Shown: positions 1 to 64,000 of the stretch, piece by piece | Numbering within the stretch: position 1 is the stretch's first letter | Layout: each line of letters opens with the position of its first letter | DNA from: Lysobacter panacisoli | GTDB taxonomy: Bacteria; Pseudomonadota; Gammaproteobacteria; Xanthomonadales; Xanthomonadaceae | Direction: 5' to 3' | Length of the DNA stretch: 64,000 nt | Assembly: GCF_009765165.1 (NCBI RefSeq) | Contig: NZ_VLNU01000001.1 | Location: 930,001-994,000, forward strand | Program-made: the position numbers and the translations under genes | Notes under the pieces: model-generated | The model's database searches: none | What the model saw: only the letters and a program-made list of their open reading frames with translations | Told to the model about the DNA's origin: nothing

Positions 1-607
1 CGATCAGCATCCACACACTGCCGGTGAGCATTTGCCCCGCGGCCGACATGAAGGGCTGCGGCAGGTCCTGGTCGCGGCTCCAGATCGAACCCCAGGCCCA
101 CGCGATCGGCGCGATGACCAGGCAGACCAGGCCGAGCGTGGACGACGACAGTTCGCTGCCCGCGTTGAGCCAGAGCACGCCGAGGAAGCCGATCACCAGG
201 CCGACCCATTCGATCTTCGACGGATGGCGTCCGCGCATCATCGCGAACACGCCGGCGAACAGCGGCATCGACGCGACCGCGATCGCGGCCAGGCCGGAAC
301 CCACTTCGGTCTCGGCCAGGTTCACCAGACCGTTGGACAGCAGCACCATCCAGATCGACAGCACCCACAACGTGCGCCATTGCCTGCCGGTCGGCGCAGC
401 GACGCCGCGCGAACGCAGCACTACGTACATGATCAGGCCAGCGAGGAACATGCGGCCCGCGCCGAGCAGGAACGGCGGATAGCTCTCCAGCGCGAAGCGG
501 ATGGCGAGGTAGGTGGAGCCCCAGAGGATGTAGACCGAAGCCAGGGCGAAGGCGACGGCCAGTGCGCCGGGTCCGGCCCGGTCGGCAGTGGGTGCAGCGG
601 TGCTCAT
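1..607 (-). CDS. EamA/DMT-family transporter (partial, YedA-like)
   Basis: Inner-membrane drug/metabolite transporter of the EamA (10-helix DMT) type, which usually exports amino acids or other small metabolites. About 202 N-terminal residues are visible before the window edge cuts the gene; E. coli YedA has about 306. Reading from the ATG at 607, the first helix carries the family hallmark VYILWGSTYLAIRFALE, and further hydrophobic helices follow. GGAA lies six bases before the ATG. It is divergent from the Lrp/AsnC-type regulator at 817, the usual layout for an exporter controlled by its neighbour. Family assignment is firm; the substrate is unknown. Confidence 0.85.
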   Translation of the reverse strand, partial: MSTAAPTADRAGPGALAVAFALASVYILWGSTYLAIRFALESYPPFLLGAGRMFLAGLIMYVVLRSRGVAAPTGRQWRTLWVLSIWMVLLSNGLVNLAETEVGSGLAAIAVASMPLFAGVFAMMRGRHPSKIEWVGLVIGFLGVLWLNAGSELSSSTLGLVCLVIAPIAWAWGSIWSRDQDLPQPFMSAAGQMLTGSVWMLI

Positions 608-782
608 GCGGATTCCGTGTGGGGTGGAGGTGCGGGCACGGCCAACAACAGGTTCACCGAACGCCACGGGCACCGCGCTGCGCGGAGCTGCCGGGGTCCC
701 TGTTCGGGCCGGAAGCCCCGCACCGCCGGTGCAGGAGTCGTTCGGATGACCAAAGCGTAACGCCGCCGGGGCGCGACGTGGT

Positions 783-816
783 TGATTAATCATGCGCTTG
801 CGCGCAAAAATTTTGC
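783..816. promoter_or_regulatory. AT-rich palindromes between transporter and Lrp gene (candidate operator)
   Basis: Two perfect AT-rich palindromes stand out in otherwise GC-rich sequence: TGATTAATCA at 783-792 and GCAAAAATTTTGC at 804-816. The second ends directly against the ATG at 817, which has no Shine-Dalgarno sequence. Lrp/AsnC proteins bind AT-rich inverted repeats and commonly autoregulate, so this is a plausible operator for both divergent genes. The symmetry is seen; the function is inferred. Confidence 0.4.
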
Positions 817-1311
817 ATGGACGCGACGCCCGTCGTACTCGACGAATTCGACCATCGCCTGCTGGAACTCCTGCAGCGCGATTCGGCCGCCACGCTGACC
901 ACGCTCGGCGAGGCTGTGGGCCTGTCCGCGAGTGCGGTGCAACGGCGCATCACGCGCTACCGCAAGAGCGGGCTGATGCGCGAGATCGCAGTGCTCGACG
1001 CGAAACAGCTCGGCACCACCACGCTGGCCACGGTGCTGGTCGCGATGGAACGCGAGTCGGCCAAGCTGCACGCCGCGTTCCACGCGCGCATGCGCAACGC
1101 GCCGGAAGTGCAGCAGTGCTTCACCCTCGCCGGCGAGTGGGATTACCTGGTGATCCTGGCCACCACCGGCGTCGCGCATTGCCGCGAGGTCGCCGACCGG
1201 CTCTTCATGGACGAAGGCAACATCAAGCGCTACGAGACGCGCATGGTGTTCGAAGTGGTGAAGTCCGGGCTGCACCTGCCGACGCGGTTGTCGGCCCGGC
1301 GCAGGAAGTAG
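817..1311 (+). CDS. Lrp/AsnC family transcriptional regulator
   Basis: DNA-binding regulator of 164 residues, the normal Lrp/AsnC length. An N-terminal winged helix-turn-helix (about residues 8-60, with LSASAVQRRITRYRKSGL as the recognition region) is followed by an alpha/beta RAM ligand-binding domain (about 70-150). Family members sense amino acids and often control an adjacent exporter; the divergent DMT transporter fits this. The ATG at 817 lacks a Shine-Dalgarno sequence and abuts a palindrome, so translation may be leaderless or the site may mediate autoregulation. No other start is available before the helix-turn-helix. Confidence 0.9.
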   Translation: MDATPVVLDEFDHRLLELLQRDSAATLTTLGEAVGLSASAVQRRITRYRKSGLMREIAVLDAKQLGTTTLATVLVAMERESAKLHAAFHARMRNAPEVQQCFTLAGEWDYLVILATTGVAHCREVADRLFMDEGNIKRYETRMVFEVVKSGLHLPTRLSARRRK

Positions 1312-1343
1312 CGCGACCGGCCGCATCTCGCGCGCTGCGCGAA

Positions 1344-1513
1344 CCCCTCTTCCGCCCTTCGGGCACCTTCTCCCACAAGGGGAGAAGGGAAACCGCCGCA
1401 TTGCAAGCAAAGGTGAGCGCGCTGAAGCGCTCAGCGTTGCCCTCTCCCCTTGCGGCGACCGAAGGGAGTGCAGAGCTGAGAGGGACAGGCCGCGCAGCGG
1501 CCAGCGAGAGGGG
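1344..1513. repeat. Composite palindromic repeat, copy A (two modules)
   Basis: Non-coding gap holding two modules: 1344-1389 (46 bp) and 1440-1513 (74 bp), separated by 50 bp. Both contain short GC-rich inverted repeats built on CCTCTCCCC / GGGGAGAGG. The same two modules occur in inverse orientation at 31596-31748: by eye the 74-bp module matches at 71 of 74 positions and the 46-bp module at 43 of 46. It lies between the convergent Lrp gene and usp, and may also end transcription from both sides. Confidence 0.85.
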
Positions 1514-1522
1514 TGGCGCGCA

Positions 1523-1969
1523 TCAGTTGCCCGGCCGGTACACCAGCACCGGGATGCTGGAATGGGTCAGCACCTTCTGGGTCTCGCTGCCGAGCACCAT
1601 CGCCTTGATGCCGCGGTGTCCGTGCGAGGCCATCGCGATCAGGTCGCAGCCGCGCTCGCGGGCGATGGCGATGATCGCCTGGTACGGCGACTCGTCTTCG
1701 ACCACCACGCTGTCGCAGGGCACGCTCGCCGCGTGCGCGCGCGATTCGATGCTGCGCAGGTGGTGGCGCGCCGCATCGCGCGTCTCGCGCTCGTAGTCGT
1801 CGCGCACCGCGACCATCTGTTCGGGCGTCACTGCGAACACGTGGTAAGGCTGGGTGACGAAAACAGCGGTGACACGGGCGTGCAGCGTCTTCGCCAGAAT
1901 GAGGGCCTGTTCGATCGCGTGTTCGGACAACGCGGATCCGTCGGTGGGCAGGCACAGGTGGTGGTACAT
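1523..1969 (-). CDS. Universal stress protein (UspA family)
   Basis: Cytoplasmic universal stress protein of 148 residues, one Usp domain. It begins MYHHLCLPTDGSALSEHAI and ends with the nucleotide-binding signature region MASHGHRGIKAMVLGS followed by a VLVYRP strand, typical of ATP-binding Usp proteins. The start at 1969 is chosen because GGAG lies seven bases upstream; a reading frame open ten codons further lacks such a site. An FNR/ANR-like palindrome about 63 bases upstream suggests induction under low oxygen, as for many usp genes. It stands alone, ending in a repeat-bearing gap. Confidence 0.92.
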   Translation of the reverse strand: MYHHLCLPTDGSALSEHAIEQALILAKTLHARVTAVFVTQPYHVFAVTPEQMVAVRDDYERETRDAARHHLRSIESRAHAASVPCDSVVVEDESPYQAIIAIARERGCDLIAMASHGHRGIKAMVLGSETQKVLTHSSIPVLVYRPGN

Positions 1970-2025
1970 GGCGGTACTCCGGAGTGGGCCTGCGACCACT
2001 GTCCGCCCGCACTTCGCGGCATCTC

Positions 2026-2039
2026 CTGATCCGGATCAA
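2026..2039 (-). promoter_or_regulatory. FNR/ANR-like binding site upstream of usp
   Basis: On the minus strand the sequence reads TTGATCCGGATCAG, which matches the FNR/ANR consensus TTGAT-N4-ATCAA at nine of ten defined positions. It is centred about 63 bases before the usp start codon, which would allow a class II position near -41 if the transcript leader is about 22 bases. No strong -10 hexamer is visible. Family knowledge (usp genes under FNR/ANR control) supports it; binding is inferred. Confidence 0.5.
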
Positions 2040-2080
2040 GTCGCGCCGACCGCCCAGCCCGGCCGCCGACGAACGGTGCT

Positions 2081-2911
2081 TCAGGCCGCCCGTTCGCGCT
2101 CGAGCACGCGCTGCTTCAACGGCAGGCCCCAGCGGTAGCCGCCGAGGGAACCGTCGGAGCGCACCACGCGATGGCACGGCACGACGATGGCGACATGGTT
2201 GCCGGCGCAGGCGCTGGCGACCGCACGCGTCGCGCGCGGGTGGCCGATCTGCTGCGCGATCTGCGCATAGCTGCGGGTCTGCCCGCGCGGGATCTTCATC
2301 AGCGCATCCCAGACCTTCTTCTGGAACGCGGTGCCAATCAGGTGCACGGGAACCTGCGCCTGCCTGCCGGCCAGTGCGTCGGCGACCGCGCGCAGCCGCG
2401 GCGCGAGGAACTCGTCGCGGCCGGCATCGACGCGCTCGAGCCGCGCATTGGGGAATTCATCGCGCAGCTTCGCTTCCAGCGCGCCGTCGTCCTCGCCGAG
2501 TTCGATCATGCAGATGCCACGCTCGGTGGTCGCGACCAGCGCGCGGCCGAGCGCGGTGTCCGCGATGCTCCAGCGGATCTGTTCGCCCGCACCGCCGGAA
2601 CGGTAGCGCGCCGGCGTCATCCCGAGCTTCGCCGCGCCGCCCTCGTACACGCGCGAGGGCGACCCGTAACCGGCGTCGTACAGCGCAGCGCTGACGTCGC
2701 TGCCTTCGCGCAGTGCGATCTTGAGCGTGCCGAGCTTGCGCTGCGCCAGGTATTCGGCCGGACTCAACCCATAGCGCGCGGTGAACTGGCGCTGCAGGTG
2801 CGAGGCACTCAGGCCGACCTCCGCCGCGAGCGCGGCGAGCGTGGGCTCGCCTTCGTCGAGGAGTCGGCGGGCGTGTTCGAGCTTGTCGCGCAGTTGGCGG
2901 GCGGTGTTCAT
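2081..2911 (-). CDS. AraC-HTH / methylated-DNA-cysteine methyltransferase fusion (Ada-like, short form)
   Basis: DNA alkylation repair protein of 276 residues. Residues about 5-105 form an AraC-type double helix-turn-helix (LSASHLQRQFTARYGLSP). Residues 110-275 form an O6-alkylguanine-DNA methyltransferase with the acceptor motif PCHRVV (Cys246) and the downstream GGYRWGLPLK segment. Full-length E. coli Ada has about 354 residues and an extra N-terminal zinc domain that takes methyl groups from phosphotriesters; that domain is absent here. Self-methylation switching as in Ada is therefore unlikely by the same route. No Shine-Dalgarno sequence precedes the ATG, and a hairpin lies directly upstream. 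Confidence 0.9.
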   Translation of the reverse strand: MNTARQLRDKLEHARRLLDEGEPTLAALAAEVGLSASHLQRQFTARYGLSPAEYLAQRKLGTLKIALREGSDVSAALYDAGYGSPSRVYEGGAAKLGMTPARYRSGGAGEQIRWSIADTALGRALVATTERGICMIELGEDDGALEAKLRDEFPNARLERVDAGRDEFLAPRLRAVADALAGRQAQVPVHLIGTAFQKKVWDALMKIPRGQTRSYAQIAQQIGHPRATRAVASACAGNHVAIVVPCHRVVRSDGSLGGYRWGLPLKQRVLERERAA

Positions 2912-2925
2912 GGCCCAAAGCGTAA

Positions 2926-2945
2926 CGGGCGCCCGAAGGCGCCCG
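2926..2945 (-). terminator. UUCG-loop hairpin between prc and the Ada-like gene
   Basis: On the minus strand CGGGCGCC-TTCG-GGCGCCCG forms an eight-pair GC stem closed by a stable UUCG tetraloop, followed by TTACGCTTT. It starts about 40 bases after the prc stop and ends 15 bases before the Ada-like ATG. It is probably the prc terminator, although the U-run is poor; it may also insulate or modulate the downstream gene. Confidence 0.55.
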
Positions 2946-2984
2946 CTATCCGATCCTTGCAGCGCCGGGGCGCAGGTTCGACCC

Positions 2985-5246
2985 TCAGTCGGCCCAGTGA
3001 CCGGCCGTCGTCGCGGTCGGCAGCACCTGCGCCGAGAGCTGGCGGTCGGCGTTGAGCAGGCGGATCGCGTCGGCGAGGATCGAGGCCGATTCGCGCAGCA
3101 GCGGATCCGGACGCTTGTCGGCGAGCTTCTCGCGCTCGGCGTCCTTGGCGATGTCGCGCTCGTTCGCCGAGAGGCCGTCGTCGGTGTAGTCGTCGGCGAG
3201 CGGATCGAGGTCCAGGCCCAGCGCCTTGCGCTGTTCCTGGCGCGTCTTGCGCTTGGCGTCCTCGCGGTCGCGCTCGGCGCGGCGGTCGGCCTCGTTGAGG
3301 CTCACCCACTTCTTCGCGCGCTCCTCGCGGAACTGCGCGACGTCCTGCGACCACCACTGGAATTCCTTGTCGTTGGCGATGCGCGTGGTGTGCAGCGCTT
3401 CCAGCTTGGGCAGCAGCGGCGCGAAGTTGCCGTACGCGGTGTGCGGCACGGCCGAGATGCGGGTCCACGGCAGCGCGTTGTCGTAGGTGCTTTCGCCGTA
3501 TTCGCTGGCGTCGACCGACACCGGGAAGGCGACGTCCGGTACTACGCCCTTGTTCTGCGTCGAACCGCCGCTGACGCGGAAGAACTGGGCGATGGTCAGC
3601 TTGACCTGGCCGAAGCGCGCTTCTTCGTTGGCCGGCCAGCGGTCGAGATCGACCAGGTTCTGCACCGTGCCCTTGCCGAAGCTGGTCTCGCCGATGACGA
3701 GGCCGCGGCCGTAGTCCTGGATCGCACCGGCGAAGATCTCCGACGCCGACGCGGAACCGCGGTTGATCAGCACCGCGAGCGGGCCTTCCCATGCGATGCC
3801 GCTGTCGCTGTCGCCTTCGACGCTGACGCGGCCGCCGGATTCGCGAACCTGCACGACCGGGCCGCGGTCGATGAACAGACCGGTGAGTTCGATCGCTTCG
3901 TTGAGCGAACCGCCGCCGTTGTTGCGCAGATCGAGCACGACGCCGTCGACCTTCTCGCCGCGCAGCTTCTCCAGCAGCTTGGCGACGTCGCGCGTGGCGG
4001 ACGCGTAGTCGCTGCTGTTCTTGCGGCGGCCTTCGAAGTCCTGGTAGAAGCCCGGCAGTTCGATCACGCCGATGCGCTTCTGCGGCGCGCCGCTGGCCGC
4101 GGGAATGGTGATGACCTTCGACTTGGCGGCCTGGTCTTCCAGGCGCACCTTGTCGCGCACCAGCACCAGGCGCTGCGGCTGGCTGTCGAGGCCGGCTTCG
4201 GCGGGGATCACGTCCAGGCGCACCTTGGTGCCCTTGGCGCCGCGGATCTTGGCGACGACGTCGTCGATGCGCCAGCCGATCACGTCTTCCATCGTGCCGC
4301 TCTCGCCCTGCCCCACCGCGACCACGCGGTCGCCGGGCTTGAGCTTGCCGGACTTGCCGGCCGGACCGCCGGGCACGATCTCGCGGATCGCGACCACGTC
4401 GTCCTGCTTCTGCAGCACCGCGCCGATGCCTTCCAGCGAAAGCGACATCGACACGTTGAAGTTGTCGGCGGTCTTCGGCGTGAAGTAATCGGTGTGCGGA
4501 TCGACCGAGTTGGCGTAGCTGTTGAGGAAGGTCTGGAACACGTCCTCGCCCTTCAGCTCGGCGATCGACTTGCCCATGTTCGCGTAGCGCTTGTCGAGCG
4601 TCTTGCGGATGTCGTCCGGCTTCTTGCCCGCCAGCTTCAGGCGCAGCCAGTCGTTGCGCACGGACTGCTTCCACAGCGTGTCGAGCGCGGGCGCGTCGGT
4701 CGCCCACGGTGCGTCCTCGCGGTCGTACTCGTAGCGGTCGGCGCCGGTGAAGTCGAAGATGTCCTGCTTGAGCAGGTTGCGCGCGTAGCCGACGCGCTGG
4801 TCCACGCGCTGCTTGTAGGTCGCGAAGATCGCGTAGGCAGGCGCAAGGTCGCCGCTCTTGATCGCGTCGTCGAACTTCAGCTTGTAGGCATCGAACTTGG
4901 CGATGTCCTGCGCGGTGAAGAACTGCTTGCCGCCGTCGAGCGCTTCCAGGTAACGCTTGTAGATGTCGGCCGAGAGCGTGTCGTCCAGCGCGACCGGGCG
5001 GTACGCGTAGCGGCTGTCGGAGAGCAGTCCGTACACCAGCTTGGCGGCCGTGGTCTGGTCGGCGGTGGCCGCGCGCGGAAGCGGCGACGGCTCCATCGAT
5101 CGGATCAGGTTGGGCTTTTCGTGCTGCGGCAGCTCGACCTGCGAGGTCTTCTTGTCGGTCGGGCTGTCGGACTGTGCGAGCAACGCAAGCGGCGTCGTCA
5201 GCAGGAACGCGACGAGGACGGAAGCAGGGGCGGTCTTGGCTTTCAT
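2985..5246 (-). CDS. prc: Carboxy-terminal (tail-specific) processing protease Prc
   Basis: Periplasmic S41A serine protease of 753 residues that degrades proteins with nonpolar C-termini and processes envelope proteins such as cell-wall hydrolases. A signal peptide spans about residues 1-24. The N-terminal helical domain is followed by a PDZ domain (about 255-345) and the S41 core. By alignment with E. coli Prc (Ser430, Asp441, Lys455) the catalytic residues are Ser500, Asp511 and Lys525 in NRGSASASEIF and GETSFGKGTVQ. A charged DUF3340-type C-terminal region (about 610-720) is present. It lies upstream of the elongasome and lipoate block on the same strand but is separated from lipA by 276 bases. 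Confidence 0.95.
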   Translation of the reverse strand: MKAKTAPASVLVAFLLTTPLALLAQSDSPTDKKTSQVELPQHEKPNLIRSMEPSPLPRAATADQTTAAKLVYGLLSDSRYAYRPVALDDTLSADIYKRYLEALDGGKQFFTAQDIAKFDAYKLKFDDAIKSGDLAPAYAIFATYKQRVDQRVGYARNLLKQDIFDFTGADRYEYDREDAPWATDAPALDTLWKQSVRNDWLRLKLAGKKPDDIRKTLDKRYANMGKSIAELKGEDVFQTFLNSYANSVDPHTDYFTPKTADNFNVSMSLSLEGIGAVLQKQDDVVAIREIVPGGPAGKSGKLKPGDRVVAVGQGESGTMEDVIGWRIDDVVAKIRGAKGTKVRLDVIPAEAGLDSQPQRLVLVRDKVRLEDQAAKSKVITIPAASGAPQKRIGVIELPGFYQDFEGRRKNSSDYASATRDVAKLLEKLRGEKVDGVVLDLRNNGGGSLNEAIELTGLFIDRGPVVQVRESGGRVSVEGDSDSGIAWEGPLAVLINRGSASASEIFAGAIQDYGRGLVIGETSFGKGTVQNLVDLDRWPANEEARFGQVKLTIAQFFRVSGGSTQNKGVVPDVAFPVSVDASEYGESTYDNALPWTRISAVPHTAYGNFAPLLPKLEALHTTRIANDKEFQWWSQDVAQFREERAKKWVSLNEADRRAERDREDAKRKTRQEQRKALGLDLDPLADDYTDDGLSANERDIAKDAEREKLADKRPDPLLRESASILADAIRLLNADRQLSAQVLPTATTAGHWAD

Positions 5247-5522
5247 CGGAGGCTTCGCGGCCGCAGGTGCGACCTGATCTTGGGTCTCAAGTGAGAGAAA
5301 CGCAGGATGGACCCGCGTTGGACAACCCCACAGTGCCGAAAGTTGCGGCGGCTGTCACCCCACTGCAGGTGGGAAATACCGTGTCATCCGACGCATATTC
5401 GCCTGTTCACGTGCAGCCGTTCAGCTGGCCGCCGGCTGCCGTTGGGACAGCCGTCAGACTCCCGCTTCGCGGATCAAGGGGGTGTGAGCGGTAACGCGGC
5501 GCAATGCCGCGTCCGGACACGA
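5247..5522. other. Intergenic region between lipA and prc
   Basis: This 276-base gap separates the lipA stop from the prc start, both on the minus strand, and must carry the prc promoter. I see no gene, no clear promoter hexamers and only weak GC hairpins near the lipA end. Confidence 0.5.
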
Positions 5523-6539
5523 TCAGCCGGTGGCGACGACGCCGGCTTCCATCGCCGAGCGGTCGGCGTGGTAGGACGAACGCACCAGCGGACCGGAAGC
5601 GACGTGGCTGAAGCCCAGCGCGTAGCCGAATTCCTCCAGCTCCTTGAACTCGTCCGGCGTCCAGTAGCGCAGCACCGGATGATGGTGGGCGCTGGGCTGC
5701 AGGTACTGGCCGATGGTGATCATGTCCACGTCGTGCGCGCGCAGGTCGCGCAGCGTGCCCTTGACCTGCTCCATGTCCTCGCCCAGGCCGAGCATGATGC
5801 CGCTCTTGGTCGCGACCTCCGGATGCTGCGCCTTGAACTTCTTCAGCAGCGTGAGCGACCACTGGTAGTCGGCGCCCGGACGCACGTTGCGGTACAGGTC
5901 CGGAACCGTCTCGACGTTGTGGTTGAACACGTCCGGCGGATTGGCCGCCATGATCTCCAGCGCGCGCTCCATGCGGCCCTTGCCGCGGAAGTCGGGCGTG
6001 AGGATCTCGATCTTGGTGCGCGGGCTGTGCTCGCGGATCGCGGCGATGCAGTCGACGAAATGCTGGGCGCCGCCATCGCGCAGGTCGTCGCGGTCGACGC
6101 TGGTGACCACCACGTACTTCAGGCGCATGTCGGCGACGGTCGTCGCCAGGCTCAGCGGCTCGGACGCATCCGGCGGCTTCGGCCGGCCGTGGGCGACGTC
6201 GCAGAAGCTGCAGCGGCGGGTGCAGACCTCGCCCAGGATCATGAACGTGGCCGTGCCGTGGCTGAAGCACTCGTGGATGTTCGGGCAGCTGGCTTCCTCG
6301 CACACCGTGACCAGGCGGTTCTCGCGCAGCTTGGCCTTGAGCTGCTGCACCGAGTTGCCGGAGGGGATGCGCACGCGGATCCACGACGGCTTGCGCAGCA
6401 CCGGCGCGTCGGCGAACTGCACCGGCGAGCGCGCGATCTTGTCGCCCGCCACCTGCTTGACGCCGGGCTGCAGCGAAGCCGGTGCGGCGTCGCCGCTCAC
6501 CACCGCGAGCGGAATGGTCTTGGGGGCGGACTCGGTCAT
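5523..6539 (-). CDS. lipA: Lipoyl synthase
   Basis: Radical-SAM enzyme of 338 residues that inserts two sulfur atoms into protein-bound octanoyl groups, completing lipoate on 2-oxoacid dehydrogenases and the glycine cleavage system. It has the auxiliary cluster cysteines C80, C85 and C91 ([12 protein letters not shown]) and the radical-SAM CX3CX2C at C106, C110 and C113 (CTRRCSFC). The RSSYHAD motif near the C-terminus supplies the serine ligand. The start at 6539 fits family length; the frame stays open upstream only because of GC bias. It is last in the ybeD-lipB-lipA set, about 56 bases after lipB. Confidence 0.97.
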
Positions 6540-6595
6540 GGCGTGCGTGGATCTCTGGAGCGGCGGCTCCGCGTGCGGAGCGCGTCGGGAAGGTT

Positions 6596-7285
6596 TCAGA
6601 ACGTCGGCGGGGGTGCCGCTTCGACCTGCAGTCCGAACTGGCGGGCCACGTGCTCGATCAGCACCGGCTTGACCGCTTCCAGCCCGGAGGGGCCGCCCAA
6701 GTCTAGCATCGAGGTCACCTGCAGCCCTTGGTAGCCGCACGGATTGATGCGCTGGAACGGCTCCAGGTCCATCGCGATGTTGAAGGCCAAGCCGTGGAAG
6801 GTGCAGCCGCGGCGCACGCGGATGCCGAGCGCGCCGATCTTGGCCCCGTTCACGTACACGCCCGGCGCACCGTCGCGTCGTTCGGCGTGGATGTTCCAGT
6901 CGGCCAGCGTGTCGATCATCGCCTGCTCGATCCGGTACACGTAGTCCTTCACGCCGACCTTCAGGCGCTTCAGGTCGAGCAGCGGGTACAGCACGATCTG
7001 GCCGGGGCCGTGGTAGGTCACCTGGCCGCCACGATCGACATGGATCACCGGGATGTTGCCGGGGAACAGGACGTGCTCGTCCTTGCCGGCCTGGCCGAGG
7101 GTGAACACCGGATCGTGCTCGACCAGCCACAGCTCGTCGGGCGTGTCGGACGTGCGCTCGTCGGTGAAGGCCTGCATCGCATGCCAGACCGGCTCGTAGG
7201 CGCGGCGGCCGAGGTCCCGGACCTGCGTCGCCGGCAGGACCGGCGCGGGTACCTCGGCGATGACCGGATCGCTTACAGCGTCCAC
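6596..7285 (-). CDS. lipB: Octanoyl-ACP:protein octanoyltransferase
   Basis: Cytoplasmic transferase of 229 residues that moves octanoate from acyl carrier protein to lipoyl domains, the step before lipA. Family motifs are present: [17 protein letters not shown], the lysine region [18 protein letters not shown] and the catalytic-cysteine motif INPCGYQG. I choose a GTG start at 7285 (MDAVSDPV), preceded by GGAAG, because no ATG exists near the expected N-terminus. This start lies inside the end of ybeD (13-base overlap), which implies translational coupling. Confidence 0.93.
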
Positions 7286-7551
7286 TTCACTTCCGGGTGG
7301 TCGCGCAGCACCTGGTGGGCCTTGTCGTACTGCTCGCGGTCCTCGGCGCGGAAGGTGATGCGCACCGAGACGAACTTGCCGCTGGAAGAATGCTTCCACT
7401 GCACCGTTTCGGTCTCGACGTCGATGCCGGCATCGATCAGCAGTCGTGGCAGCTCGCGCTCCAGTCCGGCTTCGGCCGCGCCCATCGCGCTGAGCTCGAA
7501 ACTGCCGGGGAACTGGAAGCCGTGCTCCGGGTTGTCGGATTTGATTTCCAT
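7273..7551 (-). CDS. ybeD: DUF493 (YbeD-like) protein
   Basis: Small cytoplasmic protein of 92 residues of the UPF0250/DUF493 family, an ACT-like fold that probably acts as an allosteric or protein-binding module linked to lipoate metabolism; its role is not settled. It starts [16 protein letters not shown] and contains the conserved [15 protein letters not shown] strand. The start at 7551 is the family start; the frame is open further upstream by chance. It is the first gene of ybeD-lipB-lipA, the same context as in many gammaproteobacteria, where ybeD lies between dacA and lipB. Confidence 0.9.
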
Positions 7552-7630
7552 CCGCGGATTATCGGGGCACCGGGCGGCGAACCCAAGCCCGGGGCCCGTA
7601 TGATCGACCGACCACAGACAGGATGCCGGC

Positions 7631-8395
7631 ATGAGCGACGAATGGGACTTCTACTTCTGCCACGTGGACGACAAACCGGCCTCGATCTATGTCGACGTCG
7701 GTCTGCACGGCGAGGTCCCGCTGCCGGCGCTGCCGGACCGGGCCTACCTCAGCGTGATCATGCGCCAGCCGCGTCCTGACGGGTTGTCCAGCCAGGAAGA
7801 ATTCGACGCCCTGAAGGCGCTGGAGGACGCGATCGACGAAAAGCTGGTGTCGTCCCGGACGGTCTACGTCGGGCGCAACACCTCCGACGGGCGACGCGAT
7901 TTCTGGTTCTACCTCGCCGATGCGGCGGCATGGGACGCGCAGGCGGCGGAGTTCATGGCGGCATTCCCGGAGTACGCCTACGAGACCGACGCCGAGCCGG
8001 ACCCGGAATGGTCGGCCTACCTCGAGTTCCTCTACCCCAACGAACAGGGCTGGGACTTCATCACCAACCGCCGCGTCTGCGAGCGGCTCGAGGAGGACGG
8101 CGATCCGCTGACGGAGGCGCGTGATATCGAGCACTGGGCGTACTTCCCCGATGCTGTCTCGCGCGATGCGTTCATCGCACGCGCGCAGGCGATGCAGTTC
8201 GAAGTGCGCGAACTTCTGGAACCCGATGCGGAAGAAGAGCGCACCGACCACGGCGTGCGCCTGTCGCGGCGCGACGTGCCGAGCCATCGCGGGATCCACG
8301 ACATCACCGTCCCGCTGCTGCGCGCCGCGAACGAAGCGGGCGGGCGTTACGACGGCTGGGAAACGCAGTGCCTGCCGGCGTCGCCCGGGGCCTGA
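7631..8395 (+). CDS. DUF695 and RraB-like domain protein
   Basis: Cytoplasmic protein of 254 residues with two parts. The N-terminal half (about 1-135, WDFYFCHVDDKPASIYVD) resembles DUF695. The C-terminal half (about 145-245, with VPSHRGIHDITVPLLRAANE) resembles RraB, an inhibitor of RNase E. Both domains are acidic, as expected for RNase E regulators. It is the only plus-strand gene inside a long minus-strand block and ends in a terminator shared with dacA. The RNase E role is inferred from the domain and is not shown. Confidence 0.75.
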   Translation: MSDEWDFYFCHVDDKPASIYVDVGLHGEVPLPALPDRAYLSVIMRQPRPDGLSSQEEFDALKALEDAIDEKLVSSRTVYVGRNTSDGRRDFWFYLADAAAWDAQAAEFMAAFPEYAYETDAEPDPEWSAYLEFLYPNEQGWDFITNRRVCERLEEDGDPLTEARDIEHWAYFPDAVSRDAFIARAQAMQFEVRELLEPDAEEERTDHGVRLSRRDVPSHRGIHDITVPLLRAANEAGGRYDGWETQCLPASPGA

Positions 8396-8405
8396 GCGAA
8401 AAAAG

Positions 8406-8432
8406 AAAAAGCCGGCTTTCGCCGGCTTTTTT
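8406..8432. terminator. Bidirectional intrinsic terminator
   Basis: AAAAAGCCGGC-TTTC-GCCGGCTTTTTT: a GC stem flanked by an A-run and a T-run, so it works on both strands. It lies between the convergent DUF695/RraB gene and dacA and can end transcripts of the elongasome operon. Confidence 0.9.
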
Positions 8433-8453
8433 CATGCGTTGCGCGCGGGGACG

Positions 8454-9668
8454 TCAGTCCGACTCCCACCACATCCAGAACTCGTCCCACAGGCGCTTGA
8501 AGAAGCCGCCCTGCTCGACCGCGTTGAGCGCGACCAGCGGACGCTGCGAGACGACCTTGCCGTCCAGCATCACTTTGATGGTGCCGATCTTCTGGCCCTT
8601 CGCGATCGGCGCGACCAGCGTCTTGGGCACGTCCATCATCGGCTTGAGCTGGTTGTACTTGCCGCGCTGCACGGTGACCAGCAGCGGTTCGGCGACGCCC
8701 AGCTGCACCTCGTCGGCGGCGCCCTTCCATACCTTCTGCTTCGCGATCGCCTTGCCCACGTCGTAGAGCTTGTGGGTTTCGAAGAAGCGGAAGCCCCAGT
8801 TGAGCAGGGCCTGCGAATCGACGGCGCGCTGGTTCTCGCTGGTGGAACCCATGACCACAGAGATCAGGCGCTGGTCGCCGCGCTTGGCCGAGGCCATCAG
8901 GCAGTAGCCGGCGCCGGAGTGGTGGCCGGTCTTGATGCCGTCGACCGACGCGTCGCGCCACAGCAGCAGGTTGCGGTTCGGCTGGGTGATCGGGCCGACC
9001 GTGAATTCCTTGATCTTGTTGTACGAGTACGCGACCGGGTAGTCGTGGATCAGCGCGCGGCCGAGCGTGGCCAGGTCGTGCGCGGTCGAGTAGTGGCCTT
9101 CCGCCGACAGGCCATGCGGGTTCACGAAGTGCGAGCCCTTCATGCCGATGCGCGCGGCGTACTGGTTCATCAGCGCGGCGAAGGCATCGGTGCTGCCGGC
9201 CACGTGCTCGGCCAGCGCGATGGCGGCGTCGTTGCCCGACTGCACCACCATGCCCTTTTCCATCTCCAGCAGCGGCGCGGTCTTGTTGACCTCGAAGCCG
9301 GAGTAGCTGCCGTCGGTGCCGGCGCCGCCGACGCGCCAGGCGTTCTCGGTCATCATCACCTGGTCGTCGCCCTTGACCTTGCCGGCGGCCATTTCCGCGG
9401 CGATCACGTAGCTGGTCATGACCTTGGTGATGCTGGCGGGCTCGACGCGCTGGTCGTAGTTCTCGCCGGCGAGCACGTTGCCGCTGGCCGCGTCCATCAG
9501 GATCCAGGCGGTGCCGGCGATCTGCGGCGGCGGCGGCACGGGCAGCGAGTCGCTGGCCGGCGGCAGCGCGGCGGCGGGGGTCGGCGTGGTCTGCGCGAGG
9601 GCGAGGCCGGCCACGAGGGTGGCGGCAGCGGCGACCGCGGCGGCTCTGGCGAGAGCGGGGACTTTCAT
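8454..9668 (-). CDS. dacA: D-alanyl-D-alanine carboxypeptidase (PBP5/6 type)
   Basis: Periplasmic DD-carboxypeptidase of 404 residues that trims the terminal D-Ala of peptidoglycan pentapeptides. A signal peptide (about 1-25) is followed by a Pro/Ala linker, the transpeptidase-like domain with SxxK at S79-K82 (SITK), SxN-type SGN at 144-146 and KTG at 246-248, and a beta-rich PBP5_C domain. The C-terminal segment (FFKRLWDEFWMWWESD) is amphipathic and aromatic, the membrane anchor typical of PBP5. It is the last gene of the mreC-to-dacA run, about 60 bases after rlpA. Confidence 0.96.
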   Translation of the reverse strand: MKVPALARAAAVAAAATLVAGLALAQTTPTPAAALPPASDSLPVPPPPQIAGTAWILMDAASGNVLAGENYDQRVEPASITKVMTSYVIAAEMAAGKVKGDDQVMMTENAWRVGGAGTDGSYSGFEVNKTAPLLEMEKGMVVQSGNDAAIALAEHVAGSTDAFAALMNQYAARIGMKGSHFVNPHGLSAEGHYSTAHDLATLGRALIHDYPVAYSYNKIKEFTVGPITQPNRNLLLWRDASVDGIKTGHHSGAGYCLMASAKRGDQRLISVVMGSTSENQRAVDSQALLNWGFRFFETHKLYDVGKAIAKQKVWKGAADEVQLGVAEPLLVTVQRGKYNQLKPMMDVPKTLVAPIAKGQKIGTIKVMLDGKVVSQRPLVALNAVEQGGFFKRLWDEFWMWWESD

Positions 9669-9728
9669 CTTTTCAACGACTCCAAAGGCCGGGGTGGCGC
9701 CGGCCAGTCAAAAACAGGTGGATAAATT

Positions 9729-10862
9729 CTAGTCGCGGACGCGCTGCGGCTGGCCGAAACCCAGACCCGCGATGCGGGCCGCGAGTTCCGGAGCCTGCGC
9801 TTCCTGCAGGGGACCGACGCGCAGGCGCCAGATGGTCTGGCCGTTGGCGCTGGCATCGCTGATCCGGGCGGCGTCGATGCCGGCCTCGCGCAGGCGCGTC
9901 AGCGCGCGATCGGCGTTGGCGCGGGCGCTGAAGCTGGCGACCTGGAAGGTGATGTCGCCGGCGCTCACGGCGGCAGGAATGGCCGGCACCGCCGGGACAG
10001 GCGCCTGGGCGGCAGCCGACCCGATGGGCGTCGGCTTGCCGGTGGCGATGCGCACGCCGGGCGGAAGTTCGCCCGCGTTGGCGCTCGCGATCGGCATCGC
10101 CGAGACCAGCCGGTCCATCGCGCTCGGTGTGGCCGGCTTGGCCGCCGGTGCGGCGGCCACGGTCGGCTTGTCGTCGTCGCCCGGCGCCAGTGCGCGCACT
10201 TCGACGCGACCGGTGCCGCGCTGGGTGATGCCCAGCTTCACCGCCGCGGCGTAGCTCAGGTCGATCACGCGGCCTTCGTGGAACGGGCCGCGATCGTTGA
10301 CGCGCACCACCACCGACTTGCCGTTGTCGAGGTTGGTGACGCGCGCGAAGCTCGGCAGCGGCAGCGTCTTGTGCGCCGCGGTGAAGGCGTACATGTCGTA
10401 CACCTCGAGGTTGGAGGTGCGGCGGCCGTGGAACTTCTGGCCGTAGTACGACGCCGTGCCGCGCTCGACGTAGCCCCGCGGGTTGTCGAGCACCTTGTAC
10501 TTCTTGCCGAGCACCGCGTAGACGGGGCGGTTGCCCACGGACGAACGCGGTTCGTTGGTGACCTCGGGCTCGGGAATCGCATCGACGTCCGGAACATGGT
10601 CCGGCGTACTGTCGGAGACGCCCGGCTTGTACAGCCCACCGGCGGTGTAATGGCCGCGCGTGTTCGGGTCTTCCTGCGCGGGCGCGTACGGCGATTTCTT
10701 CTTGCCCGCCAGCGGCGCGTGCTGCACGCCGTCGCGATCCGGCATCGCGACCGCTTGCGACGCCGGCTTCTTCGGCGCGCTCGCGCAGGCCGCCAGGGTC
10801 AGCGCCAGCACGACCGCGCATCCGCGCAGGGCGATGGCGCCGGGGGCGCGTGCGCCCGTCAT
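9729..10862 (-). CDS. rlpA: Septal-ring lytic transglycosylase RlpA
   Basis: Outer-membrane lipoprotein of 377 residues that cleaves denuded glycan strands at division or elongation sites. The lipobox is LAAC with Cys26. A low-complexity linker precedes the double-psi beta-barrel domain (about 132-225: GTASYYGQKFHG and VRVNDRGPFHEGRVIDLS, with the Asp of VND as probable catalytic residue). The C-terminal SPOR domain (about 300-377) binds denuded peptidoglycan. The ATG at 10862 overlaps the mltB stop as ATGA, which fixes the start. Confidence 0.95.
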   Translation of the reverse strand: MTGARAPGAIALRGCAVVLALTLAACASAPKKPASQAVAMPDRDGVQHAPLAGKKKSPYAPAQEDPNTRGHYTAGGLYKPGVSDSTPDHVPDVDAIPEPEVTNEPRSSVGNRPVYAVLGKKYKVLDNPRGYVERGTASYYGQKFHGRRTSNLEVYDMYAFTAAHKTLPLPSFARVTNLDNGKSVVVRVNDRGPFHEGRVIDLSYAAAVKLGITQRGTGRVEVRALAPGDDDKPTVAAAPAAKPATPSAMDRLVSAMPIASANAGELPPGVRIATGKPTPIGSAAAQAPVPAVPAIPAAVSAGDITFQVASFSARANADRALTRLREAGIDAARISDASANGQTIWRLRVGPLQEAQAPELAARIAGLGFGQPQRVRD

Positions 10863-12010
10863 GCGCCGGGCTGTCCGGCCGGGGCGGTCGCGACGGGAAC
10901 GTCGCGTCCGGCGATCGCCTCGCTCAACTGGTACACCGCCATCGCGTAGTGCTTGGAGATGTTGTAACGGGTGATCGCGTAGAAGTTGCGGAACCCGAAC
11001 CAGAACTCCCGACCGTTGTCGCCGTCGAGGTTCACCACCGTTGCGGTCTGCTCGGCGGGAACGGGCGTCAGCGGACGGAACCCGCGCGCGGCGAGGTCGG
11101 CCATCGAGTACACCGGGTCCAGGTTTTCCGGCTCGATCGGCTGCGCGTCCACGGCCGCGTTGGCGCGCACGGTGACCGCGCCACCACGCACCCAGCCGCC
11201 CTTCTTGACGAAGTAGTTGGCGATGGACGCGAACACGTCGTTGAGGTTGTTGAACAGGTCGCGCTTGCCGTCGCCATCGCCGTCGACCGCGAACTCGCGA
11301 TAGCTCGACGGCATGAACTGGCCCCAGCCCATCGCGCCGGCATAGCTGCCGGTGAGCGTGGTGATGTCCAGCCCCGTTTCCTTGCCCAGCGCGAACAGCT
11401 GGCCGAGTTCGCCGCGGAAGAACGCCTCGCGACGGTTCTCGCGATCGGCCTTGGCCGGATCGCCGGTGCGCGGATACGCGAAGGCGAGCGTGTAGAGCGC
11501 ATCCAGCACCGGATACGAACCGGTGTTGCGGCCGTAGTTGGTTTCCACGCCGATGATCGAGACGATCACCTGCGCCGGCACGCCGTGCTGCGCCTCGGCC
11601 TTCGCCAGCGCGTCGCGATGCTGGGCGAGGAATTCGCGGCCGCCGTCGATGCGTGCCTGGGTGATGAAGATCGGGCGGTAATCGCGCCACGGCTTGGCTT
11701 CGGCCGGGCGCGCCATCGCCGCGACGATGGCGTCGCGGATCTGCGCCTTCGCCAGCACCGATTCGATGTAGGCCGGATCGATGCCGTACTGCGCCGCGGT
11801 CTCCTTCACGAAGGCGGCGCGGGCCTGCTCCAGCGGCTGCCGTGCGACCGGATCCGGCAACGCCGGCGTACCGGGCACCTGGGTGGCCGGAGTCTTGGCG
11901 GCGGGAGTGGGAGTCTGCGAACCGGGCGCGGAGGCCTGGGTGGCGCAGCCGGCCAACGCGAACAGGAGCGCGCTGATCACGGCGCTACGGGATAGGTGGC
12001 GTCGAGTCAT
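10859..12010 (-). CDS. mltB: Membrane-bound lytic murein transglycosylase B
   Basis: Outer-membrane lipoprotein of 383 residues, SLT-family 3 (GH103) lytic transglycosylase. The lipobox LAGC places the lipidated cysteine at 22. A Pro/Thr-rich linker leads to the catalytic domain, with the probable acid Glu156 in GVETNYGRNTG and the GAMGWGQFMPSSY substrate-binding motif. The start at 12010 is preferred because it puts the signal peptide at the N-terminus; 48 more codons are open upstream but lack signal features. It shares a four-base overlap with rlpA and follows rodA. Confidence 0.95.
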   Translation of the reverse strand: MTRRHLSRSAVISALLFALAGCATQASAPGSQTPTPAAKTPATQVPGTPALPDPVARQPLEQARAAFVKETAAQYGIDPAYIESVLAKAQIRDAIVAAMARPAEAKPWRDYRPIFITQARIDGGREFLAQHRDALAKAEAQHGVPAQVIVSIIGVETNYGRNTGSYPVLDALYTLAFAYPRTGDPAKADRENRREAFFRGELGQLFALGKETGLDITTLTGSYAGAMGWGQFMPSSYREFAVDGDGDGKRDLFNNLNDVFASIANYFVKKGGWVRGGAVTVRANAAVDAQPIEPENLDPVYSMADLAARGFRPLTPVPAEQTATVVNLDGDNGREFWFGFRNFYAITRYNISKHYAMAVYQLSEAIAGRDVPVATAPAGQPGA

Positions 12011-12125
12011 CGACGCGAGGGTAGCACGCACGTTCCGGCGCCAGAACCGCGGTCCGGGGACGTCATCGGGGCGCCAGTCAGGTTCACGCGAGCCGGTCCG
12101 GATGACTGAATGCGGCACGCGGCCC

Positions 12126-13238
12126 TCAGCGCGCGTAGATCGGCCGGTGCGCACGCACCGCCATCACCACGCCCAGGCCCGCCAGCAGTGACACCGCCGA
12201 GGTGCCGCCGTAGCTGAGCAGCGGCATCGGCACGCCCACGACCGGCAGCAGGCCCGAGATCATCCCGCCGTTCACGATCACGTACACGCAGAACGCCAGG
12301 CCCAGCGCGCCGGCGATCAGACGCGAGTAGCCGTCGCGCGCCTCGGCCGCGATCCACAGGCAGCGACCGATCACGAACAGGTACAGCGCCAGCACCGTGG
12401 CCACGCCGGCCCAGCCGAACTCCTCGCTGAGCACCGCGAAGATGAAGTCGGTGGTGTGCTCGGGGAGGTAGTTCAGGTGCGACTGCGAGCCCTGCCCCCA
12501 CCCTTTGCCGGTGAGGCCGCCCGCGCCGATGGCGATCTTCGACTGGATGATGTTCCAGCCGGTGCCGAGTGGATCGGATTCGGGATTGAGGAAGGTCAGG
12601 ATGCGGTCCTTCTGGTATGGACGCAGCAGCCAGAACCACGCGACCGGGGCGACCGCGGCGACGCCGCCGAAGGCCATGCCGAACCACCACCACGGCAAGC
12701 CCGCGAGATAGAGCGCGAACGCGCCGCTCATCGCCACCAGCATCGCCGTGCCGAAGTCCGGCTGCAGCAGGATCAGCCCGGTCGGGACCGCGATCAGCAC
12801 GCCCGCGATCAACACCGTGCGGAAGCGCGGCGGCAGCGCCTGGCGGTCTAGGTACCACGCGACCATCATCGGCAGGCTCAGCTTGAGCAGTTCCGCCGGC
12901 TGCACGTAGACCACGCCGAGGTTGATCCAGTGCCGACCGTGCTTGCCGGTGCCGATCAGCAGCACGAGCATCAGCGGGATCAGCGAAGCGGCGAACACGA
13001 ACGGCGTCCAGTTGCGCAGCTGGTTCGGCGGAATGCGCGAGAGCGCCCACATCACGCCCAGGCCGGCGGCGAAGAACGCGCCCTGGCGGACCACCAGTCC
13101 CATCGAGTGGTCGGCCGCGCTGTACAGCACCGCCAGGCCGATCACCATCAGCGCGAGCAGCGCGCCGAGCAGCGGCAGGTCGAGCGTGCGCGCGAAGCGC
13201 ACCAGCAGCTCGAACAGCCAGCGCAGGATCTGCCTCAT
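12126..13238 (-). CDS. rodA: Rod-shape peptidoglycan polymerase RodA
   Basis: SEDS-family glycosyltransferase of 370 residues in the inner membrane, polymerising lipid II during elongation together with PBP2. About ten hydrophobic helices are visible. SEDS motifs include the QPAELLKLSLP segment, LLQPDFGTA, the periplasmic LPEHTTDFIFAVLSEE loop and the terminal LPVVGVPMPLLSYGGTS signature. Its ATG overlaps the mrdA stop by four bases, so the polymerase and its transpeptidase partner are translationally coupled. Confidence 0.97.
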   Translation of the reverse strand: MRQILRWLFELLVRFARTLDLPLLGALLALMVIGLAVLYSAADHSMGLVVRQGAFFAAGLGVMWALSRIPPNQLRNWTPFVFAASLIPLMLVLLIGTGKHGRHWINLGVVYVQPAELLKLSLPMMVAWYLDRQALPPRFRTVLIAGVLIAVPTGLILLQPDFGTAMLVAMSGAFALYLAGLPWWWFGMAFGGVAAVAPVAWFWLLRPYQKDRILTFLNPESDPLGTGWNIIQSKIAIGAGGLTGKGWGQGSQSHLNYLPEHTTDFIFAVLSEEFGWAGVATVLALYLFVIGRCLWIAAEARDGYSRLIAGALGLAFCVYVIVNGGMISGLLPVVGVPMPLLSYGGTSAVSLLAGLGVVMAVRAHRPIYAR

Positions 13239-15301
13239 CGGGTCGGCTCTCCGTTCGACGGCGGCGGCGTGGCGTCGCTACGCGGCGTTGCCTGCGCGGG
13301 CACGGTGGTCGCGGGACGCGATGCCGGGGCGGCCGGCACGACGGCGGCGGCCGATGTCGGCAGCGTCGTCGCCACCGGCGTGGTGGGTTCGGCCTGCGCG
13401 ATGACGGGCTCGGCGTGTGGCTGCGGCGGGCGCGTGTACTTGGGATCGGTCGGGATCGGCTCGGGCATCTTGCCCAGCAGCCACGCGTCGAAGATCTTGC
13501 GCGCGATCGGCGCGGCGGTGCTGCCGCCGAAGCCGCCGTGCTCCACCGAAATGGCGACCACGATGGTCGGGTTGTCCGCCGGCGCGTAGCCGACGAACAG
13601 CGCCTGGTGGCGCAGGTGGTAAGGCAGCGAATGCGGATCGAAGCTCTGGCTGCCCTTGCGGCTGATCTTCTGCGCGGTGCCGGTCTTGCCGGCCATCAGG
13701 TACGGCGCGCCAGCCGCCATCGCGCGGCCGGTACCGCCGGGGCCCATCGTCGCCATCATGCCCTCCTGCACCGCGCGCAGGTTGGAGGCATTGTCGGTGA
13801 TGCGTGGCGGCGTGGGCTGTGTCACCGGCATCCACGGGGTGTCGTAACCGTCGCGGCGCTCGGCGACGAGGTGCGGACGCACCAGATCGCCACCGTTGGC
13901 GATCGCGGCGGTACCGCGCACCAGCTGCAGCACGGTGGCGATCCAGTAGCCCTGGCCGATGCCGGCGTTGACCGTCTCGCCCGCGTACCACGGCTCCTTG
14001 CTGCGCGTGCGCTTCCATTCCGGAGACGGCACCACGCCCTTGTTCTCGCCGGACAGGTCGATGCCGGTGCGATCGCCGAACCCGTACTTGCGCATGTACT
14101 GGTCGAAGCGCTCGATGCCCATGTCGTAGGCGAGCTTGTAGTAATAGAAGTTCACCGATGCGGCGATCGACTTGCGCAGGTCCGTCCAGCCCGCGCCGCC
14201 GTGCGCATCGCGCCACCCGCGCCGCTGGCCGGGGATGTAGAAGGTGCCGGTCGAGAACACCTTGTCCTCGGGCCTGCGCAGGCCGCTGTCGAGGCCGGCC
14301 AGCGCGATCAGCGGCTTCACCGTCGAACCCGGCGGGCCGCCGCCGAGCACGTTGCGGTTGAACAGCGGCCGCGACGGGTTGTCCATCAGCGCGCGGTAAT
14401 CCGCGTTGGAGATGCCGTTGACGAACAGGTTGGTGTCGTAGCCCGGCAGGCTGACCATGCCGAGGACCTCGCCGGTGCGCGGGTCCATCGCCACCGCCGA
14501 GCCGTCCATGTCGCCGAACGCGGTGACCATCGCCTGCTGCAGGTCGAGGTCGATGCTCAATCGCAGATCAGCGCCGGGCGTGGCCGGCACGTGGCCGACC
14601 TGGCGCATCGGACGGCCGTCGACGTTGGTTTCGATCTGCTCATAGCCGACCTTGCCGCGCAGCGCTTCCTCGTAATAGCGCTCCAGGCCGGTCTTGCCGA
14701 TGTGGGTCAGCGCGGCGCCGCCCTCGCCCAGCTGCTTGAGGTCTTCCGCGTCCACGCGCGCGACGTAGCCGATCACGTGCGAGAGCAGTTCGCCGTAGGG
14801 ATAGCGCCGGTTGAGGTAGGGCACCAGATCCACGCCCGGGAAGCGCCAGCGGTCGACCGCGAAGCGCGCGACTTCCTCCTCGGTCACGCGCAGCTTCAGC
14901 GTGATCGGCTTGAACCCACGCGTGGCGCGACGCTCGTCCTCGAAGCGCGCGATGTCCTCGGGCGAGAGCGCGACGATCTTCGACAGCGCCGGCAGCCAGG
15001 TGTCGGTCTTGCCGGCTTCGAACGGCGTCACTTCGATCCGGTACGCCGGCACGTTGTCGGCCAGCACGCGACCCTTGCGGTCGAGGATCAGCCCGCGTCC
15101 CGGCACGACCGGCCGCAACTTGACCCGGTTGGCTTCCGAACGCGTGGCGTAGTCGGCGTGCTGCCAGACCTGCAGGCGGAAGTACCAGAACCCCAGGCCC
15201 ACCAGCGCCACCAGCACGCAGATGAAGGCGATCGCCGAGCGCAGCCGGAACTGGTTGGCCTCGGCGGCGGTGTTCTTGAGGACGCGGCGACGCGGACCCA
15301 T
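13235..15301 (-). CDS. mrdA: Penicillin-binding protein 2 (elongasome DD-transpeptidase)
   Basis: Class B PBP of 688 residues that crosslinks new peptidoglycan for RodA. One membrane helix (about 22-42) is followed by the PBP dimerisation domain and the transpeptidase domain with S326-T-V-K329, S382-V-N384 and K539-T-G541. The protein carries a Pro/Ala/Thr-rich tail after about residue 625, longer than in E. coli PBP2 (633 residues) and probably periplasmic and disordered. It lies three bases after the mreD stop and overlaps rodA. Confidence 0.97.
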   Translation of the reverse strand: MGPRRRVLKNTAAEANQFRLRSAIAFICVLVALVGLGFWYFRLQVWQHADYATRSEANRVKLRPVVPGRGLILDRKGRVLADNVPAYRIEVTPFEAGKTDTWLPALSKIVALSPEDIARFEDERRATRGFKPITLKLRVTEEEVARFAVDRWRFPGVDLVPYLNRRYPYGELLSHVIGYVARVDAEDLKQLGEGGAALTHIGKTGLERYYEEALRGKVGYEQIETNVDGRPMRQVGHVPATPGADLRLSIDLDLQQAMVTAFGDMDGSAVAMDPRTGEVLGMVSLPGYDTNLFVNGISNADYRALMDNPSRPLFNRNVLGGGPPGSTVKPLIALAGLDSGLRRPEDKVFSTGTFYIPGQRRGWRDAHGGAGWTDLRKSIAASVNFYYYKLAYDMGIERFDQYMRKYGFGDRTGIDLSGENKGVVPSPEWKRTRSKEPWYAGETVNAGIGQGYWIATVLQLVRGTAAIANGGDLVRPHLVAERRDGYDTPWMPVTQPTPPRITDNASNLRAVQEGMMATMGPGGTGRAMAAGAPYLMAGKTGTAQKISRKGSQSFDPHSLPYHLRHQALFVGYAPADNPTIVVAISVEHGGFGGSTAAPIARKIFDAWLLGKMPEPIPTDPKYTRPPQPHAEPVIAQAEPTTPVATTLPTSAAAVVPAAPASRPATTVPAQATPRSDATPPPSNGEPTR

Positions 15302-15304
15302 CGC

Positions 15305-15790
15305 TCAGCGCCCCCGCCAGCGTCCCAGACGCAGCGAATCCAGAGCCACGTACACCAGCGGCCACAGCAGCAGGCCCGACAGCGGTGACAGCCAGAACGC
15401 GGCCGGCCGCGTCGGCTCGCCGATGGCGATGTGGATCGCCGCGGTCACGATGCAATCGTTGACCAGCAGGCCGCCAATCGCCAGCGCCTGCTGCGACATC
15501 GGGAAGAACCGCAGGCGCGCGCGGAAGCGCTGCAGGATGTAGGCCATCACCACCAGGCGCAGGGCCTGTTCGCCGAACAGCCCGCCGTACACCAGATCGC
15601 CGATCAGGCCGATGATGAAGGCGATGCCGAGGCCGACGTGATCGGGGTCCTCGATCACCCAGTACGCCAGCACCAGCGCCAGCCAGTACGGACGCAGCGG
15701 CTGCAGCACCGCCGGCAGCGGCAGCAGGCCGAGGAACAGCGCCACCACCAGGCTCAGCGGCAGCACCCATTGCGGACGCGCGCGGGTCAT
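15305..15790 (-). CDS. mreD: Rod-shape-determining protein MreD
   Basis: Small inner-membrane protein of 161 residues with about five hydrophobic helices, partner of MreC in the elongasome; it lacks an enzymatic motif. The acidic WVIEDPDHVGLGIAF turn and the GLIGDLVYGGLFGEQAL segment match MreD. The ATG overlaps the mreC stop by four bases, and the next gene, mrdA, starts three bases after its stop. Confidence 0.93.
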   Translation of the reverse strand: MTRARPQWVLPLSLVVALFLGLLPLPAVLQPLRPYWLALVLAYWVIEDPDHVGLGIAFIIGLIGDLVYGGLFGEQALRLVVMAYILQRFRARLRFFPMSQQALAIGGLLVNDCIVTAAIHIAIGEPTRPAAFWLSPLSGLLLWPLVYVALDSLRLGRWRGR

Positions 15791-16842
15791 CGGCGGACCT
15801 CCGTGGACGGCGGCGACTGCGGTTGCCGAGTCTGCGGTTTCGTCTGGGTGGCTTGCGGTGCGGACTGCGCAGGCGTCGTCGTCGCGCTGCCCGCGGGCAC
15901 CGCCTGCGCGGCGCCAGAGACCGGGGCCGTCGTCGCCGGCGTCAGGCCGATCGCGGTGGTCGGCGCGGTGGAATCGAAGGCGGTCGCGCCCGGCAGCGGG
16001 TTCGGCGTGGACAGCAGCACCAGCACCTCGCGGCCGCGATCCAGCTGCGCCGCCGGCTTCACCTCGCCGACCAGGAACGCGCGGCTGTCGTCGGGCTTGA
16101 GCGATGCGATCGTGCCGACCGGGAAGCCTGGCGCGAAACGGCCGCCCAGGCCCGAGGTGACCAGCACGTCGCCGACTTTCACGTCGCTCGACAGCGGCAC
16201 GCTGGTCAGGCGCAACTGGTCGCTGCGGCCCTCGCCGTAGACCACCAGGCGCACGCCGTTGCGCGCGACCGCCACCGGCACTGCGTGCGAAGGATCGGTC
16301 AGCAGCAGCACGTTGGCGTACATCGGCGTCACCGCGATGACCTGGCCCAGCAGGCCACCGGCGTCGATCACGCTCTGACCGGTGCGCACGCGGTTGAGCG
16401 TGCCGGCGTCGAGCACCAGTCGTTGGCGGGTCGGATCCAGGTCGATGTCGAGCACCGGCGCGAGCACCACTTCGAGCTTGCCGCGATCGGCCGCGTCGAG
16501 CAGGCCACGCAGGCGCGCGTTGTCGGCGGCGAGCGTCTGCAAACGTGCCATGCGCGCCTGGTTGAGCATCAGGTCGTTGCGCAGTCGACGGTTCTCATCG
16601 GTGAGCTGGCCCAGCGTGCCGGCGTCTTCGCTGATGCGCTCGACCACGCGGCCCGGCCAGCCGGCGACCATCCACAGCGGTTGCACCAGCAGCGTGGCCT
16701 GTCGCCGCGCCTGAGTCAGCCAGCCGCCGCGGTGGTCCAGCACGATCAGCACCACGGCCAGCGCCAGATAGGCCAGCAGCTTGAGCGTGCCAGCCACGTC
16801 GCCGGTGCGTGCGGAACTGGGAGGACCGGCGTAGGTGGGCAC
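15787..16842 (-). CDS. mreC: Rod-shape-determining protein MreC
   Basis: Bitopic inner-membrane scaffold of 351 residues that links MreB to PBP2 and RodA. A membrane helix lies at about 20-38, then a coiled-coil stretch (ENRRLRNDLMLNQARMARL, about 80-110), then the two beta-barrel domains (GLLGQVIAVTPMYANVLLL; TSGLGGRFAPGFPVGTI). A Pro/Gln/Thr-rich periplasmic tail follows from about 285. The start at 16842 is a GTG with no clear Shine-Dalgarno sequence; no better start precedes the helix. mreB lies 165 bases upstream with an intervening hairpin. Confidence 0.94.
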   Translation of the reverse strand: MPTYAGPPSSARTGDVAGTLKLLAYLALAVVLIVLDHRGGWLTQARRQATLLVQPLWMVAGWPGRVVERISEDAGTLGQLTDENRRLRNDLMLNQARMARLQTLAADNARLRGLLDAADRGKLEVVLAPVLDIDLDPTRQRLVLDAGTLNRVRTGQSVIDAGGLLGQVIAVTPMYANVLLLTDPSHAVPVAVARNGVRLVVYGEGRSDQLRLTSVPLSSDVKVGDVLVTSGLGGRFAPGFPVGTIASLKPDDSRAFLVGEVKPAAQLDRGREVLVLLSTPNPLPGATAFDSTAPTTAIGLTPATTAPVSGAAQAVPAGSATTTPAQSAPQATQTKPQTRQPQSPPSTEVRR

Positions 16843-16912
16843 GTGGTTACGGGGTCGGTGGAAGGCGGGAGGGTCGATCCGGCGCCGGGCGGTCCCGGGC
16901 TGCGGCGCGCGG

Positions 16913-16934
16913 GGAGGTTCCTCGCGGAACCTCC
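16913..16934 (-). promoter_or_regulatory. Strong hairpin in the mreB-mreC gap
   Basis: A nine-base perfect inverted repeat, GGAGGTTCC-TCGC-GGAACCTCC, lies between the mreB stop and the mreC start. No U-run follows on the minus strand, so it is not a canonical terminator. It may cap or process the mreB mRNA and let MreB be made in excess over MreC and MreD; this role is inferred. Confidence 0.5.
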
Positions 16935-17007
16935 GGTGTCATGTCCAGCATGAGCCGGGGCTGGGTAGCTTCGACGATCCGCGAATCCCCCATCCCGAGT
17001 CCCGGCT

Positions 17008-18137
<1,130 letters not shown>

Positions 18138-18352
18138 GGAAAAAACCAGCATTTACGGGCACTTCGTGCCCAGTCCGGTCACCTTTCGGAACCGTCCTAG
18201 GGGCGACCGCCCGTAGGGGCGGTGCCGGGCGGCTGGCCGTGGGCGGCCCCAGCGGCTACCCTAGCGCCCGCGCGGCACTGGGCCGCCCTCCCGCGACTTT
18301 ACGCAACCGCCGCACGCCGCCGTGCGACCGGCCTCACGACCTGGAAATCCCG

Positions 18353-19285
18353 ATGTCTGCACTTATCTGCGGCTCGCTGGCCTACGACACCATCATGGTG
18401 TTCCCGGACCAGTTCAAGAACCACATCCTCCCGGACAAGGTCCACATCCTGAATGTGTCCTTCCTGGTGCCGCGGATGCGCCGCGAATTCGGCGGCTGCG
18501 CCGGCAACATCGCCTACAACCTCAAGCTGCTCGGCGGCGATCCGATCCCGATGGCCACCGTCGGCCAGGACTTCGCGCCGTACCGCGAGCACTTCGAGCA
18601 GTGCGAGATCAACCTGTCGCAGGTGAAGGAGATCGCCGAGCTGTTCACGCCGCAGGCGTTCATCACCACCGACCACGACAACAACCAGATCACCGCGTTC
18701 CATCCGGGCGCGATGATGCGCAGCTACGAGAACCACGTGAAGAACGTGAAGGGCGTGACGTTCGGCATCGTCAGCCCCGACGGTCGCGAAGGCATGCTGC
18801 AGAACGCCGCGGAGTTCGCCGACGCCGGCATTCCCTTCATCTTCGATCCGGGCCAGGCGATGCCGCTGTTCAACGGCGAGGAGCTGCGCCAGTTCATCGA
18901 GCTGGCCGACTACGTCACCGTCAACGACTACGAATCCAACCTGCTGCAGGAACGCACCGGCTGGAGTGAGAACGACATCGTCAAGCGCGTGAAGGCGTAC
19001 ATCACCACGCGCGGCCCGCACGGCTCGCAGATCCACACGGCGGAAAAGACCTTCGACATCCCGCCCGCGCACGAACGCCGCGTCACCGATCCGACCGGCT
19101 GCGGCGATGCGTTCCGCGCCGGCCTGATCTTCGGCATCGAGAAGGGCTACGACTGGATGACGATCGGCCGCATGGGCAACCTGATGGGCGCACTCAAGGT
19201 CGAGCATCCGGGCACGCAGAACCAGCGCTTCGACTTCGGCGAGTTCGCCGAACAGTTCAAGCAGCAGTTCGGTTACGCGCTGTAA
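18353..19285 (+). CDS. Adenosine kinase (PfkB-family carbohydrate kinase)
   Basis: Cytoplasmic ribokinase-fold kinase of 310 residues, most likely phosphorylating adenosine to AMP for purine salvage. PfkB signature 1 is represented by FGGCAGNIAYNLKLLGG (about 41-57) and signature 2 by DPTGCGDAFRAGL, whose Asp is the catalytic base. The start at 18353 (MSALICGSLAYD) puts the first beta strand at the N-terminus; an upstream open frame is non-homologous. It is divergent from mreB across 298 bases and ends in a GAAA-loop terminator. Other PfkB substrates cannot be excluded from sequence alone. Confidence 0.85.
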   Translation: MSALICGSLAYDTIMVFPDQFKNHILPDKVHILNVSFLVPRMRREFGGCAGNIAYNLKLLGGDPIPMATVGQDFAPYREHFEQCEINLSQVKEIAELFTPQAFITTDHDNNQITAFHPGAMMRSYENHVKNVKGVTFGIVSPDGREGMLQNAAEFADAGIPFIFDPGQAMPLFNGEELRQFIELADYVTVNDYESNLLQERTGWSENDIVKRVKAYITTRGPHGSQIHTAEKTFDIPPAHERRVTDPTGCGDAFRAGLIFGIEKGYDWMTIGRMGNLMGALKVEHPGTQNQRFDFGEFAEQFKQQFGYAL

Positions 19286-19309
19286 TCCATCGCCAGCGCG
19301 CACGACCGG

Positions 19310-19332
19310 AACCCCGCGGAAACGCGGGGTTT
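19310..19332. terminator. Intrinsic terminator after adenosine kinase
   Basis: AACCCCGCG-GAAA-CGCGGGGTT, a nine-pair stem closed by a GNRA tetraloop and followed by a short T-run. It sits between the convergent adenosine kinase and ybaK-like genes and may serve both strands. Confidence 0.8.
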
Positions 19333-19348
19333 CGCGTTTGTGCGCCGC

Positions 19349-19816
19349 TCACATCATGTGCGCGAGCCAGAGCATCTCCGGCGCGGCAAGGCGTTCGAAC
19401 TCCGTGTACGGCATGCGCACCACTTCGGTGTGGTTGCCGGCGTTGAACGCGATCTCGTCCTGGTGCGCCAGGCGCGAATCGATGTACACCGGCATGCCGT
19501 AGAGGTGCCCGAACGGCGGCATCGCGCCCGGTTCGCAATCGGGGAACGCGCCGCGGAATTCGGTTTCCTCGGCAAGCTCGACGGGAACACCGCCCAGCGC
19601 TAGCGAGAGGCGATACAGATCGGCGCGGTACGCCGCCGGCATCACCACCATCGCCAGCCTGCCATCGGTCTTGATCATCACCGTTTTGGCGAAATGGTTG
19701 GGCTCCACACGCACCGCCGATGCGGTCTCGTGCGCGGTGACCGTGCGTGGATGCGTGAGCGTCGTGTACGGCGTGTGCCCCGCATCGAGCAGGTTGTGCA
19801 GTCTCGGGGAGAGCAT
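19349..19816 (-). CDS. YbaK/EbsC-family aminoacyl-tRNA deacylase
   Basis: Cytoplasmic trans-editing protein of 155 residues of the YbaK/ProX superfamily, which hydrolyses mischarged tRNAs. The domain runs through AVRVEPNHFAKTVMIKTDG, whose lysine is the conserved catalytic residue, to GNHTEVVRMPYTEFERL. The start at 19816 is selected because GGAGG stands five bases upstream. Length fits the free-standing editing proteins. Which tRNA it edits (Cys/Ala-tRNAPro or another) cannot be told from sequence. It stands alone, 165 bases after the small membrane protein gene. Confidence 0.82.
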   Translation of the reverse strand: MLSPRLHNLLDAGHTPYTTLTHPRTVTAHETASAVRVEPNHFAKTVMIKTDGRLAMVVMPAAYRADLYRLSLALGGVPVELAEETEFRGAFPDCEPGAMPPFGHLYGMPVYIDSRLAHQDEIAFNAGNHTEVVRMPYTEFERLAAPEMLWLAHMM

Positions 19817-19981
19817 GGCGTCCTCCACCCGGCGCCGGCTGCGCTCCGTTCGCGGCCGCGTCGCGACGTGGATCGGCGCGGCATTCCGTTCCGCGCGCCC
19901 GATGCACGGACGAAGCCGGCATCGGTTCCGACTCTACGTTCCACGGCGTAAGGCGCGTGTGCACGCGCGCGCCCTGCTCGT

Positions 19982-20224
19982 TCAGCCCGGGCGATAGTCG
20001 CTCGCCGCCCGCTCCAGCCACGCCGGCAGGTCGCGACGTCGCACGCGGTCGCGCCGCGCCTGCGCCAGCCGCGCGAGCATGTATGCGCGCTTGCCTTCGT
20101 CCTCGCCCGCAAGGCGCAACGCCAGGTCGCGATCCATCCAGCCGCGGATCTTCCAGTACAGCCCCGCATGCAGCGCGACCACCAGCACGGTGGTGACCGC
20201 GACGATGACGTAGGCAGTGTTCAC
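19982..20224 (-). CDS. Small membrane protein (hypothetical)
   Basis: An 80-residue protein with one N-terminal helix (MNTAYVIVAVTTVLVVALHA) followed by a strongly charged Arg/Asp/Glu-rich tail. It uses a GTG start at 20224 and lies 19 bases after the lipoprotein gene, so it is probably the last member of the M1-peptidase operon. I recognise no family. An inner-membrane anchor with a cytoplasmic basic tail is the simplest reading. Confidence 0.55.
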   Translation of the reverse strand: MNTAYVIVAVTTVLVVALHAGLYWKIRGWMDRDLALRLAGEDEGKRAYMLARLAQARRDRVRRRDLPAWLERAASDYRPG

Positions 20225-20243
20225 GCGGCGATCCGCACGGCGT

Positions 20244-20981
20244 TCAATTCCACTTCGGCATCTTCGACGGATCCAGTCCGCCCACTTCGAACACCGCGGC
20301 ACGCGTGCCGCCGGCCTTCACCGGGAACTCTATGGCGATGACCTTCGCGCCCTTCACGGTCTTCCACAGCATCTTCTCGTCCTCGATGAACATCGCGATC
20401 GCCTCGTCGGTCTTCGGGCGGCTCGCATCCACCGGCTTCGGCGCGGCGTCGTCGACTTTCAGCTTCACCTTGCAGCCGCCGTAGCAGTCGAAGTCGCCCG
20501 CCTCCAGCACGAGGTAGCTGCTGCGACCCCAGTCGGGACGGTCGCGGAAGATCAGTTGCACCGGTCGTGCTCCGCTGCCGTCGGTGTCGACGTACTCCTT
20601 CGCGTAGATCGATGCGGACACCTGGTCGCCACCCTTCACCGGCTGCGACTGGTAAGTCCACAGCGCGGCGGTGCGGCGCTGCTCGCGTGCCTGCGCGGCC
20701 TTGTCCTTCACCTCGTTGTAGCGCTCTTCGATGCTGGCGAACGCGGCGCTGGCGGGATACTTCGCGGCCAGCACGTCGCCGTGCGCGCGGGCGAGCTCCC
20801 AGTTCTGTTTGCCGTACTCGGTTTCGAAGGAGCGGGCCATCTCGGCGGCGGCCTGTTCCTGCGCGGCCGCCTGCGCGGCGGCTTCGGCCTTGGGGTCCTG
20901 CGCGGGCTGGCAGGCACCCAGCATCAGTGCGAACAGCAATAAGACAATGGCGTCGGTTCGCGAACCAGCGGTGCGTTTCAT
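20244..20981 (-). CDS. Putative lipoprotein of unknown function
   Basis: Exported protein of 245 residues with a lipoprotein signal (FALMLGACQPAQ; lipidated Cys at about residue 24), an Ala/Gln/Glu-rich helical stretch (about 30-110) and a beta-rich C-terminal half with the CYGGC pair. The ATG at 20981 overlaps the stop of the upstream hydrolase as ATGA, so the two are coupled. I do not recognise the family and give no function. Confidence 0.75.
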   Translation of the reverse strand: MKRTAGSRTDAIVLLLFALMLGACQPAQDPKAEAAAQAAAQEQAAAEMARSFETEYGKQNWELARAHGDVLAAKYPASAAFASIEERYNEVKDKAAQAREQRRTAALWTYQSQPVKGGDQVSASIYAKEYVDTDGSGARPVQLIFRDRPDWGRSSYLVLEAGDFDCYGGCKVKLKVDDAAPKPVDASRPKTDEAIAMFIEDEKMLWKTVKGAKVIAIEFPVKAGGTRAAVFEVGGLDPSKMPKWN

Positions 20982-21946
20982 CGTGCTCTTCCTCGTTCGA
21001 TCAGCAGGGTCGCGGCCATCGCGACCGCATCGGGTTGTTCGACCAGCGACATGTGCCCGCAACCGTCGAGCATCACGCGCGTGGCCTGCGGAATCTTCTG
21101 CGCATACAGCGCCAGCGCACTGGCGTCGATCACCGCGTCCTGCCGGCACCACAACAGCAGCGCAGGCTGGCGGATGTCCGCTGCGACTTCGCCCGGAAGG
21201 AAGCGTTCGTCGCTGCGACCGATGCGGTCGAGCACGCGCTGCTCGAACGCCGCGTCCGCCTTTCGTCGCGCGATGTAGATGCGGTCCACCGGCCACGGAA
21301 TCGTCGGCTTCGCCTTCGCGTCGTAGAACACCGTGTCGAGGTAGCGCGCGAGCGTCGCTTCGTCGCTCACGCCGAAGGGATTGCGTCCGGCCAGCACCTC
21401 GATGCCGAAGCGGTTGTCGCGGAAACGCACGCCGGCGGCATCGATCAGGCCCACGCGCGCGACGTCATCGGGATGGCGCGCCGCAGTCAGCGCGGTGATA
21501 CCGCCCCCCATCGAATGGCCGAGCAGGACGACGCTGCGCCCCGGCGCGACAGTGCGGATGAAGTGGGCCACGCGCTCGCTCTGTGCGAGGAATCCGTAAT
21601 CGGCGCCGGCGATGCGCTCGCTCTCGCCCCAGCCGGGAAGGTCGGGAATCACTAGCCGGTATCGCCCGCGCAGCTGGCGCGCGACGGGATACCAGTTCTC
21701 CTTGCTGCCGGTGAAGCCGTGCAGCATCACCACGACCGGTGCGTCGGCGGGCGCGTCGTCGTTGAAGGCGTACACCCATCGGTGATCGCCGACCTGCACG
21801 CTCGCCTTCGACAGATGCGCGGCGATGCGCTGGCGGGTGAAGTCGCCGGAGATGATCGCGTAGGGGTTGTGCCACAACAGTGCCGCGCCCGACAGCAACG
21901 CGGCCGCCACGAGGGCGGCCGCGAGCCTGGAACGCGTGATGCGCAT
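20978..21946 (-). CDS. Alpha/beta hydrolase (membrane-anchored or exported)
   Basis: Esterase- or lipase-like alpha/beta hydrolase of 322 residues. The N-terminal hydrophobic segment (about 7-25) may be a signal anchor. HGFTG (76-80) forms the oxyanion hole, GHSMGG gives nucleophile Ser145, WCRQDAVID the acid and GCGHMS the histidine. It resembles the lipase-1/MhpC-like group; the substrate is unknown. It starts seven bases after the M1 peptidase gene and overlaps the next lipoprotein gene by four bases. Confidence 0.85.
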   Translation of the reverse strand: MRITRSRLAAALVAAALLSGAALLWHNPYAIISGDFTRQRIAAHLSKASVQVGDHRWVYAFNDDAPADAPVVVMLHGFTGSKENWYPVARQLRGRYRLVIPDLPGWGESERIAGADYGFLAQSERVAHFIRTVAPGRSVVLLGHSMGGGITALTAARHPDDVARVGLIDAAGVRFRDNRFGIEVLAGRNPFGVSDEATLARYLDTVFYDAKAKPTIPWPVDRIYIARRKADAAFEQRVLDRIGRSDERFLPGEVAADIRQPALLLWCRQDAVIDASALALYAQKIPQATRVMLDGCGHMSLVEQPDAVAMAATLLIERGRAR

Positions 21947-21952
21947 GCGCGC

Positions 21953-23908
21953 TTACTTCGCCGGCGCAGGTCCGGTGGCGGCCTGCTTCGCCTTGGCGAT
22001 GGTCTCCTCGACCGAGGCGGTGGTGATCGGGTGGTAGCCCGGTCGCGCCTTGGCGAAGGTCGTCTCGGCCAGCTTCAGACCGTCCGGCGTTTTCACCAGT
22101 TCGGCGTAGGTCGGCATGATCAGCTTGCGACGGCCGACGCGCGAGATGAACTCGGCCGCGGCAGTGTTGGCCTGCCCGTAACCGCTGCGCACCGCCAGCG
22201 GATACCAGCGCTGTGCGATCTCGCCGTTCGGCGTACCGGTGAAGTGGTAGGCCTTGTCGAGCGCGGCGAGCTGTTCGCTGCTCAGCTTCTCCGGCATGCC
22301 ATCGATGAAGTGCACCCATTCCTGCGTGCTCCACTTCGCCGTGGCATCGGCGGCGGGCAGCGTGCCGTTGTCGAGCCACGCCTTGCGCGCGGCATCGACC
22401 GCGTCGAAACGCGGCGACAGGGTCTTCGGCGCGCTGGCCGGCACGCCCGGCTGGTAGATCCACTCGTCCAGCTCGGCCTCGGTGACCTTGCCCGGATGCT
22501 TGTCGAGCAGGTTGGCCTTGGCGTACTCGATGAACTTCGTCGTCGGGATCGACTGGAACGCGAAGTGGTTGAAGTATTCCTTCAGGAACGGATCGAACAC
22601 GTCGCGGCCGTAGCGCTCCTCGAGGAACTGCAGGAACCATGCGCCCTTGGTGTAGACCGTCGAGCTGCTCGCGCCATCCGGATCGGCCAGCGTGCCCGGG
22701 CGCAGCGCCAACACCTGCAGCTTGGGATCGATTTCCTTGTACTCGGCGGCCAGCTCGTTGCGCGAGATGACCTTCTCCATGTCGGCCGCTTCCTTGCCGT
22801 ACAGGTCCTCGACGATGCGGTTCTCGACGTAGCTGGTGAAGCCCTCGTTGAGCCAGCCGTCCTTCGGCGTGGAGAACGTCACCAGGTTGCCCGACCAGCT
22901 GTGCGCCAGTTCATGCGCCACCAGTGAGACCAGCGACTTGTCGCCCACGATCACCGTCGGTGTGGCGAAGGTCAGGCGCGGGTTCTCCATGCCGCCGTAC
23001 GGGAACGACGGCGGCAGCACGAGGATGTCGTAGCGCTCCCAGCGATACGGACCGTACAGGCGCTCGGCCGTCTGCATCATCTTGTCGGTGTCGGCGAACT
23101 CGTCGGTGGCCTTCTTGACCATGCCCGGCTCGGCCCACACGCCGGCGCGATCGCTGATCGGCTGGAAGGTGAGGTCGCCCGCGGCGATCGCCAGCAGGTA
23201 CGACGGGATCTTCTGCGGCATCTTGAACGTGTAGTCGCCGTCGCGCGCCGCCTTGGGATCGTTGTCGGCGCTCATCAGCACCATCGCGTCCTGCGGCGAG
23301 GTGACGTGCGCGGTGTAGGTGAAGCGCACCTGCGGCGTGTCCTGCAGCGGCACCCACGAACGCGCGTGGATCTGCTGCGACTGGCTGAACATGAAGGGCG
23401 TCTTCTTGCCCTGGGTCATCTCCGGCGTCAGCCACTGCAGGCCCGAAGCGTCGGGCGAGGTGTGGTAGGTGACGCGGATGCGCGGATTGCGCTGCGGCGT
23501 CTCGATGGTGAGCTTGCTGCCCAGCACCTTGTCCTTGTCGGCCAGCGCGAACTTCAGGTCGTCCCACTTGCCGTCGGCGCGCTCGCCCACGACTTTCTCG
23601 ATCGTGATGTCGCGGGTGTCGAGGATCAGCTGGGTGGCCTTCGGATCGGTCCAGTCGAGCGTGTAGGTCGCGCTGCCGGCGAGTTCCTTCTTGTCGAAGT
23701 CGACCTTCAGCTCCAGCGCCAGGTCGTTGATGCGGACCTTGGCCGGCTCGGAGTACGAATACTCGTCGACTTCGGCGACGGCCTTCTGGTCGGCGGCGGC
23801 CACGGCGGCCTCCTTGGTGGCGGTGTCGGCCGGAGCCGTCGCGTCGCGCGAGCAGCCGGCGGCGGCCAGGGCAGCGACGAGGCAGAGGGACAGGATCGAA
23901 GGACGCAT
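21953..23908 (-). CDS. M1-family metallopeptidase (LTA4-hydrolase-like), lipoprotein
   Basis: Zinc aminopeptidase of 651 residues. The N-terminus is a lipoprotein signal (ALAAAGCS, Cys19), so it acts in the periplasm or at the outer membrane. The M1 substrate motif GGMEN is at 305-309 and the zinc site is H332-E333-x2-H336 with E355 (HELAHSW and NEGF). A C-terminal helical leukotriene-A4-hydrolase-type domain follows from about 470. It is probably a broad N-terminal peptidase. It leads an apparent operon with the hydrolase, the lipoprotein and the small membrane protein. Confidence 0.93.
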   Translation of the reverse strand: MRPSILSLCLVAALAAAGCSRDATAPADTATKEAAVAAADQKAVAEVDEYSYSEPAKVRINDLALELKVDFDKKELAGSATYTLDWTDPKATQLILDTRDITIEKVVGERADGKWDDLKFALADKDKVLGSKLTIETPQRNPRIRVTYHTSPDASGLQWLTPEMTQGKKTPFMFSQSQQIHARSWVPLQDTPQVRFTYTAHVTSPQDAMVLMSADNDPKAARDGDYTFKMPQKIPSYLLAIAAGDLTFQPISDRAGVWAEPGMVKKATDEFADTDKMMQTAERLYGPYRWERYDILVLPPSFPYGGMENPRLTFATPTVIVGDKSLVSLVAHELAHSWSGNLVTFSTPKDGWLNEGFTSYVENRIVEDLYGKEAADMEKVISRNELAAEYKEIDPKLQVLALRPGTLADPDGASSSTVYTKGAWFLQFLEERYGRDVFDPFLKEYFNHFAFQSIPTTKFIEYAKANLLDKHPGKVTEAELDEWIYQPGVPASAPKTLSPRFDAVDAARKAWLDNGTLPAADATAKWSTQEWVHFIDGMPEKLSSEQLAALDKAYHFTGTPNGEIAQRWYPLAVRSGYGQANTAAAEFISRVGRRKLIMPTYAELVKTPDGLKLAETTFAKARPGYHPITTASVEETIAKAKQAATGPAPAK

Positions 23909-24043
23909 GCGGTAGACCAGGTCTGACGGGTGAGCGGCCGAGTTTAGCGCCTCCGCCGCGCCCGTTCTCGGGGGCCTGGCTCACAGTCCCGCAGGAGCCG
24001 GTGCCGGTCGTCGGCTCGCCGCGAAGTGCCGGATCGCGCCACA

Positions 24044-24127
24044 CGTAGCCCGGGTAAGCGCAGCGCACCCGGGGCTTCGGCCGGCATGGAACAAGCCGGG
24101 TGCGGCGTGCCGCCTTACCCGGGCTAC
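24044..24127. repeat. Long imperfect palindrome with CGTAGCCCGGGTAAG ends
   Basis: The left arm (24044-24072) and right arm (24096-24127) are near-complementary: both ends read CGTAGCCCGGGTAAG and both inner parts carry GCACCCGG / CCGGGTGC. The 84-bp unit can fold into one long hairpin. It lies alone in the 252-base gap between ubiE and the M1 peptidase gene. It looks like a REP- or MITE-like element; similar GTAG-headed units occur in related bacteria, but I name no published family with certainty. Confidence 0.75.
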
Positions 24128-24160
24128 GAACCTGCCAGACGAGGGAAAGCTTGCCTGCGC

Positions 24161-24946
24161 TTACACCTTGTAGCCGGTATGGATCGCCACGATCCCCGCC
24201 GACAGGTTGCGGTAGTCGCAGCGCGCGAAGCCCGCCGCCTGCATCATCGACTTCAGTTCGTCCTGCGGCGGGTGCTTGCGGATGCTCTCGGCCAGGTACT
24301 GGTAGCTGTCGGCGTCGTTCGCGAACAGCTTGCCCAGGCGCGGCAGCACCTTGAAGGAATGGAAGTCGTAGATCGGCTTGAACCACTCCGCCTTCACTTC
24401 CGAGAACTCCAGCACGCGCGCCTGCCCGCCGACCTTGAGCACGCGATGCATCTCGCGCAGCGCGGCGTCCTTGTCGGTGACGTTGCGCAGGCCGAAGGCG
24501 ATGGTCACGAGATCGAACGAGCCATCCGGGAACGGCAGCTTCTCGGCATTCATCTGCACGTATTCGAAGCCGCCGACCTTGCCCATGTCGGTCATGCGGT
24601 CGCGGCCGACGCGCAGCATCGCGCCGTTGATGTCGCCCAGTACGATGCTGCCCGCCCCGCCCACGCGGTCGCGCAGCAGCAGTGCGATGTCGCCGGTGCC
24701 GCCGGCGAGGTCGAGCACGCGATCGCCACGCTTCACCTGGCAGGTGCCGACGAAGTAACGCTTCCACACGCGGTGGACGCCCATCGACATCAGGTCGTTC
24801 ATCAGGTCGTACTTGCCTGCGACCGATGAAAACACTTCGGCGACGAGCTTCTGCTTCTCGCCGGTGGGCACGTCGCGGAAGCCGAAATGGGTGGTGCCGG
24901 ACGTGTTGCCGGAGTTGGCGTCTGACTTCGGGCTGGGGGCGTTCAT
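24161..24946 (-). CDS. ubiE: Demethylmenaquinone / 2-methoxy-6-polyprenyl-1,4-benzoquinol methyltransferase
   Basis: Class I SAM-dependent C-methyltransferase of 261 residues in ubiquinone (and, where present, menaquinone) biosynthesis. Motif I is [14 protein letters not shown]; family signatures are [18 protein letters not shown] near the N-terminus and [26 protein letters not shown]. The C-terminus has [13 protein letters not shown], the usual UbiE ending. The start at 24946 gives the normal length plus a short polar N-terminal tail. It is divergent from the EmrBA pump genes across 90 bases. Confidence 0.96.
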
Positions 24947-25036
24947 GCGGCGATTATCGCACCCCGTGCGAGAATTCACCGCCGCCGGCCGCGGGCATTG
25001 CGCCGGAGCTTCATGCCCCAGGAGGTCCCCGCGCCG

Positions 25037-26695
25037 ATGAGCCGCTACGCGCCGCGCGAATGGCAGCCGCACGAGCGGCCCGCCCTGCCGGGATCGCCCT
25101 CGACCCCGCTGCACTCGCCCTCGCGCCGCCTGGCGTTCTTCGTGGTCGGCGTGCTGGTGGGCATCACCGGCGGCCTCGGCAATGCGCTGGTCACCGCCAA
25201 CCTGATCAACCTGCAGGGCTCGCTCGGCGCGACCCAGGCCGAGGTCGCGTGGCTTCCGGCCGCATACGTGATGACCAACGTGTCGGCGAACCTGATCCTG
25301 GTGAAGTTCCGCCAGCAGTTCGGATTGCGCGCGTTCACGGAGTTCTTCCTCACTCTGTACGCGCTGGTCGCGTTCGCGCACCTGTTCGTGCATGGACTGG
25401 GCTCGGCGATCGCGGCGCGCGCCGCGCATGGCGTCGCCGCCGCGGCGCTGAGCACGCTCGGCCTGTACTACACGATGCAGGCGTTCCCGGCTGCACACCG
25501 ACTGCGCGGACTGGTGATCGGCATCGGCGTGTCGCAGCTTGCCTTGCCGCTGGCGCGCATCTTCTCGGCGGAGCTGCTCGAGTTCGGCGAATGGCGCGGG
25601 CTCTACCTCTTCGAGCTGGGCCTGGCGCTGCTGTCGCTGGCCGGTGTGCTGATGCTGCGGTTGCCACCGAGCGATCGCATGCGCGTGTTCGAGAAGCTCG
25701 ACTTCGCCACCTTCGCCCTGTTCGCGCCCGGCATCGCCCTGTTGTGCGCGGTGTTGTCGCTCGGCCGCATCGACTGGTGGTTCGACGCACCGTGGCTGGG
25801 CTGGTCGCTGGCCGGCTCGATCGTGCTGCTCACCGGCGCGTTCGCGGTCGAACACTTCCGCGCCAATCCGCTGATCAACACGCGCTGGCTCGCGAGCGGG
25901 ACGATGGTGCGGCTGGTCGTGTCGGTGGTCCTCATCCGCATCGCGCTGTCGGAGCAGAGCACGGGCGCGGTGGGCTTCCTGCAGGCGTTGGGCCTCACCA
26001 ACGACCAGATGCACGGGATGTTCGCGATGGTGTTCCTGGGCTGCCTGATGGGCATCGTCGCCAGTGCGCTGACCATCCGTCCCAACCGCATGATCATTCC
26101 TTCGACGATCGCCCTTGGCTGCATCGCGGTCGGCGCGCTGCTCGACACGCATTCCACCAGCCTCACGCGCCCGGCGGACATGTACCTGAGCCAGTTCCTG
26201 ATCGGCTTCGGCAGCACGTATTTCCTCGGCCCGGCGATGGTGCTGGGCATGGGCCAGGTGATCGGCCAGCCGCGCAACCTGATCACGTTCGTGGTGCTGT
26301 TCGGCATGGCGCAGAACCTCGGCGGCCTGTTCGGCAGCGCGGCGCTGGGCACGTTCCAGACCGTGCGCGAGAAGTTCCACTCCAGCCAGCTGGTCGAACA
26401 CCTGACCCTGATGGACCCGCAGGTCGCCGCGCACGTGCAGTCGGGCGCGAACGCCTACGCGCCGGCGATCGTCGATCCCGCGCTGCGCAACGCGCAGGGA
26501 GTGCGCGCGCTCGGCGCGGCGGCTTCACGCGAAGCCAACGTGCTGGCCTACAACGATGTCTTCATGGCGATCGCCGCGGTCGCGCTGCTCACGATGGCGT
26601 GGATGCTCGTGCATCGACTGAGCCTGGCGCGCCGCGACCGGCTCGCCGCACGCGCGGCTGCCGCCGCTTCCCCAACGCCTTCGCCTGCCGCATGA
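25037..26695 (+). CDS. MFS transporter, DHA2 (EmrB-like) family
   Basis: Inner-membrane drug:proton antiporter of 552 residues with about 14 hydrophobic helices, of the type that pairs with an HlyD-like adaptor. The N-terminal cytoplasmic tail is followed by the helix with [15 protein letters not shown]. The start at 25037 is chosen because GGAGGT lies ten bases upstream; two earlier ATGs lack it. The stop overlaps the adaptor start as ATGA. A TolC-like channel must come from elsewhere in the genome. Substrate range is not predictable. Confidence 0.88.
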
Positions 26696-27783
26696 ACACA
26701 ACGACGACCGACCCCGCCACTCCCGCTTCGCAAGCCCGCCAACGCCGACGGCGCTGGCAGATGGCGGGCTTCGCGGCGATCGCGGTGGTCGGCGCATTGG
26801 TGGTGCTGTACGCGTGGCACCTGCCGCCGTTCCGCACCACGATCCAGAGCACCGAGAACGCTACCGTGCGCGGGCAGGTGACGATCATCTCGCCGCAGCT
26901 CGGCGGCTACATCACCGCCGTGCCCGTGCAGGATTTCCAGCACGTGAAGAAGGGCCAGCTGCTGGTGCAGATCGACGACCGCATCTACCGGCAGCGACTG
27001 GAGCAGGCACAGGCGCAGCTGCAGAGCCAACAGGCCGCGCTCGCCAACGCGCAGCAGCAGCGACGCAGTGCTCAAGCGGGCGTGCTGCAGAGCGAGGCGT
27101 CGATCCGCGATGCACAGGCGCAGGCGCAAAAGACCCGCGCCGACCTCGCCCGCGTCGAGCCGTTGGTGACGCAACAGCTGCTGTCGCAGGCCGATCGCGA
27201 CCAGGCGCGCGCGGCCAGCACGCAGGCGCAGGCGGGCGTCGCGCAGGCGCAGGCCGGGCTGGAGATCGCTCGCCAGAACGTGCAGAGCGTCGAGGTGAAC
27301 ATGGGCGCGCTGGACGCCGCGGTCGCCAATGCGCAGGCCGCGATACGGCTGGCCCGCATCGACCTCGACAACACCCGCGTGCGCGCGCCACGCGACGGCC
27401 AGCTGGGACAGGTGCCGGTGCGCCTGGGCGCCTACGTCAATCCGGGCACGCAGTTGATGGCGCTGGTGCCCGAACGCCTGTGGGTGGTGGCGAACATGAA
27501 GGAAACGCAGATGGCGCGCGTGCGCATCGGCCAGCCCGTCCGCTTCACCGTCGACGCGCTCGCCAACGCGGCATTGCGCGGACGCGTGGAGGAGATCTCG
27601 CCCGCGACCGGTTCGGAGTTCAGCGTGTTGCCGCCGGACAACGCGACCGGCAACTTCGTCAAGATCGCGCAGCGCATTCCGGTGAAGGTGTCGATCGACG
27701 CGGGACAACCGCTCAGCGCGCGGCTGAGCCCGGGCATGTCGGTGGTGGTGAGCATCGACACCGCGGGTGCGGACGATCCGTGA
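26692..27783 (+). CDS. HlyD-family periplasmic adaptor (EmrA-like)
   Basis: Membrane-fusion protein of 363 residues. One N-terminal anchor helix (about 24-42) precedes a biotinyl/lipoyl half-motif (VRGQVTIISPQLGGYITAV), a long Gln/Ala-rich coiled-coil hairpin (about 100-215) and the second lipoyl half (IRLARIDLDNTRVRAPRDG), then a beta-barrel domain (LWVVANMKETQMARVRIGQ). This matches EmrA/HlyD. The four-base overlap with the transporter indicates a two-gene pump operon, in emrB-emrA order rather than E. coli emrA-emrB. Confidence 0.9.
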   Translation: MNTTTTDPATPASQARQRRRRWQMAGFAAIAVVGALVVLYAWHLPPFRTTIQSTENATVRGQVTIISPQLGGYITAVPVQDFQHVKKGQLLVQIDDRIYRQRLEQAQAQLQSQQAALANAQQQRRSAQAGVLQSEASIRDAQAQAQKTRADLARVEPLVTQQLLSQADRDQARAASTQAQAGVAQAQAGLEIARQNVQSVEVNMGALDAAVANAQAAIRLARIDLDNTRVRAPRDGQLGQVPVRLGAYVNPGTQLMALVPERLWVVANMKETQMARVRIGQPVRFTVDALANAALRGRVEEISPATGSEFSVLPPDNATGNFVKIAQRIPVKVSIDAGQPLSARLSPGMSVVVSIDTAGADDP

Positions 27784-27817
27784 TCCGTTGCCGGTGTCCG
27801 GCTGGCATGATGCGCGG

Positions 27818-28312
27818 ATGAGCGCACCGCTTCCCACCATACGCTGGCAGGCCGTGCCCTTCCGCGAACTCGACATCGACACGCTGTACGCGCTGCTGCG
27901 CGTGCGCTCGGAGGTGTTCGTGGTCGAGCAGCAGTGCGTGTACCTCGATCCCGACGGCAAGGACCGCCATCCGGACACGCTGCACGTGCTCGGCTTCGCC
28001 GACGACGGTGCGATCGCCGGATACCTGCGCATCCTCGCGCCGGGACTGAGCTACCCGCAGGTGAGCTTCGGCCGCGTGCTGACCGCGCCGGCGTATCGCG
28101 GACGTGGCCTCGGCGATCCGATGATTGCCGCGGCACTCACGCACATCGACGCGCGCTGGCCCGGCGCCGATGTGCAGATCGGCGCGCAGGCGCATCTGCA
28201 GCCGTTCTACGCGCGCCACGGCTTCGCCCCGTCGTCTGAGCCCTACGTCGAGGACGGCATTCCCCACATCGACATGCTGCGCGCAGGCGCATCGACGGAG
28301 AACCCCGCATGA
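27818..28312 (+). CDS. GNAT-family N-acetyltransferase (ElaA-like)
   Basis: Cytoplasmic acetyltransferase of 164 residues similar to ElaA. It has the conserved N-terminal segment LYALLRVRSEVFVVEQQCVY, the acetyl-CoA loop RGRGLGDPMI and the C-terminal FYARHGFAP/EDGIPHIDM blocks. The substrate is unknown. The start at 27818 follows ElaA proteins. The stop overlaps the deaminase ATG as ATGA, so both are likely co-transcribed from a promoter 35 bases or more after the pump genes. Confidence 0.85.
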   Translation: MSAPLPTIRWQAVPFRELDIDTLYALLRVRSEVFVVEQQCVYLDPDGKDRHPDTLHVLGFADDGAIAGYLRILAPGLSYPQVSFGRVLTAPAYRGRGLGDPMIAAALTHIDARWPGADVQIGAQAHLQPFYARHGFAPSSEPYVEDGIPHIDMLRAGASTENPA

Positions 28313-28764
28313 TCGCCACGCCCGACTATCGCGCCCTGCTCGCCACCGCCGTCGAGGAAGCCCGCCAGGGACTCGCGGAGGGCGGCATCCCGATCGGCGC
28401 GGCGCTGTACCACGACGACGGACGCCTGCTCGGCTGCGGCCACAACCGCCGCATCCAGGAGAACGATCCGTCCGTGCACGGCGAGACCGACGCGTTCCGC
28501 AAGGCCGGACGCCAGCGCCGCTACCGCGACACGATCATGGTCACCACGCTCGCGCCGTGCTGGTACTGCAGCGGGCTGGTGCGGCAGTTCAACATCGGCA
28601 CGGTGGTGGTGGGCGAATCGGTGAATTTCCGCGGCGGCATCGACTGGCTGCGCGAGAACGGTGTCAAGGTGATCGACCTGGAAGACGCGTCGTGCATCCG
28701 CATGCTCGGCGACTGGATCGCGACCAATCCAGAGGTCTGGAACGAGGACATCGGCGAGGATTGA
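28309..28764 (+). CDS. Yeast-type cytosine deaminase-like zinc hydrolase
   Basis: Small CDA-fold deaminase of 151 residues. Zinc ligands are His57 (HGE, with proton shuttle Glu59) and the pair Cys84 and Cys87 (PCWYC). From memory of the family, the VVVGESVNFRGG and C-terminal WNEDIGED segments resemble Saccharomyces Fcy1, which converts cytosine to uracil, more than the large bacterial CodA amidohydrolase. Pyrimidine salvage is the likely role. It overlaps the acetyltransferase gene by four bases and is followed closely by a DUF5655 gene. Confidence 0.85.
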   Translation: MIATPDYRALLATAVEEARQGLAEGGIPIGAALYHDDGRLLGCGHNRRIQENDPSVHGETDAFRKAGRQRRYRDTIMVTTLAPCWYCSGLVRQFNIGTVVVGESVNFRGGIDWLRENGVKVIDLEDASCIRMLGDWIATNPEVWNEDIGED

Positions 28765-28778
28765 GCCGCGCCGACGCC

Positions 28779-29189
28779 ATGCCCGCCTGGACCTGCCCGG
28801 ACTGCGGTCGCGTCTTCAACCGCGCCAACACGAAGCACCGCTGCGGCACGGGCGACCGCGCGGCGATGCTCGCACACAGGCCACCGCAGCTGGTGGCGCT
28901 GTACGAAGCGCTGGAGGACGCGGTGCGCGCGTTCGGCGGCGTCGAAGTGGTCACCCACGACCGCTACGCGCTTTTCCGCACCACGCGGGTCTTCGCCGAC
29001 GTGGTGTTCATGAAGGACGCACTGCGGCTGGCGCTGCAGCTCGACCGCGCCTTCGACGACCCGCGCTTCTTCAAGACCGTGCAGGACGCGCGCGGGCGGG
29101 TCCAGCAGGTAACACTGCTGCGCGACGGGGCGGACCTGGCGGCCGTGTTGCCCTGCCTGTGCGCGGCGCACACGTTCGCGGGCGGCTGA
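28779..29189 (+). CDS. DUF5655-like protein with N-terminal zinc ribbon
   Basis: A 136-residue cytoplasmic protein. The N-terminus has a zinc-ribbon-like CPDCGRVF and a later HRC, and the rest is the DUF5655 region (ALYEALEDAV, FADVVFMKDALRLALQLDR). No enzymatic motif is seen. The ATG at 28779 is preferred; a TTG at 28761 overlapping the deaminase stop is possible. Position suggests co-transcription with the deaminase, but no functional link is known. Confidence 0.75.
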   Translation: MPAWTCPDCGRVFNRANTKHRCGTGDRAAMLAHRPPQLVALYEALEDAVRAFGGVEVVTHDRYALFRTTRVFADVVFMKDALRLALQLDRAFDDPRFFKTVQDARGRVQQVTLLRDGADLAAVLPCLCAAHTFAGG

Positions 29190-29278
29190 TTCAACCCGGG
29201 CCACGCGCGGCGCATCCATCGTTGCAGGCCCGACTTCCGTCACTGGCCCGCCCGCCCCTTCCGCGCGACGATCCCGCC

Positions 29279-29980
29279 ATGCATCCCGCCTCCGGCTACC
29301 AGACCCGCCACGACGCCTGCGACGTGCTGGACACACACCGCCACGACGCCGCGTACGCGGCGCTGGTGCTCGACGGCAGCCACGTCGAGGCCAGTGCCGA
29401 CGGCCCGATCGCCTGCACGCCCGGGACGCTCGTGCTGCACCCGCGCTGGCACGCGCATGGCAACCGGTTCGGCCGGCAGGGCGCGAAGGTGGTCAACGTC
29501 GAACTCGACACCGCGCCCGCAAGGCTGCACGTGTTGCGCGTGCCCGACCTGCGCGAGGCCGCGGAGGTGTTCGTGCGCGCGCCGCAACGACTGGCCGAAC
29601 TGCTCGCCGCATGCGAGGTCGCATCCGCGCCGTCGTTGCCGGCGTGGCAGGTGGAATTCCTGTCCGCGCTGGAACACGACGAACTGGCGATGACCGAACT
29701 GGCACGCCGCGCGGGTGTCTCGCTGGCGCACGCCTCGCGCAGTTTCCTGAAGTCGCACGGCATGCCGCCGCAACTGCTGCGCCGCGAACTGCGCTGCCGG
29801 CGTGCGCTGGCGCTGCTCGGCGGCGACGCGTCGCTGGCACAGATCGCCGCCGATTCGGGCTTCGCCGACCAGAGCCACCTCAGCCGCAGCCTGCGCGAGG
29901 CTACCGGCAACACGCCTTCACGCCTTCGCCGGCAGATCAAATGCGTTCAAGACGCGAACCCGCGCGCGGCCGTCCAATAG
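29279..29980 (+). CDS. AraC-family transcriptional regulator
   Basis: Regulator of 233 residues with an N-terminal cupin-like sensor (His-rich YQTRHDACDVLDTHRHDAAYAALVL; HPRWHAHGNRFG; about 1-110) and a C-terminal double helix-turn-helix (about 140-225, LAQIAADSGFADQSHLSRSL). The start at 29279 is the first ATG before the cupin. It lies 41 bases upstream of the exported HExxH protein gene and may control it. The ligand is unknown. Confidence 0.88.
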   Translation: MHPASGYQTRHDACDVLDTHRHDAAYAALVLDGSHVEASADGPIACTPGTLVLHPRWHAHGNRFGRQGAKVVNVELDTAPARLHVLRVPDLREAAEVFVRAPQRLAELLAACEVASAPSLPAWQVEFLSALEHDELAMTELARRAGVSLAHASRSFLKSHGMPPQLLRRELRCRRALALLGGDASLAQIAADSGFADQSHLSRSLREATGNTPSRLRRQIKCVQDANPRAAVQ

Positions 29981-30021
29981 CGGCAACGGTGGCATTCCGC
30001 CCGCCGAACGGAAGGATCCCG

Positions 30022-31098
30022 ATGCGCTTCCCCCGCCTGAATTCCCTCGCCCTCGGCCTTGCGCTCGCCGCCACCGGCGCGCACGCCGCCACGCCCACCG
30101 AACCCGCCTCTTCGACCGAGGCGACCAAGGCCATCGCCGAATCGACCAGCGCCATCCTGCGCGGCGACAGCAGCGCTGCGGTGAAGGCGCTGGCGGCCGC
30201 GCCGGCCGACGGCTTCGTCGGCAAGGACGCGGACTATCGCGCCTGCATGGTGAAGCGCCTCGATGCCGCCGCGCCGGTGCACGCCACCGCCGACATCACC
30301 GATCCGTTCGCGCGCGGCGTGCTGGAGGACTACCAGGACTATTGGTGGCGTGCGATGGCCGTGCCGGCGCAGCGCGCGATGTTCGAGGCGATGCTGCTGC
30401 AGTCGCTACGCAAGCGGCTGGGCGTGTCCGCCGAGGCGGCGAAGGACATGGACGCGGTCGAACCGCTGCTGCAGCAGCGACTGCTCGATCGCGGCTACCA
30501 CGCGCAACTCGGCCGTACGATGCCGCTGCGCGAACTGATGATGTGGCGCAAGCAGGAAACGAAGCCCTGGCGCGTTGAGCTGCCCGATGGTCCGTACACG
30601 GTGAAGGTCGAGCTACTCGACGATTTCGTCAGCCGCGGCTGGACCTCGTACGGACGTTGCGAGCGTGGCTCGGCCGGCGGCTGGGCCACGGCCGAGGCGC
30701 TGTACGCCGTGGTGCCGAGCTACACCGAGGGCCTGGACAGCGAAGCATTCCGCGTCGTGTTCCTCGGCCACGAGACGCAGCACTTCGCCGACCAGAATGC
30801 GTTTCCCGGCCTCGCGCCGTGGGAACTGGAATACCGGGCCAAGCTGGTCGAACTGGCGCAGGCGCGCGAGGTCAGCGCGAAGCGTCTGGGCTACATGGTC
30901 ACGGCGCAGAGCGACGACATCGAATCGCCGCACACGTACGCCAACAAGCGCGTGGTCGCCGACCTGACCGCGCGACTGGGCGCGGCGCCGGACACGGTGG
31001 CGGTCGAGCGGTTGCAGCAGGCCGCTCGCGAGTTGCTGCTCGAGGACACGGCGCGACGCAAGGGCACGACTGCGCACGCGGATCCTGTCGCGCGATAA
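30022..31098 (+). CDS. Exported protein with HExxH motif, unrecognised family
   Basis: A 358-residue protein with a clear signal peptide (about 1-22, cleaved after AHA). Residues 23-180 are mostly helical. The C-terminal half has H250-E251-T-Q-H254 within FLGHETQHFADQ, followed by WELEYRAKLVEL (acidic residues 268-270), which is what a zinc metallopeptidase active site would look like. I recognise no named peptidase family, so activity is inferred from the motif only. It follows the AraC regulator by 41 bases and precedes osmC. Confidence 0.75.
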   Translation: MRFPRLNSLALGLALAATGAHAATPTEPASSTEATKAIAESTSAILRGDSSAAVKALAAAPADGFVGKDADYRACMVKRLDAAAPVHATADITDPFARGVLEDYQDYWWRAMAVPAQRAMFEAMLLQSLRKRLGVSAEAAKDMDAVEPLLQQRLLDRGYHAQLGRTMPLRELMMWRKQETKPWRVELPDGPYTVKVELLDDFVSRGWTSYGRCERGSAGGWATAEALYAVVPSYTEGLDSEAFRVVFLGHETQHFADQNAFPGLAPWELEYRAKLVELAQAREVSAKRLGYMVTAQSDDIESPHTYANKRVVADLTARLGAAPDTVAVERLQQAARELLLEDTARRKGTTAHADPVAR

Positions 31099-31141
31099 GG
31101 CGCTATGGCATGGTGGCGGCCCCACACCGCGAGCCGCCGCC

Positions 31142-31588
31142 ATGTCCGAACACATCGCTTCGATCCGCTGGAACCGCAACGGCCAGGCGTTCGATTACGA
31201 ACACTACCCGCGCGACCACGACATCCGCTTCGAACGCGGGCAGACGCTCAAGGGTTCAGCCGCTCCGGCCTACTTCGGTAGCGCCGATGGCGTGGACCCG
31301 GAGGAAATGCTGGTGGCGGCGCTGTCGTCCTGCCACATGCTCACGCTGCTCGCGGTCGCGGCGAAGAAGGGCTGGACGGTCGACACCTACGAGGACGATG
31401 CGGTCGGCACGCTCGGCAAGAACGCGGAGGGCCGCATGGCGGTCACGCACGTCACGCTGCGTCCGCGCATCGTGTTCGCCGACAAGGTGCCCGATGCACA
31501 GGAGCTGGAGAAGCTGCATGAATCCGCGCACCGCAACTGTTTCATTGCAAGCTCGGTGAAGACGGAAGTGGTGGTGGAGCCGCGCTGA
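31142..31588 (+). CDS. OsmC-family peroxiredoxin-like protein
   Basis: Cytoplasmic OsmC/Ohr superfamily protein of 148 residues that reduces organic or other hydroperoxides through two cysteines. Cys64 (ALSSCHMLTL) and Cys133 (HRNCFIASS) are at the expected places. The N-terminal strand and central helix match OsmC rather than Ohr. It is probably monocistronic and is followed by repeat DNA and the convergent hslU gene. Confidence 0.9.
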   Translation: MSEHIASIRWNRNGQAFDYEHYPRDHDIRFERGQTLKGSAAPAYFGSADGVDPEEMLVAALSSCHMLTLLAVAAKKGWTVDTYEDDAVGTLGKNAEGRMAVTHVTLRPRIVFADKVPDAQELEKLHESAHRNCFIASSVKTEVVVEPR

Positions 31589-31595
31589 GGCGCGC

Positions 31596-31748
31596 CCCCT
31601 CTCCCTGGCCGCTTCGCGGCCTGTCCCTCTCAGCTCTGCACTCCCTGCGGTCGCCGCAAGGGGAGAGGGACACACACATGCGTGTCGCTGCTGATCTGCT
31701 TTTCCTTCTCCCCTCGCGGGAGAAGGTGCCCGAAGGGCGGAAGAGGGG
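31596..31748. repeat. Composite palindromic repeat, copy B (inverted relative to copy A)
   Basis: Two modules, 31596-31669 (74 bp) and 31703-31748 (46 bp), separated by 33 bp. By eye they match the reverse complements of 1440-1513 and 1344-1389 at 71/74 and 43/46 positions. The element fills most of the gap between convergent osmC and hslU. The spacer differs from copy A, so the modules and not the spacer are conserved. Confidence 0.85.
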
Positions 31749-31779
31749 GACGCGCGAAACGCGTACTCAGCCCGTGCGC

Positions 31780-33171
31780 TTACAGAATGTACCGGCTCAG
31801 ATCCGGATCCTGCACCAGCTCGCCCAGGTGCGTGTCCACGTAAGCGCGATCGATGGCGAGCGTCTGCCCGTCGCGGTCCGGCGCTTCGTAGCTCAGGGTG
31901 TCGAGCAGGCGTTCGAGCACCGTGTGCAGTCGACGCGCGCCGATGTTCTCCTGCCGCTCGTTGACCTGCGCGGCGATCTCGGCGAGGCGCTCCACCGCAT
32001 CGGCGGTGAACGTCAACCCCACGCCTTCGGTGCGCAGCAGTTCGATGTACTGCGTGGTCAGCGCGGCCTTGGGTTCGGTAAGGATGCGCACGAAATCGTC
32101 CTTGCTCAGCGCCGTCAGCTCCACTCGGATCGGGAATCGGCCCTGCAGTTCCGGGATCAGGTCGCTGGGCTTGGCCAGGTGGAACGCGCCCGATGCGATG
32201 AACAGGATGTGGTCGGTCTTCACCGGGCCGTACTTGGTGCTCACGGTGGAACCCTCGACCAGCGGCAGCAGGTCGCGCTGCACGCCTTCGCGGCTCACGT
32301 CGCCACCGGTCATACCGGTCTCGCTGCGCTTGGCGACCTTGTCGATCTCGTCGATGAACACGATGCCGTGCTGCTCGCACGCTTCGATCGCGGCCTCGCG
32401 CACATCGTCCTCGTTGACCAGCTTGCCGGCTTCCTCTTCGGTCAGCTGCGAGCGTGCGGCGCGGATCGCGAGCGTCTTCTTGTGCGTCTTGGCACCGGCG
32501 ACCTGCGAGAACATCTGGCGCAGCTGCTGGCCCATTTCCTCCATGCCGGGCGGCGCCATGATGTCGACGCCGACGTTCAACGCCGTCTCGATCTCGATCT
32601 CGCGGTCGTCCAGCGCGCCGCTGCGCAGCTGCTTGCGCAGCTTGGCGCGGGTCTCGTTGTCCTGCGAGGACGGCTCGTCCTTCGCCGCTTCGTGGGGATT
32701 GAACCCGAACACGCTCGGCGCATCGCCCTGGCGGCGTGGCAGCAGCGCATCGAGGATGCGCTCTTCCGCGCGTTCCTCGGCCTGCGTGCGCACGCGCTGC
32801 TTGGCCTGCTCGCGGTAGAGCTTGACCGCGGTGTCGGCGAGGTCGCGCACGATCTGCTCGACGTCCTTTCCGACGTAGCCGACCTCGGTGAAGCGCGTCG
32901 CTTCGACCTTCACGAACGGCGCGTTCGCCAGCGTGGCGAGGCGACGCGCGATCTCGGTCTTGCCGACGCCGGTCGGGCCGATCATCAGGATGTTCTTCGG
33001 CATCACTTCGTTGCGCAGGTCGGCGGGCAGCTGCATGCGCCGCCAGCGATTGCGCAGCGCGATGGCGACCGCGCGCTTGGCCGAATGCTGGCCCACGATG
33101 TGGCGGTCGAGCTCCTGCACGATCTCGCGCGGAGTCATGGTGGCGTTGGAGGTATCGGGCTTGATGGGCAT
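31780..33171 (-). CDS. hslU: ATP-dependent protease ATPase subunit HslU
   Basis: AAA+ unfoldase of 463 residues that feeds substrates into HslV. Walker A is GPTGVGKT (65-72), Walker B IVFIDEID, and the I-domain (about 140-260) carries [14 protein letters not shown]. The C-terminus ends DLSRYIL, the tail that inserts into HslV. The start at 33171 is the most likely; ATG 33138 (MTPREIVQ) is an alternative, and neither has a strong Shine-Dalgarno sequence. It lies 128 bases after hslV, wider than the usual hslV-hslU spacing. Confidence 0.96.
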
Positions 33172-33299
33172 GTCGTGGTTTGTCCGGTTCGCTTGCGTCT
33201 CAAGCATGCCTCGCGGCGGCGGAGTCGAAAGCGATGGGGATGGAATTCGGGTCCTTCGACGTCGCGCCTGTGGCGCCACGCACAGGACGAACGTGGCGG

Positions 33300-33851
33300 T
33301 CAGAGTTCCTCGACCACCACGTTCCGGTTCGTGTAGATGCAGACGTCGCCTGCGATGTTGATCGCTTCGGTCGCGATGGTGCGCGCGTCGAGCTGCGTGT
33401 GCGCGATCAATGCGCGCGCGGCGGACAGCGCATACATGCCGCCGGAACCGATCGCGATGATGCCGTCCTCAGGCTCGATCACGTCGCCGGTGCCGCTGAT
33501 GATCAGCGATGTTTCCCGGTCGGCGACGGCAAGCAGTGCTTCGAGCTTGCCCAGGCGGCGTTCGGTCCGCCAGTCCTTGGCGAGTTCGACGGCGGCGCGG
33601 GTGAGCTGGCCGTGTTTTTCGAGCTTGGCTTCGAACAGCTCGAACAGCGTGAACGCATCGGCGGCGGCACCGGCGAAACCGGCCAGCACCTGGCCGTCGC
33701 GGCCGAGGCGTCGCACCTTGCGCGCGTTGGCCTTCATCACCGTGTGGCCGAGCGTGACCTGGCCGTCGCCGGCCACGGCCACGCGGCCATCGCGGCGCAC
33801 CGACACGATCGTGGTGGCGTGGAAAACGTTGGGGTTCTGGCTCGGGTCCAT
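33300..33851 (-). CDS. hslV: ATP-dependent protease peptidase subunit HslV, with propeptide
   Basis: Threonine peptidase of 183 residues forming the double-hexamer core of HslUV. In E. coli the mature protein begins directly after Met with the catalytic Thr of TTIVSV. Here the only start upstream with a good ribosome site (GGAGGTCGC before ATG 33851) adds 12 residues ([12 protein letters not shown]), so Thr13 must be exposed by propeptide removal. The rest ([28 protein letters not shown]) is standard HslV. Confidence 0.95.
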
Positions 33852-33946
33852 GCGACCTCCGGGGGAATGCCCATTGGGGTGGGGGCGCGCGTGGACGGGT
33901 TCAAGCACCGCTGTCGCGAGCGAGGCGACGGCAGGCCGATGGGCGG

Positions 33947-34147
33947 TCAGAGCCGGGCGTTCTTCGGGCTGTCGGGCTCGGGTTCGATGCCCCAGTCGAG
34001 ATACCAGTCCTCGCCCTGCGTCTCGACCGGATGCATCACGCGGCCGGAGCCGTTGCCGCAGGCGAGCGAATCGCCCGGGCAATAGCGGTCGCAGCCCCAG
34101 CAGATCCGCTCGGGGTGCTTCGGGTTCAAGGGAAACTTCTTCGCCAT
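33947..34147 (-). CDS. DUF3079 protein
   Basis: A 66-residue protein beginning [23 protein letters not shown]. Four cysteines ([17 protein letters not shown]) suggest a small metal-binding site. It belongs to the DUF3079 family; no function is known. It lies on the same strand between xerC and hslV but is separated from both by about 95-140 bases. Confidence 0.8.
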
Positions 34148-34286
34148 CGCCGCAACCTCCGGCCGTCTTTGCGATGAAGGCTAGCGAGCCGCAGCGGCAT
34201 GGCCTTGATGCGCGTCAACCAGCGCCGTGCAGGCGGTGGCGAGGCCGCGTACGCGCGCTCGCGCGGCGGCGATGTTCAGTCGCGCG

Positions 34287-35213
34287 TCAGCCCTTGCGCT
34301 TCGCGCGCGGGTGCGCGGCGTCGTACACCTTGGCCAGGTGCTGGTAGTCCAGGTGCGTATAGATCTGCGTGGTGGCGATGTCGGCATGGCCGAGCAGTTC
34401 CTGCACGCCGCGCAGGTCGCCGGAAGATTCGAGGATGTGGCTGGCGAAGGAATGTCGCAGCAGGTGCGGATGCACGCGCTTGAACAATCCCTGCTGTTGC
34501 GCGAGATGGCGCAGGCGCAGCTGCACCGCGCGCGGCGTGATCGGCGTGCCGCCACGACCGGGGAACACCGGCGCATCGCTGGCGGCGCCGGTCGATGCAC
34601 GCCATTCCGCCAGTGCGGCGCGCGCGTGCGAACCGACCGGCACGCTGCGCTGCTTGCTGCCCTTGCCGAGCACGCTGACGAGCGCGTCGGCCAGGTCGAT
34701 GTCGCGCCAGCGCAGCGCGCACAGTTCCGACAGGCGCAGCCCGGAGGAATAGAACAGTTCGAGCAGCGCGCGATCGCGCAGTCCCAGCGGCGCGTCGGTC
34801 GGCACTTCGACCAGCGCCTTGGCTTCGTCGGGATCGAGCACCTGCGGCAGCTTGCGCGGTGCCTTGGGCGAGCGGATCGATGCGGCGGGACTTGCCGCAA
34901 TGCGACCCTGCTTCACCAGCCATCCATAGAAGCTGCGACACGCGGACAGGCGACGCTGCAGGCTCTTGGGCGACAGGCCGCGACGATGTTCCGCGGCGAC
35001 GAAACCACGCAGTTGTTCGACGTGCAGGCTCGCGACCTCACCGCCCTGCACCTGCGCCCAGCCTTCCAGCGCGACCAGATCGCGCTGGTACGCATCGAGC
35101 GTGTGCGCGGACATGCGCCGCTCGACCTTCAGGTGCGCGAGGAACGCAGCGACGTTCACGTCGCGCACGCTCGTTGCGTCGTCGGCGGGTGTGCTGGCAG
35201 CGTTCGCGGGCAT
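34287..35213 (-). CDS. xerC: Tyrosine recombinase XerC
   Basis: Site-specific recombinase of 308 residues that resolves chromosome dimers at dif together with XerD. The SAM-like N-terminal domain (about 20-105) is followed by the catalytic domain with R160 (SGLRLSEL), K184 (GKGSKQR), H250-x2-R253 (HLLRHSFASH), H276 (LGHADIATT) and Tyr285. Context lptM-dapF-DUF484-xerC is conserved in gammaproteobacteria and supports XerC rather than XerD or an integron integrase. The start at 35213 lies 17 bases after DUF484. Confidence 0.95.
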   Translation of the reverse strand: MPANAASTPADDATSVRDVNVAAFLAHLKVERRMSAHTLDAYQRDLVALEGWAQVQGGEVASLHVEQLRGFVAAEHRRGLSPKSLQRRLSACRSFYGWLVKQGRIAASPAASIRSPKAPRKLPQVLDPDEAKALVEVPTDAPLGLRDRALLELFYSSGLRLSELCALRWRDIDLADALVSVLGKGSKQRSVPVGSHARAALAEWRASTGAASDAPVFPGRGGTPITPRAVQLRLRHLAQQQGLFKRVHPHLLRHSFASHILESSGDLRGVQELLGHADIATTQIYTHLDYQHLAKVYDAAHPRAKRKG

Positions 35214-35230
35214 GATCGCCGTGCGCAGGA

Positions 35231-35899
35231 TCAGCCGAAGCGTTTGAGCGCCGTCGCCAGCGACTCGCCCATCATGCGCAGGAACAGCGTGCCCATGCCG
35301 GGGAAGAAACGGTTCGTGTCGCGACTGCCGACAGCGACCAGGCCCACCCCGCGCAGCGGCAACAGCGCGGTGGACTGCACTTCCTCGGCGCGCTCGCCGT
35401 ACAGCAGTTCGTGCTTCTGCGGTTGCAGGCGGCCACACAAGGGTTCGCCATCGGTGAGGCAATCGCGGAACGGTTGCAGGCGCGCATCGTCCTGCGCGAC
35501 GACCTGCAGCCAGTCGGCGTCCAGGCCTTCCACTGGATGGAACATCACCAGCCGCACCAGATCGCCATTGAAATCCTCCGCCAGGCTCGCGGCCATCGCG
35601 CGCAGCGTGTCGGCCGCACTGCCCTGGCGCATCAGCGCCAGCGTGAGCTGGTGCGTGCGCACGGACAGACGTTCGTTCTCCTGCGCGTTGGCGTACAGCT
35701 CCTGCAGGCGACGCGAGAGTTCGCGGTTCTTGTCGCGCAGCACTTCGAGCTGGTAACTCGCGAGCGAGGACGCCGACCCTTCCTCGCGCGGCACGACCAG
35801 GCTCAGCGCCAGGTCGGGGAACTGCTGCAGGAAGCGCGGGTGCCGGCGCAGCCAGGCTGCGACTTCGTGCGCGCCCAGCTTCTCCGTCGTCTCAGTCAT
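35231..35899 (-). CDS. DUF484 family protein
   Basis: Cytoplasmic protein of 222 residues with an N-terminal helical part ([22 protein letters not shown]), a central coiled coil (about 55-90) and a C-terminal GAF-like domain. Its function is not established, but it is always found between dapF and xerC in this group. It overlaps the end of dapF by eight bases and ends 17 bases before xerC, so it is part of that operon. Confidence 0.9.
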
Positions 35900-36785
35900 G
35901 GGTCCATTCCCCTTCGAATACGAATGCAGTCGGCCCCGACATGGTCAGCGGTGCGTCATCGGCGGGCCACGCGATGCGCAGGTCGCCGCCCGGCAGTGCG
36001 ACGGTGACTTCGCGATCGATGCGACCGCGTCGCATCAGCACCGCAGCCGCCGCACACGCGCCGCTGCCGCAGGCCAGCGTCTCACCGACGCCGCGTTCGT
36101 ACACGCGCAGGCGGATGCGGTCGCGCGATTCCACGCGGGCGAAACCGACGTTCACCGATTCGGGGAACGCCGGATGCGACTGCAGCATCGGCGCGACGAT
36201 CTCGACCGGTGCATTGTCGATGTCGTCGACCTCGATCACCGCGTGCGGGTTGCCCATCGACACCGCGCCGAAAGTGAACACCGCATCGTCGCGGTACAGC
36301 ACGTACTCGTCCTGCGCGCCTTCGAAACCGTGCAACGGGATGCTGGCCGGCGAGAAGCGTGGCAGTCCCATCACGATGCGGTACGCACCGCCGCCGAGAT
36401 GGGTCACCGCATGTGCGCCGACCGGACTGTCGAGGGTGAATTCCGCCGGCAGCGGCGCGTTGCGGCGGCGCGCATCGCGCACCACCCACGCGGCGATGCA
36501 GCGCGCGCCGTTGCCGCATTGCTGCGACGAGGAGCCGTCGGCGTTCCAGATGCGATAGCGCGCGACCGCGGTGCCGCCTTGAGCGTCCTCGACGGTGAGG
36601 ATCTGGTCGCAGCCGACGCCAGTGTGCCGGTTGGCCAGCGCGCGGCACAGATCGGGCGAAGGCGCGCTCACGCCACCGCGCAGGTCCAGCACGACGAAGT
36701 CGTTACCGGCGCCGTGCATCTTGCTGAAGCGCACGCTCGCGCGCGGCGCCGGCGAGGAATCAACCGCGGCCGCCATCGTCATCAC
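35892..36785 (-). CDS. dapF: Diaminopimelate epimerase
   Basis: PLP-independent epimerase of 297 residues converting LL- to meso-diaminopimelate for lysine and peptidoglycan synthesis. Catalytic cysteines are Cys90 (QQCGNGARC) and Cys239 ([11 protein letters not shown]). [15 protein letters not shown] is the N-terminal signature. ATGs at 36785, 36782 and 36776 are all possible starts, and AAGGG just upstream cannot separate them. The gene overlaps the end of lptM by up to 26 bases. Confidence 0.96.
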
Positions 36786-37047
36786 CCTTGGACGGTTCGT
36801 CCGTCGGTTCGGTCGGCACCGGCGTGGCCGGGGTGTCGCTCTCCGGTTCGGCGTCGCTGTCCGTCGCCTCGGCCGGCGGCATCGCGACGTTGGGGTTGTC
36901 GCCGGGCGGCAGCGTCGACGGATCGACCGGGATGTCCTTCGGCGGCAGGATCAACGGGCCCTTGTTGCCGCAACCGGCCAGCAACAGCGGCAGGGCGAGC
37001 AGCGAGAGGACGGCGACCGTGATTCTCTTGGCGGGGCGTGCATTCAT
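36760..37047 (-). CDS. lptM: LptM (YifL-type) outer-membrane lipoprotein
   Basis: Lipoprotein of 95 residues. The lipobox LAGC puts the lipidated Cys at 26, directly followed by [10 protein letters not shown], the conserved sequence of LptM, which assists maturation of the LptDE lipopolysaccharide translocon. The remainder is an acidic Pro/Asp/Glu-rich tail, longer than in E. coli. It starts the lptM-dapF-DUF484-xerC operon and overlaps dapF. Confidence 0.9.
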
Positions 37048-37087
37048 GCCCGCAGTGTAGCCCGCACGGATGAACGATTCGACGCCG

Positions 37088-37501
37088 TCAGCCTTTCGGC
37101 GGCGGTTCCGGGCGTGCCCACAGCCAGATCGCGACGACGGTCATGATCGCGGTGCCGGTCGCGGCCATCCACCAGCGCGGCGCGGTGAGGAACATGATCA
37201 CGGCGCACAGGGCCATCATCGTCACGGCCAGGCCCTTGGCGCGGCGGCTGACCGCACCGTGCGCTTCCCAGTCGCGGATGATCGGCCCGAACTGGCGGTG
37301 CGCCAGCAGCCAGTCATGCAGCTTGCGCGATCCGCGCGCGGCGGCGAACGCGGACAGCAGCACGAATGGCACGGTCGGCAAACCCGGCACGACGATGCCG
37401 ATCAGGCCCAGCGCGAGGGCAGCGTAGGCGAGCAGCCACCAGGCCCAGCGGAAGCGGACCTTGGGTTGCGACGTCGTGGGTGGCGGGGAATTCGTGTTCA
37501 C
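37088..37501 (-). CDS. DUF454 (YbaN-like) membrane protein
   Basis: Inner-membrane protein of 137 residues with three or four hydrophobic helices. The helix with GLIGIVVPGLPTVPFVLLSAF followed by a charged RGSRKLHDWLL stretch is diagnostic for DUF454/YbaN. Function is unknown. It uses a GTG start at 37501; no ATG exists near that end. It lies 40 bases upstream of lptM on the same strand and may be co-transcribed with it, while repeat DNA separates it from the S9 peptidase gene. Confidence 0.85.
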   Translation of the reverse strand: MNTNSPPPTTSQPKVRFRWAWWLLAYAALALGLIGIVVPGLPTVPFVLLSAFAAARGSRKLHDWLLAHRQFGPIIRDWEAHGAVSRRAKGLAVTMMALCAVIMFLTAPRWWMAATGTAIMTVVAIWLWARPEPPPKG

Positions 37502-37519
37502 GTCAGATCGGATCGAAGT

Positions 37520-37634
37520 CTCCCTCCCCTGCTGCTGGGGAGGGTTGAGGACGGGAGCCGCATCGCGGCGAGCTCGGGCGCCGGCGCCTTCGTACCCCCT
37601 CCCAACCTCCCCCTGCGAGCAGGGGGAGGAGCGG
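37520..37634. repeat. Palindromic repeat pair, copy F
   Basis: Two GC-rich palindromes, 37520-37548 (built on CCCTCCCC / GGGGAGGG) and 37593-37634 (CCTCCCCCTGC / GCAGGGGGAGG), fill the gap between the DUF454 gene and the S9 peptidase gene. The second closely resembles the module at 46909-46952 inside the soeA-like gene. As a hairpin pair it may end transcription of the peptidase gene. Confidence 0.75.
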
Positions 37635-37641
37635 ATCACGC

Positions 37642-39786
37642 TTACTTCGCCGCCGCCGCGGCAGCGGGCGCGCCGGCCAGTCCAAGCTGGTCGAGCATGA
37701 AGGCGTACATCTCCGACAACTCGCGGTAGCGGCGGAAGCGGCCCGACTTGCCGCCGTGGCCGGCGTCCATGTTGGTGCGGAACACGACCGGCCCGGTACC
37801 CTGGTCCAGATCGCGCAGGCGCGCGACGTACTTGGCGGGCTCCCAGTACTGCACCTGCGAATCCCACAGGCCCGTGCCGACGAACATCGCCGGATAGGCC
37901 TGCTTCGACAGGTTGTCGTACGGCGAGTACGACAGCATGTAGTCGTAGTAGTCCTTCTTCTCCGGATTGCCCCACTCGTCGTATTCGTTGGTGGTGAGCG
38001 GGATGGTCGGATCGAGCATCGTCGTGACGACGTCGACGAACGGCACCTGCGAGAGGATCACGCGGTACCGGTCCGGCGCCATGTTGGCGATCGCGCCCAT
38101 CAGCAGGCCGCCGGCGCTGCCTCCGTACGCGGCGACACGGTCCTTCGCGGCATAGCCCTGCTTCACCAGGTCGTCGGTGACGTCGATGAAATCGGTGAAG
38201 GTGTTCTTCTTGTGGAACAGCTTGCCGTCGTCGTACCACTTGCGGCCCATTTCCTGGCCGCCGCGGATGTGGGCGATGGCGTAGACCATGCCGCGATCGA
38301 GCAGGCTCACCACCGGCCCGTTGAAGCGCGGATCGGTCGAGGAACCGTAGCTGCCGTACGCGTACTGCAGCATCGCGGCCTTGCCGTTCTTCTCGAAGCC
38401 CTTCTTGTAGACCAGCGACACCGGCACCTTCACGCCATCGCGCGCGGTCGCCCACACGCGTTCGGTGACGTACTTTTCCGGGTCGTAGCCGATCACCGGC
38501 TCGCGCTTGAGCAGCTTGCGCTCGCCGGTGAGCACGTTCACTTCGTACGTCGTGCCCGGCGTGGTCAGCGAGGTGTAGCTGTAACGCAGCCACGGCGTGT
38601 CGTGCTCGGAGTTGACCGACAGGCCCATCGCGTAGGCCGGTTCGTCGGCCTTCACGTACTCGTCGCTGCCGTCCGCGCGCAGCACGCGCAGGCGCTCCAG
38701 GCCGTCGGAACGCTCGGCGACCACGTTGAAGCCGTCGAACAGTTCGAAGCCTTCGACGAACACGTCGTCGCGGTGCGCCACCCAGTCCTTCCACTGCTTG
38801 CGCGAGGTGGCGTCGCTCGGCGCGGTCATCAGCTTGAAGTTCTTCGCGCCGCCTTCGTTGGTGCGGATCACCCAGCGGCCGTCGAGATGGTCGGCCTGGT
38901 ACTCGACGTCGCGCTCACGCGGGGCGAGCACGGTGAACTTGTCCGGGTTCGCGGCGGGCGCGCAGCGCATCTCGCTCGACACGGTGCTCTCCACGCCGAT
39001 GCAGATGTACTTGTCGTCGCGCGAGCGGTCGATGCCCATGTAGAAGCTGTCGTCCTTCTCCTCGTACACCAGCACGTCCTGCGAGGACGGCGTGCCGAGC
39101 ACGTGCTTCTTCACGCGCACGGTGAGCAGCGTTTCCGGGTCGTTCTCGACGTAGAACAGGGTGCGGTTGTCGTCGGCCCAGACCAGGTTGGGCGAGACGC
39201 CCTTGACCTCGTCAGCGTAGACCTCGCCGGTCTTCAGGTTCTTGAAGCGGATCGTGTACTGGCGGCGGCCGATGTCGTCCTCGGCCCAGGCCAGGATCGC
39301 GTTGTCCTGGCTGACCTCCCAGTCGCCGACGTTGAAGTAGTTCTTGCCCTTCGCCATCACGTTGACGTCGAGCAGGACCTGCTCGGGCGCCTCCATGCTG
39401 CCGGCGCGACGGCCGTAGATCGGGTAATCCTGGCCGGTTTCGAAGCGGCTGTAGTACCAGTGGCCGCGCTCGCGGTACGGCACCGAGCTGTCGTCCTGCT
39501 TGATGCGGCTGACGATTTCCTCGTACAGCTTGTTTTCCAGCGGCTTGAGCGGCGCCATCACTGCGTCGGCGTAGGCGTTCTCGGCGTTGAGGTAGCCGAG
39601 CATTTCCTTGTTCTCGCGCTTGTCGTCGCGCAGCCAGTAGTACTCGTCGTTGCGCTGCGCGCCGTGCGGCGCCTTCACGACGTGCGGCTTGCGCGCGGCG
39701 TCGGGCGGAGTGGCGGTGGAAGCAGCGAGGGAGGTAGCGGAGGTGCTCATCAAAAGGGCCGAAAGCAGCAGTTGGGTCGGTTTCAT
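37642..39786 (-). CDS. Exported oligopeptidase B-like S9A peptidase
   Basis: Prolyl-oligopeptidase-family serine peptidase of 714 residues, closest to oligopeptidase B, which cleaves short peptides after Arg or Lys. It has a signal peptide (about 1-21), a beta-propeller (about 60-430) and the alpha/beta hydrolase domain with Ser557 (GGSAGG), Asp642 (WDSQV) and His677 (GHGGKSGR). An exported form is notable because E. coli PtrB is cytoplasmic. The ATG at 39786 fits the signal peptide; upstream open frame is repeat DNA. It follows another S9 gene across repeat-bearing DNA. Confidence 0.92.
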   Translation of the reverse strand: MKPTQLLLSALLMSTSATSLAASTATPPDAARKPHVVKAPHGAQRNDEYYWLRDDKRENKEMLGYLNAENAYADAVMAPLKPLENKLYEEIVSRIKQDDSSVPYRERGHWYYSRFETGQDYPIYGRRAGSMEAPEQVLLDVNVMAKGKNYFNVGDWEVSQDNAILAWAEDDIGRRQYTIRFKNLKTGEVYADEVKGVSPNLVWADDNRTLFYVENDPETLLTVRVKKHVLGTPSSQDVLVYEEKDDSFYMGIDRSRDDKYICIGVESTVSSEMRCAPAANPDKFTVLAPRERDVEYQADHLDGRWVIRTNEGGAKNFKLMTAPSDATSRKQWKDWVAHRDDVFVEGFELFDGFNVVAERSDGLERLRVLRADGSDEYVKADEPAYAMGLSVNSEHDTPWLRYSYTSLTTPGTTYEVNVLTGERKLLKREPVIGYDPEKYVTERVWATARDGVKVPVSLVYKKGFEKNGKAAMLQYAYGSYGSSTDPRFNGPVVSLLDRGMVYAIAHIRGGQEMGRKWYDDGKLFHKKNTFTDFIDVTDDLVKQGYAAKDRVAAYGGSAGGLLMGAIANMAPDRYRVILSQVPFVDVVTTMLDPTIPLTTNEYDEWGNPEKKDYYDYMLSYSPYDNLSKQAYPAMFVGTGLWDSQVQYWEPAKYVARLRDLDQGTGPVVFRTNMDAGHGGKSGRFRRYRELSEMYAFMLDQLGLAGAPAAAAAAK

Positions 39787-39824
39787 GGATGGGGTCCGGG
39801 TCGGGACAGCGCAATGCCTCGTTT

Positions 39825-39935
39825 CCCCTCTCCCTGGCCGCTTCGCGGCCTGTCCCTCTCCCGCAAGGGGAGAGGGAAGGCACCCACCTCTCCCCTTGCG
39901 GGAGAGGTCGACGCGCAACGCGCGGCGGGAGAGGG
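39825..39935. repeat. Palindromic repeat pair, copy C
   Basis: Modules 39825-39876 and 39887-39935. The first equals copy B (31596-31669) with the middle part removed: same CCCCTCTCCCTGGCCGC start and same GCAAGGGGAGAGGG end. The second is the CCTCTCCCC / GGGAGAGG palindrome followed by a CGCG-rich stretch. They occupy the gap between the two S9 peptidase genes. Confidence 0.8.
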
Positions 39936-39940
39936 CGCTC

Positions 39941-42070
39941 TTACTCGCTCAACTCATTCCACAGGAACGTGAACGCCAGCGCGCTCATGTGCGCGGCCTG
40001 GGCATTGTTGGCCGAACCGCCGTGGCCGCCCTCGATGTTCTCGTAATAGCGCACGTCCTTGCCGGCGTCGAGCATCCGCGCCGCCATCTTGCGGGCATGG
40101 CCCGGATGGACGCGGTCGTCGCGGGTGGAGGTCATGAAGATGACCGGCGGATAGGTGCGCTTCGCGTCGAACAGGTGGTACGGCGAGAAGGTGCGGATGT
40201 AATCCCAGTCGGCGGTGTCGGGATCGCCGTATTCGGCCATCCACGACGCACCGGCCAACAGGTGGCTGTAGCGCTTCATGTCCAGCAGCGGCACCTGCAC
40301 GACGACGGCGCCGAACAGGTCCGGGTACTGGGTCAGCATGTTGCCGGTGAGCAGGCCGCCGTTGCTGCCGCCCTGGATGCCCAGGTGCGGGGTCGAGGTG
40401 ACCTTGCGCGCGATCAGGTCCTGCGCGACCGCGGCGAAGTCCTCGTAGGCCTTGTGGCGGTTGGCCTTGAGCGCGGCCTGGTGCCAGCGCGGGCCGTACT
40501 CGCCGCCGCCTCGGATGTTGGCGACCGCGTACACGCCGCCCTTCTCCAGCCAGCCCTTGCCGACGCTGCCCGAGTACGCCGGCGTCAGCGAGATCTCGAA
40601 ACCGCCGTAGCCGTACAGCAGCGTCGGCGCGGTGCCGTCGAGCTTCAGGTTCTTCGGACGCACGAGGAAGTACGGCACGCGCGTGCCGTCCTTCGACGTG
40701 GCGAAGTGCTGTTCGATCGCGTTCTTCGTGGCATCGAAGAACACCGGCATGGTCTTGAGCACTTCCGGCTTCGAGCCGATCTGCGCCAGCGACAGCGTGG
40801 TCGGCGTCAGGTAGTCGGTGGCGGTGAGCCAAACCGCATCGCTTTCGTCGGCATCCACCGCCGACACGCCCAGCGTGCCGAAGGTCGGCGCGCCGGTGAA
40901 CTCGCTGCGCTTCCACTCGCCCGGGCCCGGCGTGAGCACGCTCAGGCGGTTCTTGACGTCATCGAGCACGTTGAGCACCAGGTGCGACTTGGTCCAGGCG
41001 TAGCTCGACAGCGAGGTGCGTTCGGTCGGCGTGAACAGCGCGGTGAAGTCGCGCTTGCCGGCCATGAAGTCGTCGAAGTTGGTGGCGATGAGGCTACCGG
41101 CGGGCCAGGTCTTGCCGCCGGCCTCATACGGTTCGCGCAGTTCCAGCAGCAGCCATTCGCGATGCGTGTTCTTGCTGGCGGAGTTGGGCACGTCGATCTT
41201 CGCCAGCGTGCCGTCAGCCTTCCGCAGGTACAGCTCGTCGTTGTAGAAGGCCAGCGAACGGCTGACGAGATCGCGCACGTAGCCCGGCGTGTGGTCGCGC
41301 GCCGCGGCGATGTACATGTCGGTCGCCTGGCCTTCGTAGACCACGCGCGCCTGTTCGATTGGCGTGCCGCGCTTCCATTCCTTGACGATGCGCGGATAAC
41401 CCGAGCTGGTCATCGAGCCCGCGCCGAAGTCGGTGTAGACGTAGACGGTGTCGCGGTCGATCCAGCCCAGCGCGCCCTTGGCTTCGGCACGGAAGAAACC
41501 ATCCTTGACCCAGGTCTTCGTCGACAGGTCGAACTCGCGCGTGACGTCGGCGTCGGCGCCGCCGCGCGAGAGCGCGATCAGGCAGCGCGAATAGTCGGGT
41601 CGCAGGCAATCCACGCCATGCCACACCCAGTTCTCGTTCTCGGCCTGGTTCAGCGCGTCGAGGTCGATCACCGTTTCCCACTGCGGCTTGTCCTTGCGGT
41701 ACTCCGCCAGCGTGGTGCGGCGCCACAGGCCGCGCTGGTGCTGCTTGTCCTTCCAGAAGTTGTAGTAGTACTCGCCGATCTTCTCCACGCCCGGGATCTT
41801 GGCGTCGGAATCGAGGATGCCGCGGATGTCGGATTCGAGCTGTTTGAACTGCGGCGTGGCGGCGAGTTCGCCCTCGGACTTCGCGTTCTGCTCGCGCACC
41901 CAGCCCAGCGGCTTGTCGCCGGTGACGTCTTCAAGCCAGGCGTAGGGATCGGTGGATGCATCGGCGGACACGGCGGTGGACTCCTTGGCGGGTGCGGCAC
42001 CGGCCACGGATGCGGCCGCGAGGCCTGCGGAGATCAGCAAGGTCTGGCAGGCATGCGACAGCTTCGGCAT
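39941..42070 (-). CDS. Exported prolyl oligopeptidase (S9A)
   Basis: Serine peptidase of 709 residues, prolyl-endopeptidase type, cleaving short peptides after proline. A signal peptide spans about 1-26. A seven-bladed propeller is followed by the catalytic domain with Ser569 (GGSNGG), Asp651 (TRDDRVHPGHA) and His683 (GGHGGSAN). The start at 42070 has GGAG eight bases upstream; an ATG 14 codons earlier has none. It and the oligopeptidase B-like gene downstream point to periplasmic or secreted peptide use. Confidence 0.94.
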   Translation of the reverse strand: MPKLSHACQTLLISAGLAAASVAGAAPAKESTAVSADASTDPYAWLEDVTGDKPLGWVREQNAKSEGELAATPQFKQLESDIRGILDSDAKIPGVEKIGEYYYNFWKDKQHQRGLWRRTTLAEYRKDKPQWETVIDLDALNQAENENWVWHGVDCLRPDYSRCLIALSRGGADADVTREFDLSTKTWVKDGFFRAEAKGALGWIDRDTVYVYTDFGAGSMTSSGYPRIVKEWKRGTPIEQARVVYEGQATDMYIAAARDHTPGYVRDLVSRSLAFYNDELYLRKADGTLAKIDVPNSASKNTHREWLLLELREPYEAGGKTWPAGSLIATNFDDFMAGKRDFTALFTPTERTSLSSYAWTKSHLVLNVLDDVKNRLSVLTPGPGEWKRSEFTGAPTFGTLGVSAVDADESDAVWLTATDYLTPTTLSLAQIGSKPEVLKTMPVFFDATKNAIEQHFATSKDGTRVPYFLVRPKNLKLDGTAPTLLYGYGGFEISLTPAYSGSVGKGWLEKGGVYAVANIRGGGEYGPRWHQAALKANRHKAYEDFAAVAQDLIARKVTSTPHLGIQGGSNGGLLTGNMLTQYPDLFGAVVVQVPLLDMKRYSHLLAGASWMAEYGDPDTADWDYIRTFSPYHLFDAKRTYPPVIFMTSTRDDRVHPGHARKMAARMLDAGKDVRYYENIEGGHGGSANNAQAAHMSALAFTFLWNELSE

Positions 42071-42169
42071 GGGTGCTCCGGGCACGTTGGAAACGGACCC
42101 GAACGCTAGCACAGGGCACGGCGTCCCCCGCCGTGCCGGAGGTCCTCCGGCTGTGCCGGATGCGGGCGC

Positions 42170-42475
42170 TCAGGCCGCCTGCGAATGGCGGCGGCGCAGT
42201 ACCGGCATGCGCCGGCGGCGGGCCTGGACGCCGGCGCGACGGCGCGTGCGCTGCGCGGACCCGGCTTCGTCGGCCTCGCGTCCCGGCAGGCGGAACCGGT
42301 GCAGCGCCCACCACGCGCAGGCCGGCATGGCCAGCAGCCACAGCGGCATCCAGCCGAAGGTCGGGCTGAAACCGCGCGCGGCGGGCAGCAGGACGATGAG
42401 CACCGCGCCGATGGCGACGGCATGGCGCAACAGGTGTTCGAGGCCGGGATCGATGTCGTGGCGGGTCGGCTTCAT
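42170..42475 (-). CDS. Small membrane protein (hypothetical)
   Basis: A 101-residue protein with two hydrophobic helices (AVAIGAVLIVLLPAA; MPLWLLAMPACAWWALH) and an Arg-rich C-terminus. No family is recognised. The coding potential is plausible from its helices and the ATG, but the very basic GC-rich tail weakens the call. It lies alone on the minus strand between the prolyl oligopeptidase gene and a repeat cluster. Confidence 0.5.
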   Translation of the reverse strand: MKPTRHDIDPGLEHLLRHAVAIGAVLIVLLPAARGFSPTFGWMPLWLLAMPACAWWALHRFRLPGREADEAGSAQRTRRRAGVQARRRRMPVLRRRHSQAA

Positions 42476-42541
42476 GGCGCGGCTCCAGTGGCGATGGAGC
42501 GAGCGTGCCGGCGGGGCATCTCATGGGCTGCGACGGCCCTG

Positions 42542-42681
42542 CCCCTCTCCCCTCTCCCGACGCGCTACGCGCGTCGACCTCTCCCGCAAGGGGAGAGGTG
42601 GAAGAACACCACCCGCCTCCCTGATTCACCCTCTCCCCTTGTGGGAGAGGGTCGGCCAGCGCAGCTGGCCGGGGAGAGGGG
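42542..42681. repeat. Palindromic repeat pair, copy D
   Basis: Modules 42542-42598 and 42629-42681 are both built on CCTCTCCCC / GGGGAGAGG. The first contains a CGACGCGCTACGCGCGTCG palindrome, the second the GGCCAGCGCAGCTGGCC palindrome. They fill the gap upstream of the small membrane protein gene and directly follow the stop of the WYL regulator gene. Confidence 0.8.
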
Positions 42682-42690
42682 CCGAGCGGA

Positions 42691-43659
42691 TCAGCGGTCG
42701 TAATTGCTCAACGCCAGCTGCAGCAGCGCGCGCGCCTGCTCGCGCAGCACCGGCGGCTCGATGATCTCCGCGTCGCTGCCGTAATGCATCACGTCCATCA
42801 GCAGTTCGCGGCCGGCGCTGTAGGGAATCTTCAGCTCGTAACGTCCGTCCGGCAGGAACCGCCCCTGCTGCTGCGAATGCCAGTGTTCGTCGGCGACCCA
42901 GCGCGCGGCCTTGGGAGTGAACACGATCGTCGCCCAGCCCTTCGGCGTGCCCGAGAAGATGCCGTAGCTCGAGGCCAGGTGCTTGTCGAGTTCCTCGTCG
43001 GGCACGTCGCGCGCGGCGTCCTCGCCGATCTTCGCCGCACTGATGCGGTCCACGGCGAAGCTGCGCAGCGCGTCGCGGTTGTGGTCCCAGGCGTCGAGGT
43101 ACCAGTTCTCGCGGTAATGGGTCAGGCGCTGCGGCGACACATGCCGGCGCGTCTGTTCGTCGGTGGACCGCGCGCGGTACTCGAAGCTCAGCTGCTTGCG
43201 GTCGAGCACCGCGGTGGCGACCGTGCGGAACGCGGTTTCGTCCAGGCGACGGGTGCGGTGCGGGATCACACGCACGCGCTCGACCGGCACGCGGCGACCG
43301 CCTGCGTGTTCGTCGAGCAGCTTCTCGATCCGATGCTGCAACGGCGCCAGCGCGTTCGACAGCACACCGCCGCCGCTGCGTACCAGCAACTGCTGCGCGG
43401 CAAGCAGCGAATGCAGTTCTTCCGAACTCAGCCACAGGCCGGGCAGCTCGAAGCGTTCGCCCTCGCTGTGGTCGTAACGGAAACCGGCTTCGCCATTGCC
43501 GACCACCGGCGCCATCAGGTAATCGCGCAGGTAGGCCAGGTCTCGATAGACCGTGGCGCGGGAGCATTCCAGGTCTTCCTGAAGACGCTGCACCGTCACC
43601 GGATAGCGCGCAGCGCTGAGGATGCGGTGGAGAGCGTGGATGCGTTCGATGCGTTCCAT
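42691..43659 (-). CDS. WYL-domain transcriptional regulator (YafY-like)
   Basis: Regulator of 322 residues with an N-terminal winged helix (about 1-60, YPVTVQRLQEDLECSRATVYRDL) and a central WYL domain (about 140-230, WYLDAWDHNRDALRSF), plus a WCX-like C-terminal part. Such proteins bind nucleic acid or ligands through WYL and control stress, DNA-damage or defence genes. The start at 43659 (MERIERIHAL) is the usual one. It is divergent from the gene at 43789 and ends against a repeat. Confidence 0.88.
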   Translation of the reverse strand: MERIERIHALHRILSAARYPVTVQRLQEDLECSRATVYRDLAYLRDYLMAPVVGNGEAGFRYDHSEGERFELPGLWLSSEELHSLLAAQQLLVRSGGGVLSNALAPLQHRIEKLLDEHAGGRRVPVERVRVIPHRTRRLDETAFRTVATAVLDRKQLSFEYRARSTDEQTRRHVSPQRLTHYRENWYLDAWDHNRDALRSFAVDRISAAKIGEDAARDVPDEELDKHLASSYGIFSGTPKGWATIVFTPKAARWVADEHWHSQQQGRFLPDGRYELKIPYSAGRELLMDVMHYGSDAEIIEPPVLREQARALLQLALSNYDR

Positions 43660-43788
43660 GGCACGCGGGTCGGGAGAATCGGCAGGACAGCATCGCACTG
43701 CGACCTGAAGGCCGCCAGTCTCGGACGTGGGGTAACCGTTGTTTAACCCCCCGCACACGATACTGCCGCACCGGATCGGGGGGCTGTG

Positions 43789-44397
43789 ATGGATTGCACG
43801 CAAGGATCGCGTTGGGACGCCGTGCTGGCGGCGGCCGTGGCAGTAGCGAGCACGACTGGGCTGATCTGGGGACTTTCCAAGGCGATGCGGCCGATCTGGC
43901 CGACACTGGCCGAAGAACCCGCGCGACCGATCCAGGTCGTGTGGCTGCCGCGCGAGGAACCGCAGGTTCCACGCGTTGAAACGGCGCCGGCTCGCACGCG
44001 GGCACGCGTCGCGCGCGACACCCCGTCGCCACGCCCGAGCGTGGCGTCGCCTTCCACGAGCAGCACGGCCACGACCGCCGCGCCCGAGCCCACGCGCGCG
44101 CTTTCAGCGGTGTACGTGATGCAGGGACGCGATGCGCTGAAGGACGCGGCGGCGCCCCCGGATCCCTTCGCCAATCGCAGCGTGCGCCTGCCCGGCGAGG
44201 GCAGCGAGCGCTTCCGCATGCGCAAACCCACGAGCGCCGCGAGCGTGGTCGCCGGCATCGGTCGCATGTTCGGTGCGCGCGATCCGGACGAACCCTGCCG
44301 AGAACACCGTCGCAACATCGGCGACCTGGCGCTCGACGGCGACAGCCGCGAGCTGCAGCAGCAGCTGGAATACGAACGCCGCTACTGCCGTCCCTGA
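43789..44397 (+). CDS. Hypothetical protein with one membrane segment
   Basis: A 202-residue protein with an N-terminal hydrophobic helix (about 10-30, [19 protein letters not shown]), a Pro/Thr/Ala-rich disordered middle and a C-terminal Arg/Cys-containing block (PCREHRRNIGDLAL, YERRYCRP). A GTG at 43786 is an alternative start. No family is recognised. It contains a short RSVRLPGEGSERF motif that recalls RRTLRLPGSQRF in the protein at 49604, on the other side of the soe-like operon. Confidence 0.6.
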   Translation: MDCTQGSRWDAVLAAAVAVASTTGLIWGLSKAMRPIWPTLAEEPARPIQVVWLPREEPQVPRVETAPARTRARVARDTPSPRPSVASPSTSSTATTAAPEPTRALSAVYVMQGRDALKDAAAPPDPFANRSVRLPGEGSERFRMRKPTSAASVVAGIGRMFGARDPDEPCREHRRNIGDLALDGDSRELQQQLEYERRYCRP

Positions 44398-44448
44398 CCG
44401 GCGGCACGGCGCTTCGCATGCGCCGCCCGCGCAGGGCACAATGCCCGG

Positions 44449-47400
44449 ATGCGCGCGCCCGCCGAGCCAGCCATCGATACCTCGCCCGTGATCGGCGACG
44501 AGGTCAAGACCACCACGTGCTACATGTGCGCGTGCCGATGCGGCATCAAGGTGTGGCTCAAGGACGGGCAGATCCGCTACATCCAGGGCAATCCCGACCA
44601 CCCGGTGAACCGCGGCGTGCTGTGCGCCAAGGGTTCGGCGGGGATCATGCAGCACTACTCCCCGGCGCGACTGGACAAGCCGCTGCTGCGCGTGGGCGAG
44701 CGCGGCTCGGGCGAATTCCGCGAGATCGAATGGGACGAGGCGCTGCAGATCGCCACGTCCTGGCTGCGGCCGATCCGCGATCGCAATCCGGATGAACTCG
44801 CGTTCTTCACTGGACGCGACCAGTCGCAGGCACTGACGGGCTGGTGGGCGCAGCAGTTCGGCACCGTCAACTACGCTGCGCACGGCGGATTCTGCTCGGT
44901 GAACATGGCCGCGGGCGGGCTGTACACGCTCGGCGGCAGCTTCTGGGAGTTCGGCGAGCCCGACTGGGAGCATTCGCAGTACCTGATGCTGTGGGGCGTG
45001 GCCGAAGACCACGACTCCAATCCGATCAAGCTCGGGCTGGGCAAGCTCAAGGCGCGCGGGGCGAAGATCGTCGCGGTGAACCCGGTGCGCTCGGGCTACG
45101 GCGCGATCGCCGACGAATGGATCGGCATCCGTCCCGGCACCGACGGCCTGTTCGCGTTCGCGCTGATCCACGAGCTCCTCAAGGCCGACCGAATCGACCT
45201 GGATTACCTGGTGCGCTACACCAACGCGCACTGGCTGGTCGTGCGCAATCCGGGCGGTGCGGATGACGGCCTGTTCGCGCGCGACGCCGAGGGCCATCCG
45301 CTGTGCGCCACGCGCCACGACGCCGATGACACGCACTTCGCCCGCGCCGACGCCATCGAAGTCTCGCCGCGCGTCGTCGGCGAGTACGTGCTCGATGACG
45401 GGCGTCGTGCCATGCCCGTGTTCCACCTCGTCGTCGAACGCTACCTCGACCCGCAGTACTCACCCGACGCGGTGAGCGAACGCTGCGGCATTCCCGCCGA
45501 CACGATCCGCCGCATCGCGCATGAACTCGCGGAAGCCGCGTTCGACCGCGCGTTCTCGCTGCCGGTCGCGTGGACGGACGCGTGGGGCCGTGAACACGCG
45601 CAGATGCAGGGACGTCCGGTGTCGATGCACGCGATGCGCGGCATCAGCGCGCACAGCAACGGTTTCCATACCTGCCGCGCACTGCATTTGCTGCAGTTGC
45701 TGCTCGGCGCGGTGGACGCGCCGGGTTCGTTCCGCTACCAGCCGCCGTTTCCCAAGCCGTTGCCGCCACCGAACCGTCCCGGCAAGGCGCGTCAGGCCAA
45801 CGGCGTGCTCGACGCCGCGCCGCTGGGGTTCGTGCACGGGCCTGAGGATCTGGTCGTCGATGCCGACGGCGCGCCGCGCCGCATCGACCACGCGTTCTCG
45901 TGGGCCTACCCCCTGTCCGCGCACGGCATGATGCACACCGTGATCCGCAACGCCTGGGCCGGCGATCCGTACCGCATCGACACGCTGATGATGTTCATGG
46001 CGAACATGAGCTGGAACTCGTCGATGAACACCACGCAGACGATCGGATGGCTGACCGATCGCGGCGAGGACGGCGAGTACCGCATCCCGCGCATCATCTA
46101 CGCCGATGCGTACGCGTCGGAGATGGTGGCCTACGCCGACCTCGTGCTGCCCGACACCACCTACCTCGAACGCTTCGATGCGATCAGCCTGCTCGACCGG
46201 CCGATTTCCGATGCCGACGGCGCGGCGGATGCGATCCGGCATCCGGTGCTGGACGCGGCGACGCAGTCGCCGGGCCGCGACGTGCGCGGCTTCCAGTCGG
46301 TACTGATCGACCTCGGCGCGCGCCTCGGCCTGCCCGGGCTGGTCAATGAGGACGGTTCGGCGAAGTACCACGACTACGCCGATTACATCGTGCGGCACGA
46401 ACGCGCGCCGGGCGTGGGCCTGCTTGCAGGATGGCGCGGCGCGCACGGCGAGATCGAGGCCAAGGGCCAGCCGAACCCGGAGCAGTTGCAGCGCTACATC
46501 GAACACGGCGGTTTCTGGCGCAGCGAGATTCCCGAGGACGCGCGTTATTTCAAGATGGCCAACCGTGGCTATCTCGACTGGGCGCAGCGCATGGGATTCC
46601 TCGGCCACGCGGATCCGATCGTGCTGCAGCTGTATTCGGAGACGATGCAGAAGTTCCGTCTCGCTGCGCAGGGACACGGTGCGACGCAACCGCCGCCAGT
46701 GCATCGCGAGCGCGTCGCGACGTATTTCGATCCGTTGCCCATCTGGTATGAGCCCTTTGAAGGCGCGCAGATCGAACGCGACAACGCGGACGATCGCAGC
46801 GACGTTGACGCAAGTCAGACCCGCACGGCCATCACTCCCCCTCTCCCGCTTGCGGGAGAGGGATGGGGAGAAGGCAAAGCGCCCGCGTCGTTTGTCGATA
46901 AGGCTTCACCCCTCCCCAACCCTCCCCTGCAAGCAGGGGAGGGAGCAGGGCGGCGAGAGGGCGAAGCTCGCGACAGCGCGCCCGCACACCCCTACCCCCT
47001 CAGCGCCGTCACCCAGCGTCCGATGTTCATGTACCACGCGTGGGGTTCCCAAAACGCGTGGCTGCGGCAGATCGCCACGCGGAACTGGCTGTACCTGCAT
47101 CCGGACACCGCGACGCGCTTCGGCATTGGCGACGAGGATTGGATCGAAGTGACCTCGCACCACGGCACCATCACCGTGCAGGCGAAGTTCGCCGCCAACG
47201 TGCAACCCGACACCGTGTGGACATGGAACGCCATCGGCAAACGCCGTGGCGCTTGGCGCCTGAGCAAGGACGCACCGGAAGGCCGCGAGGGCTTCCTGCT
47301 CAACCACCTGATCTCCGACATCACGCCGCGCGGCGATTACGCCAACGCCGATCCCGTCACCGGGCAGGCCGCATGGTTCGACCTGCGCGTGCGCATCGCC

Positions 47401-47523
47401 AAAGTCACGCAGGCGACGGAGACATCGCCGCAGTTCGCGCCACTGGAGCTGGGCACCGCCGACGACCAGCCGTTGCGCTACGGCGCGCAGTTCCGGAATT
47501 CCAAGGACACCAGGACCCGATGA
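44449..47523 (+). CDS. Molybdopterin oxidoreductase catalytic subunit (SoeA-like) with in-frame repeat insertion
   Basis: Mo/W-bisPGD enzyme of 1024 residues of the DMSO-reductase superfamily. The iron-sulfur site is C24-C27-C31...C59 (CYMCACRC, GVLCAKG). No Tat signal is present, so it is cytoplasmic-facing like SoeA, which with SoeB and SoeC oxidises sulfite at the inner membrane. Molybdopterin domains span about 70-690 and a C-terminal domain about 850-1010 (ITVQAKFAANVQPDTVW). Residues about 795-841 are translated palindromic repeat DNA (PLPLAGEGWGEG) inserted just before YPLSAVTQRPMFMYHAWGS. The substrate is inferred from the operon, not proven. Confidence 0.85.
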   Translation: MRAPAEPAIDTSPVIGDEVKTTTCYMCACRCGIKVWLKDGQIRYIQGNPDHPVNRGVLCAKGSAGIMQHYSPARLDKPLLRVGERGSGEFREIEWDEALQIATSWLRPIRDRNPDELAFFTGRDQSQALTGWWAQQFGTVNYAAHGGFCSVNMAAGGLYTLGGSFWEFGEPDWEHSQYLMLWGVAEDHDSNPIKLGLGKLKARGAKIVAVNPVRSGYGAIADEWIGIRPGTDGLFAFALIHELLKADRIDLDYLVRYTNAHWLVVRNPGGADDGLFARDAEGHPLCATRHDADDTHFARADAIEVSPRVVGEYVLDDGRRAMPVFHLVVERYLDPQYSPDAVSERCGIPADTIRRIAHELAEAAFDRAFSLPVAWTDAWGREHAQMQGRPVSMHAMRGISAHSNGFHTCRALHLLQLLLGAVDAPGSFRYQPPFPKPLPPPNRPGKARQANGVLDAAPLGFVHGPEDLVVDADGAPRRIDHAFSWAYPLSAHGMMHTVIRNAWAGDPYRIDTLMMFMANMSWNSSMNTTQTIGWLTDRGEDGEYRIPRIIYADAYASEMVAYADLVLPDTTYLERFDAISLLDRPISDADGAADAIRHPVLDAATQSPGRDVRGFQSVLIDLGARLGLPGLVNEDGSAKYHDYADYIVRHERAPGVGLLAGWRGAHGEIEAKGQPNPEQLQRYIEHGGFWRSEIPEDARYFKMANRGYLDWAQRMGFLGHADPIVLQLYSETMQKFRLAAQGHGATQPPPVHRERVATYFDPLPIWYEPFEGAQIERDNADDRSDVDASQTRTAITPPLPLAGEGWGEGKAPASFVDKASPLPNPPLQAGEGAGRREGEARDSAPAHPYPLSAVTQRPMFMYHAWGSQNAWLRQIATRNWLYLHPDTATRFGIGDEDWIEVTSHHGTITVQAKFAANVQPDTVWTWNAIGKRRGAWRLSKDAPEGREGFLLNHLISDITPRGDYANADPVTGQAAWFDLRVRIAKVTQATETSPQFAPLELGTADDQPLRYGAQFRNSKDTRTR
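46837..46952. repeat. Palindromic repeat pair inside the SoeA-like gene, copy E
   Basis: Modules 46837-46873 (CCCCCTCTCCCGCTTGCGGG-type palindrome) and 46909-46952 (CCTCCCCTGCAAGCAGGGG-type palindrome) lie within the coding frame. They correspond to the intergenic modules near 39.9, 42.6 and 37.6 kb. The 46-kb reading frame stays open through both, so the repeat is translated. Confidence 0.85.
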
Positions 47524-47735
47524 AATCCATTCGACTCCTCGCCGGCTGGCTGTGCATCGTGCTCGGTTTCGCGGTGATGATCCTGATCAGCTTCGGTGCG
47601 TTCGATCCGGCCGCCACGCCCGGCACGACGACCACGCTGCTGCCGGTGCTGGTGAGCATGCTGCCGAGCGTGAGCCTCGGCATCGCGATCTTCGCGCTGG
47701 GCGTGTGGCTGATCAGCACCGGCCGACGCCGTTGA
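47520..47735 (+). CDS. Small two-helix membrane protein in the soe-like operon
   Basis: A 71-residue protein with two hydrophobic helices (LAGWLCIVLGFAVMILISF; MLPSVSLGIAIFALGVWLI). Its ATG at 47520 overlaps the stop of the catalytic-subunit gene as ATGA, and the iron-sulfur subunit gene begins eight bases after its stop. The tight coupling means it is made together with the enzyme. I recognise no family; an assembly or membrane-subunit accessory role is only a guess from position. Confidence 0.75.
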   Translation: MKSIRLLAGWLCIVLGFAVMILISFGAFDPAATPGTTTTLLPVLVSMLPSVSLGIAIFALGVWLISTGRRR

Positions 47736-47742
47736 GCCGCGC

Positions 47743-48507
47743 ATGACCGACCTGCCACCGCCCTCGAAGAAGAAGCTCGGCCTGGTGATCGACCTGGACA
47801 CCTGCGTGGGCTGCCATGCCTGCGCGGTGAGCTGCAAAGAGTGGAACGCCGGCGGTTTCGCCGCGCCATTGACCGACGAGCAGCCGTACGGCAAGGATCC
47901 GTCCGGCGTGTGGTTCAACCGCGTGCACAGCTATGAAGTCGCTGCCGCGCCCGCGTGCGGCGACACACCCGCGCAGCCGGCGATGACGCTGCACTTCCCG
48001 CGTTCGTGCCTGCACTGCGAGCAGCCCGCATGCGTGACCGTGTGCCCGACCGGCGCAAGCTACAAGCGCGCCGAAGACGGCATCGTGCTGGTCGACGAGG
48101 ACAAGTGCATCGGCTGCAAGCTGTGTTCGTGGGCGTGCCCGTACGGCGCGCGCGAGTACAGCCCGGTCGAAGGCGTGATGAAGAAATGCACGCTTTGCAT
48201 CGACCGCATCTACAACGACAACCTCGACGAATCCGAACGCCAGCCCGCCTGCGTGCAGGCCTGCCCGACGCGCGCGCGTCATTTCGGCGACCTCGGCGAT
48301 CCGGAGTCGGATGTGTCGAAGCTGGTCGCCGAACGCGGCGGCGTCGAACTATTGCCGCAGCTGGGCTACCAGCCGGTGAACCGGTACCTGCCGCCGCGTC
48401 CGCGTCGCGCCGGCGAAACCACCGCGCCCGTCGAACCGGGCGAATCCCTCGACACCGCCGCGCTGCCGCCCGTGCTGCGCTGGCTCGATCGCATCCTCAG
48501 CCGCTGA
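47743..48507 (+). CDS. Iron-sulfur electron-transfer subunit (SoeB/DmsB-like)
   Basis: Ferredoxin-like subunit of 254 residues carrying four Cys motifs for four [4Fe-4S] clusters: CVGCHACAVSC with later CVQACP; CLHCEQPACVTVCP; CIGCKLCSWACP; and CTLCIDRI. It passes electrons between the molybdenum subunit and the membrane anchor. It has no signal peptide, matching a cytoplasmic enzyme. It lies eight bases after the small membrane gene and four bases before the anchor gene. Confidence 0.9.
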   Translation: MTDLPPPSKKKLGLVIDLDTCVGCHACAVSCKEWNAGGFAAPLTDEQPYGKDPSGVWFNRVHSYEVAAAPACGDTPAQPAMTLHFPRSCLHCEQPACVTVCPTGASYKRAEDGIVLVDEDKCIGCKLCSWACPYGAREYSPVEGVMKKCTLCIDRIYNDNLDESERQPACVQACPTRARHFGDLGDPESDVSKLVAERGGVELLPQLGYQPVNRYLPPRPRRAGETTAPVEPGESLDTAALPPVLRWLDRILSR

Positions 48508-48511
48508 CCGC

Positions 48512-49489
48512 ATGCATCCCGCCTTCTCCGTCCTGTTGTTCACGACCCTCTCCGGTGCGGGCTACGGCCTGTTGATGTGGACGTCCGCGATCGTCCTGCT
48601 GCCGTACCTGCAGGGCCGCCCGCCGGCGCAGGCCGTGACCGCGCTGTTGTGGGCGACGTTGCTGCTGGTCGGCCTGCTGCTCACCACGGCCGGGTTGATC
48701 AGTTCGGTGTTCCATCTCGGCAAGCCCGCGCGCGCATGGCGTGCGTTCTCGCAATGGCGAAGCTCATGGCTGTCGCGCGAAGGCGTGTTCGCGGTGGCGA
48801 CGGCGCTGCCGGCGCTCGCGCTGCTGGGCATGATCGCGGCGGTGTTCGTCACCGGCTCCTACGCGCCGCTTGCCGGCATCGCGGCGCCGCTGCTCGCCGG
48901 CGCGATGCTGCTGCTGTCGGTGGCCACGGTGGTGTGCACGGCGATGATCTACGCCTCGCTCAAGCCGATTCCCGCGTGGCGGCAAGTGCTGGTGGTGCCC
49001 GTGTACCTGATGTTCGCGGTGCTGACCGGCTGGCTGGTGCTGATGGCGCTGGCGAACTGGGCGACGCTGACCGACGAGGCGCTGGGCGTGATCGTGCTGG
49101 TGACCTTCGCGCTCGCGCTGACAGCGGCGGTGCTGAAGCTGGTGTACTGGCATCGCATCGATCGCATGCAGATGGGTGCGACGCGTGGCGATGCGGTCGG
49201 CATGCCGGGCCGCGAGGTCGAGGTCTTCGAACGTCCGAACACGCAGGACAATTACGTCAACCGCGAGATGGGCTTCGTGGTGGCGCGCAAGCATGCGCGC
49301 GCGCTGCGGGCGATCTCGCTGCTGCTGTTCGCAGTGGTGCCCGCGCTGGCCGCGTGGCTGGGCTGGGCGCAGCCGGATTGGGCCGGGCCGATCTTCACCG
49401 TCGCCGCGCTGCTGGCGCTGGTCGGAGTACTGGTCGAACGCTGGCTGTTCTTCGCCCAGGCCCGGCACGTCGTCACGCTTTACTACTGA
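48512..49489 (+). CDS. DmsC/SoeC-like membrane anchor subunit
   Basis: Inner-membrane quinone-interacting anchor of 325 residues with about eight hydrophobic helices. The segment SVFHLGKPARAWRAFSQWRSSWLSRE between helices is the DmsC-family signature (shown in two parts: SVFHLGKPARAW and SQWRSSWLSREG). Together with the upstream subunits it completes a heterotrimeric quinone-linked molybdenum enzyme. The gene begins four bases after the iron-sulfur subunit gene. Confidence 0.9.
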   Translation: MHPAFSVLLFTTLSGAGYGLLMWTSAIVLLPYLQGRPPAQAVTALLWATLLLVGLLLTTAGLISSVFHLGKPARAWRAFSQWRSSWLSREGVFAVATALPALALLGMIAAVFVTGSYAPLAGIAAPLLAGAMLLLSVATVVCTAMIYASLKPIPAWRQVLVVPVYLMFAVLTGWLVLMALANWATLTDEALGVIVLVTFALALTAAVLKLVYWHRIDRMQMGATRGDAVGMPGREVEVFERPNTQDNYVNREMGFVVARKHARALRAISLLLFAVVPALAAWLGWAQPDWAGPIFTVAALLALVGVLVERWLFFAQARHVVTLYY

Positions 49490-49603
49490 TGCCGGGCCGG
49501 CGACGGGCCGGTTCGCTGCCAATTCATCGATGATCTGGCAAACTGCCGCGGCTCGTCTGAAACCGTTTTCAGGCGCCCTTTTCCCGGATTCATCAACCTG
49601 ACC

Positions 49604-50260
49604 ATGCTCGGTGCACTTGGGCTCGCCCTTGGCGGTGCCTTCCTCACCCTGCCCTCGCCAGCGTTGAATGGCGACCCGACGTTGATCGCCATCGCGAGCG
49701 ATCCGGCGAAGATGCGGCTGTACTGTTTTTCCACGCGTTGCGGCGATGCGGAGTGGCAGATGGCGATGTCGGCGCCCGCGCCGGTCGAACCGGTGGATCC
49801 GCGCCGCCGTACCCTGCGCCTCCCCGGCAGCCAGCGTTTCGCCTCATTGAGCGCGCCGGCCACTCCGCGCGACAGCAAGGCGCTGTACTCCAACGATTTC
49901 CGCATCGGCACGCGCTACAACGTGCAGGCGATGCGCGATGGCCCGACCCAGCTCGGCCTCTCGCTCGGCGCGGGTTATCGCCTCGCGCCGCTCTACGACG
50001 ACGGCATCAACCAGGCTGGCCCGGTGCTGCGCGGCGAGCTCAATTTCGGCCAGCAGATCGGCGAACGCGCGACGTGGACGCAGCGCGTGCAGTTCGAAAG
50101 CGGCCGCGGCGAAGCCTTCGTCAAGCAGTCGCTGAGCCTGGACGTGAACCTGTGGCCGAACTGGACGCTGGAGAGCGATTTCGCGATCCGCCACGACAAC
50201 CAGAACGGCGGCGGCAGCGAAACGGCCGAGAGCAAGATCGAACTGCGCCGACGCTTCTGA
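49604..50260 (+). CDS. Hypothetical exported protein, probable outer-membrane beta-barrel
   Basis: A 218-residue protein with an N-terminal hydrophobic segment. The C-terminal half alternates polar and hydrophobic residues (TQLGLSLGAGYRLAPLYD, TLESDFAIRHDNQ) and ends in Arg-Arg-Phe; a terminal aromatic residue is the outer-membrane beta-barrel sorting signal. The middle part has RRTLRLPGSQRFASL. No family is recognised. It follows the soe-like operon by 114 bases; whether it is co-transcribed is unclear. Confidence 0.6.
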   Translation: MLGALGLALGGAFLTLPSPALNGDPTLIAIASDPAKMRLYCFSTRCGDAEWQMAMSAPAPVEPVDPRRRTLRLPGSQRFASLSAPATPRDSKALYSNDFRIGTRYNVQAMRDGPTQLGLSLGAGYRLAPLYDDGINQAGPVLRGELNFGQQIGERATWTQRVQFESGRGEAFVKQSLSLDVNLWPNWTLESDFAIRHDNQNGGGSETAESKIELRRRF

Positions 50261-50291
50261 GGGCGTCGATCAGGCAGGCGGGAACGCCGCG

Positions 50292-51209
50292 TCAGTGCGA
50301 TCCGGCGATGAGCTCACCCGCGCCCTGTTCCAGCAGCTTCTGCGCCACATCCAGCCCGAGCGCATCCGGCGCGTCGCCACGACCTTCGCCTTCGGCGCGC
50401 ACGAGTCGGCCGTCGGCAGCCGAGCCCACCAGCCCGGACAGGTGCAGGTGCTCGCCGTCCAGTCGCGCGAAAGCCGCCACCGGTACGTGGCAGCTGCCGT
50501 GCAACGCGCGGTTCATCGCACGCTCGGCTTCCGCGCAGGTACGCGTGGCGCTGTCGTCCAGACGCGCGCACAGCTCGCGCGTGGCGAGATCGTCCTCGCG
50601 GCATTCGATCGCCACGGCGCCCTGTGCCGGCGCCGGCAACCAGTGCGGCGCCTGCATGCGCGAACGGATCCGCGCATCGAAGCCCAGTCGCTGCAAGCCC
50701 GCGCACGCCAGCACGATCGCGTCGTACTCTCCCGCATCGAGCTTGGCCAGGCGCGTGTTGACGTTGCCGCGCAGGTCGAGCAACTGCAGGTCCGGACGCA
50801 GCGCGCGCAGTTGCGCCTGCCGGCGCAGCGACGACGTGCCCACACGCGCGCCATGCGGCAGCGAAGCGACGTCGTCGTGGTGGTTGCTGACGAACGCGTC
50901 GGCGTAATCGGCGCGCGCCAGGATCGCGGGAAGCGCGAAGCCTGGTTCCAGTTCCATCGGCACGTCCTTGAGCGAGTGCACCGCGCAATCGGCCTCGCCG
51001 CGCAGCATCGCCAGCTCCAGCTCCTTCAGGAACAGACCCTTGCCACCGATCGCGGCCAGCGAGCGGTCGAGCACTTCGTCGCCACGCGTGCTCATCGGCA
51101 CCAGTTCGACGACCAGACCGGGGAACGCCTCGCGGAGGCGATCGGCGACATGCTCGCTCTGCCACAGGGCGAGCGGACTCTTGCGGGTGGCGATGCGCAG
51201 CGTGTTCAT
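50292..51209 (-). CDS. hemC: Hydroxymethylbilane synthase (porphobilinogen deaminase)
   Basis: Haem-pathway enzyme of 305 residues that joins four porphobilinogens into hydroxymethylbilane. Motifs include [12 protein letters not shown] at the N-terminus, VHSLKDVP with catalytic Asp82, [11 protein letters not shown] and the dipyrromethane-cofactor Cys240 in HGSCHVPV. Its length is normal. It lies 54 bases downstream of the AlgR-like regulator on the same strand, as in Pseudomonas algR-hemC. Confidence 0.97.
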
Positions 51210-51263
51210 CCGCGCATTATCGCCGATGCAGGCGCCTTCCCGGGATGCGGACGCCCCGGGGCA

Positions 51264-52004
51264 TCACAGGTGCTTGAGCGTTTCCTTCAGGCCCGCCACG
51301 CAGCGGCGGCTGACTTCCAGCGGCTGCTTGCCGTGGCGCAGGACTGCCTGCACGTGGCCGTCGGGCGCGCGGCGCAGTTCGACGATTTCGTGGCGCGCGA
51401 CCAGGCAGTTGCGGTGGATGCGCACGAAACGCTCGCCGAATTCGTCCTCGAGCGACTTCAGCGATTCCTCGATCAGGTCTTCGCCGCGCGCGTGGTGCAC
51501 GACCACGTACTTCTCTTCGGCGTGCAGGTAGTGCACGTCCTCGATCGGGATCAGGCGCAGGCTGCCACGCAGTCGGGCGCACAAATGGCTGCGGCGCTGT
51601 CCGCTGCTTGGGACCACGCCGTCGCCACCGGTGCGTTCGCGGCCGGCAGCGAAGGTGCGTACGCGTTCCAGTGCGGCGGCGAGCCGTTCGGCGCGCACCG
51701 GCTTGACCAGATAGTCGATGGCCTCGGCTTCGAACGCCGACAGTGCGTGCGCATCGTAGGCCGTGCAGAACACCACCGCGGGGCGCGGCTCGAAGGCGGC
51801 GAGATGGCGCGCGGCCTCGAGCCCGTCGATGCCCGGCATGGCGATGTCGAGCAGGACCAGGTCCGGCCGGTGCTCGGCGCAGGCGTGCAGCGCATGCTGC
51901 CCGTCCGCAGCTTCGGCGACGACTTCGACGCCGCGCTGCTCGGCCAGCAATCCGCGCAGACGCTCGCGCGCCAGCGGTTCGTCATCGGCGATCACTACCC
52001 TCAT
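51264..52004 (-). CDS. algR: LytTR-family response regulator (AlgR-like)
   Basis: Two-component response regulator of 246 residues. The receiver domain (1-120) has D7-D8 and phospho-acceptor Asp53 (LVLLDIAMPG). The LytTR DNA-binding domain (about 145-245) includes VHYLHAEEKYVVVHH and RIHRNCLVARHEIVE. AlgR controls alginate and twitching genes in Pseudomonas. The start at 52004 has GGAG six bases upstream. The partner kinase gene algZ/fimS usually lies upstream but is absent; an esterase gene is there instead. hemC follows. Confidence 0.85.
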   Translation of the reverse strand: MRVVIADDEPLARERLRGLLAEQRGVEVVAEAADGQHALHACAEHRPDLVLLDIAMPGIDGLEAARHLAAFEPRPAVVFCTAYDAHALSAFEAEAIDYLVKPVRAERLAAALERVRTFAAGRERTGGDGVVPSSGQRRSHLCARLRGSLRLIPIEDVHYLHAEEKYVVVHHARGEDLIEESLKSLEDEFGERFVRIHRNCLVARHEIVELRRAPDGHVQAVLRHGKQPLEVSRRCVAGLKETLKHL

Positions 52005-52090
52005 CGGCGTCTCCATCCCCGGTGGGCTCGGCCAATGGGCTGATGGTAGCCCCGGGCCGGGCTGGCTACCAATCGTCGGCTGGACCGGGG

Positions 52091-52792
52091 TCAGCCGACG
52101 AACCGGGCGGCCAGCCAGTCGCCCAGGTCGCGGATCTCCTCGGCACAGACCTGGTGCGCCATCGGGTAGCGGTGCCATTCGACCCCGAAACCCAGCTGTT
52201 TCATGGTTTCGGCGCTGCGCTCGCCGACCGGGGCGGGCACCACCGGGTCGAACTGGCCGTGGGCCATGAACAGGGGCTGGGCGGTCGCCCCCGGCTGCAG
52301 GCTGGCGGCGGCGCGCTGCGGGTCCAGCGGCAGGTAGGTCGACAGCCCGGCCAGTCCGGCCAGGGGCCGGTCCCGGCGCAGGCCGGCCGCCAGGGCGATG
52401 GCGCCGCCCTGCGAGAACCCGACCAGCACGATCTTCTCCGGCGGAATCCCGCGCTCGCCCTCGCGCGCGATCAACGCCTCGACCTGCGCCACCGATTCGT
52501 CGACGCCGGCCGCATCGGCGCGGTTGCCGGCGTGCAGCGCGTCGAAGTCGAAGCTGACGATGTCGTACCAGGCGCGCATGCGCATACCGTTGTTGATCGT
52601 CACCGCGCGCACCGGCGCATGCGGGAACACGAAGCGCAGCGCCGGCCATTCGCGGCGCACCAGCTCCGGCACGATCGGCGCGAAGTCGTGTCCGTCCGCA
52701 CCCAGGCCATGCAGCCACAGCACGGTCCAGGCCGGCTGCGGTGCGGTTTCGAATTCGACGGTTTCCAGCAACGAGGAGGCGGATGCGTTCAT
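52091..52792 (-). CDS. Carboxylesterase/phospholipase (alpha/beta hydrolase)
   Basis: Cytoplasmic serine esterase of 233 residues of the phospholipase/carboxylesterase family (Pseudomonas EstB-like). LHGLGADGHDF forms the oxyanion region, GFSQGG carries nucleophile Ser127, GQFDPVVP the acid and YPMAHQV the histidine. Natural substrates are unknown; related enzymes hydrolyse short acyl esters. The start at 52792 is the family start. A small GC hairpin lies between it and the AlgR-like gene. Confidence 0.88.
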   Translation of the reverse strand: MNASASSLLETVEFETAPQPAWTVLWLHGLGADGHDFAPIVPELVRREWPALRFVFPHAPVRAVTINNGMRMRAWYDIVSFDFDALHAGNRADAAGVDESVAQVEALIAREGERGIPPEKIVLVGFSQGGAIALAAGLRRDRPLAGLAGLSTYLPLDPQRAAASLQPGATAQPLFMAHGQFDPVVPAPVGERSAETMKQLGFGVEWHRYPMAHQVCAEEIRDLGDWLAARFVG

Positions 52793-52841
52793 GCCGGCAT
52801 TGTCGCCGCTGCATCGCGCGGCCGCCAGCAAGGACGATCGA

Positions 52842-53774
52842 TCAGCCGCGCGACTCCGGCGGCAGGCGGAACGTCAGCGTGCGCGTGGTGGCGACACGGC
52901 GTCCCGTGGCCTCGAAGCGCCAGCGTGCGGCCGCGGCAAGCGCGGCTTCCTCGAACACGCCCGACGGTTGCGCCAGGAGCAGGCGCGCATCGCTGACGCT
53001 GCCATCGGGCTGGATGGTGAAAGCGAGCTGCACGCTGCCTTCGATGCGGCGGTTCTGCGCTTTCGCCGGATAGCGCGGCTGCGCATCGACGAGCAGGCGC
53101 GGCATGGCGTTCGCCACTTCCGGCGCGGGCGCGATCGGCGGTGCGATCTGTGCGACCACGGGTGTCGGCGCGGCTTCGTTCGCCTGCGTGGGCGGCGCGG
53201 GCGGTGGAGCGATGTTGGCTTGAACCGCGATCGCCGGCTTCTCCGGTGCGCGTTCCGCGACGCGCGGCGCGGGAGGCGGCAGGATCGACGGCGCCACGGC
53301 GGGCTTGGTTTCGACGACGCGCGCACCTTCGGCGCGATCGGCCGCCGCCTGTGCGATGCGCAGGGTGTCGCGCAGTCGCGGCAGTGCGGGCGCGTTCGCA
53401 TCCATCCGCGCGAGCAGGGCCAGCAGGCGCTGCGATTCGTCCAGATCCTCGCGCGCCAACGCCTGCTCAGCGGCGATCAGCACGTAAGGCTGCAGCTCGC
53501 CGAGCGCCGTCGCGACACCCTCGGCCGCCGGTTCGCGTTCGCGCAGCGCGAGGTAATAGTCGACCGCGCAGTCGCCCGCAGGCGAATGGATGCGCTGTCG
53601 GCGCAGCGCATCCTCGGCACGCGCGCGCAGGTCGTTGCCATCGAGCGCATCGAGCACCGGCTCCGGCAGCGCCTGCGCGACATCCACCGCCGGCTCCGCC
53701 TCGCGCGAACCGGAACCGCACGCCGCCAGCGCCAGCACGCACGCCACCAGTGCCACCGTTCCCGTCCTGCGCAT
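52842..53774 (-). CDS. Lipoprotein with TonB C-terminal domain
   Basis: A 310-residue exported protein. The N-terminus is a lipoprotein signal with lipobox LAAC and Cys19, instead of the membrane helix of classical TonB. A helical region (about 40-150) and a Pro/Ala linker (about 155-215) lead to a TonB_C domain (about 225-305: PRYPAKAQNRRIEGSVQLAF, ALAAAARWRFEATG). It lacks an obvious ExbBD partner nearby. Such proteins may link envelope layers rather than energise transport; that is inference. It is divergent from the czc-type operon. Confidence 0.75.
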   Translation of the reverse strand: MRRTGTVALVACVLALAACGSGSREAEPAVDVAQALPEPVLDALDGNDLRARAEDALRRQRIHSPAGDCAVDYYLALREREPAAEGVATALGELQPYVLIAAEQALAREDLDESQRLLALLARMDANAPALPRLRDTLRIAQAAADRAEGARVVETKPAVAPSILPPPAPRVAERAPEKPAIAVQANIAPPPAPPTQANEAAPTPVVAQIAPPIAPAPEVANAMPRLLVDAQPRYPAKAQNRRIEGSVQLAFTIQPDGSVSDARLLLAQPSGVFEEAALAAAARWRFEATGRRVATTRTLTFRLPPESRG

Positions 53775-53853
53775 TGCCGTCCCCCTGAATGACGCGGCAC
53801 AGGCTAGGCATGCTGTATGACGGGCGTGCGGCAGCCGCGCGAAAGGGGCGCAA

Positions 53854-53883
53854 TTGTGTATCGCCGCCCGCGTTGCGTACCCT
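53854..53883 (+). promoter_or_regulatory. Candidate promoter of the heavy-metal efflux operon
   Basis: TTGTGT (53854-53859), an 18-base spacer and TACCCT (53878-53883) form a plausible sigma-70 promoter. Transcription would begin at about 53890, almost on the ATG at 53891, so the first gene may be translated from a leaderless mRNA. No metal-regulator site is recognised. Confidence 0.4.
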
Positions 53884-53890
53884 AGCGGCC

Positions 53891-54271
53891 ATGTCGGCCT
53901 CCTCCGCCCTCGCCCTCGCCTTCCGGCTGCTCGTGCTCGGCCTGCTCCTGGCCGGCATCGTGCTCAAGCCGTCGCTGACGATCGCCGAGGAAATGCACGA
54001 ACTGGTCTCGCACGCGCTCGTCGCCGGCGACGGCCACACGCACGAGGAAGGCCACGCGGTCGTGCAGCCGCCCGCACCCGACGGCGGCCAGCCACCGCAC
54101 GACGACAACCACTTCCATCTGACCCATTGCTGCGGCCAGCAGGCCGCGGTGCTGCCGCGAATGGCGCTGACGATGGCCGTCGCGCCGACGACCTCGCCGA
54201 TCCCGCTGCACGTGGTCGCCTTCGTGCCCGCACCGCGCGGCGCGCCGTTCCGTCCTCCGATCTCGGCCTGA
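53891..54271 (+). CDS. His-rich exported protein preceding czc genes (CzcI-like)
   Basis: A 126-residue protein with an N-terminal hydrophobic helix (about 5-28) and a metal-binding-like stretch: HTHEEGH, then HDDNHFHLTHCCGQ. Its place directly before the czcCBA genes and its His/Cys content recall CzcI, a periplasmic protein that modulates czc expression in Cupriavidus. Sequence identity to CzcI is not obvious, so the label rests on position and composition. It ends 48 bases before czcC. Confidence 0.65.
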   Translation: MSASSALALAFRLLVLGLLLAGIVLKPSLTIAEEMHELVSHALVAGDGHTHEEGHAVVQPPAPDGGQPPHDDNHFHLTHCCGQQAAVLPRMALTMAVAPTTSPIPLHVVAFVPAPRGAPFRPPISA

Positions 54272-54319
54272 CGTCCGCCGGCGCTGCCGGCCCTTCGTTC
54301 GTCCACTCGGAGTCTTTTC

Positions 54320-55590
54320 ATGTCCATGCGACCCGCGGCCTGTGCCGCGCTGGTCGCCGTGCTCGTGGCCTTGCCCGCGCGAGCCGGCGATCGTTTGACC
54401 CTGGACGACGCGTTCGCGCGCGTCGCCACCACCCATCCCGACCTGCGCCTGCCGGCCCTGCGCGAACAGGCGCTGTCGGCCGAACGCGACGCCGCCGCGC
54501 AACGTCCCGCGCTGCAGGGCACGCTCGACATCGAGAACGTGCTCGGCAGCGGCGATTACGCTGGCCTCGACGAAGCCGAAACGACGCTGAGCCTTGCCTC
54601 GATCCTCGAACGCGGCGGCAAGCGCGATGCACGCATCGCCCTCGCTCAGAGCCGGATCGACGCCAACGCGCTGCAGTCCGAAGCCGCCCGCCTGGACCTG
54701 CTGGCCGACGTCGCGCGGCGCTACCTCGCGGTCGTCGCCGCGCGCAGCGAGCGAGCGCTCGCCCAAGCCGACATCGAACAGCGCACGCGCACCGTGGCCG
54801 CGGCACGGCAACGCCTCCACGCCGGCGCGTCGCCCGAGTCGGTGGTGCTGACCGCGCAGGCCGCACTGGCGCGCTCGCAGCTCGACCAGCGCCGCAGCGC
54901 ACAGGCGGAAGTCGCGGCGCGCCAGCATCTGGCCGCGCTCTGGGGTGAACGCGAACCGGCGTTCGACATCGTCGACGCCAACCCGCTTGCACTACCGGCC
55001 ATCGCGGATTTCGACGCGCTCGCCGCATCGCTGGAACGCACACCGGAGCTGCTGCGCTTCGCCGATGAGCGCCGCATCGCCGAGGCACGCCTGCGCCTGG
55101 AGCGCACGCAGGCGACGCCCGATCTCGAATGGCAGATCGGCGCGCGCGCGTTCAATGCCAGCAACGACGTCGCGCTGGTCGGCAGCCTGTCCATGCCATT
55201 GGGCAGCGCGCGCCGCGCGCAACCGACGATCCGCGCGGCGGAGATCGAAGTCGCACAGGTCGAAGTCGAACGCGAGGCGCAGGGCCTGTCGCTGTACGCA
55301 ACTCTGGTCGAGGCACACGGACGCTATCGCGTCGCGCAGCTGGAGGTCGAACGCCTGCGCAGCGACGTGCTGCCGATGCACGCGCGCGCCGAGGCGGCGG
55401 CCGAACGCGCGTTCCGCGCCGGCGCGATCAGTTACCTCGAATGGGCGCAACTGCAATCCGAGCGCAGCGCGATGCGCCGCCAGCAACTCGACGCCGCGCT
55501 GGACGCCCAGCGCGCGCTCATCGAAATCCAGCGCCTGACCGGCCACGCCTTCGTCGTGCCGGCACGCACCACGGAAAAGGAAGCCACACC

Positions 55591-55594
<4 letters not shown>
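54320..55594 (+). CDS. czcC: Outer-membrane efflux channel of heavy-metal RND pump (CzcC-like)
   Basis: TolC-family outer-membrane channel of 424 residues with a signal peptide (about 1-22) and two repeated helical OEP domains rich in Ala, Glu and Arg (ARLDLLADVARRYLAVVAAR and VEAHGRYRVAQLEVERLR). It exports metal ions gathered by the CzcAB pump. The stop overlaps the GTG of the adaptor gene by four bases, so translation is coupled. Confidence 0.88.
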
Positions 55595-60013
<4,419 letters not shown>

Positions 60014-60019
60014 CAGGTG

Positions 60020-60598
60020 TCAGCCGCGCGCCGCCGCCTTCGGGCACGGCGCGCCGGCATCCATCCAGGTGCGGAACGCGGCGACGAACTGGTCGTGCGG
60101 CACCGGCACCGGCGCGCGACTGCCGCCGGGCGCCCAGCCCCAGAGCACCAGCTTGTCCTCGGCGACGTGCTTGAACATCGCGTCGAGGTCGCGATCGCCG
60201 TTGCGCTTGCGGTCCTGGATCATCGCGCACAGCTCGCTCGCGGGCACGCCGATCCACGCCATCTTCTGGTCCGGCGGCGGCAGCGACCAGTGCGGCGCGC
60301 CGGGCGGCGCGTTCGGTCCGTAGCTTGCGGGAAGATTCGCTTCGCCGTGGCAGGACGAACACGGCAATCCCGCCGCGCCCTCGCCCTTCGGCCCGCGCAC
60401 CACGCCCATCATGTGCGCCGTCTGCGTGTCGAACTGCAACGGCTGGTCGCCGGGAATGTGGCAGTTGCTGCAGCGCGGATGCTGGAACACCTTCTCCACG
60501 GTGGCGAAGGCCTGCAGGCCCTGCGCTTCCTGTTGCGGGTCGACGCGCGGGGAGCAGGCGGCGAGCAGCACGGTGAGCGTCGCGATCGCTAGGCGCAT
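60020..60598 (-). CDS. c-type cytochrome lipoprotein of the molybdenum hydroxylase cluster
   Basis: An exported protein of 192 residues with a lipoprotein signal (LLAACSPR, Cys15) and two CXXCH haem-binding motifs, CSNCH (43-47) and CSSCH (80-84). It is placed directly after the large hydroxylase subunit gene on the same strand, ten bases downstream. It probably takes electrons from the periplasmic molybdenum enzyme. Axial methionines are not certain. Confidence 0.82.
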   Translation of the reverse strand: MRLAIATLTVLLAACSPRVDPQQEAQGLQAFATVEKVFQHPRCSNCHIPGDQPLQFDTQTAHMMGVVRGPKGEGAAGLPCSSCHGEANLPASYGPNAPPGAPHWSLPPPDQKMAWIGVPASELCAMIQDRKRNGDRDLDAMFKHVAEDKLVLWGWAPGGSRAPVPVPHDQFVAAFRTWMDAGAPCPKAAARG

Positions 60599-60608
60599 GT
60601 GCGGGTCC

Positions 60609-62801
60609 TCAGGCGGTGGCGTCGGTGAGGCGCAGCGGCAGTTCGCGCAGGCGCTGTCCGGTGAGCGCGAACACGGCGTTCGCCACGGCCGGCGCGATCG
60701 GCGCGGTGCCGGGTTCGCCGGCGCCGCCCATCTTCTCGGTGCTGGGCACGATGTGAACTTCGATGTGCGGCATCTCGTCCAGGCGCAGCACCTGGTAGTC
60801 GTGATAGTTGGACTGCTGCACCTGCCCGTCGCGGAAAGTGACTGCGCTGTGCAGCGCCGCACCAAGGCCGAACGCGATGCCCGACTCCATCTGCGCGCGC
60901 ACGCCTTCCGGATTCACCGCCAGTCCGCAATCGATCGCGCAGACCACGCGGTGCACGCGGATCGCCGGAGCGCCACCGGCCTTGTTGTCCACCGACACTT
61001 CCGCGATCTGTGCGAGGAAGCTGCCGAAGGATTCATGCACGGCGACGCCACGCGCGCGGCCCTGCGGCAACGGCGATCCCCAGCCGGCCTTTTCGGCGGC
61101 CAAGTTCAGTGCGGCCAGATGACGCGGATGCTTCTGCAGCAGCGCGCGGCGGTACTCGACCGGGTCCTGCTTCGCCGCATGCGCGAGTTCGTCGATCAGG
61201 CCTTCCATCACGAACGCGTTGTAGCTGTGGCCGACGGAGCGCCACCACAGCACCGGGATGCCGGTGCGCGGCGAATGCAGTTCGACACGATGGTCCGGGA
61301 TGTCGGCCAGGTACGGCGAATCGGCGACGCCTTCGACGGACGTCGCGTCGATACCGTTCTTGACCATCGCCGCCTCGAACGGCGAACCGGCGAGGATCGA
61401 CTGGCCGACCAGCACGTGCTGCCACGCCACCGGATGTCCCTGCGCATCCACGCCGATGCGCGCGCGCTGCAGGTACATCGGCCGGTAGTAGCCGCCGCGG
61501 ATGTCGTCCTCGCGCGACCACACCGTCTTGACCGGCGCACCCGCGGCCTTGGCGACCTGCACCGCTTCGCTGACGAAATCGGAGGTCGGCGTGGCGCGAC
61601 GGCCGAAACCGCCGCCAAGGAAGGTGGTGTGGATCAGCACTTGCTCGGGCTTGAGCCCGGTGATCTTCGCGGCGACCTGCTGGTCGAGCGTCTGGAACTG
61701 CGTGCCGGTCCAGATCTCGCAGCGGTCGGCGTCGATCTTCACCGTGCAGTTCAACGGTTCCATCGGTGCGTGCGCGAGGTACGGCACGTGGTACTCGGCT
61801 TCCAGCGTACTCGCGGCCTTCTCCAGCCCGCCCTTCACGTTGCCGGCCTGGCGGGCGACGGCGCCGTCGGTGACGGTCAGCGTGCGGAACTGCTCGCGCA
61901 GCGTTGCGGTGTCGAGCGTCGCCGCATTCGGTCCGGCGTCCCATTCGATCTTCAGCGCGTCGCGGCCGAGCTTCGCGGCCCAGTAGTGGTCCGCGATCAC
62001 GGCGACACCGCTGGGCACCTGCACGACGTTGCGCACGCCGGGCACGGCCTTCGCCGCGGCGGCATCGAAGGATTTGACCGAACCGCCGAACACCGGCGCG
62101 CGCGCGACGACGGCGGTGAGCAGGCCGTCGAACTGCACGTCCATGCCGAACTGCGCGCGGCCGCTGATCTTCTCCGGCGTGTCCAGGCGTTTGGTCGGCT
62201 TCCCGATCAGCTTCCAGTCCTTCGGATCCTTCAACGCCACTTTCGTCGGCGCTGGCAATTTGGCCGCAGCATCGACGAGTTCGCCATAACGCGCACGACG
62301 ATCGCCGGCGACGACGAAGCCATTCTCGGTATGCACCTGCGACACCGGAACGCCGAACTTCTGCGCAGCGGCGGCGACCAGCAGCGCGCGCGCAGTCGCG
62401 CCGGCCTGGCGATAGCGGTCGAACTCCGACCAGGTCGTAGTCGAGCCGCCGGTCATCTGCATGCCGAACGCGGTGTGCGCGTACGCGGGCGCGGCGGGTG
62501 CGTGCTCGACGCGGACCTTCGTCCAGTCGGCGTCGAGTTCATCGGCGACCAGCATCGCCAGCGTGGTCCAGATGCCCTGTCCCATTTCCGAATGCGCGAT
62601 CAGCACGCTCACGCTGTCGTCGTTGGCGAGGCGCAGGAACGCGTTGGGCGCGAGGGCGGCCGATGCCGCGGCTGCAGCCTCCGGCGCGGCATGGGCGAAA
62701 CGCCGCGCGCCGGGCACGATGAAGGCCACGACCAGTCCGGCACCAACGGTGGCGCCGGCCTGGAGGAAGCGACGGCGGGACGCGAGCTGTGGAGCGTTCA
62801 C
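60609..62801 (-). CDS. Molybdenum hydroxylase large subunit (isoquinoline 1-oxidoreductase beta-like)
   Basis: Xanthine-oxidase-family molybdopterin-binding subunit of 730 residues. The N-terminus carries a Tat signal (SRRRFLQAG), so the folded enzyme is exported to the periplasm. Aldehyde-oxidase-type domains follow, with HSEMGQGIWT, LGGGFGRR and a C-terminal GGAGEPGTAP loop whose Glu is the catalytic position. The GTG start at 62801 has GGAGGT five bases upstream. The substrate may be an aldehyde or N-heterocycle and is not identifiable. The small subunit gene precedes it by 38 bases. Confidence 0.9.
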   Translation of the reverse strand: MNAPQLASRRRFLQAGATVGAGLVVAFIVPGARRFAHAAPEAAAAASAALAPNAFLRLANDDSVSVLIAHSEMGQGIWTTLAMLVADELDADWTKVRVEHAPAAPAYAHTAFGMQMTGGSTTTWSEFDRYRQAGATARALLVAAAAQKFGVPVSQVHTENGFVVAGDRRARYGELVDAAAKLPAPTKVALKDPKDWKLIGKPTKRLDTPEKISGRAQFGMDVQFDGLLTAVVARAPVFGGSVKSFDAAAAKAVPGVRNVVQVPSGVAVIADHYWAAKLGRDALKIEWDAGPNAATLDTATLREQFRTLTVTDGAVARQAGNVKGGLEKAASTLEAEYHVPYLAHAPMEPLNCTVKIDADRCEIWTGTQFQTLDQQVAAKITGLKPEQVLIHTTFLGGGFGRRATPTSDFVSEAVQVAKAAGAPVKTVWSREDDIRGGYYRPMYLQRARIGVDAQGHPVAWQHVLVGQSILAGSPFEAAMVKNGIDATSVEGVADSPYLADIPDHRVELHSPRTGIPVLWWRSVGHSYNAFVMEGLIDELAHAAKQDPVEYRRALLQKHPRHLAALNLAAEKAGWGSPLPQGRARGVAVHESFGSFLAQIAEVSVDNKAGGAPAIRVHRVVCAIDCGLAVNPEGVRAQMESGIAFGLGAALHSAVTFRDGQVQQSNYHDYQVLRLDEMPHIEVHIVPSTEKMGGAGEPGTAPIAPAVANAVFALTGQRLRELPLRLTDATA

Positions 62802-62839
62802 GTGGACCTCCGGAATGGGATGCGTGCGCAGGCGAGGCG

Positions 62840-63295
62840 TCAGGCCTTCGTCAGTTCCGCCGCGCGATGCACGGCGGCGCGGATGCGCTGGTAAGTGCCG
62901 CAGCGGCAGAGGTTGCCGGACAGCGCCTGGTCGATGTCGGTGTCGCTGGGCGCAGGCACCTTCGCCAGCAGTGCGGCGGCAGACATGATCTGGCCCGATT
63001 GGCAGTAGCCGCACTGGACCACGTCGAGTTCGGCCCAGGCGCGCTGCACCGGATGCGAAGCGTCCTTCGACAGGCCTTCGATGGTGGTGATCGCCTTGCC
63101 TTCGACGCTCGCCACCGGCGTCACGCAACTGCGTCGCGGCGCGCCGTCCACGTGCACGGTGCACGCACCGCACTGGGCGATGCCGCAACCGAACTTGGTG
63201 CCGGTGAGATGGAGCAGATCGCGCAGCACCCAGAGCAGGGGCATGTCGGGTGGCGCGGCCACGTCGTGCTCGGTGCCGTTCACAAGCAGCTTCAT
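62840..63295 (-). CDS. [2Fe-2S] small subunit of molybdenum hydroxylase
   Basis: Iron-sulfur subunit of 151 residues. The plant-type ferredoxin half has Cys37, Cys42, Cys45 and Cys57 ([10 protein letters not shown]); the helical half has Cys95, Cys98, Cys130 and Cys132 ([15 protein letters not shown]). Both clusters link the molybdenum subunit to the cytochrome. It has no signal of its own and is presumably exported with the Tat-bearing large subunit. Confidence 0.93.
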
Positions 63296-63577
63296 GGATT
63301 CCCTCGCGGCGGCTGGGGTGGGGTGAGCCTACTCCCGGGCGTGTGGTGCCGGCATCACGTCACGACGGATGGCGGCAAGGCCCGGTCGCTCCACGATAGG
63401 ACCGTCGGGTGGCGACGGGCTCGCCCGTTCCTCGCCGATCCTTGCCCGATCCTCCGCGTCGTCCGCAACGCCGCGCTGGCACGCGCCGGGCATCGATTGC
63501 GCAACGCCATAATGGCCGCGACACAGCGGATGTGCTTCGATCTTCCCGTTCCGATCGCCCTCCGCCACCGGATCGCC
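63296..63577. other. Divergent intergenic region upstream of hydroxylase and xdhC
   Basis: A 282-base gap between the small hydroxylase subunit gene (minus) and xdhC (plus). It must hold promoters for both. I see no gene, repeat or recognisable operator. Confidence 0.4.
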
Positions 63578-64000
63578 ATGAACCGAGCCCCGGCCATCGT
63601 CTCCCCGCTCGCCACCGTCCCGCCCGGCGCGACGCGCGCGGTGCTCGAAGCGTCCGCGCGCACGCTGCGCGATGGCGCCCCCGCGACGCTGGCGGTGGTG
63701 CTGGAAACCGACGGCTCGACCTATGTCGGTCCCGGCGCGCTCGCGCTGTTCGAAGCCGACGGCGCGCAGACCGGCTGGCTCAGCGGCGGTTGCCTGGAAC
63801 CGGAGATCGCGCAGCGCGCCGAACAGGCCGCCCGCCTCATGCGGATCGAATGGATGGAAGTCGACACCCGCGGCGACGAAGACCTGCTGGCCGGTTCGGC
63901 GCTGGGTTGTCGCGGACGCCTGCGCATCGCGCTGTTGCCGTTGGCCGCGCTGGACGGCTGGCCGGTACAGGTGGACGCATGGTGCGAAGGGAATGCGCCG
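63578..64000 (+). CDS. XdhC/CoxI-family molybdenum enzyme maturation protein (partial)
   Basis: The first 141 residues are visible before the window ends. ETDGSTYVGPGA and WLSGGCLEPEIA are the XdhC/CoxI signature. Such proteins bind and sulfurate the molybdenum cofactor for xanthine-oxidase-type enzymes. It is divergent from the hydroxylase genes, which need it. The start is the first ATG in frame. Confidence 0.9.
   Translation, partial: MNRAPAIVSPLATVPPGATRAVLEASARTLRDGAPATLAVVLETDGSTYVGPGALALFEADGAQTGWLSGGCLEPEIAQRAEQAARLMRIEWMEVDTRGDEDLLAGSALGCRGRLRIALLPLAALDGWPVQVDAWCEGNAP

Follow-up and report, generated by a model that had tools for sequence, protein, structure and literature searches.

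A probable recurrent landing place for dispersed palindromic repeats within the gene of a SoeA-like molybdopterin oxidoreductase

A SoeA-like gene of the window (the whole stretch of 64,000 nucleotides that was analysed) carries two palindromic repeat modules in frame, and the linker that holds them, directly before the Molydop_binding domain, looks, from the sequences of its relatives, like a place where repeat DNA has landed in frame many times. The best explanation, to which we give a probability of roughly 0.83, is that repeats insert widely and that the rare copies retained by selection are those which are in frame, contain no stop and lie in linkers that tolerate them.

According to this explanation, REP-like palindromic units would insert at numerous positions in Lysobacterales genomes, and almost all of the copies that survive would be intergenic. 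A few proteins with short, unconserved linkers would tolerate extra residues, and a copy would survive in such a linker if its length were a multiple of three and its frame free of stops. In the enzyme of the window, module A would have come first and module B would have settled beside it later; other lineages would have gained different repeats, or lost theirs. The inserted peptide would most likely be a neutral, flexible loop, and we infer its placement in a surface loop from the domain border, the homologues and the tolerance of length. An alignment with a solved structure was also considered as evidence of exposure; no claim on exposure is made from it, because it was unreliable through the SoeA linker.

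Structure of the insert

The features of the gene, its neighbours and the insert are listed in Table 1.

Table 1. Positions in the window of the SoeA-like gene, its insert and the adjoining genes.
Feature	Positions	Strand	Basis
SoeA-like molybdopterin oxidoreductase, catalytic subunit, 1024 aa	44449–47523	+	PF04879, PF00384, PF01568
Expanded linker, residues 777–848, 216 nt = 72 residues	46777–46992	+	Comparison with 95 loci
Module A: conserved 5' flank CAGACCCGCACGGCCATCACTCC, stem and tail; borders approximate	46812–46876	+	Alignments
Palindrome of module A, CCCTCTCCCGC-TT-GCGGGAGAGGG	46839–46862		Sequence and palindrome count
Module B: 78-nt addition; borders uncertain by about 3 nt	46909–46986	+	Alignment, 216 vs 138 nt
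Palindrome of module B, CCCTCCCCTGCAAGCAGGGGAGGG	46920–46943		Read from the sequence
Molydop_binding domain, residues 854–956, intact 3' of the insert	47008–47316	+	Domain search
Short hydrophobic ORF between catalytic and Fe-S subunits, 3-nt overlap with the first gene	47521–47736	+	Read from the sequence and ORF list
4Fe-4S subunit	47743–48507	+	PF13247
DmsC-type membrane anchor subunit	48512–49489	+	PF04976

Both palindromes lie between the conserved WYEPFEGAQ and YPLSAVTQRPMF, and the reading frame crosses them without a stop, with YPLSAVTQRPMFMYHAWGS coming right after. The sequence-only reading had described the frame as open through two palindromic modules and the downstream domain as intact, and both statements were confirmed. 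It had placed the insert at 46837–46952; an extra stretch does exist at this place, but it is larger, comprising the whole expanded linker of Table 1. It had also assigned both modules to one repeat family seen elsewhere in the window. Dispersed copies do occur elsewhere, but modules A and B are different repeats that arrived separately, and most other CTCTCCC copies of the own genome belong to another subtype, with a stem followed by ACAGGCC...GGCCAGGGAGAGGGG.

The gene was present in all 11 sampled genomes of the same genus, and seven of them had a site of 3–5 residues. A 138-nt linker with module A and without module B was found in G004, G008 and G011, and a 141-nt linker with a different insert in G006. 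Module B sits between GGCTTCA and CACCCC, which are contiguous in G004 and G011, and CAC is present on both sides of this junction (one junction, compared by eye for a target-site duplication). Among the loci examined, module B joined module A in the lineage of the window only.

Within the 5' flank of module A, CAGACCCGCACGGCNATCACTCC precedes the stem. Outside SoeA, module A with its 5' flank was detected in the own genome at L156 (88% over 76 bp) and L135 (96% over 51 bp) and in same-genus genomes (loci L214, L215, L222 and L223; genomes G001, G003 and G008). Lysobacter sp. MMG2 (locus L069) is a named relative that has module A. Copies of module B were found in G004 and G011 (89% over 72 bp) and also in G007, and weaker ones within the window (89% over 37 nt and 82% over 39 nt). 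The flank pattern AGACCCGCACGGC, searched with one mismatch, gave 10 and 7 matches vs 11 and 22 in the control; because it did not exceed the control, the module A flank was based on the alignments.

The insert region folded better than its shuffled versions, both as DNA (z −2.77; 3 of 200 shuffles equally good) and as RNA (z −4.67; 0 of 200). Rfam was also searched, at a relaxed threshold, and returned 20 matches, none of which reached the gathering score; they were mostly with eukaryotic microRNA models and were taken as hairpin look-alikes.

The SoeA-like gene

Fe4S4, Molybdopterin and Molydop_binding domains were identified in the product by profile search, and genes for Fe-S and anchor subunits adjoin, the composition of a SoeA-type enzyme. 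In the NCBIfam search of the protein no model reached its cut-off, and "SoeA-like" is for this reason used as a description only; relatives are named molybdopterin oxidoreductase, selenocysteine-containing dehydrogenase or SoeA in their sources.

Purifying selection acts on the gene both before and after the insert. Between the window and inserted relatives, dN/dS was 0.08–0.10 before the site and 0.15–0.17 after it, similar to the values of the empty pair G009/G002 (0.098 and 0.188, respectively). The pair L012/L074, with 0.44 after the site, gave the sole high value among the pairs tested.

Dispersed repeats in the genome

Palindromes of the form CTCTCCC-N3-8-GGGAGAG were present in 96 copies in the 3.88-Mb genome (reversed control, 0). 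They are short, dispersed, high-copy and mostly intergenic, as are members of the GTAG/CGTC REP superfamilies. At least 22 copies were found in 10 of the 11 other same-genus genomes and in the order-level G013, the remaining same-genus genome having 19. Copy number is not decisive for the state of the linker, G003 having 189 palindromes and a short linker. G013 contained 92 CTCTCCC palindromes with a different, near-uniform loop (CTCTCCCACTCGCGTGGGAGAG), matches with Y1-type transposases and a short SoeA linker.

The repeats are depleted from genes. In-frame, gene-internal clusters in the own genome were 3 of 72 for CTCTCCC, 0 of 43 for CTTCTCCC and 0 of 31 for ATTCCCGC, whereas, of 600 places taken at random from the stretches concerned, the same test scored 226 as coding, and in-gene copies are therefore rare. 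They are undercounted, because the test is insensitive, as the last figure indicates, and blind to imperfect palindromes; it covered 90 of the 96 palindromes of the CTCTCCC type, and in each family one cluster at the edge of a stretch was passed over. The rarity may reflect either selection or a bias of insertion. The in-gene copies detected are in frame, free of stops and located in unconserved linkers. Two features of protein-coding palindromes were observed: the repeat is in frame and stop-free in a conserved ORF, and the same repeat also occurs outside genes.

Within 14 nt of 86 CTCTCCC palindromes the tags GTAG, CTAC, CGTC and GACG were counted 2, 2, 8 and 13 times, and at random places 4, 3, 13 and 14 times; ends of the GTAG/CGTC kind were not enriched. 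The search for a Y1-type (RAYT) transposase gave no match in the own genome and, as a control, was positive in 5 of 14 named genomes. Y1_Tnp was over the cut-off in none of the 11 same-genus genomes, with G001 just below it, and the family was present in four order-level genomes. We infer an insertion reaction, i.e., a "mobile" repeat.

Recurrence at the site before the Molydop_binding domain

A total of 95 loci was compared, comprising the window, 80 relatives (the best of 411 in a GTDB scan) and 14 further loci (11 same-genus and 3 same-order); because only the best 80 of 411 were kept, the sample leans to close relatives. Some genomes are included twice under two handles, and 88 different rows were used for the tree. 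The linker length was a multiple of three in 94 of the 95 loci. The exception, L082, is a partial match in which the match before the site ended early, and it was excluded from the state count, leaving 94 rows. Linkers of at least 48 nt were present in 30 loci and shorter ones in 65, with lengths of 9–18 nt (3–6 residues) in 59, and none of the 30 inserts contained a stop.

Matches with dispersed repeats of the fetched loci, with the SoeA sites masked, were obtained for 23 of the 30 inserts vs 2 of 30 codon-shuffled controls. A repeat motif was likewise found in 23 of 30, vs at most about 2.5% of 600 shuffles, and 24 inserts passed one test or the other. The remaining six (L007, L020, L026, L029, L071 and L076) revealed no repeat by match or motif. 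Five motif classes were recognized at the site: CTCTCCC, CTCCCC, CTTCTCCC, a CGTC-type palindrome (L019, L025 and L066) and TTCGACAGGCTCA (L034 only), with CTTCTCCC alone in L009 and L011. Since CTCTCCC, CTCCCC and CTTCTCCC are alike and one insert can score twice, these were counted as one group; the inserts at the site thus belong to at least three unrelated groups of repeats.

The sequence-only reading had proposed, from one case, that a dispersed repeat had been added in frame and tolerated, and that relatives be aligned with it. The comparison of short-linker and inserted relatives bears this out (short linkers in 7 of the 11 same-genus genomes, repeat alignments, purifying selection) and adds that the site is recurrent. 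The finding that it had named as contrary, the same segment conserved in sequence outside repeat-bearing genomes, was not made: inserted relatives carry different repeats, and in the order-level G012, G013 and G016 the linker measures 3 residues.

In a tree from which the linker was left out, at least 20 changes between the filled and short states are required, and starred (well-supported) branches force 12 of these; shuffled labels need 25.6–25.8 on average, with 2 to 4 of 500 shuffles as low as the observed number. As the observed number is below that of the shuffles, descent accounts for part of the pattern. Sister pairs of opposite state were found in L008 vs L047 and in G006 vs G010.

One ancient insertion, inherited vertically and followed by many losses, would explain the likeness of the inserts by shared descent. 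In agreement with it, filled and short states are somewhat clustered on the tree, and inserts of the RTAITPPLP...GEGWGEG type with similar flanks are shared by the window, G004, G008, G011 and Luteimonas relatives. Nevertheless, unrelated repeats occupy the same place (L019, L025 and L066; L034; L009 and L011), module B lies atop module A in the window only, and the order-level relatives are short, which refutes a single ancestral insertion for the whole set and makes this account unlikely. On a smaller scale it fares better: within the genus, a single gain of module A with losses is quite possible, and some RTAITPPLP-type inserts, whose flanks are common to several genera, may represent one old insertion with later losses.

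Other landing sites and enzymes

Among 63 aligned SoeA proteins, insertions of at least 10 residues occurred, besides the ends, at only three internal junctions, 778/845 (n = 31), 291/295 (n = 20) and 607/608 (n = 6). The extra residues at junction 607/608 are low-complexity peptides. At junction 291/295, where the window is short, the linker length was divisible by three in all 95 loci and was at least 75 nt in 26, of which 21 had a repeat motif and 20 matched a dispersed repeat (counts made without shuffled control). Both this and the first site were filled in 12 loci, and either of them in 44 of 95. The protein P0116 has tandem DERPPAPTGEI-type peptide repeats in the region of this junction, which suggests that duplication can lengthen a segment once it is inserted.

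Near repeats of the own genome, two other enzymes with in-frame inserts were found. The dihydroxy-acid dehydratase (L134:1182–3281, own genome C1, minus strand) has an in-frame repeat insert of about 50 residues, STSPARGEV...PSPLAGEGQAR. It aligns with the solved homologue 6ovt at 74–222 and 275–669, with 223–274 as extra, and about 10 of the 120 closest homologues, own included, have similar peptides there (by eye, without shuffled control). The fused isobutyryl-CoA mutase IcmF (L229:2–3001, own genome C2) has repeat-derived residues in the linker after the GTPase domain. It aligns with 4xc6, whose linker is shorter, at 5–455 and 547–758, and 29 of the 120 closest homologues, own included, are repeat-like there (alignment and crude motif count, without shuffled control). 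The inserts of SoeA and IcmF, two of the three own-genome cases, are near domain borders.

We lean slightly towards a clade-wide extension, in which unrelated repeats would fill, empty and refill the linkers of SoeA-like proteins, dihydroxy-acid dehydratase and IcmF throughout the Lysobacterales, would be a continuing source of new protein sequence and would affect further proteins alike.

Reading phase and decay of palindromes

In 21 dispersed units, one plus-strand phase was open in only 4, and each of the other five in 17 to 21. At the first SoeA site 10 of 12 in-gene plus-strand tails are read in one open phase, as are 8 of 10 at the second site, so that phase use is more uniform than the open-frame filter alone predicts. 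Shared descent accounts for part of this uniformity, and selection on the inserted peptide may also lie behind it. Of the CTCTCCC palindromes, 5 of 16 had retained perfect arms at the first site and 7 of 11 at the second; given the latter figure, decay of the hairpin is not general.

These data bear on a second alternative, that the inserts are kept as useful, either as loops that bind a partner or as mRNA hairpins that slow the ribosome ahead of the last domain. The strong RNA fold, the position of SoeA and IcmF inserts near domain borders, the uniform phase and the perfect palindromes of the second site speak for usefulness, while the lack of a long linker in 65 of 95 loci, the variation of peptides and repeats between lineages, the few perfect arms at the first site and the closely related pairs of opposite state speak against it; we consider it very unlikely. 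A sequencing or assembly artefact, or decay of the gene after insertion, is hardly credible and was rejected as a general account: many loci of the relatives are from draft genomes or MAGs and L012/L074 gave a high dN/dS after the insert, but 94 of 95 loci keep the frame, the 30 inserts are free of stops, dN/dS is low in the other pairs tested, and module A was found independently in G004, G008 and G011.

Comparison with known systems

REP/BIME units are moved by RAYT transposases and form paired inverted palindromes with a conserved tail. The loci L132 and L214 resemble them in having paired inverted palindromes with a conserved tail, and differ from them in that neither the own genome (no match) nor any of the 11 same-genus genomes (none over the cut-off) gave Y1_Tnp.

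GTAG- and CGTC-tagged REPs are described in PMC3733652 as high-copy palindromes that are mostly intergenic, some of them lying wholly within ORFs of known proteins; also reported are double insertions into a single ORF, different REPs at nearly the same position of recB in X. campestris and X. oryzae, and in-frame REPs in bacteria including Xanthomonas and Stenotrophomonas. The repeats of the window are likewise high-copy and mostly intergenic, with some inside ORFs, and the CGTC-type inserts of L019, L025 and L066 look like members of the CGTC superfamily, judged by resemblance. Unlike tagged REPs, the CTCTCCC repeats of the window show no enrichment of tags, and the recurrence at a single site extends over several groups of repeats and many lineages. 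Palindromic repeats translated in frame in conserved enzymes are also known as Rickettsia RPE and other protein-coding MITEs (PMC2229807, PMC10969869), and a guanylate kinase bearing an RPE is reported to be made and active, with changed substrate affinity (PMC2229807). The present case is similar in having a palindromic repeat in frame in a conserved enzyme, here known at the level of sequence; it differs in concerning free-living Gammaproteobacteria with genomes of about 4 Mb and the refilling of one linker by several families.

Protein-coding palindromes are thus already known, and the window would represent, from its sequence, the same kind of phenomenon. In the literature searched (titles and beginnings of abstracts), no report was found that describes repeat inserts for SoeA, for IcmF or for proteins of Lysobacter. 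As far as this search extends, the scale is new, i.e., the refilling of one linker by several groups of repeats throughout an order, as are the nested addition and the like behaviour of three enzymes of one genome.

The site constitutes a natural insertion experiment with many repetitions at one place in a protein, and it shows linkers of conserved enzymes accepting tens of extra residues. Close relatives with and without the insert are available among free-living bacteria, several of them cultured, named species, so that the old question of the neutrality or usefulness of protein-coding palindromes becomes testable. Length variation and low-complexity segments in proteins of this kind should be interpreted with caution, as they can be repeat DNA rather than domains.

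Other repeat arrangements

Inverted repeat pairs at 39825–39935 and 42550–42673 of the window flank a 723-aa ORF on the minus strand (39941–42112), presumably a prolyl oligopeptidase. At about 2531–2700 of L138 (own genome C1, about 2131430–2131600), a GAGGT-like unit of five bases is repeated in a long tandem array between two palindromes.
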